A stretch of 64,000 bases of DNA. Origin: Paludibacter propionicigenes WB4 (GTDB lineage Bacteria; Bacteroidota; Bacteroidia; Bacteroidales; Paludibacteraceae). Shown here one piece after another: positions 1-64,000 of the stretch. The stretch lies in assembly GCF_000183135.1 (NCBI RefSeq), contig NC_014734.1:3348001-3412000 (forward strand). The letters run 5' to 3'. The notes beneath the pieces were generated by a model. That model saw nothing but the letters and a program-made list of their open reading frames with translations. It had not been told where the DNA came from and did no database searches. A program made the position numbers and the translations under genes. Each line of letters opens with the position of its first letter. The stretch's first letter is position 1.

Positions 1-832
1 GAATATGGCTAATTATCTGGCTGATATAAAATTCGGATCGGCTGTTTATGGTAAAAATTTTGGCGGAAAACATTATTTTGCTGTTGGTATACAATATGTT
101 GACTATGGTACATTTCAGGAAGCAACTGATTTGAATGTGCTTACCGGACAAACTTTTACGGCGAAAGATTTTGCATTAAACATAATGTATGCCAGGCCTA
201 TAACGCATCAGATTATAGTAGGTGCCACTTTGAAACCAATTTATTCTGCTTACGAAACTTATACAAGCTATGGTTTGGCTATGGATGCGGGTGTGAGCTA
301 TAATGATTCGGCCAATCTTTTTTCGGCTGGTTTTGTGCTGAGAAATATCGGTACGCAATTAAAAGGATATTACTCGGACACTGATGGGCAGCATTTGGAA
401 CCGTTGCCGTTTAATATCGAATTGGGTATGTCCAAGAAACTGGCACATGCTCCGCTTCGTTTTTCGATGACATTGCATAATTTACAACACTGGAATTTAA
501 ACTATCAGTCTACAAATCAGCCGGGCACTGACCTTCAGGCTCCTGCTGAAGTGAGTACAAAGCAAGCCGGTTTTGTGGATATGGCTTTTCGGCATGCTAT
601 TTTTGCTGCTGAGTTTGTTCCAAGTAAGAACTTCTATTTATCCGTCGGATATAATCATCGTCGTCAGCAAGAATTAAACATGACAGGCTTCAAGAGCATG
701 TCAGGTTTCTCGTTTGGGGGCGGTGTAAAGCTATATAAATTTCATGTGGGATTCGGCATGACTCCGTTCCAGGTTGGAAATTACTCATACCAGTTTTCCA
801 TTAGTACATCGTTGAATGAATTTAGATTATGA
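1..832 (+). CDS. porQ: Type IX secretion system protein PorQ, 5' end outside window
   Basis: Outer-membrane beta-barrel protein of the PorQ family, a component of the type IX secretion system that exports and surface-anchors proteins in Bacteroidota. The visible 275 residues are rich in alternating aromatic and glycine beta-strand patterns (for example FSFGGGVKLYKFHVGFG near the end) and finish at a natural C-terminus. The reading frame is open to the window edge and no signal peptide is visible, so the ATG at 5 is probably internal and the gene begins upstream. It overlaps cmk by 4 bases (ATGA), which implies co-transcription. A T9SS cargo candidate, the subtilase at 41088, lies in the same window. 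Family assignment is by overall sequence character and remains an inference. Confidence 0.8.
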   Translation, partial: NMANYLADIKFGSAVYGKNFGGKHYFAVGIQYVDYGTFQEATDLNVLTGQTFTAKDFALNIMYARPITHQIIVGATLKPIYSAYETYTSYGLAMDAGVSYNDSANLFSAGFVLRNIGTQLKGYYSDTDGQHLEPLPFNIELGMSKKLAHAPLRFSMTLHNLQHWNLNYQSTNQPGTDLQAPAEVSTKQAGFVDMAFRHAIFAAEFVPSKNFYLSVGYNHRRQQELNMTGFKSMSGFSFGGGVKLYKFHVGFGMTPFQVGNYSYQFSISTSLNEFRL

Positions 833-1515
833 AAAAAATTGTTGTAGCCATTGATGGCTTTTCTTCTTGTGGTAAAAGTACTATGGCTAAAGAGTTAGCG
901 CGCGAAGCGGGTTATATTTACGTCGATACGGGAGCAATGTACAGAGCGGTTTCGCTGTATTGTATTCAAAATGGCTGGATGACAGATTCTGAAATTAATG
1001 CCGAAGAGCTCGAAAAACACATACATTCTATTCGGATTGAGTTTAAACCGAATGCCGAAGGTAAAGCGGATACATACCTGAACGGGCAAAATGTAGAAAA
1101 TGAGATAAGAACTCTTGAAGTGGCTAACGGAGCCAGCCGGGTGAGCACCTTGGGTTTTGTGCGGAGGGAACTGGTTCGTCAGCAGCAGTTAATGGGTGTT
1201 GAGAAAGGAATCGTAATGGATGGACGGGATATTGGTACAGTTGTTTTTCCTCAGGCCGAGTTGAAGATTTTTCTGACAGCCTCGCCCGAAATACGTGCTC
1301 AACGCAGGCTTGATGAAATGGCTGCAAAAGGAGAAAAAGTGGATTTTGAGGAAGTGCTGGCTAATGTAAAAGAACGCGATGAAAGAGACCAGACCAGAGC
1401 AGAAAGTCCGCTGAGGAAAGCTGATGATGCAATCGTTATTGATAACTCGGCGCTGAGCCGCTCCGAGCAAACGGAAATTTTACGAACTTTGTTTGCCGAA
1501 AAAACGTTAGACTGA
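829..1515 (+). CDS. cmk: Cytidylate kinase (CMP/dCMP kinase)
   Basis: Phosphorylates CMP and dCMP with ATP to give the diphosphates, in cytosolic pyrimidine salvage and nucleotide supply. The 228-residue protein is the normal length for bacterial Cmk. The P-loop GFSSCGKS is at residues 10-17, followed by the nucleotide monophosphate-binding segment YVDTGAMYRAV, a central DGRDIGTVVFP motif and the LID-like region ERDERDQTRAESPL. The start ATG overlaps the porQ stop by 4 bases. The link of cmk to porQ is a recurrent Bacteroidota arrangement as far as I recall, but nothing suggests functional coupling. About 117 non-coding bases separate it from ispH. Confidence 0.96.
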   Translation: MKKIVVAIDGFSSCGKSTMAKELAREAGYIYVDTGAMYRAVSLYCIQNGWMTDSEINAEELEKHIHSIRIEFKPNAEGKADTYLNGQNVENEIRTLEVANGASRVSTLGFVRRELVRQQQLMGVEKGIVMDGRDIGTVVFPQAELKIFLTASPEIRAQRRLDEMAAKGEKVDFEEVLANVKERDERDQTRAESPLRKADDAIVIDNSALSRSEQTEILRTLFAEKTLD

Positions 1516-1632
1516 ACTACTGCTTGGTTTTTCAAATTGAACTTGCTGAATTACATCGTTGAGTGATTTGTGAACGGTTTATTTGATTAAAACCAGTGTA
1601 GGTGTAAAGTAACTAACTTAAAAGAAAACAAT

Positions 1633-2514
1633 ATGTTGAATATAGAAATTGATAAAAAATCAGGGTTTTGTTTCGGAGTTGTAAAAGCTATAACAAAAGC
1701 TGAAGAAGAATTAGCAAAAGGTGAGACATTATATTGTTTGGGTGATATAGTTCATAACGGACAAGAAGTAGAACGACTCACCAAGATGGGGCTGATAACG
1801 ATAGATCATGAGCAGTTTGCCTTACTGCATGATGCTAAAGTGTTGCTCAGAGCGCACGGTGAACCACCCAAAACTTATGATATAGCAAAGGAAAACAATC
1901 TGACGCTAATTGACGCATCGTGTCCTGTGGTTTTGAAACTTCAAAATCGTATTAAGAAAGCTTATCAGAATGCTCCGTCGCCCGATACTCAAATAGTGAT
2001 ATACGGCGAAAAAGGCCATGCCGAAGTGAATGGCCTTGTTGGTCAGACAGATGAAAAGGCCATTGTGATTGAGAGTGAAGCAGATTTGGATAAATTAGAC
2101 TTTAATAAAAAAATTCAGCTTTTTTCACAAACCACTAAGTCTCTCGAAGGTTTTAATGAATTAGTAATAACTTTATCAAAAAAAGTTCAAAATAATGACA
2201 ATTTTGAATTTTTCGATACAATTTGCCGACAAGTTGCAAACAGAATTCCAAATATTACTACCTTTGCAAGTCAAAATGATATAGTCATTTTCGTAAGCGG
2301 AAAAAAGAGCTCAAACGGAAAGGTTTTGTATCAGCACAGTAAGAAAATTAATCCTAATACTTACCTTGTTACCGAAGCAAATGAAGTAACCGGGCTGGAT
2401 CTTGATCTGACAAAACAGATTGGAATATGTGGAGCTACGTCAACACCCCGTTGGTTGATGGAGGAAGTAGCCGATAAATTAAAGGAAATGTCGTTGAGTT
2501 TGGAACGAATATAG
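1633..2514 (+). CDS. ispH: 4-hydroxy-3-methylbut-2-enyl diphosphate reductase
   Basis: Last enzyme of the MEP isoprenoid pathway. It reduces HMBPP to IPP and DMAPP using a [4Fe-4S] cluster. The three cluster cysteines are present: C13 in GFCFGV, C97 in DASCPVV and C198 in DTICRQ. Substrate-binding histidines occur in VHNGQEV (H41), RAHG (H75) and KGHAEVNG (H129), with the active-site glutamate E131 in the last motif. At 293 residues it is slightly shorter than the E. coli enzyme but complete. Dxr, the first committed enzyme of the same pathway, is at 48131. ispH is followed after 36 bases by pfkA on the same strand. Confidence 0.97.
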   Translation: MLNIEIDKKSGFCFGVVKAITKAEEELAKGETLYCLGDIVHNGQEVERLTKMGLITIDHEQFALLHDAKVLLRAHGEPPKTYDIAKENNLTLIDASCPVVLKLQNRIKKAYQNAPSPDTQIVIYGEKGHAEVNGLVGQTDEKAIVIESEADLDKLDFNKKIQLFSQTTKSLEGFNELVITLSKKVQNNDNFEFFDTICRQVANRIPNITTFASQNDIVIFVSGKKSSNGKVLYQHSKKINPNTYLVTEANEVTGLDLDLTKQIGICGATSTPRWLMEEVADKLKEMSLSLERI

Positions 2515-2550
2515 AACCAATTTTATAAATATATTTTTTAAGGCAAAAAG

Positions 2551-3534
2551 ATGAAATACGAAATTAAATGTATTGGAGTATTGACATCGGGTGGAGATTC
2601 TCCCGGAATGAATGCTGCAATTCGCTCGGTAACGAGAGCTGCTATATTTAATGGCATCCGTGTAAAAGCTATTTACAGAGGTTATAAGGGGTTGATAACT
2701 AATGAAATTACAGAGTTTCAAACGCAAAATGTAAGTAATATTATTCAACAGGGAGGTACGATTTTAAAGAGTGCCCGTTGTGCGGAATTTCGCACTCCTG
2801 AGGGTAGAAAAACTGCCTATGAAAATATGAAAGCAGCTGAAATTGATGCTCTGGTAGTGATTGGTGGTGATGGAACTTTTACCGGTGCCCGTATTTTTGC
2901 CCAGGAATATAATGTTCCTATTGTGGGACTTCCCGGAACAATTGATAATGATTTGTACGGCACCGACTCAACGATTGGTTACGATACAGCATTAAATACT
3001 ATTATTGAAGCTGTGGACAAAATCCGTGATACGGCTACTTCGCACGAACGCTTGTTTTTCATTGAGGTAATGGGGCGTGATGCTGGTTTTCTGGCGCTAA
3101 ACAGTGCGCTGGCTTCGGGAGCTGAAGCAGCAATCATTCCAGAACGCGAAACGCAGGAAGATCAATTGGAGGAACTGATTAAGAACGGATTCCGTAAATC
3201 AAAAAATAGTAGTATTGTAATTGTAGCCGAAAGTGAAATCACCGGAGGTGCAAATGCACTGGCGGAACTGATGCACAAAGAGCATCCGGAGTACGACGTA
3301 CGTGTTACTATTTTGGGACACATTCAACGTGGTGGTTCACCAACTGCACATGACCGTATTATTGCCAGTAGAATGGGTGTGGCTGCTATCGATGCCCTGC
3401 TTGACGAGCAACGGAGTATCATGATCGGAATTGTGAACGATGAGATTGTTCACGTACCTTTTACCAAAGCCATTAAAGACGATAAACCGGTTGATGAAAC
3501 GCTGTTGGGCGTGCTTTCTATCTTATCGATATAA
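2551..3534 (+). CDS. pfkA: ATP-dependent 6-phosphofructokinase
   Basis: Phosphorylates fructose 6-phosphate to fructose 1,6-bisphosphate in glycolysis. The 327-residue protein has the [10 protein letters not shown] motif at residues 14-23, GGDGT at 105-109 and PGTIDND at about 128-134. A glycine rather than lysine in PGTIDND, together with GGDG, indicates use of ATP and not pyrophosphate, following the established PfkA/PPi-PFK residue rule. Further conserved parts are [19 protein letters not shown] and the C-terminal [12 protein letters not shown]. It is preceded closely by ispH and followed by a strong stem-loop with a T-run at 3552-3625. Confidence 0.97.
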
Positions 3535-3551
3535 TTTATTATTCCATTTTT

Positions 3552-3625
3552 GCGAGTTACAGGTTGTATATCTGGGAATGTTTTAGAAATCCCCAAATAT
3601 GATTCTTGTAACTCGTGATTTTTTT
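3552..3625 (+). terminator. Intrinsic terminator after pfkA
   Basis: Inverted repeat CGAGTTACA (3553-3561) and TGTAACTCG (3607-3615) encloses a second small GGG/CCC hairpin and is followed by GATTTTTTT. It lies between pfkA and the tyrosine phosphatase gene. The long loop makes the exact fold less certain than the arms. Confidence 0.65.
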
Positions 3626-3642
3626 ATACCTGTGATTTCCTT

Positions 3643-4119
3643 ATGACTCCAGTTTCAATTCTTTTTGTTTGCTTGGGCAATATCTGTCGCTCGCCAATGG
3701 CTGAAGCTATATTCCTGAAAATACTCGAACGAGAACATGCTTCCGACAGATTTTCTGTAGATTCTGCCGGGCTGCTAGGATATCATCAGGGCGAATTGCC
3801 CGATAGTCGTATGCGCTATCATGCAGGGAAACGTGGTTATTCGCTTACTCAACGGTCCCGTCCGTTTTCGCGGGCTGATTTTGATCGGTTTGATATGATT
3901 GTAGGCATGGATGATCAGAATATTGCCGGATTGAAAAAGCAGGCCATGACCTTAGACGAAGATGCAAAGATTTTTCGCATGACGGATTTTTGTCAATCTT
4001 TGGAGGCTACGCACGTTCCTGACCCGTATTACGGGGGTGATCAGGGATTTGAAAATGTTATTAATCTTCTGGAGGATGCCTGCGAGGGTTTGTTTAAAGA
4101 AGTAGCGGGAAAGAAATAA
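3643..4119 (+). CDS. Low molecular weight protein tyrosine phosphatase
   Basis: Cytosolic phosphatase of the low-Mr (Wzb/YwlE/arsenate reductase-like) family. The CX5R signature is complete: nucleophile C10 and R16 in CLGNICRSP, with the usual second cysteine C15. The general acid is D127 in VPDPYYGG. The length of 158 residues matches the family. Substrate may be phosphotyrosine or phosphoarginine and cannot be deduced. There is no tyrosine kinase or capsule gene alongside it, so a role in exopolysaccharide control is not supported by context. The ATG at 3643 comes 18 bases after the T-run of the upstream terminator, so it either has its own promoter nearby or depends on read-through. Confidence 0.93.
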   Translation: MTPVSILFVCLGNICRSPMAEAIFLKILEREHASDRFSVDSAGLLGYHQGELPDSRMRYHAGKRGYSLTQRSRPFSRADFDRFDMIVGMDDQNIAGLKKQAMTLDEDAKIFRMTDFCQSLEATHVPDPYYGGDQGFENVINLLEDACEGLFKEVAGKK

Positions 4120-4127
4120 GATTCGGT

Positions 4128-4526
4128 TTACTTCTGTTGTTTCACTGCCTGTGAGGATGCTTGATTGTGCGGAGTTATGGGATAGTCTGTAAAGTTCCAG
4201 TCTGTTGGTCGATTAAAGTATTCAAACGATAATTTATTGGCGCTCCACTCGGTCCAGGTGTGCATGTGTACTTTGCTTTTGTCTCTGCCGGTTTGCATAG
4301 CACTCTTCAAACTTGCAGGGGCAATTCTGAGCCAAAAGAATAAAAATCCTTTTTGCTTTCTTTGTAAAATATGACCATACTCATGCCTTAGCAAATCGAT
4401 GTTTTCGGCGTGTTTTTCTCCTACGAAAATGCCAATACCCGGGATGGTGATGGCGGCACCCCGTTGAAACTTATGATTTTTGAGTCCGAAAATAGGAATG
4501 CCCTCAAACTGCTTTAGGTATTTCAT
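4128..4526 (-). CDS. Small hypothetical protein with HEYGH metalloprotease-like motif
   Basis: A 132-residue protein of no family I can name. The segment LLRHEYGHILQ (H48, E49, H52) fits the zinc-binding HExxH helix of metallopeptidases, and a hydrophobic stretch (FLFFWLRIAPASL) follows it. There is no clear third zinc ligand and no signal peptide, so peptidase activity is only suggested. It is the last gene of a minus-strand run of TPR protein, DedA protein and aroE, 27 bases after the aroE stop. It converges on the phosphatase gene with 8 bases between stops. Confidence 0.7.
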   Translation of the reverse strand: MKYLKQFEGIPIFGLKNHKFQRGAAITIPGIGIFVGEKHAENIDLLRHEYGHILQRKQKGFLFFWLRIAPASLKSAMQTGRDKSKVHMHTWTEWSANKLSFEYFNRPTDWNFTDYPITPHNQASSQAVKQQK

Positions 4527-4553
4527 TTTTTGTCGGTTGATTATATTTCCTAA

Positions 4554-5291
4554 TCATTCATTCCAGATTTTCCACGCTGCTATTGCCTGTCCTGTAAGCA
4601 TTCCTTCTCCGTTTAGTGTCTGCGCTTTTTGTTCTTTTCCTTTTTTGAGAAATAATGTTTCTGTAGGGTTATAAACTGCATCAAAAAGAAGATGTTTGTC
4701 GGTCAGGAATTGATACGGGATATTTGGACATTCGTCAGCATGAGGAAATGTCCCAACCGGTGATGCATTGATTATTACCAGATTTTCATTCAGAATGTCT
4801 TCGTTTAATTGGTCGTAAGTCAATGAGCCTGGTTTTGCTGTGCGCGAAACAAAAGTGGTAATGATACCTAATTTGCGTAGCGTGTAGTCTATCGCTTTGG
4901 ATGCTCCTCCAGTACCCAAAATGAGGGCTTTTTGATGATATGGTTTTAGTAAAGGGGCTAGTGAGTTTTCGAACCCAATGGCATCCGAATTGTAGCCCTT
5001 TAATTTCAGATTTCCATCTCCCCTGATGAATTTAATGACATTAACGGCACCAATCTCTGCTGCAGTTTCGTCCAGCTCGTCAAGGTATTGAATAACTTTT
5101 TCTTTGTATGGAATAGTTACATTCAGGCCGTAAAGCTCAGTTTCGGTCAGTAGATTTTCGAATTCAAGCAAGTTGGTAAGCTCGTATAAATCGTATTGAG
5201 CATCAATGTTTTCCTGCTTGAATTTCTCGGTGAAAAACTTCTTTGAAAATGAATGTCCTAAAGGAAAACCAATTAAACCGAAGTGTTTCAT
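4554..5291 (-). CDS. aroE: Shikimate 5-dehydrogenase
   Basis: NADPH-dependent reduction of 3-dehydroshikimate to shikimate in aromatic amino acid biosynthesis. The catalytic lysine is K63 in NVTIPYKEK, the shikimate-binding aspartate is D103 in GYNSDAIGF, and the nucleotide-binding loop GTGGAS is at 126-131. The protein is 245 residues, somewhat shorter than E. coli AroE (272) but with all core motifs and the C-terminal GMLTGQA segment. It lies 4 bases after the DedA gene stop, so the two are probably co-transcribed. Confidence 0.95.
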   Translation of the reverse strand: MKHFGLIGFPLGHSFSKKFFTEKFKQENIDAQYDLYELTNLLEFENLLTETELYGLNVTIPYKEKVIQYLDELDETAAEIGAVNVIKFIRGDGNLKLKGYNSDAIGFENSLAPLLKPYHQKALILGTGGASKAIDYTLRKLGIITTFVSRTAKPGSLTYDQLNEDILNENLVIINASPVGTFPHADECPNIPYQFLTDKHLLFDAVYNPTETLFLKKGKEQKAQTLNGEGMLTGQAIAAWKIWNE

Positions 5292-5295
5292 TTGA

Positions 5296-6015
5296 TTATT
5301 TCTTTTTTCTTCTAACGGTTTTCAAAATCAGCCAACCGGCAAGAATTACTCCCGCTGCTATAAATACATACGATAACTGATGGCTGTATTTGTTTATTAA
5401 ATCTTGCTGTCCATGCGCCAAATAGCCCAATAGAGCCAGTATGCAGTTCCACAATCCGGCTCCTAATACTGTGTAGAGCGCAAAGCTCAGGTAATTCATT
5501 TTGGCCAAGCCGGCAGGGATTGAAATTAAATGGCGGATGACGGGGATAAAACGACCTACAAAGGTTGAGGTTTTGCCGTGGTCGTTGAAATAGGTTTCTG
5601 CTTTCATTATTTTCTCGCTACTCAGCAGAAATGATTTACCTATTTTGCTGTCAGCGAATTTGTATATCACTAAGCGCCCTAGCCATTTAGCCATTAGGTA
5701 GTTGAAAGATGCCCCAATTAAAGCTCCTATTGTTCCAAAGAAGATTATCAACCAGATATTTAAGTTGCTGTCGGGATCCATGGCTATATAAACGGCAGGT
5801 GGTATAACCATTTCCGATGGAACGGGTAAAACCGAACTTTCGCAAGCCATGAGTGCTGTTACGGTATAATAGTTGGTATTGTTTTTATACCATTCTTCAA
5901 TGTGTTGAATGACTGAAAGTGTGTCAGTCGCAGATTGAATACTTTCAGTAGGAGCTGCTTTTAATGCGGAGAATGAAAAAATAAATAATAAAGCGAATAG
6001 AAATTTTTTAATCAT
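5296..6015 (-). CDS. DedA family membrane protein
   Basis: Inner-membrane protein of the DedA/VTT superfamily, whose members include lipid scramblases such as the undecaprenyl-phosphate transporters. The 239 residues start with a signal-like segment (KKFLFALLFIFSFSALKA), then show the family motifs FFGTIGALIGASFNYLMA and GRFIPVIRHLISIPAGLAKM, and end with two more hydrophobic segments and an RRKKK tail. The N-terminal signal peptide before the DedA domain is a variation on the usual layout. It sits between the TPR gene (14 bases upstream) and aroE (4 bases downstream). The lipid substrate is unknown. Confidence 0.9.
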   Translation of the reverse strand: MIKKFLFALLFIFSFSALKAAPTESIQSATDTLSVIQHIEEWYKNNTNYYTVTALMACESSVLPVPSEMVIPPAVYIAMDPDSNLNIWLIIFFGTIGALIGASFNYLMAKWLGRLVIYKFADSKIGKSFLLSSEKIMKAETYFNDHGKTSTFVGRFIPVIRHLISIPAGLAKMNYLSFALYTVLGAGLWNCILALLGYLAHGQQDLINKYSHQLSYVFIAAGVILAGWLILKTVRRKKK

Positions 6016-6029
6016 GGGGTGTGTTCTTG

Positions 6030-7412
6030 TTATTCTTCTAATAAATTTGCATTAGTGGCTTCGGGGCATAACTCCAGGAATAACGCAGCTGCAGTGTCGT
6101 TTTCTAAAATAGCCACTCTCAGATAAGCTATTGCTTTAGGCATGTTACCAACTTTATAATAGGATACAGCTATGAATAAATTGATAAATTCCATGTTGTC
6201 ATCCAGTCCTTTAGCAGCGAGATAAAACTTAATAGCCAGCTCGAACTCAGTCTTTTCAAGGTAGATATTAGCAATAGCCATCAATGTGTCCGGTTGGTCG
6301 TCGTCAATAGCAATAGACTTAAGATAAGCCAACAGGCCATTGTCAACGTCGTCTATTCCAATGTTGGCTTCGGCCAGATAAACCCATGCATCGGCGGCTT
6401 CGGGGTTTATTTCAAGTGCCCGGTTGATGTATGGCATACTTTCAGCATATTTTTCCTGCTCCAATAAGCAGATGGCAATGCCGGTCAGCGCGTCGTAATT
6501 ATCGGGGTGCGCCTCCAGTGATTGTTTGTAGTACGAAATGGATTCTTCGTATTTCTCCATTTTTTCATAGCATTCTGCAATGAAAATGTCTGTTTGCCAT
6601 TGTCCGTACGAAGACATTTTGCGATACTCCTGATAGGTTTCAAGCGCTTCTTCAAACATATCCAACTGGAACTGAACATGCGCTTTTTGAATACAGGTAA
6701 GTGAGTCTTTTTCGTCGATGGCCAAAGCATATTCGTAAGCATCGAGTGCTTTGGTGAAGTCCTGCGTGGCAAAATAAAGTTGCCCGAGGTTAAACCATGC
6801 TTCGCCTGCGAATGGGTCAATGTCGATGATTCGGATATTTACGGCAATGGCATTCTCGAAGTTCTCATTTTGCTCGTAACAAAACGCCAATTCATAGAGT
6901 AATTCTACGTTGTTTGGGTTGAAAAGGTCGCCTTTTTCGAGCAGGCTGAGTGCCAGGCTGTACTCGGTTTGGCTTAAATAAATGTAAGCTATATCAAGAC
7001 AAACATTATCCAAATCGTCCGTTTCGTTAGCCACCAGATTGTCGCTCAACTCACGGGCTTCTTTCATTCGGCCAAGTTTGGTGAGAACCTCTATTTTAAG
7101 GAGAATGACCTCGTAATCAGTCGTTTCAGTCAATGAGTCTAATAACCGAAAAGCTTTTTTGTCATCTCCGGTAGCCAAATAAATCTTAGCACGCTTTGTT
7201 TTTAAAGTGTTGTTGTTGGGATGTAACTGAAGTCCCAGTTTCAGTGCTTTAGCACAGTCTTTGGTTCTACCGTGACGCAGATAATACTCAACGATGCTTT
7301 CCAGCTCTTCAACATCGAAATAGCCGGTAGCTGTACCTGACAGAAATTGTTCGTATCGTTTAACTATGTCATTGGATTCATCATCCACGGAAAAAGATAA
7401 TTTGCGACCCAT
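6030..7412 (-). CDS. Cytoplasmic tetratricopeptide repeat protein
   Basis: About 460 residues made almost wholly of TPR-type helix pairs, recognisable from recurring A/G/Y-spaced units such as EAWFNLGQLYFATQDFTKALDAYEYAL and NYDALTGIAICLLEQEKYAESMPYINRALEINP. No signal peptide or membrane segment is seen, so it should be a cytosolic scaffold. I chose the ATG at 7412 (MGRKLSF). An upstream in-frame TTG at 7421 is only 8 bases from a -7 box (TACTTTTG on the minus strand, 7429-7436). First gene of the unit with DedA, aroE and the HEYGH protein. Partner unknown. Confidence 0.9.
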   Translation of the reverse strand: MGRKLSFSVDDESNDIVKRYEQFLSGTATGYFDVEELESIVEYYLRHGRTKDCAKALKLGLQLHPNNNTLKTKRAKIYLATGDDKKAFRLLDSLTETTDYEVILLKIEVLTKLGRMKEARELSDNLVANETDDLDNVCLDIAYIYLSQTEYSLALSLLEKGDLFNPNNVELLYELAFCYEQNENFENAIAVNIRIIDIDPFAGEAWFNLGQLYFATQDFTKALDAYEYALAIDEKDSLTCIQKAHVQFQLDMFEEALETYQEYRKMSSYGQWQTDIFIAECYEKMEKYEESISYYKQSLEAHPDNYDALTGIAICLLEQEKYAESMPYINRALEINPEAADAWVYLAEANIGIDDVDNGLLAYLKSIAIDDDQPDTLMAIANIYLEKTEFELAIKFYLAAKGLDDNMEFINLFIAVSYYKVGNMPKAIAYLRVAILENDTAAALFLELCPEATNANLLEE

Positions 7413-7428
7413 ATCTTTCAATTTTGTA

Positions 7429-7436
7429 CAAAAGTA
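7429..7436 (-). promoter_or_regulatory. -7 promoter box for the TPR-dedA-aroE unit
   Basis: TACTTTTG on the minus strand fits the Bacteroidota -7 consensus TAnnTTTG. It would start transcription only a few bases before the ATG at 7412, so the leader is very short. No clear -33 TTTG was found at the right spacing. Confidence 0.55.
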
Positions 7437-7663
7437 GTATATTAAATGTAATTATATAAACCAATTAGGGAAAAGTTATTAACAGCACTAATACATTAAA
7501 CAGAATTTTAATATACCAACATTCGTTTTTTTACGTTTTAGGAATGATATTTGATTGTACAAAAGGTCAACTTTAATATCTGAAAGTCCGATTTGTCTTT
7601 TATTTCAGCGATAGGTTGTCGGTTTAATCCTGGCGGTCTTTCAACTTTCAAATTAATTATTAG

Positions 7664-7671
7664 TATCTTTG
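7664..7671 (+). promoter_or_regulatory. -7 promoter box for the Nudix gene
   Basis: TATCTTTG matches the TAnnTTTG consensus 28 bases before the ATG at 7699. A possible TTG start at 7669 lies inside this box, which is why the later ATG is preferred. Confidence 0.6.
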
Positions 7672-7698
7672 TGTCAATACACAACCAAAATTTTTCTT

Positions 7699-8244
7699 AT
7701 GCATTTTTCTGTATTATTCACACATTGTCCGGCTTGTGGTTCGGTCAGATTTATTCAAAATAATGAAAAGTCAAAACGATGCGAATCCTGTGGTTTTGTT
7801 TTTTATATGAATGCTTCTGCTGCTGTTGCGGCTTTTATTGTAAACAGTCAGGGTGAGCTTTTGGTTTGTGTGCGTGGGAAAAATCCGGCAAAAGGTACCT
7901 GGGATTTGCCGGGAGGTTTTGTGGATGATAATGAAACGGCCGAAGAAGCTATGTGTCGCGAGATTGAAGAGGAACTTCGTGCTCAGGTTGTTGAAGCGAA
8001 GTACCTGTTTTCGCTTCCGAATAAATATGAGTACAGCGGATTACAGATTCCTACGTTGGATATGTTTTTTGCCTGTAAGTTGGAGGATATATCCAATCTA
8101 CAACCTTCGGACGATGTTGCGGACTGTTTTTTTGTGCCGATGGACGAAGTTAACCCCGAACTTTTTGGTTTGGAATCAATAAAAAAGGCAGTGGGTATGT
8201 TTATAAATAAAAACCCCCAAGCCCCTAAAGGGGAATTGGATTAG
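7699..8244 (+). CDS. Nudix hydrolase with N-terminal zinc ribbon
   Basis: Hydrolase of nucleoside diphosphates linked to another moiety. A zinc ribbon comes first (CPAC at 10-13 and CESC at 28-31), then a Nudix fold with the box GGFVDDNETAEEA..REIEEEL, which fits GX5EX7REUXEE. The ribbon-plus-Nudix layout resembles NudC-type NADH pyrophosphatases and ADP-ribose hydrolases, but at 181 residues it lacks NudC's extra N-terminal domain, so the substrate is open. The last codons (KNPQAPKGELD) are encoded by the left arm of a Bacteroidota palindromic repeat (8211-8333), so the C-terminus appears to have been replaced or extended by repeat DNA. Confidence 0.9.
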   Translation: MHFSVLFTHCPACGSVRFIQNNEKSKRCESCGFVFYMNASAAVAAFIVNSQGELLVCVRGKNPAKGTWDLPGGFVDDNETAEEAMCREIEEELRAQVVEAKYLFSLPNKYEYSGLQIPTLDMFFACKLEDISNLQPSDDVADCFFVPMDEVNPELFGLESIKKAVGMFINKNPQAPKGELD

Positions 8245-8333
8245 TTTGACTGGTTGCGAAATATGTTCAGAATGTAAAATAAGAGAGACGGAAGCAACAA
8301 GTCCTTTTTAATAGGATTAGGGGATAAATAAAT
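8211..8333. repeat. REP-like element with inverted CCCC..GGGG ends, copy 1
   Basis: Left arm ACCCCCAAGCCCCTAAAGGGG and right arm AGTCCTTTTTAATAGGATTA plus GGGGAT are diverged inverted repeats. The same arm pair, better preserved, bounds 13238-13337. It overlaps the 3' end of the Nudix gene. Such CCCCTAAAGGGG elements are, to my knowledge, dispersed widely in Bacteroidota genomes. Confidence 0.6.
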
Positions 8334-8345
8334 TATGATATTTTT

Positions 8346-11300
8346 ATGAAGAAAATAATTGTTTTAAGTTTACTGATAAATCTGATTTCTGTTGGCGGTT
8401 GGGCGCAACATACGCAGATATTTACAAATTCCGATAATCAGTTTACTCAGGGTAAAGAGCTATTTCTTGAGCGAAAGTTTGCAGCCTCATATCGTTGCTT
8501 CGAAGAGTTTATGCAATCGGTAGATGCCAGCAAAATGGGACAAAAAGTGGAAGCAGATTATTATATGGCTGCAAATGCCTATGAACTGGGTCAAGAAAAT
8601 GCGGATGTTTTGCTGAAAAACCATTTGGAACTGTACCCATACACGCCATTTTACGATGCTGTGAATAATATGCTTGGGCTGTTGGAGTCCAACAAAAAGA
8701 AATATAAGCAGGCCTTGGAGTATTTTAATAAAGTAGACGAAAATCATTTGGGCGAAAATGAAACGGTCGAATTTTTATTTGCCAAAGGGTACGCATGCCT
8801 TCAGACATCAAACTATGTGCAGGCCTTGTCCATTTTCAAGAACCTGAAAGAAATGGATACGCGTTACAATTTGTCCTCAAAGTATTATTACGCCTATACT
8901 TTATACTGTCTGGGTAGCTACAAAGATGCTTTGCCTGACTTCCTTGCGTTGGAGGACAATCCGGCTTATAGAAACATAGTTTCATATTACATTGTGCAGA
9001 TTTATTATGCTCAAAAGGATTACGATCAATTGAACGATAGGGCAGAGCGAATACTAAGAGATAATCCAGATAACAAGAATAATGCAGAAATATACCGCAT
9101 TGCCGGTGAAATAGCTTACCGCAAACGTGACTATGTCAAGGCTATTGAGCACCTGAAAAATTACGAAAAGCTTTTCCCACAAGTGTTACGAAACGATATG
9201 TATCTGCTTGGAATGTCGTATTTCCAGACAAAAGATTATACTAATGCTGTTCGATACTTATCAAAAGTCACGACTGATAAAGACGAAATGACAGAAAATG
9301 CTTACCTGCACTTGGGCAATTCGTACATTAAACTGAAAGATTATACCAACGCCCGGTTGGCTTACGAAGCTGCTTTGCGAACCAGTTTCAATAAAACGGT
9401 GCGTGAAGAAGCGATGTTTAATTATGCACTTACATCCTACGAAAGCACTTCTGCATTTGGAGAATCAATTTCGGCTTTCGAGCAATTTCTGACTGAATTT
9501 CCCAACTCGAAATATACCGATGAGGCTTATGATTATCTGTCGTCCGTTTATATGACCACCAAGAATTATGACGCTGCTTATCAGTCAATTTTGAAAATAA
9601 AAACGCCTAACAGTAAGCTGCTCGAAACAAAACAATATTTGTTGTATCAATTAGGAACCGAAGCTTTTACACAGAATAGCTTGGGTAAAGCTATAGAGTA
9701 TTTCTCTCTTTCGCTGAGGAGTTCAACGACAGGAAAGTATTCGGCTGAATGTCTTTACTGGCGAGCAGAAAGTTATTACCGCACCGATAAACCTGATTTG
9801 GCTATTCGCGATTTAAAAGCATTCTTCAATAATAGCAATTCGAAGTCGAGTGCCAATCGTGTAGCGGCTAATTATTTGCTGGCGTACGCTTATTTTGCAC
9901 AGAAAAATTACCCCGAAGCCCTTAACTGGTTTTTGAAATATACCGAAGCCGAAACCAATTCAGGTGCCGTTACGCTCTCTGATGCATTGAACCGAATCGG
10001 CGATTGTTATTTCTATGCCCGAAACTTATCCAAAGCACAACTATTTTACAGCAAAGCAGTTGCAGCCAGTCCGAATACAGCCGATTATGCTATGTTCCAA
10101 TCGGCATACGTTGCCGGATTGCAGAAAAATTATTCTAGCAAAATAACTAAGCTCGAAAGTTTGATTACCCAGTATCCGAAGTCGGAATATACCGATGATG
10201 CCATGTACGAAATGGGGCGTGCTTACCTGATGATGGATAATAATGAAAAGGCTATAGCTACTTATCAACGATTGCTGGCGGCTCAGCCAACAAGTGAGAT
10301 GGCTCGTAAAGCAGCGCTTGAGATAGGAATGGTTTATTATAACGAAAAACAAAACGACCGGGCTATTCCTGCGTATAAAAATGTGATTGCCAAATATCCC
10401 GGAACCGATGAGGCAAATACTGCTCTTGAGAGTTTACAAACGCTTTATATCGAAGCCAATGACGTGTCGTCTTATCTCAATTATACCAAGTCGTTAGGGC
10501 ATGTGGTAAAATCGGTAAATGCAGCTGTAGAAGATTCTATTTCATATCTGGCTGCCGAAAAACAATATATGAATGGCAGTTACGATAAAGCCATTATCGG
10601 TTTACAGGCTTATCTGACCGGATTCTGCCCCGGTGGGAAGTATTGCACTATTGCTCAATATTATCTGGCGGACAGCTATGATAGAGCGGATGACAAAGCC
10701 AATGCCCTGAAAGCGTATCAGGCAGTGCTGAAAATAGAAGGAAACGAATTTATGGAAGAAGCGATTATCCGATGTGCGGGTATCACTTACGATCAGAAAG
10801 ATTACAGTGCAGCATTAGACTATTTCAAGCAATTGCAAACTGTGGCGCAAAGTACCGAGAAGAAGAATGTGGCTCGCTTAGGTATTTTGCGATGCAGTTA
10901 TTTCCTCAACGATTATCAGACTACGGTGAATATTGTAAATGAAATAATGTCCGACTCCCGTTCGTCGGCAGAACTGAAATCGGAAGCTCTATACAATCGG
11001 GCAAAGGCTTATCTGGCATTGAAGAAAGATGTGGATGCTGCTGCCGATTTGAAATCGCTGGCGGCTGAAACCCGTACCGCCAATGGTGCTGAAGCTAAAT
11101 ACCTGTTGGCAGACTTGTATTACCGACAAGGAAAGCTAGCGGAATCAGAAAATGAAGTGATGGATTTTGCCAAAAAGAATACACCGCATCAGTTCTGGCT
11201 GGCACGTAGTTTTGTATTGTTGGCCGATGTATATATCAAACAGAATAATGATTTTCAGGCAAAACAATACCTGCTGAGTTTGCAGAAAAACTATAAACCG

Positions 11301-11378
11301 GCAGATGAAATACAAACCATGATTACCGATCGGTTGACTGCCATAAGCGAACGCGAAAAGAGCACGATTATCAATTGA
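8346..11378 (+). CDS. Large secreted TPR repeat protein
   Basis: 1010 residues with an N-terminal signal peptide (KKIIVLSLLINLISVGGWAQ) and then TPR units over nearly the whole length, for example NDMYLLGMSYFQTKDYTNAVRYLSKV and DDAMYEMGRAYLMMDNNEKAIATYQRLL. There is no lipobox, so it is expected to be soluble in the periplasm. The next gene, 52 bases downstream, encodes an outer-membrane barrel; the pair is probably one transcription unit and may act together, the TPR protein as a periplasmic scaffold. Similar two-gene pairs occur across Bacteroidales to my knowledge, without an assigned function. Cell-envelope role is inference. Confidence 0.88.
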   Translation: MKKIIVLSLLINLISVGGWAQHTQIFTNSDNQFTQGKELFLERKFAASYRCFEEFMQSVDASKMGQKVEADYYMAANAYELGQENADVLLKNHLELYPYTPFYDAVNNMLGLLESNKKKYKQALEYFNKVDENHLGENETVEFLFAKGYACLQTSNYVQALSIFKNLKEMDTRYNLSSKYYYAYTLYCLGSYKDALPDFLALEDNPAYRNIVSYYIVQIYYAQKDYDQLNDRAERILRDNPDNKNNAEIYRIAGEIAYRKRDYVKAIEHLKNYEKLFPQVLRNDMYLLGMSYFQTKDYTNAVRYLSKVTTDKDEMTENAYLHLGNSYIKLKDYTNARLAYEAALRTSFNKTVREEAMFNYALTSYESTSAFGESISAFEQFLTEFPNSKYTDEAYDYLSSVYMTTKNYDAAYQSILKIKTPNSKLLETKQYLLYQLGTEAFTQNSLGKAIEYFSLSLRSSTTGKYSAECLYWRAESYYRTDKPDLAIRDLKAFFNNSNSKSSANRVAANYLLAYAYFAQKNYPEALNWFLKYTEAETNSGAVTLSDALNRIGDCYFYARNLSKAQLFYSKAVAASPNTADYAMFQSAYVAGLQKNYSSKITKLESLITQYPKSEYTDDAMYEMGRAYLMMDNNEKAIATYQRLLAAQPTSEMARKAALEIGMVYYNEKQNDRAIPAYKNVIAKYPGTDEANTALESLQTLYIEANDVSSYLNYTKSLGHVVKSVNAAVEDSISYLAAEKQYMNGSYDKAIIGLQAYLTGFCPGGKYCTIAQYYLADSYDRADDKANALKAYQAVLKIEGNEFMEEAIIRCAGITYDQKDYSAALDYFKQLQTVAQSTEKKNVARLGILRCSYFLNDYQTTVNIVNEIMSDSRSSAELKSEALYNRAKAYLALKKDVDAAADLKSLAAETRTANGAEAKYLLADLYYRQGKLAESENEVMDFAKKNTPHQFWLARSFVLLADVYIKQNNDFQAKQYLLSLQKNYKPADEIQTMITDRLTAISEREKSTIIN

Positions 11379-11430
11379 CAGTTATCAATCATCAGTAAAC
11401 AGTTATCAATTCAACGATTCAACATTTCTT

Positions 11431-13236
11431 ATGAAAACCTCAAAATATATAGCTGCCGGCCTTTTGTTTATGCTGGGTTCGGGCGTTTCATTACATGCTC
11501 AGGATACGATTATTAACCGCAATGTATCGGTGGAACGTGAATATCGTCCCGTGATTCAGGATGCCGGAAAAATAAACTCTGTGCCCAAAGTGCTGGAGCC
11601 GACTGTGGAAAAAGCAACAGCGAAATTCAGTGATTTCAATTTACCGCTCGATGCCGGTTTTAATATACATAAACTTTCGGCTGCTGAGTTGGCTAACAAA
11701 AAAGACATAAATAAACAAGGCTATGCCCGTGTAGGTATCGGCAGTTTTAAGAATACCCTTTTGGATTTTGCTTATCCTGTTATTAATCAATCGGACCTGC
11801 GGTTGGACTTTTCGGTAAATCATCTGGGTACTTTTGAGTCGAAGCGTCGGCATACGGCTACCAAAACGGCCTTGTCGTTTGATAAGCTGTTTTCAACGTT
11901 TAATCTTTATGCCGGTCTTGGTGGCGGTCGTGAGTATTTGAAGTACTATGGCGACTATTTCAATGGTGCTGATTCACTCGTGAGCCTGAATAAGCTGATT
12001 TCGAAATACGGCAGTCCGTCCGCTTATGTCGAAAAAGATAATTATGGAGATCTAACTTTCTTTCCGACGAATACGCTGTCAAATAATTCGGCAGACAATA
12101 CATTCTGGCGTTTCAATGCAAAGGTGGGAGTTCGGTCATTGCCTATGTCTACGGATTTGATCTATCAGGCCGAAGTGCAATACCAATCTCTTAATTCCGC
12201 CCACGGAATTAGTGAGAAATTGGCGCATACGGTAGCCGGGTTTAGCTTGCCTAGTGGACAAAATCGTCTGGGTGTGGATTTCGAATTGTACAACATGATG
12301 TATACTAAGGCCAACATCCCGGATCCTGATTCTCTGCAATCGCATTCGGTAATGACACTGAATCCTTACTACCTTATTGATCGTCCCGAATATGCATTGC
12401 GGTTGGGTTTTAAGTCAAGTCTGTTGTTTCAGTATAGAAAAATATATGTTTATCCTTCTTTCGATATTAATGCCGAATGGAAAGCCATTCCGAAACTACT
12501 CTCCCTGTATGGAGGAGTGGGTGGTAAGTACGAAGTGAACACTCTGAATAAAATACTGACCGAAAATCCCTACATTTATTCCGACTTGCGGCCTCACGAC
12601 ACGGAGATTAACGTCGATTTATTTGCAGGAATAAAACTGAAACCACTTTATAACCTTTTGTTGGATGCTTATGTTGATCATAAACGACTTATAGATCAGT
12701 ATTTCTATGTGAATAAAATATACGTCTTATACGGTTCATTCACGCCCATGTCGCCGTCTGATAAAACGGTTTACAGTAACCGATTTGATGTGTTTTATAG
12801 CAATGCTTCGCATACAAAATTAGGTCTTCGTGCTAGTTATGACTTGCAAAGCAAAGCGAATGTAGAATTGAAATGGGCTTACAATGTTTGGGATTTGACG
12901 TATGGTGGGCAATATGCCTCGTATATGCCTAAATACGAAGCACAACTAAATGCCAGTTACCGGGTAAATAATGAGTTTTCCCTAACGGCCAACCTGTTTT
13001 ATGAAGGCTCGCGCTTTGCCAAATTAGGCGAGATAACCGACAGAATGCTGAATAGTACGGTGTATATACCTATGAAGGATAAAGTGGATTTGAACCTCGG
13101 TGTTTCGTATAATTATCTGAATTGGTTTACTGCTTTTGCCAAAATAAATAATCTGCTGAATAAGCATTATCAGGATTACTATGGCTACGATGTACAGGGA
13201 GCCAATGTGATGGTGGGCGCAGCATTTTCGTTTTAA
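11431..13236 (+). CDS. Outer-membrane beta-barrel protein (TonB-receptor-like, no plug seen)
   Basis: 601 residues with a signal peptide ending LHAQ. After residue 90 the sequence is dominated by amphipathic beta-strands, and the last strands end in phenylalanine (NVMVGAAFSF), the typical outer-membrane insertion signal. The early segment (NVSVEREYRPVIQDAGKINSVP) does not look like a TonB box plus plug, yet the penultimate region FAKINNLLNKHYQDYYGYD is the C-terminal signature of TonB-dependent receptors. It is therefore a receptor-related barrel with a missing or altered plug. It follows the TPR gene by 52 bases. Ligand unknown. Confidence 0.8.
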   Translation: MKTSKYIAAGLLFMLGSGVSLHAQDTIINRNVSVEREYRPVIQDAGKINSVPKVLEPTVEKATAKFSDFNLPLDAGFNIHKLSAAELANKKDINKQGYARVGIGSFKNTLLDFAYPVINQSDLRLDFSVNHLGTFESKRRHTATKTALSFDKLFSTFNLYAGLGGGREYLKYYGDYFNGADSLVSLNKLISKYGSPSAYVEKDNYGDLTFFPTNTLSNNSADNTFWRFNAKVGVRSLPMSTDLIYQAEVQYQSLNSAHGISEKLAHTVAGFSLPSGQNRLGVDFELYNMMYTKANIPDPDSLQSHSVMTLNPYYLIDRPEYALRLGFKSSLLFQYRKIYVYPSFDINAEWKAIPKLLSLYGGVGGKYEVNTLNKILTENPYIYSDLRPHDTEINVDLFAGIKLKPLYNLLLDAYVDHKRLIDQYFYVNKIYVLYGSFTPMSPSDKTVYSNRFDVFYSNASHTKLGLRASYDLQSKANVELKWAYNVWDLTYGGQYASYMPKYEAQLNASYRVNNEFSLTANLFYEGSRFAKLGEITDRMLNSTVYIPMKDKVDLNLGVSYNYLNWFTAFAKINNLLNKHYQDYYGYDVQGANVMVGAAFSF

Positions 13237-13237
13237 G

Positions 13238-13337
13238 GAACCCCCAACCCCCTGAAGGGGGCTGATGCGGCTCGGGATTATAGAATCCTTTTGATTTTGT
13301 ATCATGCCAAAGTCCCCTTTAGGGGATTAGGGGTGAT
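13238..13337. repeat. REP-like element with inverted CCCC..GGGG ends, copy 2
   Basis: The left end has ACCCCCAACCCCCTGAAGGG and the right end has GTCCCCTTTAGGGGATTAGG. The two ends are inverted relative to each other, and each is itself a small palindrome. It lies directly after the barrel gene stop and is homologous in layout to 8211-8333. Confidence 0.65.
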
Positions 13338-13358
13338 AATCATTTTAAAAACACAATT

Positions 13359-13574
13359 ATGGACAACGAACAAGATTTCAAATGTAAGAGCAAGCATCAT
13401 TACCACGCAGTCTCTTCTTCCAATGGCGCAGTGTATGGTTTAGGATTTATTGGGGCTGCGGTTTTCTTTTTGCTCAAAGCCACCACGTTTTGGGTAGGAG
13501 TAGTGGGTATACTGAAAGCGTTGGTGTGGCCTGCTTTTCTGGTGTTCTATGCCTTACGTGCTCTTGGTGCATAA
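13359..13574 (+). CDS. Small hypothetical membrane protein
   Basis: 71 residues: a charged, histidine-rich N-terminus (CKSKHHYH) then one long or two short hydrophobic segments (GLGFIGAAVFFLLKATTFWVGVVGILKALVWPAFLVFYALRAL). This looks like a small inner-membrane protein. No family is recognised. It starts 21 bases after the repeat element and converges with the hypothetical gene at 13599. Coding status rests on the clean ATG, the length and the plausible membrane pattern. Confidence 0.55.
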   Translation: MDNEQDFKCKSKHHYHAVSSSNGAVYGLGFIGAAVFFLLKATTFWVGVVGILKALVWPAFLVFYALRALGA

Positions 13575-13598
13575 TGGTGTAGGAACCGGTCCCTACGC

Positions 13599-14630
13599 TC
13601 AATTCTTCAAATACGCTTCTTCGCGTGGCGTTATTTTCATGAATTTGTTGTTTCGCACAGCGTTTTGCTCGGTTACCACGATGGCTGTTACCGACACGGT
13701 GACGTTTATCGGTTGCAGCAGGTTGTCGTTTTGTAAGCCCAGGTAAATTTTGCCATCCAGGGGTCTTTTCATCTGAGCGGCATCGTTCAATACATCGCCC
13801 TGTTTGAAACCTCTGAAAGCTTTTCCCAGTCTGAATGTGTTTGCATTGGATTCATCGCCGATAAACCAGAACTTGACATTGTCTTCGCCCTGAATGGCAG
13901 TAAACGTGTTGACGCCATACAATGCCAATGCTGCCATACTTCCGTAGCCCGAAATGGTTGAAGCAACAGCGGCGGCTGAATTCAGAAAACCGCTTTTGGC
14001 AGTGCTGAAGGCTTTTTGACCCTTGGTGCCTACCCCGATATAATAACTCCACGACACTGTGCCTTTGGGCAGACTGAAATCAATAAGCTCCCTGCCCGAA
14101 GTGCCGTAAATATAACTTTTAACCGGAATCTTTGTGGTGCGCTCCATCAATGTTTGAGCTACAGTATCTTTTCTAATCAGTGTTTTTTCTGCACTCGGCA
14201 CATAGGTCGTGTCTTGCACTGTGCGCCAGTATACTGACGTATTAAAATCTTGCCTGCCCATGACCGATGGGATGCGCTGAATCTTGATTTTGCAGATGCT
14301 TACGGCATTCGCTGGGTTGGTCAACCGGAACCTATAAATGCCTGTCCGCGAAATATGGAGTGTTTTGGCTTTAATCTTCTTTACCTTGTAGTCCATAAAT
14401 TTGGTTGACGATGGCAGTTCGATGATTTGCAATTCTTCCAGCGCCGGTCCGCTTACCTTGTTGAACGTGAAAACCAAATCGTCGCCCGCTTCAAATCCGT
14501 AGTAAAATACCTCTTCGCTTTGCGCGCTCACTTTTACCGTGTTTTCGGCTACATCTATCGGCTCTAACCCGAAAGCCAGTGCACTCAACGAGCAACAAAC
14601 CACGGATAATAAAATCAAAATCTTTTTCAT
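13599..14630 (-). CDS. Secreted hypothetical protein
   Basis: 343 residues with a signal peptide (KKILILLSVVCCSLSALAFG). The mature part begins with a beta-rich domain (VSAQSEEVFYYGFEAGDDLVFTFNKVSG and ISRTGIYRFRLTN) that resembles a pre-peptidase-like jelly roll. A central glycine/alanine-rich hydrophobic stretch (AAAVASTISGYGSMAALALYG) and a second beta domain follow. I do not recognise the family. A -7 box (TACTTTTG on the minus strand, 14712-14719) lies about 80 bases upstream, so it is probably monocistronic. Confidence 0.75.
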   Translation of the reverse strand: MKKILILLSVVCCSLSALAFGLEPIDVAENTVKVSAQSEEVFYYGFEAGDDLVFTFNKVSGPALEELQIIELPSSTKFMDYKVKKIKAKTLHISRTGIYRFRLTNPANAVSICKIKIQRIPSVMGRQDFNTSVYWRTVQDTTYVPSAEKTLIRKDTVAQTLMERTTKIPVKSYIYGTSGRELIDFSLPKGTVSWSYYIGVGTKGQKAFSTAKSGFLNSAAAVASTISGYGSMAALALYGVNTFTAIQGEDNVKFWFIGDESNANTFRLGKAFRGFKQGDVLNDAAQMKRPLDGKIYLGLQNDNLLQPINVTVSVTAIVVTEQNAVRNNKFMKITPREEAYLKN

Positions 14631-14941
14631 TCTTCTTTATTCAAATTCAATGTCTTCAATACCTTTTTGGCCGGACTGTCCTTTGAAAGTTAGGCGTCGG
14701 CTTTCATGCTGCAAAAGTACTTAAACTATTCTGCATGACCGATACACTCTCCGCAAAAAGAGAAAATGAAATACATGGTATTATAGAATTTGTGTTGAAT
14801 TATTCTAGTCGGGGTACGAGTTGGAGTCGTGCCCCGACTAAGATAAAACATTTCGCAGCCTTCCCAAAAACAAATGCGCCTCCTGATAATTCAGAAGGCG
14901 CATTGTTTTTGGGAATCGCAGTCTATTGTTGATGATTTACA
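14631..14941. other. Intergenic region with promoter box and two hairpins
   Basis: No credible gene. It holds the minus-strand -7 box at 14712-14719, a 14-bp stem (TAGTCGGGGTACGA at 14806-14819 with TCGTGCCCCGACTA at 14827-14840, one G.U pair) that lacks a T-run, and the terminator of the HSDR_N gene at 14864-14913. Confidence 0.6.
14864..14913 (-). terminator. Long intrinsic terminator downstream of the HSDR_N gene
   Basis: An inverted repeat of about 22 bp, CCCAAAAACA..ATGCGCCT to AGGCGCAT..GTTTTTGGG, with a 6-base loop. T-runs on both strands make it potentially bidirectional. Confidence 0.8.
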
Positions 14942-16051
14942 TTAGTTGAGATCCTTAGTTAGCTGTTTTTCGTTTTTCGATTTATCTCCTTTTATTAGTC
15001 TTTCAGCAGCTTTAATTATTTGCTCTGAATAATTATAAATGTCATCTAGTCTGGTTATTTCAAACTTCATATCTTTCTTATTCTCGTCGATAAACCCGAT
15101 ATATTTTTTCTCATCGTTAAACCAAAGTCTACAAACTGTTTGTCTGATTGTGTCATCTAATAAAACACTGAAAAAGTTTTGGAAGTCTCTAAAGAAAATT
15201 CTATTACCATCAATTTTTGTCCGAAGTATTGATTTGACGATATAGAATCCTTCCATTTCTTCATCCGTGGTTATAATTTTATTATCTTCTTCCTTTGCTT
15301 GTTCTTCAACTAATTTTACTTGTTCAGCGTCTTTGACATTTTCTTTTTCTAAAGCCGATTTAAGCCTGTCACTTATAATATCGCTAATAAATTGGTTTAA
15401 TGACCGTTTTACAATTTCGGTAAATTGTGTCATTACTTTTTCAGTAGCTTTTCCGGCATATACCTGACTGACAAAAAACTTGACGAAGTTTGGCGTTGGT
15501 TCGCTTATTTCGTTTGTCAATATCCTCTTTATTTCATTAGAGTACTTTAGTTCACTTGCTGAACTTACGATACTATTCAAGTCGAAATATGATTTATGGA
15601 ACTTTTTCAACTCAAAAACGACTTGCTCTTTCATGTTAGTGAAATCAAATTCTAAAAATGGTTTCTCATCCATTTTATTTGCTTCCATTAGATCGGTGTA
15701 AAATCTGAATTGAATCCCATTGGTTAGTAGACCAAACTTTGATTTTGTTGTATGAAAGTATCTAAATAATTGGGAATTATGAACATCTAAGTTTTCTCCC
15801 CACCATTTACATTCAATTAATATTATTGGTTGACCTTCTTTCATAATTGCATAGTCAACTTTTTCCCCTTTTTTTATTCCCAGATCAGCCGTAAACTCTG
15901 GAACAACTTCAAGAGGATTGAATACATCATATCCAAGAGCTTGGATAAAGGGCATAATAAAAGCATTTTTAGTTGCTTCTTCGGTTTGAATTTGGTCTTT
16001 GAGTCTCACTACTCTTTCACCAAGTTGTTTGATTTGGTCTTTGAAATCCAT
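14942..16051 (-). CDS. Orphan type I restriction HSDR_N-domain protein (PD-(D/E)xK nuclease fold)
   Basis: 369 residues. The first ~150 match the N-terminal nuclease domain of type I restriction R subunits: a regulatory helix (DQIKQLGERVVRLKDQIQTEEATKNAFIMPFIQALGYD), the catalytic VDYAIMKEGQPIILIECK with D and E-x-K, and LTNGIQFRFYTDL. The remainder is helical, with KLVEEQAKEEDNKI and a C-terminal domain containing FRDFQNFFSVLLDDTIRQTVCRLWF. There is no helicase motor, HsdM or HsdS nearby, so this is a stand-alone nuclease-domain gene. Stand-alone HSDR_N proteins are common and mostly uncharacterised; a defence role is possible but unproven. It ends at a strong terminator and is preceded by a repeat element. 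Confidence 0.85.
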   Translation of the reverse strand: MDFKDQIKQLGERVVRLKDQIQTEEATKNAFIMPFIQALGYDVFNPLEVVPEFTADLGIKKGEKVDYAIMKEGQPIILIECKWWGENLDVHNSQLFRYFHTTKSKFGLLTNGIQFRFYTDLMEANKMDEKPFLEFDFTNMKEQVVFELKKFHKSYFDLNSIVSSASELKYSNEIKRILTNEISEPTPNFVKFFVSQVYAGKATEKVMTQFTEIVKRSLNQFISDIISDRLKSALEKENVKDAEQVKLVEEQAKEEDNKIITTDEEMEGFYIVKSILRTKIDGNRIFFRDFQNFFSVLLDDTIRQTVCRLWFNDEKKYIGFIDENKKDMKFEITRLDDIYNYSEQIIKAAERLIKGDKSKNEKQLTKDLN

Positions 16052-16133
16052 GATTTTTTCTTTGTTAGTTATTATTTGAGGTATTTGAATTAAATGAATA
16101 TCTGTTTTGTTGTCAATGCATGATTTAAGGCAA

Positions 16134-16295
16134 CTATATTTCGGTGCTTTGCACCTTTTTTTTCTCTTCTACTTTATTCTACAAAGATTTTGGTGCTCCG
16201 CACCTTATTGGGTTAACTCAAAGGGACAGCGTCCCGAGCTATTTGTAGAAACGTAATGATTGTTGAATCCTGAGGTGCAGCGCACCGATATATTA
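16134..16295. repeat. MITE-like element of four mini-hairpins
   Basis: Four 5-bp stems with 3-base loops occur in 145 bp: GGTGCtttGCACC (16143), GGTGCtccGCACC (16192), GGGACagcGTCCC (16223) and GGTGCagcGCACC (16274). The outer ends TATATTTCGGTGC and GCACCGATATATT are near-perfect inverted repeats, which suggests a small non-autonomous element. It has no ORF. It lies upstream of the HSDR_N gene. Confidence 0.65.
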
Positions 16296-16371
16296 CAGGT
16301 AATTTATATGTTTTAGGCGAAAAGCCGGATATTCATATAAATCTAACAACCCCTATTTCTCTTTAACGCCA

Positions 16372-16379
16372 CAAATATA
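16372..16379 (-). promoter_or_regulatory. Possible -7 box reading toward the HSDR_N gene
   Basis: TATATTTG on the minus strand fits TAnnTTTG. It is about 320 bases from the HSDR_N start, with the mini-hairpin element in between, so the message would carry a structured leader. No good -33 motif was found. Confidence 0.4.
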
Positions 16380-16503
16380 CTTAATCACTTTTAATTAAGC
16401 TATATTTTTGGTTATAAAAAAGATACATAATTTGACTTAAGCCCTTTTATTCGGACTTTTGATAATTAAGTTGAATTTTTTCTTGAGATTTGTACTGAAA
16501 ATA

Positions 16504-16534
16504 TTTGTGGGTTAAAATTAAGTTTGTATATTTG
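16504..16534 (+). promoter_or_regulatory. Strong Bacteroidota promoter ahead of the array region
   Basis: TTTG (16504-16507), a 19-base spacer and TATATTTG (16527-16534) match the Bacteroidota -33/-7 consensus exactly. No good ORF starts just after it; the next structure is the terminator at 16651-16685. Confidence 0.75.
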
Positions 16535-16540
16535 CGGCAC

Positions 16541-16685
16541 TGTGTTGAGGATGAAGTGTATGTAACTTGTTTTAAAAGCAAATTTACTTGGTGTGTAAAG
16601 TCGAAACGTTTTTTCTTGTTCACTATTTCCCGTTTTTTTTATTGTGTTTTCGTAGTTCGCATGCGTGCGAACTACGAATTTTTTC
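16541..16685 (+). ncRNA. Candidate ~145-nt small RNA or terminated leader
   Basis: This segment is bounded by a consensus promoter and an intrinsic terminator and has no convincing ORF. The one 66-codon frame crossing it begins inside the promoter and reads through the terminator. It may be an independent small RNA or the prematurely terminated leader of the DUF6261-like gene at 17095, with the 42-bp array in between. The RNA family is not recognised. The start is an estimate, about 7 bases after the -7 box. Confidence 0.45.
16651..16685 (+). terminator. Intrinsic terminator before the 42-bp array
   Basis: A perfect 11-bp stem CGTAGTTCGCA / TGCGAACTACG with a TGCG loop is followed by AATTTTTTC. 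It lies 56 bases before the first array unit. Confidence 0.8.
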
Positions 16686-16740
16686 AAAAAAATGTTATTC
16701 GCTGATAGGGAAAGATTGGAGATGGTTTGTGGAGATTACG

Positions 16741-16966
16741 CTGTAGGGCTACATTGGCACCATTGTTAATGAAATCATATCACTGTAGGGCTACATTGAT
16801 GCCATCGTTAATGAAATTATGCCGCTGTAGGGCTACATTGAGGCCATTGTTAACGGAATCATATCACTGTAGGCCTACAGTGGGGCTATTGTTAATGAGA
16901 TCATGTCGCTGTAGGGCAACATTGATGCCATTGTTAATAGAATTATGTCATTGTAGGGATACATTG
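16741..16966. repeat. Palindromic tandem array 1, 42-bp period
   Basis: Units start at 16741, 16783, 16825, 16867 and 16909, with a partial sixth at 16951 and a degenerate one before the first (16702-16740). Every unit begins with the near-palindrome TGTAGGGCTACA (perfect TGTAGGCCTACA in unit 4). It continues with the small dyads CATTgttAATG and ATGAaaTCAT. Units differ by several substitutions but not in length. One frame stays open through the array and encodes a 14-residue repeat (CRATLMPLLMK-like), which is an automatic result of a period divisible by three. Confidence 0.9.
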
Positions 16967-17094
16967 CCTGCCGAACCGTTTGTGTATCCGAAATTTCAAT
17001 ATGTGTTTGTTGAATTTGGAAGTTGATAGATAGATTTTCTTTGATTATGGATTTCTTTAATTAATAATAATCACAATTTAAATCACGTGTATCT

Positions 17095-17829
17095 ATGGTT
17101 AGAATTATCTCTGCGCCGCTTACTCGATACAGAAGCTCGCAACATTTGTTTTTAATGAATGACTTTATTCGCTTAGTGTTTGAAAATCCGTCTGTGTCAC
17201 AGTTGGCACAGCCCTACTTGCAGGATTTGCAAAAGGCTGTGGATGTTGAAATCGTTGCCGAAGAAGCAGAACGAGGCAGTATGTTTACCGAAAAAATTAA
17301 TGAGCTTTTCGTGCTGCGCGAAAAATATTACGGAGCTTTTCATAATTTGGTTGATAATGGCTTGAACCATTTCGACCAGAATGTAGTTGATGCAGCTAAA
17401 TTGCTGGAACGCTTACTGAATAAGTATTCCGACATTCAGCACAAAACAAGAGCTGAAAAAATGACTGATTTTACAAACCTCAGTAACGAACTTCAGAAAC
17501 CCGAGTATGCCAATGCGGTTTCAATAATAGGTGCCAGAGACTGGACAAATAAGATACAGGAAATCAATGTAGCATGTACGGCTCATGCCGATAGTCGTGA
17601 AAAGGAAGGGGTAGCCCGTCCGAAGGTAAACGTACACGACGCGCGCATGGTGGTTGACCCGCTTTATAATGCCATTGTAGATAGAATTAATGCAACAATA
17701 ACTTTAAACAGTGAAGCAGGTTATACTGATTTTGTTGATCGTTTGAACTCCAAAATAGAAGGGCTAAAAAATACCCTGGCTCAGCAAAAAGGTGCGAAAA
17801 AAGCTTCGGACACTCCCACTGCGAAATAG
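17095..17829 (+). CDS. DUF6261-like protein
   Basis: 244 residues, helical, with no signal peptide or membrane segment. The N-terminus (RIISAPLTRYRSSQHLFLMNDFIRLVFE) and the later DARMVVDPLYNAIVDRINATITL resemble the Bacteroidota-restricted DUF6261 family, an identification from memory. Its function is unknown. The C-terminus is lysine/alanine rich (GAKKASDTPTAK). The gene lies 128 bases after the 42-bp palindromic array and has no clear promoter of its own, since only a weak TAGATTTT occurs before it. It may therefore be read from the promoter at 16504. It ends at a good terminator. Confidence 0.7.
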   Translation: MVRIISAPLTRYRSSQHLFLMNDFIRLVFENPSVSQLAQPYLQDLQKAVDVEIVAEEAERGSMFTEKINELFVLREKYYGAFHNLVDNGLNHFDQNVVDAAKLLERLLNKYSDIQHKTRAEKMTDFTNLSNELQKPEYANAVSIIGARDWTNKIQEINVACTAHADSREKEGVARPKVNVHDARMVVDPLYNAIVDRINATITLNSEAGYTDFVDRLNSKIEGLKNTLAQQKGAKKASDTPTAK

Positions 17830-17874
17830 GTTGAATAGGATAGATATTAGTAATGTTTTGATGTATTTCTAGAT

Positions 17875-17920
17875 AACACAAAGTCTCACTTCTCTTGTTT
17901 AAAATGAGGCTTTGTGTTTT
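17875..17920 (+). terminator. Intrinsic terminator after the DUF6261-like gene
   Basis: AACACAAAGtCTCA and TGAGgCTTTGTGTT pair around a 16-base loop and are followed by a T-run. Confidence 0.75.
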
Positions 17921-17978
17921 TTCAAACTAGTACAGATTTGAGGTCTTGTTTTTAGTTTTTAATCGCATTCCTCATTAT

Positions 17979-18206
17979 CTATCTTTTGTCGCGTGGAGGA
18001 CATGGGTCATTTCCAAAGCTCCTTTTGTCTCTAATTCGACCATCTTCCCCGTGGATTAATAACTCTGAATGCTGATTTTGTGCAATTCCGCGTCCAATTT
18101 CAATAGCTTCTCTTTGAGTAGAAACAATACGTGTGTATTGTTCGTTCCCTTCTCCTTTGATTCCCCATTTTTCTCCAACGGGGACAATGTGCTGGTTTTT
18201 ACCCAT
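17979..18206 (-). CDS. DUF2188 domain protein
   Basis: 75 residues covering one DUF2188 domain: HIVPVGEKWGIKGEGNEQYTR, then STQREAIEIGRGIAQNQHSELLIHGEDGRIRDKRSFGNDPCPPRD. The motif LLIHGEDGRIRD..S.GNDP.PP is highly characteristic. The family is widespread, small and without an established biochemical role, although members are often stress-linked or found with mobile DNA. The gene is single and converges on the DUF6261-like gene. No promoter box matching the consensus was found within 100 bases upstream. Confidence 0.88.
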   Translation of the reverse strand: MGKNQHIVPVGEKWGIKGEGNEQYTRIVSTQREAIEIGRGIAQNQHSELLIHGEDGRIRDKRSFGNDPCPPRDKR

Positions 18207-18530
18207 AAATTTATTATTTTAAATTATATACAACACTGTTGTTGTACACAACGTGAATTTCAATATTCATACCAGCTAAAATATTATGTCATATTGTCTT
18301 AAATTAATGTTTTTTATGGCGTTTCTGTGCGGTTTTAATACGGAAACGGTTGGTTGCTGTAAAAACTGACATTTTGTCTAATTATTTCTTATAGGATTAA
18401 TACATAACCATTCTCTTTGTGAGTATAAAAAATGCGCTTCCCGAATCCCGGAAAGCGCATTTATATTATTACTGATCACTGATTACTGATCACTGATCAC
18501 TGATCACTGATCACTGGTTACTGATCACTG
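18207..18530. other. Intergenic region with terminator and heptamer repeats
   Basis: No gene seen. It contains the nfnB terminator and the TGATCAC repeat listed separately. A GTTGT-rich stretch (18233-18252, ACACTGTTGTTGTACACAAC) with short dyads lies before the DUF2188 gene. Confidence 0.6.
18430..18462 (-). terminator. Terminator downstream of nfnB
   Basis: AAATGCGCTTcCCG and CGGaAAGCGCATTT form a stem with T-rich flanks. It terminates the minus-strand nfnAB unit after the heptamer repeat. Confidence 0.7.
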
Positions 18531-18536
18531 TCAACT
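18469..18536. repeat. Tandem heptamer ACTGATC microsatellite
   Basis: About eight copies of the heptamer (A)CTGATCA, some as CTGATTA or CTGGTTA, run directly up to the nfnB stop codon. Each contains the palindrome TGATCA. The copy number could vary by slippage, but the array is in the 3' untranslated part and does not touch a promoter. Confidence 0.8.
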
Positions 18537-19991
18537 GTTTTTAATCCATGTGTCCATAGCTGCGGCAGCCTTACGACCATCGCCCATGGCAAGAATAACG
18601 GTAGCACCACCACGCACAATGTCGCCTCCGGCGAAAATGATAGGCACTGCCGATTGCATAGTGTCATTGTTTACTACCACGGTTCCCCATTTGGATACTT
18701 CCAGTCCTTTTACCGACTGTGGAATAAGTGGATTTGGCGAAACACCCACACTTACTACCACTTCATCCACTTCGATCAACTCGGTTTTACCCGGAATTTC
18801 TATAGGAGACCGACGGCCCGAAGCGTCAGGTTCGCCCAGTTCCATTACCTGAAGTCGCATGTGTGTTACGCGACCTTGTTCGTTGCCGATATATTCAATC
18901 GGGTTATGCAGTGTCAGGAAGTCAATTCCTTCTTCTTTGGCATGTTTTACTTCTTCCAGACGGGCAGGCATTTCTTCTTCAGACCGACGGTAAACAATCA
19001 TGGCACGCTCAGCTCCCAGGCGGCGGGCTGTACGAACCGAGTCCATGGCTGTGTTTCCACCACCGATAACGGCTACTTTCTTACCTTTAAATACCGGAGT
19101 GTCCGAATCCGGGTTGGCGGCATCCATCAGGTTGACGCGGGTAAGGTATTCGTTCGACGACATGACGCCAACGAAATTTTCGCCCTTGATATTCATAAAG
19201 CGAGGCAGTCCGGCACCACTGGCTACAAAAATACCTTTGAAACCGTCGTCTTCCAGGTCTTTGATCGTAATCGTTTTTCCAACCACGCAGTTAGTCACGA
19301 AATGAACACCCATGGCTTGCAGGTTTTGAATTTCGACATCTACGATGTCGTTAGGTAAACGAAATTCAGGGATACCGTATTTCAACACACCGCCGATTTC
19401 GTGCAATGCTTCAAAAACCACTACTTCGTAACCCAGTTTGGCCATGTCGCCGGCAAAAGCCAGTCCGGCAGGACCCGATCCTACGGCAGCAATTTTGATG
19501 TTGTTTGGTTCTGCTACTTTAGGTACAGAGATATTTCCGCTTTCGCGTTCGTAGTCGGCGGCAAATCGTTCAAGATGTCCGATAGCAACCGATTCTTTTT
19601 TCATTTTTAAATGGATACACTGACCTTCACATTGTTTTTCCTGAGGGCAAACACGTCCGCATACGGCGGGTAGGGCAGAGGTTTCTTTCAGTACGCGGGC
19701 TGCTTCCTGGAAATCGCCGCGTTCAATATTTTTCACAAAACGTGGGATGTCAATTCCCACCGGACAGCCTTGCATACAGCTGGGGTTTGCACAGTCGAGG
19801 CAGCGTTTGGCTTCCTGCATGGCCTGTTCGGCACTAAGTCCTAAGTTTACCTCCTCAACGCGGTTATGACTGCGGTATTCCGGGTCAAGTTCAGGCATGT
19901 GAACACGAGGTATGTCGGTGCGCTCTTTAGGTTTCATGGCGCTGCGCAAATCGGCACGCCATTGTTGAGCTCTTTCTTCGTTTGATTCCAT
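18531..19991 (-). CDS. nfnB: NfnB-like NADPH-binding flavoprotein subunit (annotated in many genomes as glutamate synthase small subunit)
   Basis: 486 residues. The N-terminal double iron-sulfur domain has cysteines 64, 67, 72 and 76 (CLDCANPSCMQGCP) and 111, 115, 121 and 125 (CGRVCPQEKQCEGQC), with E103 where NfnB uses a glutamate ligand. Two dinucleotide folds follow: GSGPAGL at 171-177 for FAD and VIGGGNTAMDS for NAD(P)H. Sequence alone also fits GltD. The upstream minus-strand gene encodes the NfnA partner, and no GltB large subunit is present, which favours an electron-bifurcating ferredoxin-dependent transhydrogenase NfnAB over glutamate synthase. The nfnA-nfnB gap is 172 bases. Confidence 0.88.
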   Translation of the reverse strand: MESNEERAQQWRADLRSAMKPKERTDIPRVHMPELDPEYRSHNRVEEVNLGLSAEQAMQEAKRCLDCANPSCMQGCPVGIDIPRFVKNIERGDFQEAARVLKETSALPAVCGRVCPQEKQCEGQCIHLKMKKESVAIGHLERFAADYERESGNISVPKVAEPNNIKIAAVGSGPAGLAFAGDMAKLGYEVVVFEALHEIGGVLKYGIPEFRLPNDIVDVEIQNLQAMGVHFVTNCVVGKTITIKDLEDDGFKGIFVASGAGLPRFMNIKGENFVGVMSSNEYLTRVNLMDAANPDSDTPVFKGKKVAVIGGGNTAMDSVRTARRLGAERAMIVYRRSEEEMPARLEEVKHAKEEGIDFLTLHNPIEYIGNEQGRVTHMRLQVMELGEPDASGRRSPIEIPGKTELIEVDEVVVSVGVSPNPLIPQSVKGLEVSKWGTVVVNNDTMQSAVPIIFAGGDIVRGGATVILAMGDGRKAAAAMDTWIKNS

Positions 19992-20163
19992 AATGATTAG
20001 TCAGTTAGCAGTAACAGTTATCAGTTATCAATGAACAGTAAACGATCATTACTGTTGGTTGTTGGCTGTTGACGTATCACTGTTTATTGTTGTTAGTTGT
20101 TTGTTTTTATCTTGGTGTTTTTGGAGAAAAGTAAAAGTGATTTTTTAGTCGTGCAAGCACTGA

Positions 20164-20985
20164 TCAATGTTTACTGTAAGCTTCCATTTCTTCGCGTTCA
20201 ATATCTCTGTATCCACCCAAACGCATCAACATTTCATCGAAGTCTACCTGATGTGCATCGAATTCAGGGCCATCTACACAAACGAATTTTGTTTTTCCAC
20301 CTATACTTACGCGGCATGCACCACACATTCCGGTTCCGTCCACCATAATGGTGTTCAGCGAAGCGAGAGTCGGCACTTCGTATTTTTTTGTCAGCATGCT
20401 CACAAATTTCATCATGATAGCCGGACCGATAGTTACGCATAAATCTACTTTTTCGCGATTTATCACCGACTCAATACCGTTTGTAACCAATCCTTTGGTT
20501 CCGTATGATCCGTCGTCGGTCATGATGATAACTTCATCGGAGTTAACGCGCATTTGTTCTTCCAAAATAATCAGGTCTTTAGTACGGGCTGCCAACACGG
20601 TAATGACCTTGTTGCCGGCTGCTTTCAATGCAGCCACGATAGGCATCATGGGTGCTGTACCTACACCACCACAAGCACAAATCACTGTTCCGAAGTTTTC
20701 AATGTGAGTAGCTTTACCCAGCGGACCTACCATATCAGTAATATATTCGCCTTCTTCCAGTGCGCATAGTTTAGTAGACGAAACACCCATTCGTTGCACA
20801 ACCAGGGTTATTGTCCCTTTTTGTAAGTCTGCATCTGCTATGGTTAATGGAATGCGTTCGCCTTTTAAACCCACTTTTACCATAACAAAGTGGCCGGCTT
20901 TACGCGACTTGGCAATTAACGGAGCTTCCACCTCAAACTTAATAACGTTGGCAGAGAAATACTCCTTACTGATAATTTTATTCAT
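20164..20985 (-). CDS. nfnA: NfnA-like / sulfide dehydrogenase-type FAD/[2Fe-2S] subunit
   Basis: 273 residues of the dihydroorotate-dehydrogenase electron-transfer family. Features are a flavin-binding beta-barrel (residues 1-95), GGVGTAP at 106-112 for NAD(H), and the [2Fe-2S] site D216-GTGM-C221-GA-C224 with C236. The aspartate plus three cysteines is the distinctive NfnA ligand set. With NfnB it would couple NADH and reduced ferredoxin oxidation to NADP+ reduction, or the reverse, in anaerobic metabolism. It could also be called SudB. The promoter is consensus (21013-21043). Confidence 0.9.
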   Translation of the reverse strand: MNKIISKEYFSANVIKFEVEAPLIAKSRKAGHFVMVKVGLKGERIPLTIADADLQKGTITLVVQRMGVSSTKLCALEEGEYITDMVGPLGKATHIENFGTVICACGGVGTAPMMPIVAALKAAGNKVITVLAARTKDLIILEEQMRVNSDEVIIMTDDGSYGTKGLVTNGIESVINREKVDLCVTIGPAIMMKFVSMLTKKYEVPTLASLNTIMVDGTGMCGACRVSIGGKTKFVCVDGPEFDAHQVDFDEMLMRLGGYRDIEREEMEAYSKH

Positions 20986-21012
20986 TTTGATAGATTTTTT
21001 TTATTAAGGACA

Positions 21013-21043
21013 CAAAATTACAAAAAATGCGGCTCAATCCAAA
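21013..21043 (-). promoter_or_regulatory. Consensus promoter of nfnA
   Basis: On the minus strand TTTG (21043-21040), a 19-base spacer and TAATTTTG (21020-21013) match the Bacteroidota consensus exactly. The leader is about 20-25 bases. Confidence 0.75.
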
Positions 21044-21167
21044 TCATTTTGTAATAATAATCTACAAATTTATTACTGATTTGCATTAAAATGACAAAAA
21101 TAAATCGTAAAAACTGTATAAAACTACATTTGCGTCGTTTTGTTGATTTTTGGCACTTATTTGTATG

Positions 21168-21197
21168 TTGTACGGTAACAATATTTGGGTATTTTTG
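21168..21197 (+). promoter_or_regulatory. Promoter of the TonB-dependent receptor gene
   Basis: TTG (21168-21170), 19 bases and TATTTTTG (21190-21197) fit the -33/-7 consensus, 38 bases before the ATG. Confidence 0.65.
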
Positions 21198-21234
21198 CAG
21201 GAAAATATCTTCCTAATATAAAATCACAAATAAC

Positions 21235-23091
21235 ATGTTTATGCGTATCCCAAACGGTAAGAAAATTCTCCTTGCGCTTGCTTCGTTGCTTCTTTGTTTT
21301 CAATTTTCTTATTCACAGTCGCCAATCAAAGATAGCGTGAGGCTCGAGGATATAGTAGTTACCGGTTCGAAAATAGAAATATCCCGAAAGCTGGTTCCGC
21401 TGTCTGTATCGCAGGTTTCCCGTAAGGACATTGAAAATAGCGGTCAGATTAATATATTGCCCGCGCTAAACACATACGTTCCGGGAATTTTTGTCACCGA
21501 GCGCAATGTGCTTGGTTTTGGAGTTTCTACTGGCGGTTCGGGTGCTATCAGCATGCGTGGTGTGAGTGGCTCTCCCAACACGGAGATATTGATGCTGATA
21601 GATGGTCATCCTCAGTACCAGGGCATTTTTGGGCATCCGCTTGCCGATGCCTATGTGGCTTCGGATGTGGAAAAGGTGGAAGTTATTCGCGGTCCGGCTT
21701 CCATTCTGTATGGATCTAATGCCATGGGAGGTGCAATTAATATTATCACCAAAAAGCAGCGGGAAGAAGGATTGAAAATCAATTTGGGTGCTGCCTACGG
21801 TTCGTTTAATACTCAAAAATACTATGGAACAATCGGGTATAAAAAAGATCAGCTAAGCGTTTTTGCGTCGGTAAATCACGACCAGACTGATGGAATTCGT
21901 GCCAATACCGACTTTAATATCACCAACGGTTATACGAAAGTGGGCTATGAACTAAGCAAACATTTTGATCTGACTGCCGATTTCAGCATTGCAAAGTTTA
22001 ATGGAAATGATAACGGATCTGTCTATGCCGCTCCGGTTCCGTTCAATATCGATATTACCCGTGGCAAAGCGTCAGTTGCACTCGAAAACAAACACGATAA
22101 GCTGGAAGGGGCGTTTAAATTATATCACAATTTCGGGACTCACGATTTGTCGAACGGTTTTCATTCTACCGACAATAACAGTGGACTGATGTTTTATCAA
22201 ACGCTTAGGCTCTTTACAGGTAGCAATATAACCGTTGGTACGGATATTAAGCAATATGGTGGAAAGGTAAACCAAACGGCCGTTAAAGACTCGTTGATAA
22301 CCGTAAACGAGTCGGCGGTTTATGCGTATGCTCAGCAGGCTTTGCTCGATAATGTCAGCCTGAGTGCGGGCTTACGTCTGGAACATAATTCAAAATACGG
22401 AACTGAACTTGTTCCTTTTGCCGGATTGACTTACAATCCGTCTTTGCATACAACCATTAAGACTTCCGTTTCAAAAGGTTTCAGAAGTCCTACTGTTATG
22501 GAAATGTACCTGTATGCTCCAAATCCCGAATTAAAACCGGAGCGCATGATGAACTACGAAGTTAGCTGGTTGCAATCGGCTTTAGAAAATCGCCTTCAGT
22601 TCGATTTTACGGCTTATTTGATTAAAGGGACGAATCTTATTGAAGTTACTCCGGGCGTACCGCCTGTAATGACTCGTAAAAATCTTGGGGCTTTTACCAA
22701 CAAAGGGCTTGAATTTTCTACAAAATATTTCCTTTCTCAAAATCTATATCTCAATGTAAATTACAGTTATCTGAATCTGGAGAAACCGGTACTGGCAGCA
22801 CCACGCCAGCAAGTTAATATCAATGTAAATTATACTTATAAAATTTGGACGCTGAACGTATCGTCGCAATATATTGAAAAGTTGTATACATTCATTGTCT
22901 CCACTCCGACCCAGTTAACCACTAAGACGCTTAATTACAATTTGCTGAATGCACGCCTATCGGCTAAGCCTACAAAGTCTCTTGAATTGTTTGTTGCAGG
23001 AAATAATCTATTGAATCAGAAGTATGAAATAAACTATGGATATCCAATGCCGGGCATTTACTTTAATACAGGTTTTAATGTAAGGTTGTAA
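21235..23091 (+). CDS. TonB-dependent outer-membrane receptor
   Basis: 618 residues: signal peptide (ILLALASLLLCFQFSYSQ), a TonB-box-like start (DSVRLEDIVVTGSKIEI), a plug domain with GGSGAISMRGVSGSPNTEILMLIDGHPQYQG and EKVEVIRGPASILYGSNAMGGAINIITKK, then a 22-strand-type barrel that includes SKGFRSPTVMEMYLYAPNPELKPERMMNYE and ends GIYFNTGFNVRL. There is no SusC-type N-terminal carboxypeptidase-like domain, so it resembles classical siderophore, cobalamin or metal receptors. No transport partner is adjacent and the ligand is unknown. A second in-frame ATG is six bases in. Confidence 0.93.
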   Translation: MFMRIPNGKKILLALASLLLCFQFSYSQSPIKDSVRLEDIVVTGSKIEISRKLVPLSVSQVSRKDIENSGQINILPALNTYVPGIFVTERNVLGFGVSTGGSGAISMRGVSGSPNTEILMLIDGHPQYQGIFGHPLADAYVASDVEKVEVIRGPASILYGSNAMGGAINIITKKQREEGLKINLGAAYGSFNTQKYYGTIGYKKDQLSVFASVNHDQTDGIRANTDFNITNGYTKVGYELSKHFDLTADFSIAKFNGNDNGSVYAAPVPFNIDITRGKASVALENKHDKLEGAFKLYHNFGTHDLSNGFHSTDNNSGLMFYQTLRLFTGSNITVGTDIKQYGGKVNQTAVKDSLITVNESAVYAYAQQALLDNVSLSAGLRLEHNSKYGTELVPFAGLTYNPSLHTTIKTSVSKGFRSPTVMEMYLYAPNPELKPERMMNYEVSWLQSALENRLQFDFTAYLIKGTNLIEVTPGVPPVMTRKNLGAFTNKGLEFSTKYFLSQNLYLNVNYSYLNLEKPVLAAPRQQVNINVNYTYKIWTLNVSSQYIEKLYTFIVSTPTQLTTKTLNYNLLNARLSAKPTKSLELFVAGNNLLNQKYEINYGYPMPGIYFNTGFNVRL

Positions 23092-23140
23092 AATGGAGTG
23101 TTAGCGGTAAACGCTATCAGTTGTATAGAAAAAGTAACAG

Positions 23141-23178
23141 AAGCAGCTATCAGATTTAGATTCTGAAGGCTGCTTTTG
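23141..23178 (+). terminator. Probable terminator after the receptor gene
   Basis: AAGCAGCtaTCAGA and TCTGAagGCTGCTT pair with an internal mismatch and 7-base loop. The T-rich tail is interrupted, so efficiency is uncertain. Confidence 0.5.
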
Positions 23179-23349
23179 CTTTGTTGTTTTGTAAGTTCAG
23201 TTTTTTATTCTGTATAAAGTTAATCTAATTTTGATAAAACCGTTAATTGTATCAATATAATATGTATATTTGTCGGGTGAGAATTTCAATAATTTTTGAG
23301 CAATTTTTTCAAAGAATTATAATACCAACTATTTAAACATTTAAATCAA

Positions 23350-24279
23350 ATGGAATCAATTCCTTATTTTATTATCGGAGCGGTAGTTCTGGTAATCATT
23401 GCAGCCGGTTTTGTTACTGTTAATCAGGGTAGCGTGGCTGTTATCACGGTATTTGGTAAATATCGTCGTATAATGCCTCCGGGTTTGAATTTCAAAATTC
23501 CGCTTATCGAAATGGTTTATAAGCGTATTTCTATTCAAAACCGTTCTGTGGAGCTTGAATTTCAGGCGGTAACGCAAGATCAGGCGAATGTGTATTTTAA
23601 AGCCATGTTGCTGTACGCTGTTTTTAATCAGTCCGAAGAAACTATTAAAAATGTAGCCTTTAAGTTTGTGGATGACCGCAACTTTATGCAAGCTTTGATT
23701 CGTACCATCGAAGGTACCATTCGTAGTTTTGTGGCGACTAAAAAACAAGCTGAAATTTTGAGTCTTCGTACTGAAATTATTCAGGAAGTAAAGAAACACC
23801 TTGATGATACGCTGGAGCAATGGGGATATCATATGATTGATATTCAGTTGAACGATATAACCTTTGACGAGGAAATTATTAAATCCATGTCGCGCGTGGT
23901 AGCTTCGAACAACTTGAAAGCTGCTGCCGAAAACGAAGGACAAGCTTTGCTAATTACCAAAACTAAAGCAGCCGAAGCAGAAGGAAATGCGATTAAAATT
24001 TCTGCTCTGGCTGAAAAAGAAGCTGCTCAACAACGTGGACAAGGTATTGCATTGTTCCGCGAAGAAGTGGCCAAAGGTATGGCACAGGCTGCAAAGGAAA
24101 TGACCGATGCCGATTTGGATGCTTCATTTCTGCTTTTCAGTATGTGGACGGAAGCTATCAAACACTTTGGTGAAACAGGCAAGGGTAATGTTATCTTCCT
24201 GGATGGCTCTACCGATGGCATGACTAAAACAATCAACCAAATGATGGGTATGATGAAGATGAGTGAAAAAGCTGAATAA
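23350..24279 (+). CDS. SPFH-domain (stomatin/prohibitin-like) membrane protein
   Basis: 309 residues. An N-terminal membrane anchor (YFIIGAVVLVIIAAGFVTV) is followed by an SPFH/band-7 domain starting VNQGSVAVITVFGKYRRIMPPGLNFKIPLIEMV. The helical coiled region TKTKAAEAEGNAIKISALAEKEAAQQRGQ comes after it, and the tail is methionine-rich (NQMMGMMKMSEKAE). Such proteins organise membrane microdomains and often bind membrane proteases. No NfeD partner gene is adjacent. A -7 box TATATTTG is at 23265-23272, giving a leader of about 70 bases, and a strong terminator follows. Confidence 0.9.
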   Translation: MESIPYFIIGAVVLVIIAAGFVTVNQGSVAVITVFGKYRRIMPPGLNFKIPLIEMVYKRISIQNRSVELEFQAVTQDQANVYFKAMLLYAVFNQSEETIKNVAFKFVDDRNFMQALIRTIEGTIRSFVATKKQAEILSLRTEIIQEVKKHLDDTLEQWGYHMIDIQLNDITFDEEIIKSMSRVVASNNLKAAAENEGQALLITKTKAAEAEGNAIKISALAEKEAAQQRGQGIALFREEVAKGMAQAAKEMTDADLDASFLLFSMWTEAIKHFGETGKGNVIFLDGSTDGMTKTINQMMGMMKMSEKAE

Positions 24280-24294
24280 GATTTATGCTGCTAT

Positions 24295-24335
24295 AAAAAC
24301 AAGAGGATATCCCAAAAGGGCATCCTCTTGTTTTT
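24295..24335 (+). terminator. Intrinsic terminator after the SPFH gene
   Basis: AAAAACAAGAGGATatCCC and GGGcATCCTCTTGTTTTT form a long stem with an AAAA loop. Confidence 0.85.
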
Positions 24336-24461
24336 AAATATAAGTATGAAAATGAATTTGTGTTGAAAAGCTAGATTCTGAGGTTAGGTAAAGGTGGATT
24401 ACTGATTTTAATACCCAAATATTTAATTATTCTTAATTGTTTAATTGTATTTACAATATTG

Positions 24462-24493
24462 TTTGGTTTATAAAATAAACCGATTTATATTTG
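24462..24493 (+). promoter_or_regulatory. Consensus promoter of the membrane protein/winged-helix pair
   Basis: TTTG (24462-24465), a 20-base spacer and TATATTTG (24486-24493) match the consensus; the ATG is 49 bases further. Confidence 0.75.
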
Positions 24494-24541
24494 CAGAGAA
24501 TTTAATTCGTCAAACAAAAATAATTTAAATACAATTTCATT

Positions 24542-25132
24542 ATGGAAGAAAAAAACTTAACCGAGAAAGCAAGTTTAGAACTAATTTCTCAAATGATCAC
24601 AAGCTCTCGTCGGAAGTTAGAAGACGGAAACGGAATATCATTTCTTATTTGGGGTTATACCACTTTTGTTATATCACTTGCTGTTTATTATTTTATCAAA
24701 GCCACCGGTGATTATCATTACAATTATCTTTGGTTTCTTACTCCGGTAATTGGTTACATCGGGATGGCTGTTTCAAAAAAAGACAAAACCAAACATGCCG
24801 GACATGCTATGAATTTTATTGAACGCACAATCGGAAATATTTGGATGGTGATTGGTATTGCAGCGTTTCTAACCAGTATAGGTGCGTCTTTTGTTCGTTT
24901 CCCCATACTTTCTGTTATGCTTTTGTTATTGGGAATTGGAACTGCTATTACAGGTCTCACCATTAAATTTAAACCAGTAATTATAAGTGGTTTTATCGGA
25001 ATGCTAAGTTGTGCAGTGCCTTTTTTAATGAAAGGATATGAGCAAATCCTTGTTTTTGGATTTATTTGTTTAATCATGATGGTTATTCCTGGACACATAC
25101 TGAATTATCAAGGGAGGAAAAGACATGTTTAA
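24542..25132 (+). CDS. Integral membrane protein paired with a winged-helix regulator
   Basis: 196 residues. A polar N-terminal helix (EEKNLTEKASLELISQMITSSRRKLEDGNG) is followed by about five membrane segments (for example FLIWGYTTFVISLAVYYFI, IWMVIGIAAFLTSIGASFV and ILVFGFICLIMMVIPGHIL). The N-terminal pattern is seen in Bacteroidota membrane proteins encoded next to small helix-turn-helix regulators. Its stop overlaps the next gene by 8 bases, so the two are translationally coupled. Function unknown; it might modulate the regulator at the membrane. Confidence 0.82.
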   Translation: MEEKNLTEKASLELISQMITSSRRKLEDGNGISFLIWGYTTFVISLAVYYFIKATGDYHYNYLWFLTPVIGYIGMAVSKKDKTKHAGHAMNFIERTIGNIWMVIGIAAFLTSIGASFVRFPILSVMLLLLGIGTAITGLTIKFKPVIISGFIGMLSCAVPFLMKGYEQILVFGFICLIMMVIPGHILNYQGRKRHV

Positions 25133-25418
25133 GGAACTCAATCCGTTGCTTCATTCCGAACTTCGGCTGGGTATTATGTCTATACTTATATCGGTGGAAG
25201 AAGCCGACTTTGTGTATATTCGTGAAAAGACAGGTGCAACAGCCGGAAATATCAGTGTCCAGATTGAAAAACTCAGTGAGGCGGGCTATATTGAAATAAA
25301 CAAAGGCTTTTTGGGGAAAAGAACGCGGACGGTTTGCAAGATAACCCAAAAAGGTGTGAATGCTTTTGAAGAATATGTTGAAGCTCTGAAGAGTTATCTG
25401 AATGTTAAAGGTCGATGA
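25125..25418 (+). CDS. Winged-helix transcriptional regulator
   Basis: 97 residues forming a single winged helix-turn-helix: LHSELRLGIMSILISVEEADFVYIREKTGATAGNISVQIEKLSEAGYIEINKGFLGKRTRTVCKITQKGVNAFEEYVEALKSYL in outline, with the recognition helix around ATAGNISVQIEKL and the wing at GKRTRTVCKIT. It resembles the MarR/HTH_34 type. The start is preceded by GGGAGG (25112-25117), an unusually good Shine-Dalgarno site for this genome, and it overlaps the membrane gene. It probably controls its own operon. Confidence 0.88.
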   Translation: MFKELNPLLHSELRLGIMSILISVEEADFVYIREKTGATAGNISVQIEKLSEAGYIEINKGFLGKRTRTVCKITQKGVNAFEEYVEALKSYLNVKGR

Positions 25419-25602
25419 TTAAATAAGGATTATAAGCAAATTTACTGATTAGTTCTGGCAGTACTGTGTGTTACATAGCATTGCCAGAACAGTTGTATTA
25501 AGGCCTTCTTTTTTTAGCTTACAAAAACTTAAGTCGTTCACTGATAGGTCTACTTTATTGAAATAAATGCCATTTTTTGACGTTTATTTTGGATTGTCCG
25601 TT

Positions 25603-26481
25603 TTATTCTTCTCTCCATCTTTTGGTCAAATCGCCAAAAGCATCAATTCTTCTGTCTCGGAAAAACGGCCACATGCGACGAACGGTTTCGGTACGCGATA
25701 AATCTATTTCTACAATTAAATTTTCGTCTTTATCGTTTGCCGCTTGGGTAATGATTTCACCCTGCGGACCGGCTACAAAACTGTTTCCCCAGAATTGAAT
25801 GCCGTTAGTAACACCTGAGGGGTCGGGTTCGTAACCGGTACGATTGCAAGAAATAACGTGAAGTCCGTTAGCAACAGCATGCGCCCGCTGTGAAATTATC
25901 CATGCGTCGGTTTGACGTTGTTTTTCGTCATCGTTATCCGTGCTTTCCCAACCAATAGCAGTTGGGTAAATCAATACCTCAGCTCCTGCCAAAGCCATAA
26001 GTCTTGCAGCCTCAGGATACCACTGATCCCAACAAACGAGTACGCCTAATTTCCCAACTGAAGTTTGAACAGGTTCAAAGCCAAGGTCACCGGGAGTAAA
26101 ATAAAACTTTTCGTAATAAGCCGGATCGTCGGGAATATGCATTTTGCGGTATTTGCCGGCTATGGTTCCATCTTTCTCAATGACTACGGCTGTATTATGA
26201 TGCAGTCCTGCAGCGCGTTTCTCGAATAATGAAAGCACAATCACTACACCAAGTTCTTTTGCCAGTTTACCAAACGATACGGTTGAAGGTCCGGGAATTG
26301 TTTCTGCCTGTTCAAATACTACAGGATCTTCCGTCTGGCAGAAATACAATCCATTGTGCAATTCCTGCAAAACGATAAGCTCAGCTCCCTGTGATGCGCA
26401 GGTACGTATATTTTTTTCCAGCTTAGCAATATTCTCTGAACGGCTGGCTGTGTTGGATTGTTGAATAAGACCTATTTTCAT
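25603..26481 (-). CDS. aguB: N-carbamoylputrescine amidase
   Basis: 292-residue nitrilase-superfamily amidohydrolase. The Glu-Lys-Cys triad is E40 (IVLQELHNG), K113 (YRKMHIPDDP) and C150 (VLVCWDQWYPEAAR). Length and motifs match AguB, which hydrolyses N-carbamoylputrescine to putrescine, CO2 and ammonia. The gene lies 139 bases after aguA on the same strand, which supports the assignment strongly. Between them is a 22-bp-period direct repeat TTCGTGATATTTGCT (26498-26512 and 26520-26534). Confidence 0.95.
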   Translation of the reverse strand: MKIGLIQQSNTASRSENIAKLEKNIRTCASQGAELIVLQELHNGLYFCQTEDPVVFEQAETIPGPSTVSFGKLAKELGVVIVLSLFEKRAAGLHHNTAVVIEKDGTIAGKYRKMHIPDDPAYYEKFYFTPGDLGFEPVQTSVGKLGVLVCWDQWYPEAARLMALAGAEVLIYPTAIGWESTDNDDEKQRQTDAWIISQRAHAVANGLHVISCNRTGYEPDPSGVTNGIQFWGNSFVAGPQGEIITQAANDKDENLIVEIDLSRTETVRRMWPFFRDRRIDAFGDLTKRWREE

Positions 26482-26620
26482 GTTTTTCGATATTTACTTC
26501 GTGATATTTGCTCACTTCGTTCGTGATATTTGCTGCGCGTTATTTATAGTTACTTTTAGTGCCAGAATAATTGACTGTTTACTCGTCTACCGGTTAACTT
26601 GTCTACTAAATACTTACCAC

Positions 26621-27646
26621 TTACTCCTTACCGCTCGGATATTGCATCGTTACGCAATGCAGTGACCCATGTTGTTTAATTAATGCTCTGCAATCAATCC
26701 CTACGATTTCTCTGTCCGGAAAGGCTTTTTGCAGCTGTTCTTTTGCAATTTCATCTTTTGGTGAGTTGTAAGTCGGCACTAAAACTGCTCCGTTTATGAT
26801 CAGGAAGTTGGCATAGGTTGCCGGAAGTCGTTCTCCATCTTCGTAAACTTCATCGGCCATCGGGAGCGGAATAAGCCTGAAATATCTGTCGTCAGAGGTT
26901 TTGAATTTGCGAAGTTCTTTTTTCATTTTTCTCAATTCCTCAAAGTGTTCATCCTCTGTATCATCACATTTTACATAAGCAATGGTGCTTTTGTCGCAGA
27001 GGCGAGCCAGCGTGTCTACGTGGCTGTCTGTATCATCTCCGGCTAAATATCCATGATTCAACCAAAGAACCTGTTTGAGTCCGAAATAATCTTTGAGTCT
27101 GGCTTCTATATCTTCTTCGGATAGATTATTTCTGTTATCGGAAAGTAAGCATTCGGCTGTAGTTAAAATAGTTCCCTCTCCATCCGATTCTATACTGCCA
27201 CCTTCCAGCACAAAGTCAAAGCAGTTACGATGACGTGCTTCTCCAAAGATTCCTGCAGTATATAGTTTTCGCGTAATCAGATTGTCATGATTAGCCGCGA
27301 ATTTCATACCCCAGCCATTGAACGTGAAATCGTAGATAACGGGTTTTCCATCTTCTAGTACGGTTATTCCACCATGATCGCGTGCCCAGGTGTCGTTTGT
27401 CGGCATTTCGGCGAAAGTTATTTTTTCGAGCTCGTCTTCTGTGAAGTGGCATTCCACTTCATCAGAGTCAATGCAAACAATCAACAGGTTTTCGTGTTTT
27501 ATTATCTCGCGGGCAATATTGACGAAGCATTCATTTACTTCGTCGAGCATGTCAGCCCAATCTGTTTCGGCATGAGGCCACGTAAGCTGGACAAATTGTT
27601 GTTCTGCCCATTCAGCAGGCAATACTTTAGTTTTTTGTGAATTCAT
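26621..27646 (-). CDS. aguA: Agmatine deiminase
   Basis: Converts agmatine to N-carbamoylputrescine and ammonia. The 341-residue protein is a peptidylarginine-deiminase-fold enzyme with WARDHGGITV, FNGWGMKF, VLEGGSIESDGEGT, HGYLAGDDTDSHVDTLARL and the catalytic cysteine C331 in HGSLHC close to the C-terminus. It precedes aguB and has a -7 box TATTTTTG on the minus strand at 27681-27688. Its substrate would come from the arginine decarboxylase at 61321. Confidence 0.95.
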   Translation of the reverse strand: MNSQKTKVLPAEWAEQQFVQLTWPHAETDWADMLDEVNECFVNIAREIIKHENLLIVCIDSDEVECHFTEDELEKITFAEMPTNDTWARDHGGITVLEDGKPVIYDFTFNGWGMKFAANHDNLITRKLYTAGIFGEARHRNCFDFVLEGGSIESDGEGTILTTAECLLSDNRNNLSEEDIEARLKDYFGLKQVLWLNHGYLAGDDTDSHVDTLARLCDKSTIAYVKCDDTEDEHFEELRKMKKELRKFKTSDDRYFRLIPLPMADEVYEDGERLPATYANFLIINGAVLVPTYNSPKDEIAKEQLQKAFPDREIVGIDCRALIKQHGSLHCVTMQYPSGKE

Positions 27647-27680
27647 TAATTATCTGGAGAAACATGTTTTTTTTCAGCTA

Positions 27681-27688
27681 CAAAAATA
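27681..27688 (-). promoter_or_regulatory. -7 box of aguA-aguB
   Basis: TATTTTTG on the minus strand fits TAnnTTTG, 35 bases before the aguA start. Confidence 0.55.
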
Positions 27689-27759
27689 CAAAAAAACCAT
27701 CATTTATAGCCGTACTAACAAAAAGTCACTGCGTTAGCGAAAAATTGCTGCGTTTTGAG

Positions 27760-27767
27760 TACTTTTG
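27760..27767 (+). promoter_or_regulatory. -7 box of queC
   Basis: TACTTTTG fits TAnnTTTG and lies 20 bases before the ATG at 27788. The upstream in-frame TTG (27755) is within this promoter and so is not the start. Confidence 0.6.
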
Positions 27768-27787
27768 TGCTCCAAAAAAATAAAGAA

Positions 27788-28432
27788 ATGAAAGATATAG
27801 TAATTTTATATTCAGGAGGAATGGATAGCTCGGTGGCTCTTTACGAACATGCCGACCGCATTCGTCGTGCTTTGACCTTTAATTACGGGTCGAAACATAA
27901 TTTACGCGAAATGGAATATGCAGCACGCAATTGTAAACGACTTGGCATAGAACATCATGTAATAGAACTGGATATGAACAAAATGGGATTTGTATCCGAT
28001 TTATTGCAATCCGGAGGCGATATTCCGAACGGTCATTACGAAGATCAGAATATGATTAAAACCGTAGTGCCATTCCGAAACGGTATTATGCTGAGCATTG
28101 CTGCGGGTATTGCCGAAAGTATTGGTTGTGATAAACTGATGATTTCTAATCATGCTGGCGATCATGCCATTTACCCCGATTGTAGGGAGGAATTTATTCA
28201 AACAATGAATAAAGCTATAAGCCTGGGAACGTATAATCATTGTGAGATTCTGGCGCCTTACACTAATCTCACAAAGCGTGAAATTGCTTTGATAGGAAAA
28301 GAAATAGGTGTGCCGTTCGAAGATACTTACTCTTGTTATAATGGTCTTGAAACTCACTGCGGAACCTGTGGAACCTGCACGGAACGTAAAGAAGGACTCG
28401 AGGGCTTTGACCCTACAGTTTATCTTCACTGA
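27788..28432 (+). CDS. queC: 7-cyano-7-deazaguanine synthase
   Basis: Converts 7-carboxy-7-deazaguanine to preQ0 in queuosine biosynthesis, with ATP and ammonia. About 214 residues. The ATP-pyrophosphatase loop SGGMDSSVAL is at the N-terminus. The C-terminal zinc site is C-x(7)-C-x(2)-C-x(2)-C in SCYNGLETHCGTCGTCTERK. I use the ATG at 27788 because the earlier TTG overlaps the -7 promoter box. It stands between divergent polyamine genes and no other queuosine genes are in the window, so the neighbourhood is probably incidental. Confidence 0.93.
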   Translation: MKDIVILYSGGMDSSVALYEHADRIRRALTFNYGSKHNLREMEYAARNCKRLGIEHHVIELDMNKMGFVSDLLQSGGDIPNGHYEDQNMIKTVVPFRNGIMLSIAAGIAESIGCDKLMISNHAGDHAIYPDCREEFIQTMNKAISLGTYNHCEILAPYTNLTKREIALIGKEIGVPFEDTYSCYNGLETHCGTCGTCTERKEGLEGFDPTVYLH

Positions 28433-28471
28433 AATTTCATAGCTAATGTCATTAAATAGCAAAAAATCAAC

Positions 28472-28479
28472 TATTTTTG
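28472..28479 (+). promoter_or_regulatory. -7 box of the carboxynorspermidine dehydrogenase gene
   Basis: TATTTTTG fits TAnnTTTG, 50 bases before the ATG and 40 bases after queC. Confidence 0.55.
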
Positions 28480-28528
28480 CACTCAACGTATAATTATTCA
28501 AAATTTAAACTTTATCATTCAACAAAAA

Positions 28529-29731
28529 ATGGGAAAAGTATTGATTATCGGCGCCGGAGGCGTGGGAACTGTTGTGGTAAACAAAGTGGCTCAAAATCCG
28601 GATGTGTTTACTGAAATCATGTTGGCCAGTCGCACCAAATCTAAATGCGATGCAATTGCCGAAGACGTGAAGAAACGTTTTGGTGTAGAAGTGAAAACAG
28701 CTCAGGTAGATGCTGATAATGTTCCGGAACTTGTAACTTTGCTCAACGCTTATAAACCCGAGTTGCTTATCAACGTGGCTCTTCCGTATCAGGATTTGAC
28801 CATTATGGATGCTTGTCTGGAAGCCGGAGTGAATTATCTGGATACAGCTAATTATGAGCCGAAAGACGAAGCGCATTTTGAATACAGCTGGCAGTGGGCG
28901 TACAAGGACAAATTTGAAAAAGCCGGTCTTACTGCTATTCTTGGTTGCGGTTTCGACCCGGGAGTAACGAGCATTTATACTGCTTATGCCGCTAAACATC
29001 ATTTCGACGAAATTCATTATCTGGATATCGTAGATTGTAATGCCGGTGATCACCATAAAGCTTTTGCCACCAACTTTAACCCGGAAATCAATATTCGCGA
29101 GGTTTCTCAACGCGGAAAATATTGGGAAAACGGAGAGTGGATCGAAACTGAACCACACGAAATTCATAAGTCGTTGAATTATCCTGAAATAGGACCAAAA
29201 GAATCTTATGTTATCTATCACGAAGAACTGGAATCGCTGGTGAAAAACTATCCTACTATCAAGCGTGCCCGTTTCTGGATGACTTTCGGACAGGAATATC
29301 TGACACACTTGCGGGTTATTCAAAATATCGGTATGGCTCGCATCGACGAAGTGGAATACAACGGACAAAAAATTGTTCCTATCCAGTTTCTGAAAGCCGT
29401 ACTTCCAAATCCGGGTGATTTGGGCGAGAACTATACCGGTTGGACATCCATCGGTTGCCGCATTAAAGGAATAAAAGATGGCAAGGAAGTGACCTACTAT
29501 GTGTACAATAATTGCAGCCACGAAGCGGCTTACAAAGAAACCGGCGCGCAGGGCGTAAGCTACACCACCGGAGTTCCTGCCATGATTGGTGCCATGATGT
29601 TCTTCAAAGGCGAATGGCGCAAGGCGGGCGTATACAACGTAGAAGAATTCAATCCCGATCCGTTTATGGAACAATTGAACATTCACGGTTTGCCATGGGT
29701 GGAATTGCATAACATTGATTTGGAATTGTAA
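28529..29731 (+). CDS. Carboxynorspermidine dehydrogenase (saccharopine dehydrogenase family)
   Basis: 400 residues with the dinucleotide motif GAGGVGTVV at 8-16 and the family's substrate region GCGFDPGVTSIYTAYAAKHHFDEIHYLDIVDCNAG. Saccharopine dehydrogenase-like sequences next to nspC are carboxynorspermidine (or carboxyspermidine) dehydrogenases. They condense L-aspartate beta-semialdehyde with a diamine, putrescine or diaminopropane, using NADPH. nspC follows on the same strand after 125 bases. Given AguA/AguB here, putrescine is the likely substrate, giving carboxyspermidine. Lysine catabolism is the alternative but context argues against it. Confidence 0.9.
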   Translation: MGKVLIIGAGGVGTVVVNKVAQNPDVFTEIMLASRTKSKCDAIAEDVKKRFGVEVKTAQVDADNVPELVTLLNAYKPELLINVALPYQDLTIMDACLEAGVNYLDTANYEPKDEAHFEYSWQWAYKDKFEKAGLTAILGCGFDPGVTSIYTAYAAKHHFDEIHYLDIVDCNAGDHHKAFATNFNPEINIREVSQRGKYWENGEWIETEPHEIHKSLNYPEIGPKESYVIYHEELESLVKNYPTIKRARFWMTFGQEYLTHLRVIQNIGMARIDEVEYNGQKIVPIQFLKAVLPNPGDLGENYTGWTSIGCRIKGIKDGKEVTYYVYNNCSHEAAYKETGAQGVSYTTGVPAMIGAMMFFKGEWRKAGVYNVEEFNPDPFMEQLNIHGLPWVELHNIDLEL

Positions 29732-29750
29732 AATACCAATTTATATTTTT

Positions 29751-29780
29751 CGTAGAGACGCACGGCCGTGCGTCTCTACG
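29751..29780. repeat. Perfect 30-bp palindrome
   Basis: CGTAGAGACGCACGG followed immediately by its exact reverse complement, with no loop. It is followed at 29797 by a partial GCGTCTCA. The same type of element is, from memory, dispersed through many Bacteroidota and cyanobacterial genomes. It lies between the dehydrogenase gene and nspC. Confidence 0.9.
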
Positions 29781-29819
29781 TGTTTAATATTGCCATGCGT
29801 CTCACCTGCCTAAAATCAT

Positions 29820-29827
29820 TATCTTTG
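29820..29827 (+). promoter_or_regulatory. -7 box of nspC
   Basis: TATCTTTG fits TAnnTTTG, 30 bases before the ATG at 29857, so nspC can be transcribed separately from the dehydrogenase gene. Confidence 0.55.
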
Positions 29828-29856
29828 CAACCATTATAAATTATGCATTGTCAATT

Positions 29857-30987
29857 ATGAATTACCAAAATATACCTTCCCCATGCTACGTCCTCGACGA
29901 AGCAACTTTTCGCAACAATCTGGCATTAATAAAATCGGTAAAAGAACGAGCCGGTGTGGAAATAATTCTCGCATTCAAGGCTTTTGCCATGTGGAGTACT
30001 TTCCCTATCGTACGCGAATATATTCCGTATTCCACGGCCAGTTCGTTGGCTGAAGCACGCTTAGCTTACGAGGAAATGGGCAGCAAGGCGCATACTTACG
30101 GACCGGCGTATACTGACAGAGAGTTTCCGGAAATCATGCGTTGCAGTAGTCATATCACGTTCAATTCCTTGCAGCAATTTGAGCGTTTTTACCCGCAAAC
30201 TCAGTTCGAAAATATATCGTGCGGATTGCGCATTAACCCTGAATTCTCGGATGTGGAGACGGACTTGTACAATCCCTGTGCACCGGGTTCGCGACTGGGT
30301 GTGGTAGCCGATTTGCTGGGTGATAAACTTCCTGAAGGAGTAGAGGGACTGCACTTTCATACCTTGTGCGAATCAACTTCGTTTGACATGGAAAGAACAT
30401 TGGCAGTGGTGGAAGAAAAGTTTGGCAAATTTTTCCCGCAAATCAACTGGCTGAACATGGGTGGCGGACACCTGATGACCAAAGAAGGTTACGATGTCGA
30501 GCACTTGATCTCGTTGTTGCAAGCTTTCAAGGCAAAATATCCGCATTTGCAACTCATCCTGGAGCCCGGAAGTGCCTTTGCCTGGCGAACCGGTGTGTTG
30601 GTTTCGAGCGTGGTGGACATTGTCGAAAATAAAGGTATCAAGACAGCTATGCTCGATGTGTCTTTTGCGTGCCACATGCCCGATTGCCTCGAAATGCCGT
30701 ATAAACCGGCTATTGTTGGAGCGACGGATGCTATTCCGGGCAAACCGACCTATCGAATGGGTGGAAACAGTTGCTTGTCGGGTGACTTCTATGGCGATTG
30801 GTCGTTCGACCATGAGTTGAAAATTGGCGACCGAATCATTTTCGAAGACATGATTCACTATACGATGGTAAAAACCACCATGTTTAATGGGGTTTCGCAT
30901 CCTTCTATCGGTATCTGGACAAAGGGAAATGAGTTTAAGCTGGTGCGCGAATTCGGATACGAAGATTACAAAGGAAGAATGTCGTAA
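29857..30987 (+). CDS. nspC: Carboxynorspermidine decarboxylase
   Basis: About 376 residues, PLP-dependent alanine-racemase-fold decarboxylase. The PLP lysine is K41 in ILAFKAFAMW. Further signatures are LHFHTLCES, NMGGGHLMTKEGYD for phosphate binding, EPGSAFAW, and the C-terminal CLSGDFYGDWSF with the active-site cysteine from the partner subunit. It removes the carboxyl group from carboxyspermidine or carboxynorspermidine to give the triamine. I chose ATG 29857 over the in-frame TTG at 29848. It completes the polyamine route with aguA, aguB and the dehydrogenase. Confidence 0.94.
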   Translation: MNYQNIPSPCYVLDEATFRNNLALIKSVKERAGVEIILAFKAFAMWSTFPIVREYIPYSTASSLAEARLAYEEMGSKAHTYGPAYTDREFPEIMRCSSHITFNSLQQFERFYPQTQFENISCGLRINPEFSDVETDLYNPCAPGSRLGVVADLLGDKLPEGVEGLHFHTLCESTSFDMERTLAVVEEKFGKFFPQINWLNMGGGHLMTKEGYDVEHLISLLQAFKAKYPHLQLILEPGSAFAWRTGVLVSSVVDIVENKGIKTAMLDVSFACHMPDCLEMPYKPAIVGATDAIPGKPTYRMGGNSCLSGDFYGDWSFDHELKIGDRIIFEDMIHYTMVKTTMFNGVSHPSIGIWTKGNEFKLVREFGYEDYKGRMS

Positions 30988-30999
30988 GGAGCGTAAGTT

Positions 31000-32901
31000 T
31001 TATTTTACCAGGCTCAATTTCATCAATTCATTTTCTTTCAGTTGTCCGTTGTCTTTCAGGAAACGGATTACTTGTAGCACTTTCAACTCTTTGAACGGGA
31101 CTTTCTTTAGCAACACATTGACACTTAATTCTTCTGCGGATAATGCCTGTTCGATATGCTGTCGGATAGTTTCAAAATCTTCTTCGGTAATCAGCGTTTC
31201 TTTTTTCTTTTGACAGATGTCGCATTTACCGCAGGGTTTTGTTTCTTTTTCGCCAAAATAGGAGAGGAGCACCTGACTGCGACAAATATTTTCTTCTTTG
31301 GCATAGTCCAACACACTTTTTACCCGCGCGATGTATCGTTCACGTCGGTCATCATAGGCTTCTTTGCCCAGAATCACACGTTCGGTGGCTTCGCGTTCTC
31401 TTACGAAGGTAAGGTAAGGCGTTTTTTTGCGGGGGATGAATTGGATGACACGTTCTTTGGCCAATCCCACCAGTTCCTCATACACTTTTTCGCGTGTCCA
31501 TTCCAGTCGTTTGGCAATGGTTTCTTCGTTGATGGAGGCCATATCGGTAAACAAGCCGGTGTAGGAGCGCAACAGAATATGTATCAGTTTTTCTTGCTCG
31601 GGAGTTTGTTTCTGGTTGTATAAATCGTCTTTTCCCACGATAAAAAGAACCCTCGCCGAACTGTCTTGTTCGTCGGTGAGTTCCAGATAGCCTGCCTGTT
31701 GAAGAATTTTCAGGCAATTATAGGTAATCAGTATCGGCAGTTTAAATTTCGTACAGAAATCGCCTATGTCGAATGCGAAAACTCTGTCCAACCCCGAACC
31801 TACGCCCATTTCAAGGTAATTGCCCAAGGCTTCATATACTTTAAGCACCATCTCTTTGCCGGGGAAGCTGTCCGATACACGTTTGCGCATTTTTACGGCA
31901 TCGCCATTGTTGTAGAGCAACACGGCATAGGCTTTTTTCTCGTCGCGTCCGGCACGTCCGGCTTCCTGAAAGTATGCTTCGAGCGAATCGGGTAAATCCA
32001 TATGCACCACGGTACGCACTTCGGCCTTGTCTATTCCCATACCGAAAGCGTTGGTAGAAACGATAACCCGCGTTTCGCCGGATTTCCAACGGGATTGTTT
32101 GGCGTCTTTCGTTTCGTTTTTCAGTCCGGCATGAAAGTTCTCTGCTGAAATTCCATTCAGGTTCAGAAAATCGGAAATTTCTTTGGTCCTTTTTCTGTTG
32201 CGTACATAGACTACCGAAGTGCCGGGCACGCTGTTGAGTATCTTTAGCAGATGTTCATCTTTGTTTTCGGTAGTGCGCACCACATAAGCCAGATTAGACC
32301 GATGGAAGCTTTTTTGGAACACATTGGGTTCGCGAAAATGCAACTGACGCTGAATGTCGTCCACCACTTCAGGGGTGGCAGTGGCGGTTAGCGCCAGCAC
32401 CGGGACATCGGGCAGCAGTTCCCTAATGTCGGCAATGCGGAGGTAGGAGGGACGAAAATCATATCCCCACTGCGAGATACAATGAGATTCATCTACGGCT
32501 ATCATGCATACGGTGGCTTGCTTTATTTTTTCCATGAAAATTGGAGTAGCCAACCGTTCGGGCGAAACATACAGGAACTTATAAGCCTCAAATACGGCAT
32601 TGTCGAGTGTCATCAATATGTCGTTGTGCGACATGCCGGAATATATGGCGGCGGCCGTGATTCCACGTTTCTTCAGATTTTCCACCTGATCTTTCATAAG
32701 GGCAATAAGCGGAGTTACTACCACGCAGATACCTTTCATGGCCAGCGTGGGCACCTGAAAAGTCAATGACTTACCACCACCGGTGGGCATAAGTCCAAGC
32801 GTATCTTTACCGGACACAATGCTGCGGATAATATCGCCCTGCAAAGGTCTGAAGTCATCGTAGCCCCAGTATTGTTTCAGTATGTCCAGGTATTGTTGCA
32901 T
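31000..32901 (-). CDS. recQ: ATP-dependent DNA helicase RecQ
   Basis: 633 residues. Superfamily 2 helicase motifs: motif 0 FRPLQ, Walker A GLMPTGGGKS (36-45), DESH box AVDESHCISQW, TATATPEV, and motif VI QEAGRAGRDEK. The RecQ zinc-binding domain has the C-x16-C-x2-C-x2-C pattern in CRSQVLLSYFGEKETKPCGKCDIC. A winged-helix part follows. A canonical HRDC domain is not obvious in the C-terminal 60 residues (LSAEELSVNVLLKKVPFKELKVLQVIRFL). Roles are recombination and fork repair. Upstream is a -7 box framed by an inverted repeat. Confidence 0.95.
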   Translation of the reverse strand: MQQYLDILKQYWGYDDFRPLQGDIIRSIVSGKDTLGLMPTGGGKSLTFQVPTLAMKGICVVVTPLIALMKDQVENLKKRGITAAAIYSGMSHNDILMTLDNAVFEAYKFLYVSPERLATPIFMEKIKQATVCMIAVDESHCISQWGYDFRPSYLRIADIRELLPDVPVLALTATATPEVVDDIQRQLHFREPNVFQKSFHRSNLAYVVRTTENKDEHLLKILNSVPGTSVVYVRNRKRTKEISDFLNLNGISAENFHAGLKNETKDAKQSRWKSGETRVIVSTNAFGMGIDKAEVRTVVHMDLPDSLEAYFQEAGRAGRDEKKAYAVLLYNNGDAVKMRKRVSDSFPGKEMVLKVYEALGNYLEMGVGSGLDRVFAFDIGDFCTKFKLPILITYNCLKILQQAGYLELTDEQDSSARVLFIVGKDDLYNQKQTPEQEKLIHILLRSYTGLFTDMASINEETIAKRLEWTREKVYEELVGLAKERVIQFIPRKKTPYLTFVREREATERVILGKEAYDDRRERYIARVKSVLDYAKEENICRSQVLLSYFGEKETKPCGKCDICQKKKETLITEEDFETIRQHIEQALSAEELSVNVLLKKVPFKELKVLQVIRFLKDNGQLKENELMKLSLVK

Positions 32902-32954
32902 AGTTTTTTTTGGTTAGTAGGGGCGCAACTTGAAGTCGCACTCCCACTGTAGAC

Positions 32955-33009
32955 CTCCACTTTTATTGAGATAACAAAAATACGAATAAGTTTCCATACA
33001 AAAGTGGAG
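32955..33009 (-). promoter_or_regulatory. recQ promoter box framed by an inverted repeat
   Basis: TATTTTTG on the minus strand (32975-32982) is a -7 box for recQ. It lies between CTCCACTTTT (32955-32964) and AAAAGTGGAG (33000-33009), a perfect 10-bp inverted repeat. The repeat could be an operator or a structural element; no regulator is known. Confidence 0.45.
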
Positions 33010-33108
33010 TACAAGATTCAACTCATACTCTCACCAAACTTCCGAAGGAAAGAAAATAGGTTTGATTACCCATTTTTCTTTCTGATTATTGCTGTTAATA
33101 GTTTATAC

Positions 33109-33310
33109 GCAATTTCGCTGTGCTGCGAAATTGCCAATGATTGTTTGTTCGCAATATTTCTCAACGATAATATTGCGGTTAATAGCTGGTTCGCAATTTC
33201 TCCTTTGAGCGAAATTGCCAATAATGTATGAACCGCAATTTCTTCGCGTGGAGAAATTGCCGATAACATACGAGAGGCACTTTCACCCTTAGCGGAAGTG
33301 CCTCTCGTAT
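33109..33310. repeat. Palindromic tandem array 2, 42-bp period
   Basis: Units start at 33109, 33151, 33193, 33235 and about 33277. Each has an 8-bp arm, about 10 bases and the complementary arm: GCAATTTC/GAAATTGC in units 1, 3 and 4, and GCAATATT/AATATTGC in unit 2, a compensated change. The fifth has GGCACTT/AAGTGCC, extended to 15 bp (33268-33282 with 33296-33310). A spacer of about 16 bases containing CAATA or TTAATA follows. A fragment (GCAATATT) continues at 33318. Because arms pair, both strands encode similar 14-residue repeats, which I regard as non-coding. Confidence 0.88.
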
Positions 33311-33341
33311 ATGCAACGCAATATTGTGTGTGAGCAATGGC

Positions 33342-34595
33342 TTATTTAGCTGTTTTTTCTTCTTCTATCCGTGTTCCGATTAATATCACACCGTTTTCAG
33401 CATCCTTGCCATATTCTTTTTTTAGTTGTTTGATAACTTCTTTTGTAGTTGGTTCTAAGGTTTTATACATGGTAAGGTTGGTATAACTTAGCCACGAAAG
33501 ATCAAAACTCGATGGAAGTCTGATTCCATCCTGCAGAATGATAGTTTTGTCATTCTTAACCCATTCTTTTTTCTGCTTTGGCTCATCGAGTTTGAATGCC
33601 ACGGGCACAAGAACGTAAGTGTCCGTCTTTTCTCCACAGAGCGTTCCCGGAGTCCAATCGGGCAATGTGCTGACTACGCGGAGAGCTTCCTTTTCAAGGA
33701 AATAGTCGGAGCGCCTTGCCAAAATCGGGTTGGTTACTTTGCCGGTTTTATCTACCGTAATCCGCACAAAGACTTTTCCCTGAGTTTTTAATTGTTTGGC
33801 AGCAAAAGGGTATTGAATGCTGTCGGCAATGTAGCTCAGCAGTTTGGTTTCGCCTCCCGGAAACAGAGGGAAAGTGATTGTTTCTTTACAGTTGGGATTT
33901 TTTCTCAGGCTTGCTGTATCTGCTATCGCAAATTCTATTTCTGACTTTTTGGTGGTGATCAACACCACACCTTCAGCCGCATCTTTTCCGTATTTCGATA
34001 TAAGTTTTGACTTTTCTTCTTCCGGAACCGGACTGAGGAGCTTTACTGATGCCAGTTTTTCGGGGTTCAGTATAACAGGATTAAAGCCGATAGGCATTTT
34101 GACATCGTCAATCAAGAATAAGGATTTCTCAGTAGGCTGCCAACCGACAGGTTCATTCGCCGGTGCCTGAAAGTTGATGGGAATAATGCGTTGAACAGCT
34201 ACTTTTTGTCCGTTTTGTTCTCCCGGAGTCCATTCGGGTAATGATGAAATAACCCGCAGCGCTTCATTGTCCAGGTCGGTCGATACGCCTTTTATCACTT
34301 TCGGATTTTCTACCTTACCTGTTTTGCTTACCACAAATTGAATGTGTACTTTGCCATGTTCATTTTTTTTGAGCGCTTCGGTCGGATAAACGATATGCTG
34401 ATTCAGAAAAGTGACAAGTCCTTTTTCTCCACCGGGAAATTCGGGCATTTTTTCGGCAAAGGTGTAGACAGAATCTTTTGCAGGTTGCAGGTTCTGAGCT
34501 GTATATGCTTTAGTGTAGCTGGCAAAAGCTACAGTAAAGAATAGAATGAAGCTAACTTTAATAAATGCAGAGTGAGTTTTTTGTGATTGAAACAT
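33342..34595 (-). CDS. Double TonB C-terminal-domain protein with receptor-plug-like segments
   Basis: About 417 residues from the ATG at 34595; an in-frame ATG at 34646 is possible but places 17 polar residues before the signal-anchor (FIKVSFILFFTVAFASYTKA). Two TonB_C domains are present, each recognised by MPEFPGGE or FPGGETKLLSYI, then GKVHIQFVVSKTGKV, ALRVISSLPEWTPGEQNGQKVAVQRIIPI. Each is followed by a segment resembling a TonB-receptor plug: LFLIDDVKMP..ISKYGKDAAEGVVLITTKK and IILQDGIRLP..EYGKDAENGVILIGT. It lacks the M56 peptidase part of its neighbours. Probably a periplasmic energy-transducer-like protein. A -7 box (TACATTTG, minus) is at 34663-34670. Confidence 0.85.
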   Translation of the reverse strand: MFQSQKTHSAFIKVSFILFFTVAFASYTKAYTAQNLQPAKDSVYTFAEKMPEFPGGEKGLVTFLNQHIVYPTEALKKNEHGKVHIQFVVSKTGKVENPKVIKGVSTDLDNEALRVISSLPEWTPGEQNGQKVAVQRIIPINFQAPANEPVGWQPTEKSLFLIDDVKMPIGFNPVILNPEKLASVKLLSPVPEEEKSKLISKYGKDAAEGVVLITTKKSEIEFAIADTASLRKNPNCKETITFPLFPGGETKLLSYIADSIQYPFAAKQLKTQGKVFVRITVDKTGKVTNPILARRSDYFLEKEALRVVSTLPDWTPGTLCGEKTDTYVLVPVAFKLDEPKQKKEWVKNDKTIILQDGIRLPSSFDLSWLSYTNLTMYKTLEPTTKEVIKQLKKEYGKDAENGVILIGTRIEEEKTAK

Positions 34596-34754
34596 ACTGA
34601 TTTTTTTATGTATTTGAGTCTGTGTGTTTGTGGCACGGAAGGTCATATTCCAAAACCGGAGGCAAATGTATAAATAATTTTTAGTTTAACCATAATAAGA
34701 TAAGCAGGATTGAAGTGGATTCAGTCCTGCTTATCATAAATTCAGTTCTTATAA

Positions 34755-36035
34755 CTAATGTTTGTTTTTCTTTGTCTCGATGATTTCTTTCAGATCTTTT
34801 ATTCTGTTTTCCACAGCACCATAGTATGTAAGATTAAGTGTTCCGTTTGTAATAGCCGGAGTGGTTTTTGTCTTCGGCTGGGTAGCCATAAACCGATTGT
34901 AATAATTCAGGGCTTCTTCAGGATCCTTAATCTGATAATCGTAAATGGCCGCAATGTTATATATGAGCTTATTGTCCGGTTTATGATCATAGCTTAGTTT
35001 TAAGTATTTTATTTCGTCAAGCGGTCTGTTCATACTGCTGTATCCTTTCGAAATACAGTAGTAATAATTGAAAAGTTCAGCGTCTTTTGGTATAAGCAAG
35101 TTCAGCCCTTCGGTCAATATCTGAATTCCTCTGAGCCGATGCCCGCTCATAATAGCCGATTCACCCAGGTAGTAATGCAGGCGTATGTTGCTCGAATCAC
35201 TCTTATAAGCACTGCTTAAATAATTATATGCCTCGATATAATCCTCCACAGCGTAATACGAGGCACCCAAATAGTAATTTGTCAGAAATGAGCTGTCGCC
35301 TTGCTGGGTGAGACTTTTTAAACGATAAATGGCTTTCTCGTGTTTTTTACTCATGCAAAGTCCTATTCCGTTGTATTGATTTATAACCTGATTCGACGAG
35401 TCGGAAAGAATAAATCGGTCCGTTGAGCTTACCAAATCATCAAATTTTTCTGTCTGAATGTATAGTTTTGATAATTTGCTCAGGCTGTTATAATCAGCCG
35501 GATTATGAAACATTGCTTTGCGGTAATAGTAGATAGCAGAATCGGTTTTCCCCAGCTGAGTAAAACAGTCGCCAAGCACCGGCAACAATACCGGCACAGT
35601 ATCTTTTTGGAAAATGGAATGAGCCAACTTTATGGTTTGATTCAGTTCTTTTAGTTTGTACGTAATGTTGAGGTAGTTCAGTTGTGCATATCGGCTATCA
35701 GGTGTTTGCTGCAATGCCATGTAATAATATAACTTTGCTTTCCGGAAATTACCCACTTGTTGGTAGCAATCGGCCAGTTCGTTTATGGAAGCAATATTAT
35801 TCTCATGCTCGTTCTTTACAATCTCTTCGAGCAGAGCAATAGCATCATCGTAGCGTGCAATGTTTTTAAAACATTTAGCCTTCAGTAAATCCATTTCGGG
35901 CGATTTCTTTTCTTTCGAAATCAACTTGATGGCCTGTTCGTAATCATGAACTTTCAAGGCGTTTTGTATAGCATTGCTTTGAGCTTGAAGCACCAACACA
36001 GAACAGAGTAAAATGGCTGTAAGAAGTTTTTTCAT
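34755..36035 (-). CDS. Secreted TPR repeat protein
   Basis: 426 residues with a signal peptide (KKLLTAILLCSVLVLQAQ) and TPR-type helices through most of the chain, for example ASINELADCYQQVGNFRKAKLYYYMALQQTPDSRYAQLNYL and TNYYLGASYYAVEDYIEAYNYLSSAY. No lipobox was seen. It lies between TonB-domain genes, 129 bases after the M56 gene stop, and could belong to the same envelope-stress regulon. A precise partner cannot be named. Confidence 0.85.
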   Translation of the reverse strand: MKKLLTAILLCSVLVLQAQSNAIQNALKVHDYEQAIKLISKEKKSPEMDLLKAKCFKNIARYDDAIALLEEIVKNEHENNIASINELADCYQQVGNFRKAKLYYYMALQQTPDSRYAQLNYLNITYKLKELNQTIKLAHSIFQKDTVPVLLPVLGDCFTQLGKTDSAIYYYRKAMFHNPADYNSLSKLSKLYIQTEKFDDLVSSTDRFILSDSSNQVINQYNGIGLCMSKKHEKAIYRLKSLTQQGDSSFLTNYYLGASYYAVEDYIEAYNYLSSAYKSDSSNIRLHYYLGESAIMSGHRLRGIQILTEGLNLLIPKDAELFNYYYCISKGYSSMNRPLDEIKYLKLSYDHKPDNKLIYNIAAIYDYQIKDPEEALNYYNRFMATQPKTKTTPAITNGTLNLTYYGAVENRIKDLKEIIETKKNKH

Positions 36036-36163
36036 AAACTGGTATTGCTGTTTTTAATTCAAAAGAATTGATTTTTTACAAAAGTCTCTCAGCACAGATT
36101 TTGACTGCACTGAGAGACTTTACTACTTACTTAATCACAAATATTAAACTGATTTTTTTCAAC

Positions 36164-37921
36164 TTAATTCAACTTAAATGTAATTGGCATGGTGTAATAC
36201 ACGGCAACTTTCTTGCTGTTCTGTTCGCCGGGAATAAAATCAGGTAAGGTGCTTACTACTCTGGCTGCTTCTTGAGCTAACAAAGTCATGTTAGTCTCCG
36301 GAGTTTGTGGTTTTACATTAGCTGAGTTACCATATCCAACTACAACTACTTCATCCAACTTCTTATTGTTTACGGGAACAGTCCTCACTATTTTCGCATT
36401 ACTAACTTTCCCTGTTTCACTTACAATGAATTGAACAATAACTTTCCCTTGGGTACCGGTTTTAATTGCTTCGGCAGGATAGTTTAGGTTGTTGGAAATG
36501 TATTTTAGTAATTCTTCATCTCCGCCGGGAAACTGAGGCATCTTTTCTACTACGGTGTACACTCTGCTGTTGTCCGCTGCTTCGTTATCAATTTTAAATG
36601 TTATAGGTAGGGTATACCACACTGCTACCTTTTTATGATTTTGTTCAGCGGGTGTAAAGTCAGGCAATGCGCTTACAACTCTGAGTGCTTCCTTGTCACA
36701 GTCAGCATCAAGCGAACGAACAACTTCTGCGTCTCTAACCTTACCGGTTTCCGAAACAACAAACCGAAGTATAACTTTTCCATGGACTCCATTAGAGAAA
36801 GATGTTTTTGGATATTTTATATTCTTGCTGACAAATTTACTTAATGCTACATCTCCGCCCGGGAATTGGGGCATTTTTTGAACCACAGTATAAACTTTAG
36901 AGTTGTCAGTTTGCTTTACATCTTGAACTAAGGCTAGTAATGGTCCCTGACTTTCATTTTTGGTGTCTGCTACTACATTTGTTTCATCGGCTACTATACT
37001 TTTAGTGCCTGTAACTGCATTTTTTGTTGCGGTGACAGCTTTTTTTGCCGAATTTACGATAGTTTGTGCATTGCTCGATAGGATTAAAGCCAATGCCAGT
37101 GGAACGATAAGCGAGTATTTCAGAATGCCCGCTTTGCTGGTTTTTTGTTGATTCATCATCATAATACGTTTTTTAAGGGGTGATACATTAAATTTATTTC
37201 CGAGTTTTACGTCGGGTGTTTGATACGATAATTCTAATAAATGATATTGATACTTTTTGCTGTCGAAGCCGGATTCCAACACCGAATTATCGGCCAAAAA
37301 TTCCAGATTCTGGCGAATTTCGCGCTTCAGCAGCCAGGCTGCCGGATTCACCCAACAAGCAATTGTTATTAGTTCGCTCACAAGCACATCTATGCTGTGC
37401 ATTTGTCGGGCGTGAGTCAGCTCGTGGGTCAGTATCTGCGTGGTGTCATGCTCGTTGTGCAAAGCCGGGTTTATAAAAATCATATTGAAAAACGAGAATG
37501 GAGTGATTGATTCCTTTACCGATATTATCTCAACTCCCTGAAGTTCTTGTTTTTCTCCTTTCCATTTCCACTTAAGAATGGAGCCCAACTGTACCAGCAT
37601 TTTTACAAGCAGAACAGCAGATACCAACGCATAGATGGACAACAAAACATTTTCCGCGGTTAATCTCGAAACAGGTTGCGGAGTGATTGTCATTTCCTGT
37701 AGTTGCGCGTAACTTACTACTATGGCCTGCATTGGTTCTTGTTTTTCCAGCCAATCGGTCAATGAAATGAAAGGATAAACCAATGATAACAAGATGCTGA
37801 AAATAAGATAAAACCGTCGTGTTTTCCAGAAGGTGTCATTATAAAATGCCAATCGGAAAAACAGGTAAAACAGTGCTATCGCAACGTTTACCTTAAGAAA
37901 ATACATGAGTGCGTCGTTCAT
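36164..37921 (-). CDS. M56 (BlaR1/MecR1-type) membrane metallopeptidase with two TonB domains
   Basis: 585 residues. Four N-terminal membrane helices carry the M56 domain, with ITPFSFFNMIFINP and the zinc motif HELTH at 166-170, then NLEFLADNSVLESGFD. A transmembrane helix near residue 270 leads into two periplasmic TonB_C domains (MPQFPGGDVALSKF.. and MPQFPGGDEELLKY..). The second has an insert with LDEVVVVGYG (522-531), the conserved N-terminal motif of SusC-type TonB receptors. The first ~280 residues nearly duplicate the next gene upstream (38030). It is probably a sensor that triggers BlaI (39628) cleavage. Confidence 0.9.
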   Translation of the reverse strand: MNDALMYFLKVNVAIALFYLFFRLAFYNDTFWKTRRFYLIFSILLSLVYPFISLTDWLEKQEPMQAIVVSYAQLQEMTITPQPVSRLTAENVLLSIYALVSAVLLVKMLVQLGSILKWKWKGEKQELQGVEIISVKESITPFSFFNMIFINPALHNEHDTTQILTHELTHARQMHSIDVLVSELITIACWVNPAAWLLKREIRQNLEFLADNSVLESGFDSKKYQYHLLELSYQTPDVKLGNKFNVSPLKKRIMMMNQQKTSKAGILKYSLIVPLALALILSSNAQTIVNSAKKAVTATKNAVTGTKSIVADETNVVADTKNESQGPLLALVQDVKQTDNSKVYTVVQKMPQFPGGDVALSKFVSKNIKYPKTSFSNGVHGKVILRFVVSETGKVRDAEVVRSLDADCDKEALRVVSALPDFTPAEQNHKKVAVWYTLPITFKIDNEAADNSRVYTVVEKMPQFPGGDEELLKYISNNLNYPAEAIKTGTQGKVIVQFIVSETGKVSNAKIVRTVPVNNKKLDEVVVVGYGNSANVKPQTPETNMTLLAQEAARVVSTLPDFIPGEQNSKKVAVYYTMPITFKLN

Positions 37922-38029
37922 TATCCTTTGAATTAAATTGTAAATACTTCAGGTGTTGTGATAAGGACAAAATGTTGTTTCAAATCCGGCAAACCACTTA
38001 AAGCGGTATCAACACGGCATGTACCGGGT

Positions 38030-39631
38030 TTATTTCTTCATTGTAATTAAAACCACACTATTTTTACCTTTATCGCCGTACACTTTTATAGCTTCTTCTT
38101 TTTTTAGCGTATTTATCGATTGGATATTTTCAGGCTTAATCGCTTTAAAATCCGATTCGGTTACTTCCTTGCCGTCAACAACAAACAAAGGAGCTTCTCC
38201 ATCATATTTTATAGTTTGAGATGTTACTACACTGCTTTTAAAAGCAGCACCATTCAATGTACCGGCTATCGATGGAATACCACCATCTATAGCAAACTGA
38301 AGAGGAAGAGAATAATAAACAGCCACTTTTTTCCCATTTTGTTCACCCGGAATAAAGTCGGGTAAAGAACTCACTACTTTTAATCCTTCGGCATCAATGC
38401 TGGGGTAAAGTCCTCTCACAATTACAGCATTTTCTACCTTCCCTGACTCATTAACTGTAAATCGAACAACAACACTTCCTTGAACTCCATTTTTATGAGC
38501 ATCAGCAGGATATTGTACATGCTGACTGATATATTTTAATAAAGCTTTTTCTCCACCGGGAAACTGAGGCATACTTTCAACAACAGTGTAAATCTTCTTA
38601 TCATCGGACTGTTGGGTTGTTGGGTTTGTATTCTGAATTGCTGCAGTAAGCTCTTGTTTAACCGGTTGTTCGTTTGGAGTGATTACTGTAACTGGTTTTT
38701 GAGTTTCTTTCTTGTTATTCACAACTACGCTCTTAGCAGCAGACAATGCTTTTTTAGTGGAATTAACGATGGATTGTGCATTGCTTGAAAGAATTAAAGC
38801 CAATGCCAGTGGAACGATAAGCGAGTATTTCAATATGCCCGCTTTGTTAGTTTTTTGTTGATTCATCATGGTAATACGTTTTTTAAGGGGAGCTACATTA
38901 AATTTATTTCCGAGTTTTATCTCGGGAGTTTGATAGGATAATTCCAATAAATGATATTGATAATCTTTAGAATCAAAGCCAGATTCAACGACTTTACTAT
39001 CGGCCAGAAATTCCAGATTATGTCGGATCTCACGTTTAAGCAACCATGCTGCCGGATTTATCCAGCAAACAATTGTTGTTAATTCACTAACCATAACGTC
39101 TACACTATGCATTTGTCGTGCATGTGTCAGTTCGTGAGTAAGTATCTGCTTGGTATCATGTTCGTTGTGCAAGGTTGGATTTATGAAAATCATGTTGAAA
39201 AAGGAAAATGGAGTGATGTTTTCCTTCACGGATATTATTTCAATCCCTTGAAGTAGTTGTTTGTCACCTTTCCATTTCCAGCGAAGAATAGAAATCAACT
39301 GCACCAGCATTTTTACCAACAAAACAGCCGAAACTAATGCATACACAGCCAGTAAAATATTTTCAACGGTCAGAATTGATGTTGGTTGCGGTGTTAAGGC
39401 AACTTCTTGTAATTGTACATAGTCTAGTACAATCGTCTGCATGGGTTCTTGCTTCTCAAGCCATCCGGTAAATGAAATAAACGGGTAGACTACTGACAAC
39501 AGGATGCTGAAAATAAGATAAAATCGTCGTGTTTTCCAAAAAGTATCGTTGTAAAATGCCAATCGGAAAAACAGGTAAAACAGTGCTATCGCAACGTTTA
39601 CCTTTAGAAAATACATGAGTGCGTCGTTCAT
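38030..39631 (-). CDS. M56 (BlaR1/MecR1-type) membrane metallopeptidase with TonB domain and plug-like tail
   Basis: 533 residues, a tandem paralogue of 36164-37921 with near-identical N-terminal membrane helices and HELTH at 166-170. After the M56 part comes one TonB_C domain (MPQFPGGEKALLKYISQHVQYP..). A C-terminal stretch follows (APLFVVDGKEVTESDFKAIKPENIQSI, then KVYGDKGKNSVVLITMKK at 516-533) that copies the plug segment of SusC-like receptors. The start ATG overlaps the blaI-like stop by 4 bases, so repressor and sensor are co-translated. Confidence 0.9.
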   Translation of the reverse strand: MNDALMYFLKVNVAIALFYLFFRLAFYNDTFWKTRRFYLIFSILLSVVYPFISFTGWLEKQEPMQTIVLDYVQLQEVALTPQPTSILTVENILLAVYALVSAVLLVKMLVQLISILRWKWKGDKQLLQGIEIISVKENITPFSFFNMIFINPTLHNEHDTKQILTHELTHARQMHSVDVMVSELTTIVCWINPAAWLLKREIRHNLEFLADSKVVESGFDSKDYQYHLLELSYQTPEIKLGNKFNVAPLKKRITMMNQQKTNKAGILKYSLIVPLALALILSSNAQSIVNSTKKALSAAKSVVVNNKKETQKPVTVITPNEQPVKQELTAAIQNTNPTTQQSDDKKIYTVVESMPQFPGGEKALLKYISQHVQYPADAHKNGVQGSVVVRFTVNESGKVENAVIVRGLYPSIDAEGLKVVSSLPDFIPGEQNGKKVAVYYSLPLQFAIDGGIPSIAGTLNGAAFKSSVVTSQTIKYDGEAPLFVVDGKEVTESDFKAIKPENIQSINTLKKEEAIKVYGDKGKNSVVLITMKK

Positions 39632-39984
39632 TTCTTTTCGATGAGTTTAATGATTTCTTGTAATTCTTCTGCGGATATTTTTTGCTTCTCAACAAAGAAA
39701 CTGACCATTTCCTTGTACGAATTCTCGAAGTAGTTTTGCACTACCCCCGACATGAATTTTGATTTGTACTCGCTTTCTTCCATCACCGGACTATACTCGT
39801 AGGTATTTCCGTAACGCGTGCTTTTCAAATAACCTTTGCGTTCAAGGTTTTTTACAATAGAGGCAACGGTGGTGTAAGGCGGCGTAGGCTCATCCATTTT
39901 CTGGATAAAGTCTTTAATAAAACCTTTGCCTTGCTGAAATATTATCAGCATCATTTCTTCTTCTTGGTTAGTTAGCTTTTCCAT
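39628..39984 (-). CDS. BlaI/MecI/CopY-family repressor
   Basis: 118 residues, a penicillinase-repressor-type winged helix: LTNQEEEMMLIIFQQGKGFIKDFIQKM, then PPYTTVASIVKNLERKGYLKSTRYGNTYEYSPVMEESEYKSKF and a C-terminal dimerisation helix. The cognate M56 sensor is the next gene (4-base overlap), and a TlpA-like gene is 18 bases upstream, so this is the second gene of the unit. The likely operator lies before the TlpA-like gene (40949-40982). No beta-lactamase is in the region, so the signal may be other envelope stress. Confidence 0.94.
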   Translation of the reverse strand: MEKLTNQEEEMMLIIFQQGKGFIKDFIQKMDEPTPPYTTVASIVKNLERKGYLKSTRYGNTYEYSPVMEESEYKSKFMSGVVQNYFENSYKEMVSFFVEKQKISAEELQEIIKLIEKK

Positions 39985-40002
39985 ATATTATTTTTTACAT
40001 TT

Positions 40003-40902
40003 TTATTTCAATAAACCCATTAATATTTCTTCCATTTTCTTTGTATTTTCCTTACTATAAGCATCATATTTATAGACGATATTCATATTTTGGTCAATTA
40101 TCACATGAGTAGGGAATGAATTGACATTATAATCATCGTCATTTTCAATACATACTATCTGATAACTAAAAGGATGCTTAGGTAAAAGATACTTGACAAT
40201 ATCATCTTTCGAAGTATAAACAGCAGGTGCAATAAAAACAACTTCTTTACTTTTCATCTTTGCTACCAATTCATTTAAATCAGGTATTTCCTTTATACAT
40301 GGTCCGCAAGACATACTCCAGAAATTGAGCACAATCACTTTACCTTTCAGTGAGTCTGAAGATAAAATTTTACCGTTAATGTCCGTAAATTTAAATGGAG
40401 CAATTTTTTCTCCCTTTATATAATTTATCCTTTTGCCAAATTTAGGATCAACTAGAGGAGAAAATGATGTGCTTATAGTAGGTATCATTTCTTGCAAAGC
40501 ATTAAAGTTCATCTTAGTTTGCTGAGGCTGGGTAAAAAGCCAATTTTTGCCTTTATCGTTTGATATTCCAAATATGTAATGATCACGATTTCGCTCTCTA
40601 CATAATATCAGAATCTGATATTGATCTTTGTTTATTATTGATTTTACCGTTTTCACAACTCTGATTGTGGCTGTATCACTTTCGCTGCTGCGTTTAAACA
40701 TCTCGGACAACTTTTCCTTGTTATTTGAGTTATTTCCATAATTAAATGGTAAAAGGTAATCAACATACTTCTTGAAATCATGACTATTGGAATAATTTGC
40801 CATTTCTTTAGCCTGAGAGAGCGCGGTTTTCTCAAAACTATTTTGAGCTGTTATACTTGCAACAATTAAAACGAATAAAACTAAAGTCGGAATTTTTCGC
40901 AT
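40003..40902 (-). CDS. TlpA-like periplasmic thiol-disulfide protein
   Basis: 299 residues: a signal peptide (IPTLVLFVLIVASITAQ), an N-terminal domain of about 130 residues (the DUF4369/lumazine-like type seen in Bacteroidota TlpA proteins is possible but not clear), then a thioredoxin fold beginning FKFTDINGKILSSDSLKGKVIVLNFWSMSCGPCIKEIP, with CGPC as the redox pair, and SFPTHVIIDQNMNIVYKYDA containing the cis-proline. First gene of the unit with the BlaI-like repressor and M56 sensors, so probably induced with them. Confidence 0.9.
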   Translation of the reverse strand: MRKIPTLVLFVLIVASITAQNSFEKTALSQAKEMANYSNSHDFKKYVDYLLPFNYGNNSNNKEKLSEMFKRSSESDTATIRVVKTVKSIINKDQYQILILCRERNRDHYIFGISNDKGKNWLFTQPQQTKMNFNALQEMIPTISTSFSPLVDPKFGKRINYIKGEKIAPFKFTDINGKILSSDSLKGKVIVLNFWSMSCGPCIKEIPDLNELVAKMKSKEVVFIAPAVYTSKDDIVKYLLPKHPFSYQIVCIENDDDYNVNSFPTHVIIDQNMNIVYKYDAYSKENTKKMEEILMGLLK

Positions 40903-40948
40903 AATGGATTGTTTTTGATTTTTTATAAGCTAAACTTAGATTGGTTAT

Positions 40949-40982
40949 TACGAAGACTTCGCAAATCTACGAATGTTTCGTA
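40949..40982 (-). promoter_or_regulatory. Candidate BlaI operator: two dyads around the -7 box
   Basis: TACGAAgacTTCGCA (40949-40963) and the perfect TACGAAtgtTTCGTA (40968-40982) are two copies of TACGAA-N3-TTCGTA, 19 bp centre to centre. Between and overlapping them is TAGATTTG on the minus strand (40962-40969), a -7 box for the TlpA/BlaI/M56 unit. Repressor bound here would block the promoter. Confidence 0.7.
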
Positions 40983-41058
40983 ATAATTATTCTCTCACAG
41001 CAATCTTTTAATATTTTTTAAATATTTGTTGAATAACGGGCACTAAAATAAAAAGTCG

Positions 41059-41066
41059 TATTTTTG
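41059..41066 (+). promoter_or_regulatory. -7 box of the subtilase gene
   Basis: TATTTTTG fits TAnnTTTG, 22 bases before the ATG. Confidence 0.55.
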
Positions 41067-41087
41067 TACTAATTAATTATTGAATGC

Positions 41088-42734
41088 ATGAATAATTCAG
41101 TGTTTTCGGTGAAATATATAGCTGTTTTAGTCTTGACGTTGTTGGTTTGCTTGTCCAGCTCTTATGCACAGACCAGCTATTATTTCTATGTTCAGCTTTC
41201 GGATAAAAGCCATTCGTCCTATTCGCTTTTACAGCCAACAGAATATTTGTCCGAGCGGGCTATCAGTCGAAGGGCTACTTTTGGTTTAGCGTGTGATTCT
41301 ACCGATTTACCTGTCAGTCCGTTGTACCTGAAACAAATTGCTGAGACTGGTGCCCGGATTCATAACGTAAGTAAATGGATGAACGGAGTCACTGTCATGG
41401 TCTCCGATTCAGTATTAATGAATAGTGTAAGAAAGTTGCCTTTTGTCAGGTTTGTGGAATATACGGGTCGGCTGGTTGGAGCCGCGTTGGCTCCACAAAA
41501 GACTAAATCTGAAGCGCAGGCTTTCGATTATGGTATTGCATCAACTCAAATAGAGCAGTTAAAGGGGAATAGTCTTCACAATGCCGGCTATCGGGGAAAG
41601 GATATTCACATTGCCGTTCTTGATGCAGGATTTACTAATGTAGATAAAAATCCGTTTTTTGATAGTTTGCGATTGCAAAATAGGTTGCTGGGTATTAAAG
41701 ACATAATTAATCCAGTATCGAATATCTTTAATGAGGATTCGCACGGGGCTATGGTGCTGGCTACTATGGCTGCTAATGTGCCCGGACAATTTCTTGGAAC
41801 TGCACCCGATGCTTCATATTGGTTGATACGAACAGAATATGCTCCGACGGAATATAAAGTTGAAACGGATTTTTGGACATCGGGAATTGAATTTGCCGAT
41901 AGCGTGGGGGTCGATTTGGTAAATTCATCGCTTGGGTATTCCACTTTCGACGATCCAAAAATGAATTTTACTTATGGAGATATGAATGGAAAAGTTTCGC
42001 GAGCCAGTCGTGCGGCCAATCTCGCAAGCAAAAAAGGGATGCTGGTTGTATCAAGTGCCGGTAACGAAGGCAACCAAAGCTGGCATTATATAGGTTCTCC
42101 CGCTGATGCCGATGGTATTGTTACAGTCGGGGCAGTTACTTCCAAAGGTATCTCCAGTGCTTTTTCTTCTTACGGACCCAGTTCAGATGGTCGGGTTAAG
42201 CCGGAGGTTTGTGCTATGGGAACTTCGTCGGCAGTTGTAAATACAGCCGGTGTGCCTATTTATGGCAATGGAACTTCTTTTGCATCGCCGGTCTTGGCCG
42301 GAATGATGGCTTGCTTGTTGCAACGCTACAAATCATTGGAAGCTAATTTGGATATGGATATTCTGCTGAATGCTGTCTTTAGAAGTGCCGGTTTGTATAG
42401 TTCGCCTACTGCTCAGCAAGGCTATGGAATTCCGGATTTTGAAAAAGCGGAGCAAAATTTGATTACTTTTGATAAATCTCTGAAAACCGATAAGAGTGAA
42501 TTTATATTGATATATAATTCTTCATCTAAAAGATTAAGTGTCCGGTATATTGGTAATGAAAGTATATCCAATGCTTCGGTATGTGTTTTTAATGTTATGG
42601 GAGGTTCTATCGCAGCGCGGGGTATAACCTCTACTACCACTTATATTGATACAACTACATTTAGAACGGGTATATATGCTGTTTGCATATCTTGGAATGG
42701 CAAAACCGAAACACGGAAAATATTAATCAGATAA
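41088..42734 (+). CDS. Secreted S8 subtilisin-like serine protease with T9SS-type C-terminal domain
   Basis: 548 residues: signal peptide (VLVLTLLVCLSSSYAQ), a pro-region, then the S8 domain with Asp (D179 in IAVLDAGF), His (H219 in EDSHGAMV), oxyanion Asn (N326 in SSAGNEG) and Ser (S397 in GTSFASP). The last ~75 residues (SVRYIGNESISNASVCVFNVMGGSI...YIDTTTFRTGIYAVCISWNGKTETRKILIR) match the type A sorting domain of type IX secretion, with its terminal K-I-L-I-R. It is therefore a likely substrate of the system that includes PorQ (start of window). Own promoter; xseA follows closely. Confidence 0.93.
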   Translation: MNNSVFSVKYIAVLVLTLLVCLSSSYAQTSYYFYVQLSDKSHSSYSLLQPTEYLSERAISRRATFGLACDSTDLPVSPLYLKQIAETGARIHNVSKWMNGVTVMVSDSVLMNSVRKLPFVRFVEYTGRLVGAALAPQKTKSEAQAFDYGIASTQIEQLKGNSLHNAGYRGKDIHIAVLDAGFTNVDKNPFFDSLRLQNRLLGIKDIINPVSNIFNEDSHGAMVLATMAANVPGQFLGTAPDASYWLIRTEYAPTEYKVETDFWTSGIEFADSVGVDLVNSSLGYSTFDDPKMNFTYGDMNGKVSRASRAANLASKKGMLVVSSAGNEGNQSWHYIGSPADADGIVTVGAVTSKGISSAFSSYGPSSDGRVKPEVCAMGTSSAVVNTAGVPIYGNGTSFASPVLAGMMACLLQRYKSLEANLDMDILLNAVFRSAGLYSSPTAQQGYGIPDFEKAEQNLITFDKSLKTDKSEFILIYNSSSKRLSVRYIGNESISNASVCVFNVMGGSIAARGITSTTTYIDTTTFRTGIYAVCISWNGKTETRKILIR

Positions 42735-42753
42735 TTGAAAAACAACTACTTTG

Positions 42754-43983
42754 ATGACCTCAATAACCCTTTCTGAACTAGCTGCTCAGATTCAGCAAAC
42801 CATTCGCCTGAATTTTGATACACCCCAATGGATACGGGCTGAAATAAGCGAGTTGCGCGAAAACCCGGGAGGGCATTGTTATCTGGAGTTGATAGAAAAG
42901 GATAGTGAATCCGATGCATTGCTTGCAAAAATTAAAACTACAATATGGGCCTCAACGTATCGTATGCTGAAACCTTATTTCGAAAGCAGTACAGGGCAGG
43001 TGCTGAGGTCGGGTATAAATGTTTTGGTAGCTGTGACGGTTGAATTTCACGGAGTTTATGGGTTTAGCCTGAATGTGCGGGATATTGATCCTACATTCAC
43101 TATTGGCGAGATGGCGGCTCGACGACTGAAGATTATACGCCAACTGGAGAGTGATGGGATTGTGGATATGAATAAGCAATTGCCTTTGTCGCAGGTACCT
43201 CAGCGGTTGGCTATAATTTCGTCAGCTACTGCTGCCGGTTATGGCGATTTTTGCGATCAGTTGAAGAATAATCCGGCTCATTTTACTTTTTATATTAAAT
43301 TGTTTCCGGCCGTCATGCAAGGCGATCAGGCAGAAGCAACGATTATAGCTGCGCTTGAAAAAATTTACGACAATCTTGAAATGTTTGATGCTGTAATCAT
43401 TATCCGTGGTGGCGGTGCCACTACCGATTTGGCTTGTTTTGATTCGTACGAACTGGCGTTGAACTGTGCCCAGTTTCCGTTACCCATTATTGCTGGTATC
43501 GGCCATCAACGCGATGTGTCAATTTTGGATATGGTGGCACATACCAGTCTGAAAACGCCTACGGCTGTCGCTGAATTCTTGATTTCGAAAATGCATACTG
43601 CTGATGACTATGTAAATAGCGTGGTGTCGGATATCGGATTTCTGGTCAGAAATAATATTGAAACGGAATCACGATTTATAATCCAGACTCAATTACAAAT
43701 AAAACAAACTTTGCGAAGCTGGGTGTTGAAGAAGAAGCACTTGCTCGATGGTCAGAAAAATCGTTTGAAATCATCTGTCAGGATGCAATTGCTGAAACAA
43801 AACAATAAACTATCTTTGCTAGACAAAAACATAGAAACGCATTCGCCTGTTTTTCTGCTGAAACACGGATATACTATCACCACGCTGAATGGAAAGCGAG
43901 TCACTTCTATCAATCAGATAAAATCGGGAGATAAAATTCGAACGCTGCTAAGTAACGGACAGTTTGATAGCGAAATTATTTAA
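42754..43983 (+). CDS. xseA: Exodeoxyribonuclease VII large subunit
   Basis: About 409 residues. An OB-fold N-terminal domain (LSELAAQIQQTIRLNFDTPQWIRAEISELRENPGGHCYLELIEKD) leads to the catalytic domain (LAIISSATAAGYGDFCDQL, IIRGGGATTDLACFDSYELA, PLPIIAGIGHQRDVSILDMVAHTSLKTPTAVAEFL). A helical region and short C-terminus with HGYTITTLNGKRVTSINQIKSGDKI follow. It degrades single-stranded DNA in complex with XseB. The ATG at 42754 is preferred to the adjacent TTG. No xseB reading frame occurs in the 46 bases before folB. Confidence 0.94.
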   Translation: MTSITLSELAAQIQQTIRLNFDTPQWIRAEISELRENPGGHCYLELIEKDSESDALLAKIKTTIWASTYRMLKPYFESSTGQVLRSGINVLVAVTVEFHGVYGFSLNVRDIDPTFTIGEMAARRLKIIRQLESDGIVDMNKQLPLSQVPQRLAIISSATAAGYGDFCDQLKNNPAHFTFYIKLFPAVMQGDQAEATIIAALEKIYDNLEMFDAVIIIRGGGATTDLACFDSYELALNCAQFPLPIIAGIGHQRDVSILDMVAHTSLKTPTAVAEFLISKMHTADDYVNSVVSDIGFLVRNNIETESRFIIQTQLQIKQTLRSWVLKKKHLLDGQKNRLKSSVRMQLLKQNNKLSLLDKNIETHSPVFLLKHGYTITTLNGKRVTSINQIKSGDKIRTLLSNGQFDSEII

Positions 43984-44029
43984 GTGATATTTCGGCAAAT
44001 GATGAAATGGCTGAAAAAACCAAAAATGT

Positions 44030-44386
44030 ATGAGTAAAATTACGTTGGAGAACATGGAGTTCCATGCCTTTCACGGCTGTCTGGATTTCGAACAGCGTTT
44101 GGGCAATACTTTTATTGTCAGTTTGAGCATGGAATTGGATACTACTCAGCCCGGATTGACAGATGATCTTGAACATACGCTCAACTATCAGTTGGTTTAC
44201 GATGAGGTGAAAGCTCAGATGGAAACACCGTCGAAACTGATAGAGCATGTTGGACAAAGAATTCTGGACGCCGTTTTTCAACGGTTCCAACAGATCAAAA
44301 CACTTGAAATTAAGCTTTCGAAACTGAATCCACCGCTGGGAGGAAAAGTGGAAAGGGTAACTATAGAACTAATAAAACACCGCTAA
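44030..44386 (+). CDS. folB: Dihydroneopterin aldolase
   Basis: 118 residues, the tunnelling-fold FolB: ITLENMEFHAFHGCLDFEQRLGNTFIVSLSMELD, with HGC..FEQ as the pterin and glutamate/tyrosine region. Later, LNYQLVYDEVKAQMETPSKLIEHVGQRILDAV contains the catalytic lysine segment, and VERVTIELIKHR ends it. Cleaves dihydroneopterin to hydroxymethyl-dihydropterin and glycolaldehyde in folate synthesis. It follows xseA closely, so the two may be co-transcribed. Confidence 0.94.
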   Translation: MSKITLENMEFHAFHGCLDFEQRLGNTFIVSLSMELDTTQPGLTDDLEHTLNYQLVYDEVKAQMETPSKLIEHVGQRILDAVFQRFQQIKTLEIKLSKLNPPLGGKVERVTIELIKHR

Positions 44387-44404
44387 CTTTTATATTTGAA
44401 TGTT

Positions 44405-44611
44405 ATGAATAATTACTTAAAACGTGTATTACAATTTATAGTGATATTTATACTTGCCGAGACAGTAAATATCATTTTAAGGTATTATAGAACAGACGAA
44501 TGGGATTTTTCTGTTCATAATTGGACTGGTTGGATTCTTTTAGCTGTTATCTTTTTTGGTTTCGAAATCTATCAGACAATTAAGCGAAATAAGACAACTA
44601 AGGAAGATTAG
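44405..44611 (+). CDS. Small hypothetical membrane protein
   Basis: About 68 residues with two hydrophobic helices (VLQFIVIFILAETVNIIL and WTGWILLAVIFFGFEIYQTI) separated by a short polar segment, and a lysine-rich C-terminus. No family recognised. It begins 18 bases after folB. The -7-like box TATATTTG (44391-44398) stands directly before the ATG, so a leaderless message is possible; the box may be chance. An in-frame TTG at 44396 inside that box is rejected. Confidence 0.6.
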   Translation: MNNYLKRVLQFIVIFILAETVNIILRYYRTDEWDFSVHNWTGWILLAVIFFGFEIYQTIKRNKTTKED

Positions 44612-44700
44612 ATAAGGGAATGAAATGTTATTCCTGTAAATATATTTTATAATAATGTAATTTTTGGTTGTCATTAATCTGTATTTTCATACAAAATGAT

Positions 44701-44708
44701 TACTTTTG
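44701..44708 (+). promoter_or_regulatory. -7 box of the peptide transporter gene
   Basis: TACTTTTG fits TAnnTTTG. It lies 98 bases before the transporter ATG and upstream of a terminator-like hairpin. Confidence 0.55.
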
Positions 44709-44741
44709 CGACGTCAATACGAACATTGAGTAACAAAAATG

Positions 44742-44773
44742 ATGAACGCCGACTTTTCAGCGTTCATTTTTTT
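44742..44773 (+). terminator. Hairpin plus T-run in the leader of the peptide transporter gene
   Basis: ATGAACGCCGA (44742-44752) and TCAGCGTTCAT (44757-44767) pair (one G.U) with a CTTT loop and are followed by six Ts. It stands between the -7 box and the start codon, so it would terminate the message early unless overridden. A 12-residue frame (44739-44777) covers it. Confidence 0.65.
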
Positions 44774-44806
44774 GTAGCTCACAAAAAAAATATAAATAAT
44801 TAGTTC

Positions 44807-46498
44807 ATGTCAACAAACGAAATTAAGCAAGGACACCCGAAAGGCCTTTATCTCCTTTTTGGAACCGAAATGTGGGAACGTTTCAATTTCTATGGAATGC
44901 GAGCCATATTAACACTGTTCTTAATTAACTCATTGATGATGAAAGAAGCGGATGCTTCAATTATCTATGGAGGTTTTTTAGGATTATGCTATCTGACACC
45001 GATGTTAGGCGGTTTTATTTCTGATCGCTATTTTGGAAACAGAAACTGTATCATTATTGGTGGGCTAACAATGGCTACAGGTCAGATGCTGTTGTTTTTG
45101 AGTGCAAGTATTTTTGGCTCTAACTTATCTTTAGCTACCACTCTGATGTGGGTTGCGCTGGGTACCATTATTTTGGGTAACGGTTTTTTCAAACCTAATA
45201 TATCCAGTTTGGTTGGAAGTTTGTATCCAAAAGAAGAAAAAAGCAAGCTGGATACAGCTTTTACCATTTTTTATATGGGAATTAACCTGGGCGCATTTTT
45301 GGGTCAGTTAATTTGTCCTTTGGTAGGAGACGTGAAAGATGCAGGAGGAATAAGAGACATACATGCCTTCAAATGGGGATTTCTTGCGGCTTCTACAGCT
45401 ATGGTAATCGGAGCGGTTCTTTTCTATTTTCTGAAAAATCGTTATATCGTTACTCCCGAGGGTAAACCACTTGGTGGTCTGCCATCTAAAAACGATGCGT
45501 CTTATTTTGATGAAGGCGAGGCTCAAAAAGCTAATTTTTCTAAAAAATCTTTGGTTATAGCTGTATTCGCTTTTATCGGATTATTTTTTGCCATTAGATA
45601 TTTACTGGGTGGCGACAACTTCATTAAAACAATCATTTATCCTGTTATTTACGCAAGTGGTATTACGCTGGCAGGATTAATTGTTTCCGACAGCTCGTTG
45701 ACAAAAATAGAAAGAGACAGAATATTTGTAATATACATTGTGGCCTTCTTTATTATTTTCTTTTGGGCTGCATTTGAGCAAGCCGGATCTTCGCTTACTT
45801 TTATTGCTGATAATCAAACTGACAGGAACTTTTTTGGTTGGAATATGCCACCTTCCATGGTTCAGATTTTTAATGGTTTATTTGTTTTCACTTTTGCTAT
45901 TCCGTTCAGTATTCTTTGGGATAAACTTAGGGCTGCTGGTAAAGAGCCTATCTCTCCTGCAAAACAGGCTATCGGATTAGGATTAATAGCTTTGAGCTAT
46001 TTGATTATTGCCAATAATGTGAAAAATCTTGGAAACAGCGGACTATTAGGTATTCAGTGGTTAATCCTTTTGTACTTAATCCAAACTTTTGGAGAACTTT
46101 GTTTGTCGCCAATCGGCTTGTCTCTTGTAGGAAAACTATCGCCTAAAAGATTTTCGTCATTACTCTTCGGAGTTTTCTTCCTGTCGAATGCCGCAGGATA
46201 TGCTTTAGCAGGAACTTTAGGGTCTATTATACCGGCTACGGGTGATAAATTTCTGAAAGCAAAAGAGTTGGGGATAAATCTTCAGGCTGTGTTAGATAAA
46301 ACAATTACACCTACAGCTTCTCAACTGAAACTTTTGGAAGCAAATCATATTAGTGCAGTCAATCCAACATTTGCCGGATTTGAAATTCATAATTTGTACG
46401 AATTCTTTATGGTATTTGTGGTATTAACCGGAATAGCTGCTGTTGTTTTGATGGGACTTACTCCGCGTTTGAAGAAAATGATGCATGGAGTGAAATAA
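44807..46498 (+). CDS. Proton-dependent oligopeptide (POT family) transporter
   Basis: 563-residue major-facilitator protein of the PTR2/POT family with about 14 membrane segments. The signatures are the N-terminal E-M-W-E-R-F-N-F-Y-G motif (EMWERFNFYGMRAILTLF, the ExxER proton-coupling element), GGFISDRYFGNRNCI, and FTIFYMGINLGAFLGQL (the PTR2 signature). FFWAAFEQAGSSLTFIADN and GELCLSPIGLSLVGKLSP are the second-half signatures. Imports di- and tripeptides with protons. It is monocistronic: its own promoter, then a leader hairpin, then a shared terminator at 46519-46555. Confidence 0.95.
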   Translation: MSTNEIKQGHPKGLYLLFGTEMWERFNFYGMRAILTLFLINSLMMKEADASIIYGGFLGLCYLTPMLGGFISDRYFGNRNCIIIGGLTMATGQMLLFLSASIFGSNLSLATTLMWVALGTIILGNGFFKPNISSLVGSLYPKEEKSKLDTAFTIFYMGINLGAFLGQLICPLVGDVKDAGGIRDIHAFKWGFLAASTAMVIGAVLFYFLKNRYIVTPEGKPLGGLPSKNDASYFDEGEAQKANFSKKSLVIAVFAFIGLFFAIRYLLGGDNFIKTIIYPVIYASGITLAGLIVSDSSLTKIERDRIFVIYIVAFFIIFFWAAFEQAGSSLTFIADNQTDRNFFGWNMPPSMVQIFNGLFVFTFAIPFSILWDKLRAAGKEPISPAKQAIGLGLIALSYLIIANNVKNLGNSGLLGIQWLILLYLIQTFGELCLSPIGLSLVGKLSPKRFSSLLFGVFFLSNAAGYALAGTLGSIIPATGDKFLKAKELGINLQAVLDKTITPTASQLKLLEANHISAVNPTFAGFEIHNLYEFFMVFVVLTGIAAVVLMGLTPRLKKMMHGVK

Positions 46499-46518
46499 GA
46501 TTCCATTACTTATACATA

Positions 46519-46555
46519 AAAAATCCTCTGTCAATTTCTGGCAGAGGATTTTTTT
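46519..46555. terminator. Bidirectional terminator between convergent genes
   Basis: AAAATCCTCTGtca and tggCAGAGGATTTTTTT form a stem with A- and T-runs on the two sides. It serves the transporter (+) and the phosphodiesterase gene (-). Confidence 0.8.
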
Positions 46556-47057
46556 ATTTCACGTCTTTTACTTTCAGTTCTATTACTTCCAGATTTTGTA
46601 TTTTATCACCATCTATTTCAAACCTGATCAGGGTTTGTACTTTATGAAAACCATATTTTCCAGCAGCACCGGGGTTTATGTGCAGCAAATCGAGTGTCTT
46701 GTCGTATTTTACCTTTAAAATGTGAGAATGTCCGCACACAAAAAGTTTGGGTGGTTGTTGGAAAATGGCAGGACGTACAAGCGCATCATACTTTCCCGGA
46801 TATCCGCCAATATGAGTTAGCCAGACCTTTACATCCTCGCACATAAAACGATTGTGTTGAGGAAACATTGATCTGATCTCATAACTGTCGATATTTCCCC
46901 AAACGCCTCTCAGTGGTTTGAAATTTTGAAGTTTATTGGCAACCTCCAACGATCCCCAATCACCGCAATGCCACACTTCATCACAGTTCGCAAAATGTTC
47001 CAGTATTCTGTCATCCAGCATTCCGTGCGTGTCCGAAAGTACGCCTATCCGAGTCAT
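46554..47057 (-). CDS. YfcE/MJ0936-type metallophosphoesterase
   Basis: 167-residue calcineurin-like phosphodiesterase. Metal ligands are visible in GVLSDTHGMLD, EVWHCGDWGS, RGVWGNIDSYEIR, WLTHIGGYPGKYD and FVCGHSHILKV, with INPGAAGKYG near the end. Members hydrolyse model phosphodiesters; the physiological substrate is not established. A -7 box (TACTTTTG on the minus strand, 47091-47098) lies 34 bases upstream. Confidence 0.9.
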   Translation of the reverse strand: MTRIGVLSDTHGMLDDRILEHFANCDEVWHCGDWGSLEVANKLQNFKPLRGVWGNIDSYEIRSMFPQHNRFMCEDVKVWLTHIGGYPGKYDALVRPAIFQQPPKLFVCGHSHILKVKYDKTLDLLHINPGAAGKYGFHKVQTLIRFEIDGDKIQNLEVIELKVKDVK

Positions 47058-47090
47058 TCTATCAATGTTTAATCGTGTTAATTATTGTTG

Positions 47091-47098
47091 CAAAAGTA
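47091..47098 (-). promoter_or_regulatory. -7 box of the phosphodiesterase gene
   Basis: TACTTTTG on the minus strand fits TAnnTTTG. Confidence 0.5.
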
Positions 47099-47191
47099 AT
47101 AAAAATCAGGAATAAAGAAATATAAAATAGGTGGATAATGTATAAACAACTCATATTTCAGATTAGATTTAAAGGAATGTTAATGCTATAT

Positions 47192-47222
47192 TTTGTTTAT
47201 GTTTTGAATTTCGCTACTTTTG
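47192..47222 (+). promoter_or_regulatory. Consensus promoter of the M23-like/dxr/rseP unit
   Basis: TTTG (47192-47195), 19 bases and TACTTTTG (47215-47222) match the -33/-7 consensus, 32 bases before the ATG at 47254. Confidence 0.7.
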
Positions 47223-47253
47223 TAAGCTTTTTTTGTTCAGAATTGATTTTTTA

Positions 47254-48120
47254 ATGAAAAAGAAAATAAACAAACTCAAACCATTTATTCAGAAAATGCG
47301 ATTTAAATATCGTGTTTCTATCCTGAATGAAAATACGCTTGAAGAATCGTGGCATGTGCGTCTCTCTCGTTTCAGCGTGTTCATGTTTGGGTCTACATTT
47401 ATAGTGTTGACGTTTATCATTCTTACCATTCTTATATTTGCCACCCCCATTAGCCGCTATTTGCCCGGTTATGGCGATTCTGGTAACAGATCCAGTATTA
47501 TTCGTGAGTCAATGCGTGCTGATTCGTTGGTACAACAGGTCGAATTGCAGGAAGGTTATTTGGATATTGTAAAGGGGATAATCACGGGTAAAATGAGCCC
47601 CGATTCTATTGCATCATTAGATTCCATTGCGCTAAAGGAACGTGCTAAAATCCTGTTGCAAAAATCTAAAAAGGAAAAAGAGTTTGTTGAAAAATTTGAG
47701 CAAGAAGAAAAATACAATCTGGCAAGCATTGATACTAAACCGACAGAGAATTCTTTCGTTTTTTTCAGACCGACACGGGGCGTTATATCTTCATCGTTTA
47801 ATATGTCCGAGAAGCAATATGGAATCTATCTGATTACTTCGCCTAATGAGAGTGTATTGAGTGTGTTGGGCGGAACGGTTGTATATGCAGCTTTTACATT
47901 CGATTTTGGTTGGGTTATTCAGGTAATGCACGATAATAATTACTTGTCGATTTATAAAAACAATACCAGATTGATGAAAAAAGTGGGAGATGAAGTAAAA
48001 GCGGGTGAATGCATTGCCATAACCGGCGATGCAACGGGAAAGAAAACCGGACAGCAGTTTTATTTTGAATTGTGGAAGCTTGGTAAACCCGTTGATCCCG
48101 AAGAGGTGATTATCTTTTAA
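47254..48120 (+). CDS. Membrane-anchored M23-family protein lacking the zinc ligands
   Basis: 288 residues: a short basic cytoplasmic part, one transmembrane helix (FMFGSTFIVLTFIILTILIFATPI), a helical linker and a C-terminal LytM/M23 fold (GVISSSFNMSEKQYGIYLITSPNESVLSVLGGTVVYAAFTFDFGWVIQVMH in outline, then GDEVKAGECIAITGDATGKKTGQQFYFELW). The usual first ligands H-x-G-x-D are replaced (QYGIYL), and the H-x-H pair is Q-x-Y (QQFYF). It is thus probably catalytically inactive, like EnvC/NlpD-type regulators of cell-wall amidases. The ATG at 47254 is chosen over a TTG at 47233. dxr starts 10 bases after. Confidence 0.88.
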   Translation: MKKKINKLKPFIQKMRFKYRVSILNENTLEESWHVRLSRFSVFMFGSTFIVLTFIILTILIFATPISRYLPGYGDSGNRSSIIRESMRADSLVQQVELQEGYLDIVKGIITGKMSPDSIASLDSIALKERAKILLQKSKKEKEFVEKFEQEEKYNLASIDTKPTENSFVFFRPTRGVISSSFNMSEKQYGIYLITSPNESVLSVLGGTVVYAAFTFDFGWVIQVMHDNNYLSIYKNNTRLMKKVGDEVKAGECIAITGDATGKKTGQQFYFELWKLGKPVDPEEVIIF

Positions 48121-48130
48121 TACGTACACT

Positions 48131-49294
48131 ATGTCAGAAATTCAGAAAAAACAAATAGCTATATTAGGTTCAACAGGCTCTATTGGGACTCAGGCATTGG
48201 AAGTTCTTGCGCACAATGATGATTTATTCGAAATTTATGCCATTACAGCCAATAATAATGTTGATTTGCTGATTGAGCAGGCGCGAAAATTCCAACCGGA
48301 AATGGTGGCTATTGGTAATGAAATTCATTATCAGAAGCTTAAAAAAGAATTGTCCGATCTGCCCATTAAAGTATTTGCAGGTATAGAGTCTATAGCTCAG
48401 GTGGCTGAAATGCAGCCGGTTGATATAGTTCTTACAGCCATGGTTGGTTATTCGGGGCTTAAACCGACTATTAATGCGATAAAGGCCGGTAAGAAAATAG
48501 CATTGGCCAATAAGGAAACGCTTGTGGTTGCGGGTGAATTGATTTGTGAACTGGCTCTGGAGAATAATTCTGCCATTATTCCGGTTGATTCCGAACATTC
48601 GGCGATCTTCCAATGTCTTGCAGGTGAAGGAAATAATCCGGTAGAGAAATTAATTCTTACAGCTTCGGGTGGTCCATTCAGAACGAAATCCATTCATGAG
48701 TTAGAAACTGTAACCAGTGCTCAGGCTTTAAAGCATCCCAACTGGGATATGGGCGCCAAAATAACGATAGATTCTGCCAGTATGATGAATAAAGGCTTTG
48801 AAATCATTGAAGCCAAGTGGTTATTTGGAGTTACACCGGAGCAGATTCAGGTGGTGGTTCATCCTCAGTCTATTATTCATTCGATGGTTCAGTTTGCCGA
48901 TGGTTCAATTAAAGCACAACTTGGCATGCCGGATATGAAGTTGCCGATTCAATATGCATTTACCTATCCGGAGAGGTTGAAAACGAATTTTCCACGATTC
49001 AATTTTGATTTGTGCTCGCAGTTTACTTTTGAGCAACCGGATTTGGAAAGATTTAGAAATCTGGCATTTGCTTATTATGCTATGGATAAGGGCGGAAATA
49101 TGCCGTGCATTCTTAATGCGGCAAATGAAATTGTGGTGGCCGAATTTTTAAAAGATAGAATTGGTTTTCTACAGATGAGTGATATCATTGAAAATGCAAT
49201 GGCTAAAGCCGAATTTATTGCTAAACCAACTTACGATGATTATGTGAAGACTGATGCTTTGGTGAGAATACTCACCAAAGAGTTGATTAAGTAA
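48131..49294 (+). CDS. dxr: 1-deoxy-D-xylulose 5-phosphate reductoisomerase
   Basis: 387 residues. NADPH motif GSTGSIGTQAL near residues 14-24, ALANKETLVVAGE, the metal-binding PVDSEHSAIFQCL, LTASGGPF and NWDMGAKITIDSASMMNKGFE, and the C-terminal NAANEIVVAEFL. It converts DXP to 2-C-methyl-D-erythritol 4-phosphate, the committed step of the MEP pathway completed by IspH (1633). It belongs to a + strand run with the M23-like gene, D12 methylase and rseP. The dxr-rseP link is common in bacteria. Confidence 0.97.
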   Translation: MSEIQKKQIAILGSTGSIGTQALEVLAHNDDLFEIYAITANNNVDLLIEQARKFQPEMVAIGNEIHYQKLKKELSDLPIKVFAGIESIAQVAEMQPVDIVLTAMVGYSGLKPTINAIKAGKKIALANKETLVVAGELICELALENNSAIIPVDSEHSAIFQCLAGEGNNPVEKLILTASGGPFRTKSIHELETVTSAQALKHPNWDMGAKITIDSASMMNKGFEIIEAKWLFGVTPEQIQVVVHPQSIIHSMVQFADGSIKAQLGMPDMKLPIQYAFTYPERLKTNFPRFNFDLCSQFTFEQPDLERFRNLAFAYYAMDKGGNMPCILNAANEIVVAEFLKDRIGFLQMSDIIENAMAKAEFIAKPTYDDYVKTDALVRILTKELIK

Positions 49295-49306
49295 TGTCTG
49301 TATAAT

Positions 49307-50383
49307 ATGGAAATCCCCAAAACCGAAGGTATAAAATACGCGGGTTCTAAGCTTAAACTTTTGCCCTATATTTTCGAAATGGTGGATGAACTTGATAATG
49401 TTGAAACTGTTTTGGATGGTTTCAGTGGATCAACCCGGGTTTCGCAGGCCTTTGCTAAATTAGGGTATTCAACCACTGCAAACGATATTTCTGCTTGGTC
49501 TGAAGTGTTTGCTACGTGTTATCTCGTTTCAGCTCAGTCAAATGCTTTCTATCAGGAACGTATTGACTATCTCAATAATATAAAGGGTTACGATGGATGG
49601 TTTACCGAGCATTATGGTGGAGCAACAAGCGATAGCAAAAAACCGTTTCAGATAAAGAATACGCGCAAACTGGATGCTATAAGAGAGGAAATTGAAAAAA
49701 TGAATCTGGCGTGGGAAGATAAGTGCGTATTGCTTACCAGCTTGATTTATGCACTTGATAAAGTGGACAATACGATGGGGCATTATGTGGCGTATTTATC
49801 CGATTGGTCTGCGCGATCTTATAACGATTTGAAAATGCAATTGCCTAACCGATTCTTGTTAAGTGGACAAAATAAGGTAATTCGGGATGATGTTTTTAAT
49901 ACAGTTGCTGATCATGAGTATGATTTAGTGTATTTTGATCCGCCGTATGGTTCGAATAACGAAAAAATGCCTCCCAGCCGGGTGAGGTATGCGGCGTACT
50001 ATCATTTGTGGACAACCATAATTCAACACGATAAGCCTCAGCTGTTTGGTAAAGCATCCAGAAGAGAGGATTCGCGTGATAATCAGGTTGGTTCGGTTTT
50101 TGAAGAGTTTAGAAAGAATGAATCGGGTGGCTTTTTGGCAATGGAAGCTTTGCGAAAGCTCATAAGTGAAACAAAAACACATTATTTACTGTTATCGTAT
50201 AGCTCAGGAGGAAGAGCCACAAAACAACAATTGTTGGATATTATTTCTGAGTTTGGAAAACTTATTGATGTCAAAGCCATTGATTATAAGAAAAATGTGA
50301 TGAGTAATATGCGATCCACTAACGAATGGGTAAGTGCGATTGATAAGCATCACGAATATCTTTTTTTGATGGAAAAATTGTAA
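49307..50383 (+). CDS. Orphan D12-class adenine-specific DNA methyltransferase
   Basis: 358 residues. SAM-binding start YAGSKLKLLPYIFEMVDEL and motif I VLDGFSGSTRVSQAF (residues 36-50), then the catalytic motif IV DPPY at 211-214 (LVYFDPPYGSN). This order and spacing indicate an N6-adenine methylase of the Dam/D12 class; the recognition domain between the two motifs gives no hint of target. No restriction enzyme is adjacent. It sits 12 bases after dxr and about 100 before rseP, interrupting the frequent dxr-rseP pairing, which suggests insertion. Confidence 0.9.
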   Translation: MEIPKTEGIKYAGSKLKLLPYIFEMVDELDNVETVLDGFSGSTRVSQAFAKLGYSTTANDISAWSEVFATCYLVSAQSNAFYQERIDYLNNIKGYDGWFTEHYGGATSDSKKPFQIKNTRKLDAIREEIEKMNLAWEDKCVLLTSLIYALDKVDNTMGHYVAYLSDWSARSYNDLKMQLPNRFLLSGQNKVIRDDVFNTVADHEYDLVYFDPPYGSNNEKMPPSRVRYAAYYHLWTTIIQHDKPQLFGKASRREDSRDNQVGSVFEEFRKNESGGFLAMEALRKLISETKTHYLLLSYSSGGRATKQQLLDIISEFGKLIDVKAIDYKKNVMSNMRSTNEWVSAIDKHHEYLFLMEKL

Positions 50384-50484
50384 AAAAGTAATACAGGAAA
50401 AATTATTATATACTAATAAAATTGAATTGAAATTTGTCGAAGATTCTGCAATCAACGACGCACTAAACAATTATAAAAAAATTT

Positions 50485-51975
50485 ATGGAATCATTTCTAA
50501 TCAGGGCTTTACAGCTAATCCTCAGTCTCTCGATTTTAGTAGTTTTACATGAATTTGGACACTTCGCTTTTGCGCGTTTGTTTAAAGTTCGCGTTGAAAA
50601 GTTTTATATGTTTTTCAACCCCAATTTTTCGTTGATTCGCGCAAAGAAAATTAATGGCAAATGGTCGTACAAGTTTTTCGCGAAGAATGTTCCGGCTAAT
50701 GAGCGTCCGAAGGTAAATGCTTACGGAGAACCTGTTCTCAACGCAAAGGGAAAACCGGTGATGGAGCAGATTCCACAATCTGAATTACCTGAAGGTGACT
50801 GGCGTAAATATCCCGATAATACAGAATGGGGTATTGGTTGGCTTCCTCTTGGAGGGTACTGCTCAATAGCCGGAATGGTGGACGAAACCAAGGACATTAC
50901 CCAAATGGCTTCGGAACCACAGCCTTGGGAATATCGTTCACGTTCTGTATGGCAACGTCTACCCATTATTGTAGGTGGAGTATTAGTGAATTTTGTGCTG
51001 GCAATGGTTATTTATTCGGCAGTTTTGTTTACTTGGGGACGTGAATATCTACCACTTAAGAATGCTAAATACGGATTACAGTTTTCTCAAATAATGCTTG
51101 ACAATGGATTTAAAAACGGAGACAAAATTGTAACTGTAGATGGTGAACCCGTTGAGCAACGTGCCGATGTTGTAGAAAAATTGCTGGTAGATGGAAAGCA
51201 GAATATAGTAGTTTCTAGAGGCGATAAGTTGATTGATTTACAATTACCTGCTGATTTTTCTCAAAAAGTTTTAAAGGCTCAGGAAGTTGATTTCGTGGCT
51301 GTTCGATTTCCTTTTGTGATTGATGAAGTGGTAAAAGGTTCGCCAGCTCAAAAAGGCGGTCTGCAATCAGGTGACAGTATTGTTGGAATTAATGGAAAGC
51401 AATTGTCTATTTATCAGGATATAGTTAGTGAGATGGAAACGTCGCGCAATACTCATGTTGATATCAATTACGTTCGGAAAGGTCGCTTAATGAGCTCAAA
51501 TGTTCAATTAACAGAAGATGGTAAACTCGGAGTTTCTGTACAGCAGAAATTTGCTGATATTCAGACTAAACGAACAGAATACGGTTTTCTCGCATCGATA
51601 CCTGCTGGTATAACTTTCGGTGTTGAAACATTGAAGAGCTATATAAAGCAATTCAAGCTAGTGTTTACAAAAGAAGGTTCAAAACAATTAGGTGGATTTG
51701 GTTCTATCGGAAAGTTGTTCCCAAAAATGTGGGATTGGCAGATATTCTGGCAAATGACTGCATTTTTATCAATCATACTGGCATTTATGAACTTCTTGCC
51801 TATACCGGGTCTGGATGGGGGATATGTTCTGTATCTTATTTATGAGATGATTACGGGTAAGAAGCCAAGTGATAAATTTCTTGAATATGCTCAAACCACA
51901 GGTATGTTTTTATTGCTTGCGTTGATGATATACGTGAACGGGAATGATTTGTTTAAAGCCATTTTCAATAAATGA
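50485..51975 (+). CDS. rseP: Site-2 zinc metalloprotease RseP
   Basis: 496 residues. The first membrane helix has HEFGH (22-26), the zinc motif; later are the central PDZ region (VVKGSPAQKGGLQSGDSIVGINGKQL) and the C-terminal NFLPIPGLDGGYV with the third metal ligand, between helices. Cleaves anti-sigma factors and other membrane substrates within the bilayer. It is longer than E. coli RseP (450), mainly by a soluble insert around residues 50-110, typical of the Bacteroidota form as far as I recall. The stop overlaps the next gene's ATG by 4 bases. Confidence 0.95.
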   Translation: MESFLIRALQLILSLSILVVLHEFGHFAFARLFKVRVEKFYMFFNPNFSLIRAKKINGKWSYKFFAKNVPANERPKVNAYGEPVLNAKGKPVMEQIPQSELPEGDWRKYPDNTEWGIGWLPLGGYCSIAGMVDETKDITQMASEPQPWEYRSRSVWQRLPIIVGGVLVNFVLAMVIYSAVLFTWGREYLPLKNAKYGLQFSQIMLDNGFKNGDKIVTVDGEPVEQRADVVEKLLVDGKQNIVVSRGDKLIDLQLPADFSQKVLKAQEVDFVAVRFPFVIDEVVKGSPAQKGGLQSGDSIVGINGKQLSIYQDIVSEMETSRNTHVDINYVRKGRLMSSNVQLTEDGKLGVSVQQKFADIQTKRTEYGFLASIPAGITFGVETLKSYIKQFKLVFTKEGSKQLGGFGSIGKLFPKMWDWQIFWQMTAFLSIILAFMNFLPIPGLDGGYVLYLIYEMITGKKPSDKFLEYAQTTGMFLLLALMIYVNGNDLFKAIFNK

Positions 51976-52337
51976 TTATGAAACCTATAGTACTTTGTTA
52001 TCCTAAGTGTGGGACTTGTCAGAAAGCCGAAAAGTGGTTGAAAACAAACGAAATTGAGTATGTTTATCGCCCCATCAAAGAAGAAAACCCTAATAAGGAT
52101 GAATTGAAATCTTGGATTGCAAAGAGTGAATTGCCTGTTGCTAAATTCTTTAATACGAGTGGATTGCTTTATAAAGAGTTCAATATGAAAGATAAAGTGA
52201 AGACTTTATCAGAAGATGAACTTATTGATATACTTTCCGGTAATGGAATGATGGTAAAACGTCCGATCTTGCTTGTTGAAAATACTGTTTTAGTTGGCTT
52301 TAAAGAAGAGGAATGGAAACAATTGTTTGCTAAATAA
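51972..52337 (+). CDS. ArsC/Spx-family thioredoxin-fold protein
   Basis: 121 residues of the ArsC/Spx/YffB family: VLCYPKCGTCQKAEKWLKTN with the CGTC pair, YRPIKEENPNKDELKSWIAKSELPVAKFFNTSGLLYKE, and DILSGNGMMVKRPILLVENTVLVGFKEEEWKQLF. Bacteroidota copies are often annotated as arsenate reductase, but no arsenic gene is near and Spx-like or YffB-like roles are equally possible. Overlaps rseP by 4 bases, so co-transcribed. A second ATG lies six bases downstream. Confidence 0.9.
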   Translation: MIMKPIVLCYPKCGTCQKAEKWLKTNEIEYVYRPIKEENPNKDELKSWIAKSELPVAKFFNTSGLLYKEFNMKDKVKTLSEDELIDILSGNGMMVKRPILLVENTVLVGFKEEEWKQLFAK

Positions 52338-52367
52338 GTCTGTACTTCGTCGTGATGCAGTTGTCTG

Positions 52368-53387
52368 TTACGATGTACAGTTTCTGCATATTTCGAATTG
52401 CTTTCGGTTTTGGAGGATTTTTCCTCTGAAATCGGAAGCTTTTTCATTATGCCAACAACTATGAAATGATTCAGCTGTGCGGATGTTACCGAATGAATAT
52501 TCAGATTCTTTATCAAAACAGCAAGGCAAAATATCCCCTTTTGTGTTGACTACTGCTCCGTTCCAGAGCCTCCAGCAGCGATTGGGTTGATTGCCTTTTA
52601 TTTCGTATTTTCCAACCTTGTTTTTTTTATAGCGGGAGTGTTTGTTTTTGCTTGTCATTAAAGTGTTACCATTCTCAAAATCATATAATTGTGCACTTTT
52701 GAGCCTTACTCTGTCTACTCCTAGTTTTTTGCCTAGTTTTTTTACCTCTTTAATTTGATGTTCATTAGTTTTTAATACCAAAAATTGAATTTCCAACAAA
52801 GGAGTTGCCGACTTCAAAAGCTTTTTCCATTTTACAAGTTCTTCAATTCCACGAAGTGTTTTTTGTAAATCTCCGCCAACACGGTAACTTTGGTATGCTT
52901 CTTGTGTAACCCCATCCAACGAAATAATAAGTTTATCCAAACCTGACAGGACAATTTTTTTAGCTGTTTCTTCGTTTATAAATTGAGCATTCGTTGATGT
53001 GCTCGTATAAATTCGTGCTTCATGTGCGTAGTTTATTAACTCGTTAAGTTGACGATGCAGGAAAGGTTCTCCCTGAAAATAGAGAATTATGTGTTGGAGA
53101 GTAGGTTTTAGCTCATCTACCAGTTTTTTGTAAAGATCAATATCAAAGGTGGTTTTATCCGACTTTTGCTTTTTCTGAATTCCAACTGGGCATTCCGGAC
53201 AGTGAAGGTTACAGTAGTTTGAAGCCTCAACCGAAATGAAACTGGGTGACAGGTTTCGTAATCGTTGCCATCCAAAGAATGACAAACGATATGAAATTTG
53301 TAATTTTACCCAATTAATAATTTTGTCAGCTGATAAATATCTGAAAAGATTTGAAAATCTTTTTACTTTATTTGCAGTTTGAAACAT
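52368..53387 (-). CDS. Radical SAM protein with SPASM-type C-terminus
   Basis: 339 residues. The radical-SAM triad is C59-x3-C63-x2-C66 (SNYCNLHCPECPVG). The C-terminal part has additional cysteine-rich segments (PCCFDKESEYSFGN and CRNCTS at the end) typical of a SPASM domain binding extra Fe-S clusters. In this class members modify peptides or build cofactors. No short precursor peptide gene was seen within the flanking 200 bases. The substrate is unknown. It converges on the ArsC-like gene. Confidence 0.9.
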   Translation of the reverse strand: MFQTANKVKRFSNLFRYLSADKIINWVKLQISYRLSFFGWQRLRNLSPSFISVEASNYCNLHCPECPVGIQKKQKSDKTTFDIDLYKKLVDELKPTLQHIILYFQGEPFLHRQLNELINYAHEARIYTSTSTNAQFINEETAKKIVLSGLDKLIISLDGVTQEAYQSYRVGGDLQKTLRGIEELVKWKKLLKSATPLLEIQFLVLKTNEHQIKEVKKLGKKLGVDRVRLKSAQLYDFENGNTLMTSKNKHSRYKKNKVGKYEIKGNQPNRCWRLWNGAVVNTKGDILPCCFDKESEYSFGNIRTAESFHSCWHNEKASDFRGKILQNRKQFEICRNCTS

Positions 53388-53582
53388 TATAATTATACTT
53401 TGTTATTCAAAAAATGTTTGATTTTCAATAATTTTGGAGCTTCTTATTAATAATACGTGTCCTGCTTAACAAAAAATGTCAAAATACCCTGCAAAGTAAT
53501 GCAATTCCGCTGAAAGATTGTATATTTGTAGCCAAAATGTCTAAAATAGAAATTAAATAACTTACAACAAAAATTCAAATTT

Positions 53583-55286
53583 ATGAGAAAGCAATTATTT
53601 TTCGCGGTTTCGATGGTGCTTGCGTTATTCTTTAGCTCATGTACTAAAGACATGACCGCTTTAGATCCTAGCTTGTTTAAATGTAATCCTAACCCGCTTG
53701 AGGTAAAAGGTGGTAAAGTTGATGCTACAGTTACCGGAACTTTTCCAGTTAAGTATTTTACAAAAAAAGCAACAGTTACTGTAACTCCAGTCTTGAAATT
53801 CGAAGGCAAGGAAGTTAAAGGAACACCGGTTACTTTTCAAGGTGAAAAAGTTGTTGGAAATAATCAAACTATTTCTTACAAATTAGGTGGAACTTATACT
53901 TTGAAAGCTTCTTTCAATTATGTTCCAGAAATGGCTAAATCTGAACTGTATCTTGAATTTAATGTGGTTACAAAGAAGAAAACCTATCAAATTCCAAGTG
54001 TAAAAGTTGCAGACGGAGTTGTTGCTACTTCTCAATTAGTTTCTACAAAAGCATCTGAATTAACTCCGGTGATTATTGCCGACAAATTCCAACGTGTTAT
54101 TCAACAAATGCAGGAAGCAGACATTATGTTCTTGATTCAACAATCAAAACTTCGTAAGACTGAAACCAGTTCTGCAGATGTAGTTGCGTTGACTAAAAAA
54201 ATTAAAGAAGTTTCCGATTCTCAAAACCAAAAAGTATCTGCTTTTGAAATCTCTGGTTATGCTTCTCCTGATGGTGGCATGAAATTGAATACTAATCTTG
54301 CTGAAAAACGTGAAGCTGTTACTGCTGAATTCTTGAACAAAGAATTGAAGAAGTTGAAAGCCAGCGTGAAAATTGACTCTAAATTCACAGCTGAAGACTG
54401 GGCTGGTTTCCAAGCATTGTTGGAAAAATCTAACATTCAGGACAAACAGGTAATTTTACGCGTTTTGACAATGTACACAGATCCTGAACAACGCGAACGT
54501 GAAATTAAAAACCTTTCAGTTGCATTTAAATCTATTGCAGAAGAAATTCTTCCTAAATTACGTCGTTCTCGTTTGAATTTGACTGTAGATGTAACAGGTA
54601 AATCTGATGCTGAAATTACTAAATTGGCTTCTGAAGATCCTTCAAAACTTTCTGTAGATGAATTGCTTTATGCAGCAACTCTTACTAACGACTTAGCTGC
54701 AAAAGCTGCTATTTATCAAAAAGTGACTGAAGTTTATCCTACAGATGCTCGCGGTTTCAATAATTTGGGTGTAGTTAAATATCAACAAGGTAATGTTGAA
54801 GATGCTTCTCGTTACTTTGCAAAAGCATTAGCACTTGATTCTAAATCAGCTGATGTAAATTATAACTCTGCTCTTACTTCTTTAGCTAAAGGTGATTTGA
54901 CTGCTGCTGAAGAATCATTTGGTAAAGCAGCCGGAACTTCTGGTAACATCAGCCAGGGCTTGGGTACTATCTATACTATCAAGGGTGACTATGCAAAAGC
55001 TAAAACATATTATGGATCAGTAGCTTCAAATAATGCTGCTTTGTTACAGATATTGAATGCTGATTATAGTGCTGCTCGTAATACGTTGTCTGCTGTGGCT
55101 AAACCAAATGCAACTACAGCTTACTTAGGTGCTGTAATTGGTGCCCGCACTAACGATCGTGATGCAGTTTATAGCAATCTTAAAAATGCTGTGAAACTTG
55201 ATAGCTCTTATGCATTGAAAGCTGCTAAAGATATTGAGTTTTCTAAATTTGCTACTGACGAAACTTTCCTTTCTATATTGAAGTAA
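53583..55286 (+). CDS. TPR lipoprotein with OmpA-like segment
   Basis: 567 residues. A lipoprotein signal (FAVSMVLALFFSSC, lipid cysteine C20) is followed by beta-rich repeats. An OmpA-C-terminal-like region (SAFEISGYASPDGGMKLNTNLAEKREAVTAEFL) and a series of TPR units (RGFNNLGVVKYQQGNVEDASRYFAKALALD) come after it. It probably links the outer membrane to peptidoglycan and to protein partners. Codons are biased to T-ending forms (GCT, ACT, GGT) more than in neighbours, which suggests high expression. It ends with an excellent terminator. Gene family recognised only by domains. Confidence 0.88.
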   Translation: MRKQLFFAVSMVLALFFSSCTKDMTALDPSLFKCNPNPLEVKGGKVDATVTGTFPVKYFTKKATVTVTPVLKFEGKEVKGTPVTFQGEKVVGNNQTISYKLGGTYTLKASFNYVPEMAKSELYLEFNVVTKKKTYQIPSVKVADGVVATSQLVSTKASELTPVIIADKFQRVIQQMQEADIMFLIQQSKLRKTETSSADVVALTKKIKEVSDSQNQKVSAFEISGYASPDGGMKLNTNLAEKREAVTAEFLNKELKKLKASVKIDSKFTAEDWAGFQALLEKSNIQDKQVILRVLTMYTDPEQREREIKNLSVAFKSIAEEILPKLRRSRLNLTVDVTGKSDAEITKLASEDPSKLSVDELLYAATLTNDLAAKAAIYQKVTEVYPTDARGFNNLGVVKYQQGNVEDASRYFAKALALDSKSADVNYNSALTSLAKGDLTAAEESFGKAAGTSGNISQGLGTIYTIKGDYAKAKTYYGSVASNNAALLQILNADYSAARNTLSAVAKPNATTAYLGAVIGARTNDRDAVYSNLKNAVKLDSSYALKAAKDIEFSKFATDETFLSILK

Positions 55287-55310
55287 GTTCGACAGCAATT
55301 AAATATGAAG

Positions 55311-55346
55311 AAATCCGATGCAAAAAATTGCATCGGATTTTTTTTG
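55311..55346 (+). terminator. Intrinsic terminator of the TPR/OmpA-like lipoprotein gene
   Basis: A perfect 13-bp stem AAATCCGATGCAA / TTGCATCGGATTT with an AAAA loop and an uninterrupted T-run. Confidence 0.95.
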
Positions 55347-55470
55347 TTTTATCTATGTTCAAATCGGATAAAATGTATCAGTTATAATTTAATGTGGATT
55401 TTTTGATACATTTAATGAACATTATAAGATAATCAACTCAACAACATTTTCATTTTCGGGCATTTAACCG

Positions 55471-55478
55471 TATATTTG
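55471..55478 (+). promoter_or_regulatory. -7 box of the rsfS-ftsH unit
   Basis: TATATTTG fits TAnnTTTG, 37 bases before the rsfS ATG. Confidence 0.55.
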
Positions 55479-55514
55479 TAACCATTTTCGTAAATATAGT
55501 AATTTGATAACAGA

Positions 55515-55874
55515 ATGATTGAAAACGAACAAATTGTAAATAAGATTGTTGAAGGAATACAAGAACGCAAAGGAAAAAATATAGTAATAGTTAATCTCAC
55601 AAAACTGCAGGAAGCACCCTGCTGTTATTTTGTAATATGTGAAGGTGATTCGAATACTCAAGTCAATGCAATAGCTCATTCAATAAAAGACTGGGTGCGT
55701 GAACAGATAAATGTAAAGCCCTTTGCTATAGATGGATTCGAGAATAGTGAGTGGATTGCAATGGATTACGGACAAATTATAGTTCATGTTTTTCAACGTC
55801 CTACCAGAGCATTCTATGATATTGAGCATTTATGGTCAGATGCTGATTTGAAAAAATTGGAGGATGTTCTTTAA
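55515..55874 (+). CDS. rsfS: Ribosomal silencing factor RsfS
   Basis: 119 residues of the Iojap/RsfS family, binding the L14 protein of the large subunit to prevent subunit joining in starvation. Features: IVEGIQERKGKNIVIVNL, CCYFVICEGDSNTQVNAIAHSIKDWVRE, the signature EWIAMDYGQIIVHVFQ and YDIEHLWSDAD. It precedes ftsH by 88 bases, a common Bacteroidota order (rsfS, ftsH, cdsA). Confidence 0.95.
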   Translation: MIENEQIVNKIVEGIQERKGKNIVIVNLTKLQEAPCCYFVICEGDSNTQVNAIAHSIKDWVREQINVKPFAIDGFENSEWIAMDYGQIIVHVFQRPTRAFYDIEHLWSDADLKKLEDVL

Positions 55875-55962
55875 TGTTTAAATTTTATTGAATTTAATCA
55901 AAACCAATGTACAAGTTTTTTGTTTTATCTATAACTAAATAACAAGAAAACAGAATAAAATA

Positions 55963-58101
55963 ATGGAAAATAAAGCTCCGAATCAAAAGCCAATAAAACC
56001 GACGAACAAATTCCCCAAATTCAGCTTTTCGTGGATTTATGGAACAATAATATTACTGCTTGTGGGATCGTATTTTATTAAAGGAAATACTCCTCCACAA
56101 AACATCAGCATGTCCACTTTCGAAGGATATGTAAAAGCGGGTATGGTAAAAAAGATTGATGTGTATAGTTCGAAAAATGAAGTAGAAGCACAATTAATTG
56201 ATTATACTAAAGTAGCCGTAGATACAAATTTTCTGAAAAGAACATTCGGTGCTGGTTATAAATCTTTTGCATTTAATGCCACTGCTCTGAAAGACTCCTT
56301 GAAGAGAAAAGATACTCAGATGCTGAAATTGGTTTACGGTAAGGACTACGAGACTTATTCAAAAGATCGCCTGCTTACGGTGACTGGTCCTGCTGAAGAA
56401 TTTGCCACTATGGTAAGAATTGCTAAAGAAAAATCGGGTGTAAGTGTCGATGTGACTTATAAAGATAGCCGTGATTATGTCAACTTATTCCTTTATAGTA
56501 TTTTGCCGATATTATTACTTGTGTTTTTCTTTATGTTCATTAATCGACGTATGTCAGGTCAAATGGGTGGTGGCTCTGGTGGTATCTTTAATGTAGGAAA
56601 GTCGAAAGCTCAGCTTTTTGACAAAGGTGACACAACCAATAAAGTAACTTTCAAAGACGTTGCAGGGCTGGCTGAGGCAAAACAAGAAATAGAGGAAATA
56701 GTCTCGTTTTTGAAAAATCCATTAAAATATACAGAGCTTGGCGGAAAAATTCCGAAAGGAGCTTTGCTGGTAGGCCCTCCGGGAACCGGTAAAACTTTAT
56801 TGGCTAAAGCTGTGGCTGGTGAGGCGGATGTACCTTTCTTTTCAATGTCGGGATCAGATTTTGTTGAAATGTTTGTGGGTGTGGGAGCTTCTCGTGTTCG
56901 TGATTTATTCCGTCAGGCTAAAGAAAAAGCTCCATGTATTATATTTATTGACGAAATTGATGCTGTGGGACGTGCCCGCGGAAAAAACCCGAATATGGGA
57001 AGTAATGATGAACGTGAAAATACATTGAATCAGTTGCTTACAGAGATGGATGGTTTCGGTTCAAACAGCGGTGTTATTATTCTGGCTGCAACTAACCGTG
57101 CAGACATTCTTGATAAGGCTCTTCTTCGTGCCGGACGTTTTGATCGTCAGATTCATGTTGATTTGCCGGATGTTCACGAGCGTAAACAAATCTTCAATGT
57201 TCATCTTCGTCCGATAAAAATTAATGAAACTGTAGATGTAAACTTCCTTTCTCGTCAAACTCCGGGATTCTCGGGTGCTGATATAGCTAATGTTTGTAAC
57301 GAAGCTGCTTTGATTGCTGCTCGTAAGAATAAGTCATTTGTAGAGAAACAGGATTTTCTTGATGCAGTTGACCGTATCGTTGGCGGACTGGAAAAGAAAA
57401 CTAAGATTACAACGAATGCAGAGAAGAAATCAATTGCTTATCACGAGGCTGGCCATGCTACTATCAGTTGGATGACTGAACATGCCAATCCGTTGGTAAA
57501 AGTAACTATAGTGCCTCGTGGTGAAGCCTTGGGCGCTGCATGGTATTTGCCTGAAGAACGTCAGTTGACAAACCGCGAACACATGCTGGATGAGATGTGC
57601 TCTACATTGGGTGGTCGTGCTGCTGAAGAAGTGTTTTTACATCAAATGTCGACAGGCGCTATAAATGATTTGGAGCGTGTAACTAAGCGCGCCTATTCGA
57701 TGGTGGCTTATTTCGGGATGAGTGATAAGCTTGCTAATATGAGCTATTATGATTCAACGGGTAACTCGGATTATGGTTTTACAAAACCATATAGCGAAAA
57801 GACGGCAGAATTGATAGACTCCGAAGCTAAGAATATTGTAGCAGTAGAATACGAACGTGCAAAGAAGATATTGTTGGATAATGCTGAAGGTCATAATAAA
57901 CTGGCAGAACTGTTGATAGAAAAAGAGGTTATTTTTGCTGAAGACTTAGAGAAAATATTTGGAAAACGCCCTTGGACTTCGAGAAATGACGAGTTGATGG
58001 CTCAGAATGGAAATGTAGATTCATTAGAAGATACTAATCCTGAAACTCCTGAATTGACCGAGAAAACTTCTGAAGAAAATGCTGATCAAGTAGCTGAATA
58101 A
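55963..58101 (+). CDS. ftsH: ATP-dependent zinc metalloprotease FtsH
   Basis: 712 residues. Two membrane helices near the N-terminus ([16 protein letters not shown] and [17 protein letters not shown]) flank a periplasmic domain. The AAA module follows: Walker A GPPGTGKT starting at residue 271, Walker [12 protein letters not shown], and the second-region homology with R fingers ([20 protein letters not shown]). The zinc motif HEAGH is at 494-498. The C-terminal tail is acidic ([14 protein letters not shown]). Membrane protein quality control. A terminator at 58131 follows. Confidence 0.97.
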
Positions 58102-58130
58102 ATTTTCATTCTCCATGCTGAAATCATAAT

Positions 58131-58159
58131 AAACCGCTCTTTTAGGGCGGTTTATTTTT
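58131..58159 (+). terminator. Intrinsic terminator after ftsH
   Basis: AAACCGCTCT and AGGGCGGTTT pair (one G.U) with a short loop, then ATTTTTG. Confidence 0.75.
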
Positions 58160-58273
58160 GTCTGGGAAATAACTACGGTAATTGACTCAGAACTTAAATG
58201 CTACATTTTTATATTCGTTGTTTTGTATGCTAAAAGAAATAGTCGTTTTTCAATACAAAGAACAAAGTTTTGT

Positions 58274-58281
58274 TATCTTTG
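58274..58281 (+). promoter_or_regulatory. -7 box of the OmpA-like lipoprotein gene
   Basis: TATCTTTG fits TAnnTTTG, 23 bases before the ATG at 58305. This shows that the long open frame starting upstream at 58182 is not translated from there. Confidence 0.6.
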
Positions 58282-58304
58282 TAACTATTATTAAAAGTAC
58301 TCTT

Positions 58305-59189
58305 ATGAAAAAATACTTCAGATTAGTTATTGCAATAATCGCAATTTCGATGGGCATGATATCTTGTAGCCCTATTTATAAGTGTGGAGATCCGAAACCA
58401 GCTAAGAAATTGTTTCTCCCAAAATCAGTCCTTGCTGTTGTAAAAGAGCGTGACTCTCTTTGCACTACTTTATCTTCGCGTGAAAGTGAAATCCTCGGGT
58501 TGAAGAGAGATACTTCAAATTTAAAAGCTAGCATTGTTAAACTGGAGAAACAGAATGGGGAATTAATGGATAAAAATCTTTCTCAAAATCAACAATTCAG
58601 CAATTCTTTGAAGCAAAAATCTGCTGAACTTGCTGCGAAAGAAAAGCTACTGCAAGAAAGAGAAAATGCTTTAAATGATCTGAAAAAAGTAGTGGCTCGG
58701 CAGGATTCAATTACCAAAAGATTGAACAACGTTTTGCGCGATGCCCTTCTAGGATTTAAATCCGATGAGCTTTCTGTAGAAATAAAAAATGGAAAAGTTT
58801 ATGTTTCTATGTCAGATAAGCTGCTGTTTAAATCGGGAAGTGCTGCTATCGAATCAAAAGGAATTGATGCAATAAAGGTTCTGGCAGATGTTCTCAATAA
58901 GAATGCCGAAATTGATATATTGGTCGAAGGGCACACAGATAATATCCCTATCAAAACTGCGCTATATCAGGATAACTGGGATCTAAGTGTTGCCAGAGCT
59001 ATTTCTATTGTTCGAATTCTGACAAATGAATATCGGATTGCTCCAACCCGGTTGACTGCCTCAGGAAAAGGAGAATTCTCGCCAAGAGCATCAAATGCTA
59101 CGCCGGAAGGTAGAGCAAGTAACAGAAGAACCGAGATTATTCTTTCTCCTAAGCTTGATGAGATTATGAAACTGCTCAAAACAAACTAA
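58305..59189 (+). CDS. OmpA-family lipoprotein with coiled coil
   Basis: 294 residues. Lipoprotein signal (LVIAIIAISMGMISC, cysteine C21), then a long alpha-helical, heptad-like region (SSRESEILGLKRDTSNLKASIVKLEKQNGELMDKN). It ends with an OmpA/MotB peptidoglycan-binding domain (KLLFKSGSAAIESKGIDAIKVLADVL, VEGHTDNIPI, WDLSVARAISIVRIL, ASGKGEFSPRASN). Anchors the outer membrane to the cell wall. Start chosen at 58305 because the earlier in-frame codons overlap the promoter. It is inserted between ftsH and cdsA. Confidence 0.93.
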   Translation: MKKYFRLVIAIIAISMGMISCSPIYKCGDPKPAKKLFLPKSVLAVVKERDSLCTTLSSRESEILGLKRDTSNLKASIVKLEKQNGELMDKNLSQNQQFSNSLKQKSAELAAKEKLLQERENALNDLKKVVARQDSITKRLNNVLRDALLGFKSDELSVEIKNGKVYVSMSDKLLFKSGSAAIESKGIDAIKVLADVLNKNAEIDILVEGHTDNIPIKTALYQDNWDLSVARAISIVRILTNEYRIAPTRLTASGKGEFSPRASNATPEGRASNRRTEIILSPKLDEIMKLLKTN

Positions 59190-59228
59190 CAATAAAACAG
59201 AAAGTATTTTTAATTCCTTGTAATACGT

Positions 59229-60038
59229 ATGAATAATTTTGTAAAACGAACTTTGAGCGGCTTTTTATTTGTGACGTTGATTGTTGGTTCTATTTTAATC
59301 AGTAAATACTCTTTTGCTGTGTTTTTTGCTTTGATATGTGGTTGGGCCGTACGTGAGTTCCACCTGTTGACGAATAAGCAACAGGGTGTAAGTGTAAATT
59401 TAATTGCAGCCTTCGTTGGCGGAATCTTGTTATTTGCATCTTCATTTGTATATGCTTCCTGTATTTGGCGATATTCTTCATTCTCAATTTATGGCATTTA
59501 CGTTGTCTTTGTTTTGATATTGGAATTGTACAGAAAGCAAACTAATCCGATACATAATTGGGCTTATTTTATTCTTGGTCAGATTTTTATCGCTTTGCCG
59601 TTCTCGCTTCTCAATTTTATTCTTTTTATTAATGATTGGCAGCCGCTTGTTCTGTTGTCCGTTTTTGTAACTATTTGGGTGAATGATACAGGTGCATATC
59701 TCACCGGCGTAACTATTGGAAAACATCGGCTTTTTGAGCGAATTTCCCCAAAAAAATCGTGGGAAGGCTTCATTGGAGGAGGATTATTTGCGCTGCTTTC
59801 AGGATATGTGTTTTCGTTGCTCATTCCGGAAATCCAACTCGTTCACTGGCTCATTTTCTCTGAAATAATCGTTGTTTTCGGAACTTTTGGAGATTTGATA
59901 GAATCCTTGCAGAAGCGCACGGTGGGAGTGAAAGATTCAGGCGATTTAATACCCGGGCACGGCGGATTGCTGGACAGATTTGATAGCATGCTTTTGGCTG
60001 CACCGGTTATATTTATTTATTTGAGTTTGTTGTTTTAG
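59229..60038 (+). CDS. cdsA: Phosphatidate cytidylyltransferase
   Basis: 269 residues with about eight membrane segments. The family signature is the stretch GDLIESLQKRTVGVKDSGDLIPGHGGLLDRFDSML (S/D-x-x-K-R-x(4)-KDSG..IPGHGG..DR.DS). Another conserved part is WVNDTGAYLTGVTIGKHRLFERISPKKSWEGFIGG. Makes CDP-diacylglycerol from phosphatidate and CTP. Followed after 52 bases by an acyltransferase gene, so the two form a phospholipid synthesis unit. Confidence 0.95.
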   Translation: MNNFVKRTLSGFLFVTLIVGSILISKYSFAVFFALICGWAVREFHLLTNKQQGVSVNLIAAFVGGILLFASSFVYASCIWRYSSFSIYGIYVVFVLILELYRKQTNPIHNWAYFILGQIFIALPFSLLNFILFINDWQPLVLLSVFVTIWVNDTGAYLTGVTIGKHRLFERISPKKSWEGFIGGGLFALLSGYVFSLLIPEIQLVHWLIFSEIIVVFGTFGDLIESLQKRTVGVKDSGDLIPGHGGLLDRFDSMLLAAPVIFIYLSLLF

Positions 60039-60090
60039 CCAGTTGATAGGGCTTAATTGAAAATATCAATTCGTATAATCAAAGAAAATT

Positions 60091-61260
60091 ATGGAATTTA
60101 ATTTTGAAGAGATTCGTTGTTATAACAACGAAGAAGTGCATGTTGTATTGGAACGCTTAATTGAAGAAAAACAATTCATGAAAGTGTTGAGTACGATTTA
60201 CCCGCTTTTGCCTAAGGAATTGATTAAGCAACGCTTATTGATCTATGAATCCAATTATGCTTTTCAAAAGGAAATGGTTTATCCTTTTCTGCAGTACTTG
60301 GAGGCTAATATGACTAAAGGGATTGATTTGAACGGTATAAATAAAATAGATACTACTAAATCTTATCTTTATATTTCTAACCACAGGGATATTATTCTTG
60401 ATTCTGCATTCTTGTGTGGTAAATTTATCGAAAAGAATATGGATACTGTAGAGATTGCCATCGGTGATAATTTATTGATTTATCCGTGGATTGAAGATTT
60501 GGTACGTGTTAATAAGAGTTTTATAGTAAAAAGAGGGCTAAGTGCCAGACAGATTTTAGAAAGTTCACAAAGACTATCTGCGTATATAGCTCATACAATT
60601 ATTGATAAGAATCAGTCGATATGGATAGCTCAACGCGAAGGTAGAGCGAAGGATGCAAATGACAGAACTCAGGAAAGTTTATTGAAAATGTTCAATATGA
60701 ATGGAGATGGTAGCTTTATAGAAAATTTAAGCAGATTGAATATTTGCCCTATAAGTATTTCATATGAATATGACCCGTGCGACTTTTTGAAAGCAAAAGA
60801 AATGCAGCAGAAACGTGATGAATCATGCTATAAAAAAGACCCAAAGGATGATCTGATCAATATGCAGACTGGTGTTATGGGGTACAAAGGTAAGGTGGTT
60901 TATGAAATTACGGGAGATATTGAAAAAGACCTAAATATGATTGCTTTGGAATCTAATAATAGGAATGAGCAGATATCTCTTGTTGCTGAACTGATTGACA
61001 AACGGATACATTCAAACTATACTGTCTTTGCCAATAATAAAATAGCTTACGATTTATTGAAAAATACAAAGCATTTTTCAAGTGAATATTCCACTATCGA
61101 TAAGCTTAATTTTGAGAAGTATTTGTCTTTGCAAATTGCCAAAATAGACCTAGCGGATAAAGATGAGAATTTCTTGATGAAGAAGTTGCTTGAGATGTAT
61201 GCTAACCCACTTATCAACAAATTAAGTACGAGTACGACATATTTTGAAGAGGGCGAATGA
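60091..61260 (+). CDS. Glycerolipid acyltransferase (PlsC/PlsB-like)
   Basis: 389 residues. The acyltransferase block appears as YISNHRDIILDSAFL (His and Asp separated by five residues instead of the usual four, and an extra Asp directly after HR), with later WIAQREGRAKDANDRTQESLLKMF corresponding to the glycerol-phosphate binding motif, and NICPISISYEYDPCD. This layout is known from Bacteroidota 1-acylglycerol-3-phosphate acyltransferase-type proteins. Position after cdsA supports phospholipid synthesis. Exact acceptor (glycerol-3-phosphate or lysophosphatidate) is unresolved. Confidence 0.85.
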   Translation: MEFNFEEIRCYNNEEVHVVLERLIEEKQFMKVLSTIYPLLPKELIKQRLLIYESNYAFQKEMVYPFLQYLEANMTKGIDLNGINKIDTTKSYLYISNHRDIILDSAFLCGKFIEKNMDTVEIAIGDNLLIYPWIEDLVRVNKSFIVKRGLSARQILESSQRLSAYIAHTIIDKNQSIWIAQREGRAKDANDRTQESLLKMFNMNGDGSFIENLSRLNICPISISYEYDPCDFLKAKEMQQKRDESCYKKDPKDDLINMQTGVMGYKGKVVYEITGDIEKDLNMIALESNNRNEQISLVAELIDKRIHSNYTVFANNKIAYDLLKNTKHFSSEYSTIDKLNFEKYLSLQIAKIDLADKDENFLMKKLLEMYANPLINKLSTSTTYFEEGE

Positions 61261-61280
61261 CAATACAACTAGTAGTTATA

Positions 61281-61316
61281 AAAAACTCACTCCTTATTTT
61301 GGAGTGAGTTTTTTTA
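61281..61316. terminator. Bidirectional terminator between convergent genes
   Basis: AAACTCACTCC and GGAGTGAGTTT pair around TTATTTT, with A- and T-runs. Serves the acyltransferase (+) and arginine decarboxylase (-) genes. Confidence 0.85.
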
Positions 61317-61320
61317 TTGA

Positions 61321-62712
61321 TTAGTATCCCAGAATTTTTAGCATTGACTTGTAGCTCTGTTCTTTAGCAAATAATTTCGTAAAGTATTCGCCATCTTCAT
61401 CCTGGTCAATAATGACCAGCTTAGGAGCAGGAATGAGGCAGTGTTGAATACCACCAAATCCGCTCAGAGATTCCTGATAAGCGCCTGTATGAAAGAAGCC
61501 GATATATTGTTCTCTGTCCTCGTGCATTTTTGGAAGAAAGACTGCATTAGAATGGACTTCTGCGTTATAGAAATCTTCGCTATCACAGGTTAGTCCCCCG
61601 AGGTTTACACGCTCATACTCCGAATCCCAGTTGTTTATCGCTAAAAACACATATCGCTGGTTTATAGCCCAGGTGTCTGGAAGGGTAGTCATAAAAGAGC
61701 TATCGATCATATTCCATAGCTCCCTGTCGTTTTGTTTTTTCTGGTTGACAATAGAATATAGCATAGCACCACTTTCACCTACAGTGTATGATCCAAACTC
61801 AGTAAAGATATGAGGTTCAGGAACTCCGTTTTGCGTACAAATAGTTTTGATCTGAGCTACAATCTCCTCTGCCATATATTCGTAATCGTAAACCATATCC
61901 AGATGTGTTTGAATTGGGAATCCCCCACCAATATTTAAGCTGTCTAACTGAGGACATTTCTTTTTAAGCTCACAATATAGGTTTACGGCTTTGTTTAATT
62001 CGTTCCAATAATATGCAGTGTCCTTTACTCCGGTGTTAATAAAGAAGTGAAGCATCTTAAGTTCAACCTGCGGATTGTTGGCAATGTGCTTAGTGTAGTA
62101 TGGAATAATATCGTTGTAACGAATACCAAGTCGTGATGTATAGAAGTCAAACTTAGGTTCTTCTTCGGCTGCAATTCGAATACCTACATTGAATTTGATA
62201 TCAAAGTCTTTTAGGAATAGGTCCAATTCAAATTTATTGTCAAGTATAGGGATGACATTTGTGAATCCAAGACGCATAAGGTTTTGAATGTTTTCAACGT
62301 ATTGAGGTCGTTTAAATCCATTACATATCACAAAAGTGTCTGTTTTAAGTAAGTCCTGTTCGTATAATGATTCCATTATATTTATGTCGAATGCAGATGA
62401 TGTTTCTAGGTGTACACCATGCTTTAAGACCTCTTCCATTACAAATGAGAAGTGAGAACTCTTAGTGCAATAGCAATAATTGTAGTCGCCATTGTAGTCA
62501 ACCTTAGCCATTGCTACGTTGAACATTCTTCTGGCTTTTTGTATATTTTGCGCTATTTTAGGGAGATACGATATACGCAAGGGAGTTCCATACTGTTTGA
62601 TAATGTCCATTAGTGGTACTCCGCACCATTCCAATTCGTTTTCAACAATATTGAATTCTTCATTTGGAAATTCAAAACTTTGCTCAATAAGATCAATGTA
62701 TTTATTTTTCAT
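61321..62712 (-). CDS. speA: Arginine decarboxylase (short, alanine-racemase fold)
   Basis: 463 residues. PLP lysine K84 in YCYCTKSSHFSF, LNIGGGFPIQTHLDM for the phosphate-binding glycine loop, FTEFGSYTVGESG, and a C-terminal domain with FHTGAYQESLSGFGG. Close to the Bacteroidota biosynthetic-arginine-decarboxylase type, shorter than E. coli SpeA (658). It produces agmatine, the substrate of AguA (26621). Could alternatively act on another basic amino acid, but agmatine is the best fit with the aguAB genes. Promoter TACTTTTG with TTG at 19 bp (62819-62848). Confidence 0.9.
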   Translation of the reverse strand: MKNKYIDLIEQSFEFPNEEFNIVENELEWCGVPLMDIIKQYGTPLRISYLPKIAQNIQKARRMFNVAMAKVDYNGDYNYCYCTKSSHFSFVMEEVLKHGVHLETSSAFDINIMESLYEQDLLKTDTFVICNGFKRPQYVENIQNLMRLGFTNVIPILDNKFELDLFLKDFDIKFNVGIRIAAEEEPKFDFYTSRLGIRYNDIIPYYTKHIANNPQVELKMLHFFINTGVKDTAYYWNELNKAVNLYCELKKKCPQLDSLNIGGGFPIQTHLDMVYDYEYMAEEIVAQIKTICTQNGVPEPHIFTEFGSYTVGESGAMLYSIVNQKKQNDRELWNMIDSSFMTTLPDTWAINQRYVFLAINNWDSEYERVNLGGLTCDSEDFYNAEVHSNAVFLPKMHEDREQYIGFFHTGAYQESLSGFGGIQHCLIPAPKLVIIDQDEDGEYFTKLFAKEQSYKSMLKILGY

Positions 62713-62818
62713 TTTCTCTTTTGTGATGTAAATTATTAAGAGTATGTAAATAAGTTGGATTGGGCTTTATTTGTCAATGTAACTTACTTAGATTTGCTCA
62801 CATTGATGAAAAAGCTTG

Positions 62819-62848
62819 CAAAAGTAATTATTTATTTCTTCTTTTCAA
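62819..62848 (-). promoter_or_regulatory. Promoter of the arginine decarboxylase gene
   Basis: On the minus strand TTG (62848-62846), a 19-base spacer and TACTTTTG (62826-62819). The leader is roughly 100 bases. Confidence 0.65.
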
Positions 62849-63040
62849 TAAGTTATGTGATCTATTTTCTAAAAATGGAACTTATCTGACTTTCTTTTTC
62901 CAACTAATTATATTGTTGTTACATGTATGACACAATTACCATTGGATGTTCTTTTTTGGGATTTATTCTTACATAATTGTTTTTTGCTGTAGTTATTCTG
63001 TATTTATTGGAGTTTGTTTATCGAAAAACAACAAATTAAT

Positions 63041-63072
63041 TTTGATATTCAAATAAATATGTCATATCTTTG
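63041..63072 (+). promoter_or_regulatory. Consensus promoter of the DUF2975/XRE pair
   Basis: TTTG (63041-63044), 20 bases and TATCTTTG (63065-63072), 36 bases before the ATG. Confidence 0.75.
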
Positions 63073-63107
63073 TCTATAATTTTTTTTGAACCTTTACTCG
63101 GGAAGAA

Positions 63108-63764
63108 ATGAAACGGATTAAATTTTTATGTATTGTCTTGTTGGCTGTTTTTTTTGCCAGCCTTTATCAGAGTGTTGTTTTGCCTTTCTGGGAAGGAGTA
63201 AAAACCGGTTATACTGCTGCAAAATACCAATTTGAACACAAAGAACAGATTGACAATTATCTTTTGATCGATGTTACTCCGAAAGATTATGCTTACTTTG
63301 ATGAATCTGAAATTAATCTGAATACCAAAGAAGGAGTGTTGATTCGTCCGCATAATGTTACAATAATGACTAAATCTTTACCTGATAAAACAACTACATG
63401 GCTTATTCTCAAGTCTTTTATTTCTGTTCTTACCTTGATAGTTCTTACTCTGGGTATTTGGGTTCCATTTCTGCTTGTGAAAATATTGAGATCATTACAA
63501 AAATCTGAGGTTTTTGATAGGCGTAACTTAAAAAGAATAAATAGAATAGGACTTATATTGTTGACTATAGGCCTATTTGACTCATTATTAAAAATTGTAA
63601 ATATTCTGTTGGCGGAATTAATGATAGACTTGAGTAATTATAATTTTTCGTATGCTAATGTAGTTGAATTTTATCCGATAATAATGGGAGTTGTGATTCT
63701 GATAATGAATGAAATATTGAGAATTAGTATTGAAATTAAGGAAGAGCAGGATATGACTATCTGA
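63108..63764 (+). CDS. DUF2975-type membrane protein
   Basis: 218 residues with an N-terminal membrane segment (FLCIVLLAVFFASLYQSVVLPF), a periplasmic part of about 80 residues, and then three membrane helices (LILKSFISVLTLIVLTLGIWVPFLLVKIL, IGLILLTIGLFDSLLKIVNILLA, FYPIIMGVVILIMNEILRISIEI). The C-terminal pattern VFDRRNLKRINRIG..L fits DUF2975. Members are usually encoded next to a small XRE regulator, as here (gene at 63832). Function unknown, possibly a membrane sensor for the regulator. Confidence 0.8.
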   Translation: MKRIKFLCIVLLAVFFASLYQSVVLPFWEGVKTGYTAAKYQFEHKEQIDNYLLIDVTPKDYAYFDESEINLNTKEGVLIRPHNVTIMTKSLPDKTTTWLILKSFISVLTLIVLTLGIWVPFLLVKILRSLQKSEVFDRRNLKRINRIGLILLTIGLFDSLLKIVNILLAELMIDLSNYNFSYANVVEFYPIIMGVVILIMNEILRISIEIKEEQDMTI

Positions 63765-63831
63765 TTGAGTTTGGTTTGTATATTTTTTAATCAGAGAAAA
63801 ACGTAGAATAATTTAGTATTAACAAGAAATT

Positions 63832-64000
63832 ATGCCGATAATAGTAAATTTGGATGTAATGATGGCTCGTAGAAAGATATCTTTAAATGAGTTATCGGAG
63901 AAAGTGGATATTACCCCAGCTAATTTGTCGATATTAAAGACGGGTAAAGCTAAGGCAATTCGCTTTAGTACGCTCGAATCTATATGCAAGGTGCTTGATT
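63832..64000 (+). CDS. XRE-family helix-turn-helix regulator (YozG-type), 3' end outside window
   Basis: The first 56 codons are visible: MPIIVNLDVMMARRKISLNELSEKVDITPANLSILKTGKAKAIRFSTLESICKVLD in essence. This is a Cro/CI-type helix-turn-helix of the small YozG class (about 70 residues when complete), with the recognition helix around TPANLSILKTG. It follows the DUF2975 gene by 67 bases on the same strand. The stop lies beyond the window edge. Confidence 0.9.
   Translation, partial: MPIIVNLDVMMARRKISLNELSEKVDITPANLSILKTGKAKAIRFSTLESICKVLD

Follow-up and report, generated by a model that had tools for sequence, protein, structure and literature searches.

Genes of the DUF6261 family in Bacteroidota are paired, across the phylum, with a tandem DNA array whose geometry is conserved and whose sequence is nearly free. 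An array was observed within 1.3 kb upstream of 82 of the 103 DUF6261 genes used here and downstream only, close by, of six others; 15 genes had none. The pairing had been proposed from a single locus in an initial annotation, together with a search for arrays upstream of homologues in other Bacteroidota; that search found arrays at most copies, so that the pairing holds as a general rule and homologues elsewhere do not, for the most part, lack the array. The pairing is strong, not exclusive, and suggests that Bacteroidota carry a gene-plus-DNA-array module so far unrecognised.

The window, the whole stretch of 64,000 bp from the genome of Paludibacter propionicigenes WB4, contains the array from which the analysis started. 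Tandem Repeats Finder placed it at 16741-16966 with a period of 42, 5.4 copies, 78% matches, 0% indels and a score of 277, reproducing the bounds, period and lack of indels claimed earlier, and the register of the units is ungapped (spacing 42, 42, 42, 42; Table 1). The best 126-bp self-match in the 1043-bp intergenic region was 101/126 at lag 42, against a maximum of 62/126 in 300 two-base-block shuffles, and chance is a poor explanation for the array. Three of the six units carry the main dyad, TGTAGggCTACA, in exact form, and the other three have variants of it (TGTAGGCCTACA, TGTAGGGCAACA and TGTAGGGATACA). Two smaller dyads, CATTgttAATG and ATGAaaTCAT, are not intact throughout: some units keep them, and in the rest they are degraded.

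Table 1. Features in the window around the array upstream of the DUF6261 gene and around a second array
Feature	Position in window	Strand	Details
Promoter-like sequence, Bacteroidota type	16504..16534	+	TTTG-N19-TATATTTG; read from sequence
Terminator-like hairpin	16649..16678	+	perfect inverted repeat of 13 pairs with a loop of 4 and a T tail; separates promoter from array
Array unit 1	16741..16782	+	dyad TGTAGGGCTACA at 16742-16753
Array unit 2	16783..16824	+	dyad at 16784-16795
Array unit 3	16825..16866	+	dyad at 16826-16837
Array unit 4	16867..16908	+	dyad TGTAGGCCTACA at 16868-16879, fully symmetric
Array unit 5	16909..16950	+	dyad TGTAGGGCAACA at 16910-16921
Array unit 6, partial	16951..16966	+	dyad TGTAGGGATACA at 16952-16963
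DUF6261 gene, 244 aa	17095..17829	+	PF19775, E 1.9e-28; predicted all-alpha (AlphaFold2)
recQ-like gene, flanking second array	31000-32901	-	assigned by reading protein
Second 42-bp-period dyad array	33071..33312	-	core GCAATTTC..GAAATTGC; no adjoining DUF6261 gene
TonB_C gene, flanking second array	33342-34646	-	

The gene that follows the array had been called DUF6261-like, and the Pfam profile (PF19775) confirmed this with 99.8 bits against a curated cut-off of 27. The promoter-like reading upstream rests on TTTG/TAnnTTTG, which we take to be the consensus in this phylum; the TATATTTG octamer lies at 16527-16534, and seven such octamers occur in the surrounding locus (L009), where 4.9 would be expected by chance. 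The hairpin between promoter and array has T-runs on either side. Such a hairpin is uncommon: just four of 65 arrays had a terminator-like one in the 250 bp that precede them.

DUF6261 genes were drawn from relatives (18 of 40 genomes matching), from a phylum-wide sample (12 of 395 genomes matching, 11 of them over the cut-off) and from named GTDB contigs (25 loci). The collection held 115 distinct genes; the 103 with at least 400 bp of upstream sequence were used and 12 were left out. We called an array where a lag of 40-44 gave at least 58% identity over 63 bp between -1300 and +200, with low complexity removed. By source, an upstream array was present at 40 of 52 genes from relatives, 14 of 19 from the phylum sample, 16 of 20 on named contigs, the single gene on a phage-collection contig, and every one of the 11 DUF6261 matches in the genome of the window itself (11/11, each with a 41- or 42-bp array). 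Under the same rule, the bands 25-29, 30-34, 35-39, 45-49, 50-54 and 55-59 each returned 0-2 of the 103 genes. As a background, 17 of 520 tiles of 1.5 kb from the own genome passed the rule; in four genomes that lack DUF6261, two of which belong to other families, 6 of 631 tiles passed in the 40-44 band, not above other bands. In a free-lag control, 15 of 143 other ORFs exceeded the threshold, which is an overestimate: the set included the window DUF6261 gene and one masked run of N, and several of the 15 were the same arrays viewed from a neighbouring gene. The lag-band comparison (82 of 103 against 0-2) is thus the cleaner test of the pairing.

The genes at which the rule found no array were L038, L044, L061, L063, L071, L076, L088, L089, L090, L091, L098, L115, L116, L126 and L138. 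At L126, a transposase gene (DUF772/DDE, 2186-3970) separates an array from the DUF6261 gene, and this is a natural separation of the pair. One DUF6261-positive genome (G023) had no period-41/42 array within the 67 kb sampled.

What is held constant among these arrays is the spacing of their units. When lags of 20-60 were scanned freely in the 103 upstream stretches, 69 passed, with a best lag of 41 in 32, 42 in 33, 43 in one and another value in three; 42 of 2060 shuffled stretches passed the same scan. Unit steps were then counted in arrays preselected at a period of 40-43, on which the counts (free range 34-51) are conditional. Fourteen of these 79 arrays had fewer than three units and were left out of the step, similarity, promoter-octamer, stem-departure, folding and half-site analyses, leaving 65. 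Their 179 steps measured 41 bp (81), 42 bp (90), 43 bp (3) or something else (5), so that 171 of 179 were 41 or 42; steps were mixed in nine of the 65 arrays. Because 41 and 42 bp are about equally common, no reading frame is kept, and we rejected a coding repeat on this ground. Forty-two base pairs equal four turns of B-DNA. Bands containing three and five helical turns were represented at only one and two of the 103 genes, which suggests that length itself is held, beyond helical phase. These data bear out the earlier suggestion of a selected, four-turn spacing: 41-42 bp is kept while the sequence varies, and the window array has no indels.

The letters of the units, by comparison, are held only in part. 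Below ~60% DUF6261 identity, the consensus units of two arrays are barely more similar than chance (mean score 7.4-8.1 versus 7.0). Such fast turnover, together with copy numbers that run from 2 to 9 across arrays, is what would be expected if the arrays were functionless, neutral minisatellites produced by duplications in steps of 42 bp. Several observations speak against this reading. A dyad with a stem of at least 6 was present in 42 of the 79 DUF6261 arrays (shuffled mean 6.2), but tandem arrays of other periods showed little excess of such long dyads (17 of 73, shuffled mean 11.9). Stems of 5 were not special, being found in 38 of the 73 control arrays (shuffled mean 27.8), and the excess of the DUF6261 arrays lies in stems 6 and 7. 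The dyad has a 4-nt centre in 29 of 66 cases. In arrays with a dyad and at least four units, conservation among units was 0.853 in the arms, 0.755 in the centre and 0.777 in the rest, and none of 500 random shifts reached the value of the arms. The position of the arrays goes with a single gene family, and unrelated arrays have a half-site in common, as described below. We consider a neutral origin very improbable.

Aligned on their dyad centres, the arrays revealed a degenerate half-site, approximately cTT(T/G)Cg with an A nearer the centre. Across 47 mutually unrelated arrays (36 with a dyad, 72 halves) its information content was 2.4 bits, where shuffles reached at most 0.9 (0/200). On cross-validation at p<=0.05 it was recovered in 18 of the 47 DUF6261 arrays, 29 falling short, and in 2 of the 73 control arrays. 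Half-site similarity also climbed with DUF6261 identity, pairs below 50% included (rho 0.13, reached by 2 of 500 permutations; 49 of the 65 arrays, those with a dyad). None of 60 controls centred off the dyad reached this correlation, and a composition control gave up to 0.09. The co-variation of half-site and protein is weak, and shared ancestry may contribute to it.

We then considered whether the array acts as DNA or as RNA. In the 65 arrays, sense TAnnTTTG occurred 60-150 bp before the array at 2.7-4.4 per kb, compared with 0.5-2.7 per kb for antisense. This excess, which rests on a short octamer, makes it probable that the leader transcript of DUF6261 contains the array. A second stretch rich in the octamer lies 90-150 bp past the array (4.7-5.4 per kb, ~5 hits in 1.0 kb), and transcription of some loci may begin there instead. 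A position between promoter and gene would suit an array that acts as RNA, that is, a row of leader hairpins bound or processed by DUF6261, or holding it, in the manner of a type III antitoxin or an autogenous translational operator. The 4-nt centres of the consensus dyads have a size typical for hairpin loops, and the RNA of the arrays is folded far more stably than shuffled sequence (mean z -3.7, 65 arrays). The layout of array before gene also resembles that of type III systems (PMC5086642). However, departures from perfect stems were G-T in 68 cases and A-C in 70 (77 and 80 with two-unit arrays added), favouring neither strand, and the antisense strand folds at least as well as the sense: after correction against shuffles the sense fold was better in 30 of 65 arrays, and raw energies favoured antisense (p 0.03). 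Compensation between the arms within a unit was not found (22 versus 20.8 in a re-pairing shuffle), none of the 65 arrays had a terminator-like site (perfect stems of at least 7) between array and gene, and a spacing of 41-42 nt would be needless for RNA. A search of Rfam with the 11 own-genome DUF6261 loci returned no match over the gathering score at any array; a match to DUF805b RNA (RF02914) was seen away from the array, on the minus strand of L010:2966-3001. Since G-T and A-C departures are about equal, antisense folds at least as well and the arms do not compensate, we prefer duplex DNA sites over RNA structures, and regard an RNA function of the array as unlikely.

Arrays of this period also occur away from DUF6261. 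A strict scan of 864 kb of the own genome found six arrays of period 41 and ten of period 42, compared with 0-5 for each other period. Four of these 16 precede DUF6261 genes and 12 lie elsewhere, beside mixed neighbours; one of the latter is the second array of the window, between recQ-like and TonB_C genes (Table 1). Placement away from the gene family, which would count against the pairing, is therefore seen in part. One may then ask whether the arrays are a general feature of chromosomal architecture, phased sites for a nucleoid protein beside which DUF6261 genes tend to stay. In favour of such a role, arrays away from DUF6261 are dyadic too: in a set of 16 (14 of period 40-43 from the own-genome scan, plus L273 and L274), nine had a stem of at least 6, against a shuffled mean of 1.9. 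But pairing at 11 of 11 and 82 of 103 genes far exceeds the background of 17 in 520 own-genome tiles, and the DUF6261 half-site was found in only 1 of the 16 arrays at p<=0.05; as a motif common to arrays elsewhere it was looked for and not found. In addition, the four DUF6261-less genomes, a small sample with two members from other families, yielded a single period-41/42 array in 980 kb, where ~18 would be expected at own-genome density. We judge a purely architectural role improbable, if slightly less so than an RNA function.

Further sampling turned up arrays in other settings. In 400 kb of a genome with five DUF6261 genes (G347), one of five period-41/42 arrays lay at a DUF6261 gene, and at least two of the five look coding or low-grade by reading. 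A second protein family, of ~208 aa, combines a short helical domain (by reading) with an Fn3-like domain (below the Pfam cut-off); it has four copies and was seen in 4 of the 148 Bacteroidota genomes sampled for it. Three copies (L272, L273, L274) have 42-bp arrays ~110-640 bp upstream, and at the fourth (L139:14026-14817) an array stands directly after the stop codon. Another member of the order, with no DUF6261 match (genome G433), has arrays built around AAAAGCTATGCTTTT with steps of ~22/44 bp (L202:17459, L203:10326, L205:15464); this is another two-turn or four-turn palindromic array type.

The DUF6261 protein itself offers few leads. The AlphaFold2 model of the window protein is all-helical (pLDDT 88.2, pTM 0.56); Foldseek returned no fold match in the PDB at E<=0.001, and the protein sequence had no relative there below E 0.35. 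Pfam matched DUF6261 alone, with no DNA-binding, Rep or Par domain. One alignment took in 38 of the 90 proteins listed, the window protein among them, and showed only R75 and A101 as nearly invariant, and hence no catalytic set is visible; a second alignment joined the window protein to 23 of the 25 named-contig loci. The median pI of 6.0 is mildly acidic (n=110, proteins of <215 aa left out) and so lends direct DNA binding no support. In the open-licence literature searched, DUF6261 occurs in one paper, a Streptococcus daptomycin study.

The surroundings of the genes were varied. Several metagenome loci with a downstream array adjoin defence genes, including Cas9, type II restriction-modification, SspE/Orf5-like, MkoA/MkoC-like and NACHT genes; at L270:1472-7438, Cas9 and DUF6261 genes and a 42-bp array are immediate neighbours. 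Small ORFs stand directly 5' of DUF6261 at L268:986-1336 and L270:7590-8174; they have a common C-terminal LSIFFGLCC.S.GYIF and no Pfam match, and their beginning is one that we take to be DnaN-like. We rejected a viral or plasmid origin. The window protein had no match in a plasmid collection, and no DUF6261 was found in 41 candidate viral-contig stretches with a narrow query from four proteins. The sole match in a phage collection (L113) carries methyltransferase and Vsr-like genes, named by reading, and looks like a bacterial contig rather than a phage.

Building on what was observed, namely the array and its period, the gene pairing, the dyads with their conserved arms, the common half-site and its weak co-variation with the protein, we tentatively propose, at somewhat short of an even chance, that the array is a DNA operator of phased dyads, probably in the DUF6261 leader, bound cooperatively by dimers of one factor. 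About five dyad-symmetric sites, each of ~16 bp with a variable 4-bp centre, would recur every 41-42 bp, or four helical turns. Dimers of the factor would thus be aligned on one face of the DNA, and their cooperative binding could form a short nucleoprotein array. The outcome would be regulation, most likely autoregulation of DUF6261, although an array downstream of the promoter, if that is where it lies, would be an unusual site for an activator array. Arrays and genes would diverge together, with the geometry fixed and the letters free but for the degenerate half-site. That the factor is DUF6261 itself, instead of a co-inherited regulator, seems to us doubtful, though not far-fetched.

A broader and equally doubtful extension of this operator model is that the pairs of DUF6261 and array are orthogonal protein-DNA modules of one class, spread across the phylum, whose geometry is selected and whose letters follow the paired protein. 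A genome might then hold about a dozen private, non-cross-reacting copies, and arrays without DUF6261 could be remnants, remote targets or partners of the second family. If true, DUF6261, a family of unknown function, would gain a physical partner, and the arrays would be a new kind of leader element in Bacteroidota gene regulation. The co-evolution of binding specificity could also be studied in them, since they would supply many natural protein-DNA pairs that are orthogonal in sequence and conserved in geometry. Exact-word searching of the open-licence literature found no description of 41-42-bp dyad arrays.

Among known repeats, REP/BIME elements are palindromic intergenic repeats associated with RAYT (Y1) transposases, with one REP sequence dispersed per genome. 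DUF6261 arrays are likewise palindromic and intergenic, but have no sequence in common, and we rejected a dispersed repeat family because arrays are unrelated beyond close homologues. A RAYT link was rejected as well, since the own genome has only four Y1_Tnp matches in all, one of which (2341000-2341344) lies ~0.4 kb from a DUF6261 match; another Y1 (IS200-like) transposase gene near such a locus was seen at L267:9236-9679. Unlike CRISPR arrays, the units abut, with no unique spacers between them. The BrickBuilt minisatellite MITE of Porphyromonas gingivalis (PMC4596501) has a 23-nt unit, a leader and tail with small inverted ends, and 19 occurrences of one element in the ATCC 33277 genome. 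It resembles the present arrays as an intergenic tandem repeat of a related bacterium and contains promoter elements; DUF6261 arrays differ in their 41-42-bp units and in sequences that are unrelated among loci. TAACTGA heptamer arrays are reported (PMC4679880) mostly just upstream of start codons in one genome, and in five Bacteroidetes too; they are also short tandem repeats upstream of genes, but have 7-bp units of a single sequence. The window contains a heptamer array of its own, ACTGATC x 8.6 at 18471-18530, and heptamer repeats in Bacteroidetes are one of the subjects of that paper.

Type III toxin-antitoxin systems (ToxIN, CptIN, TenpIN) resemble the DUF6261 loci in that a single gene directly follows a tandem repeat array. 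In these systems, a Rho-independent terminator lies between array and gene (PMC5086642). DUF6261 arrays have no terminator there (0/65), and the hairpin of the window precedes the array. The protein shows no similarity to ToxN-fold endoribonucleases, as judged from Pfam, the all-alpha model and the lack of a PDB match at E<=0.001. Where a type III system has a structured antitoxin RNA, the present arrays give RNA that folds well, though no better on one strand than on the other and with no G-U bias. Overall, the closest parallel to the way the array would work is a binding array of the iteron or centromere type, yet it does not qualify as a member of any known family tried. Iteron-Rep and parC/parS-type arrays are tandem, helically spaced protein sites that stand beside the gene of their presumed binder and whose sequence is system-specific. 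Phased direct repeats adjoin a gene in the DUF6261 system as well; the window protein differs from a Rep protein in carrying no Rep or Par domain in Pfam and in having no plasmid-collection match, and the DUF6261 arrays are set apart from both systems in being chromosomal, many per genome and made of dyadic units of 41-42 bp.
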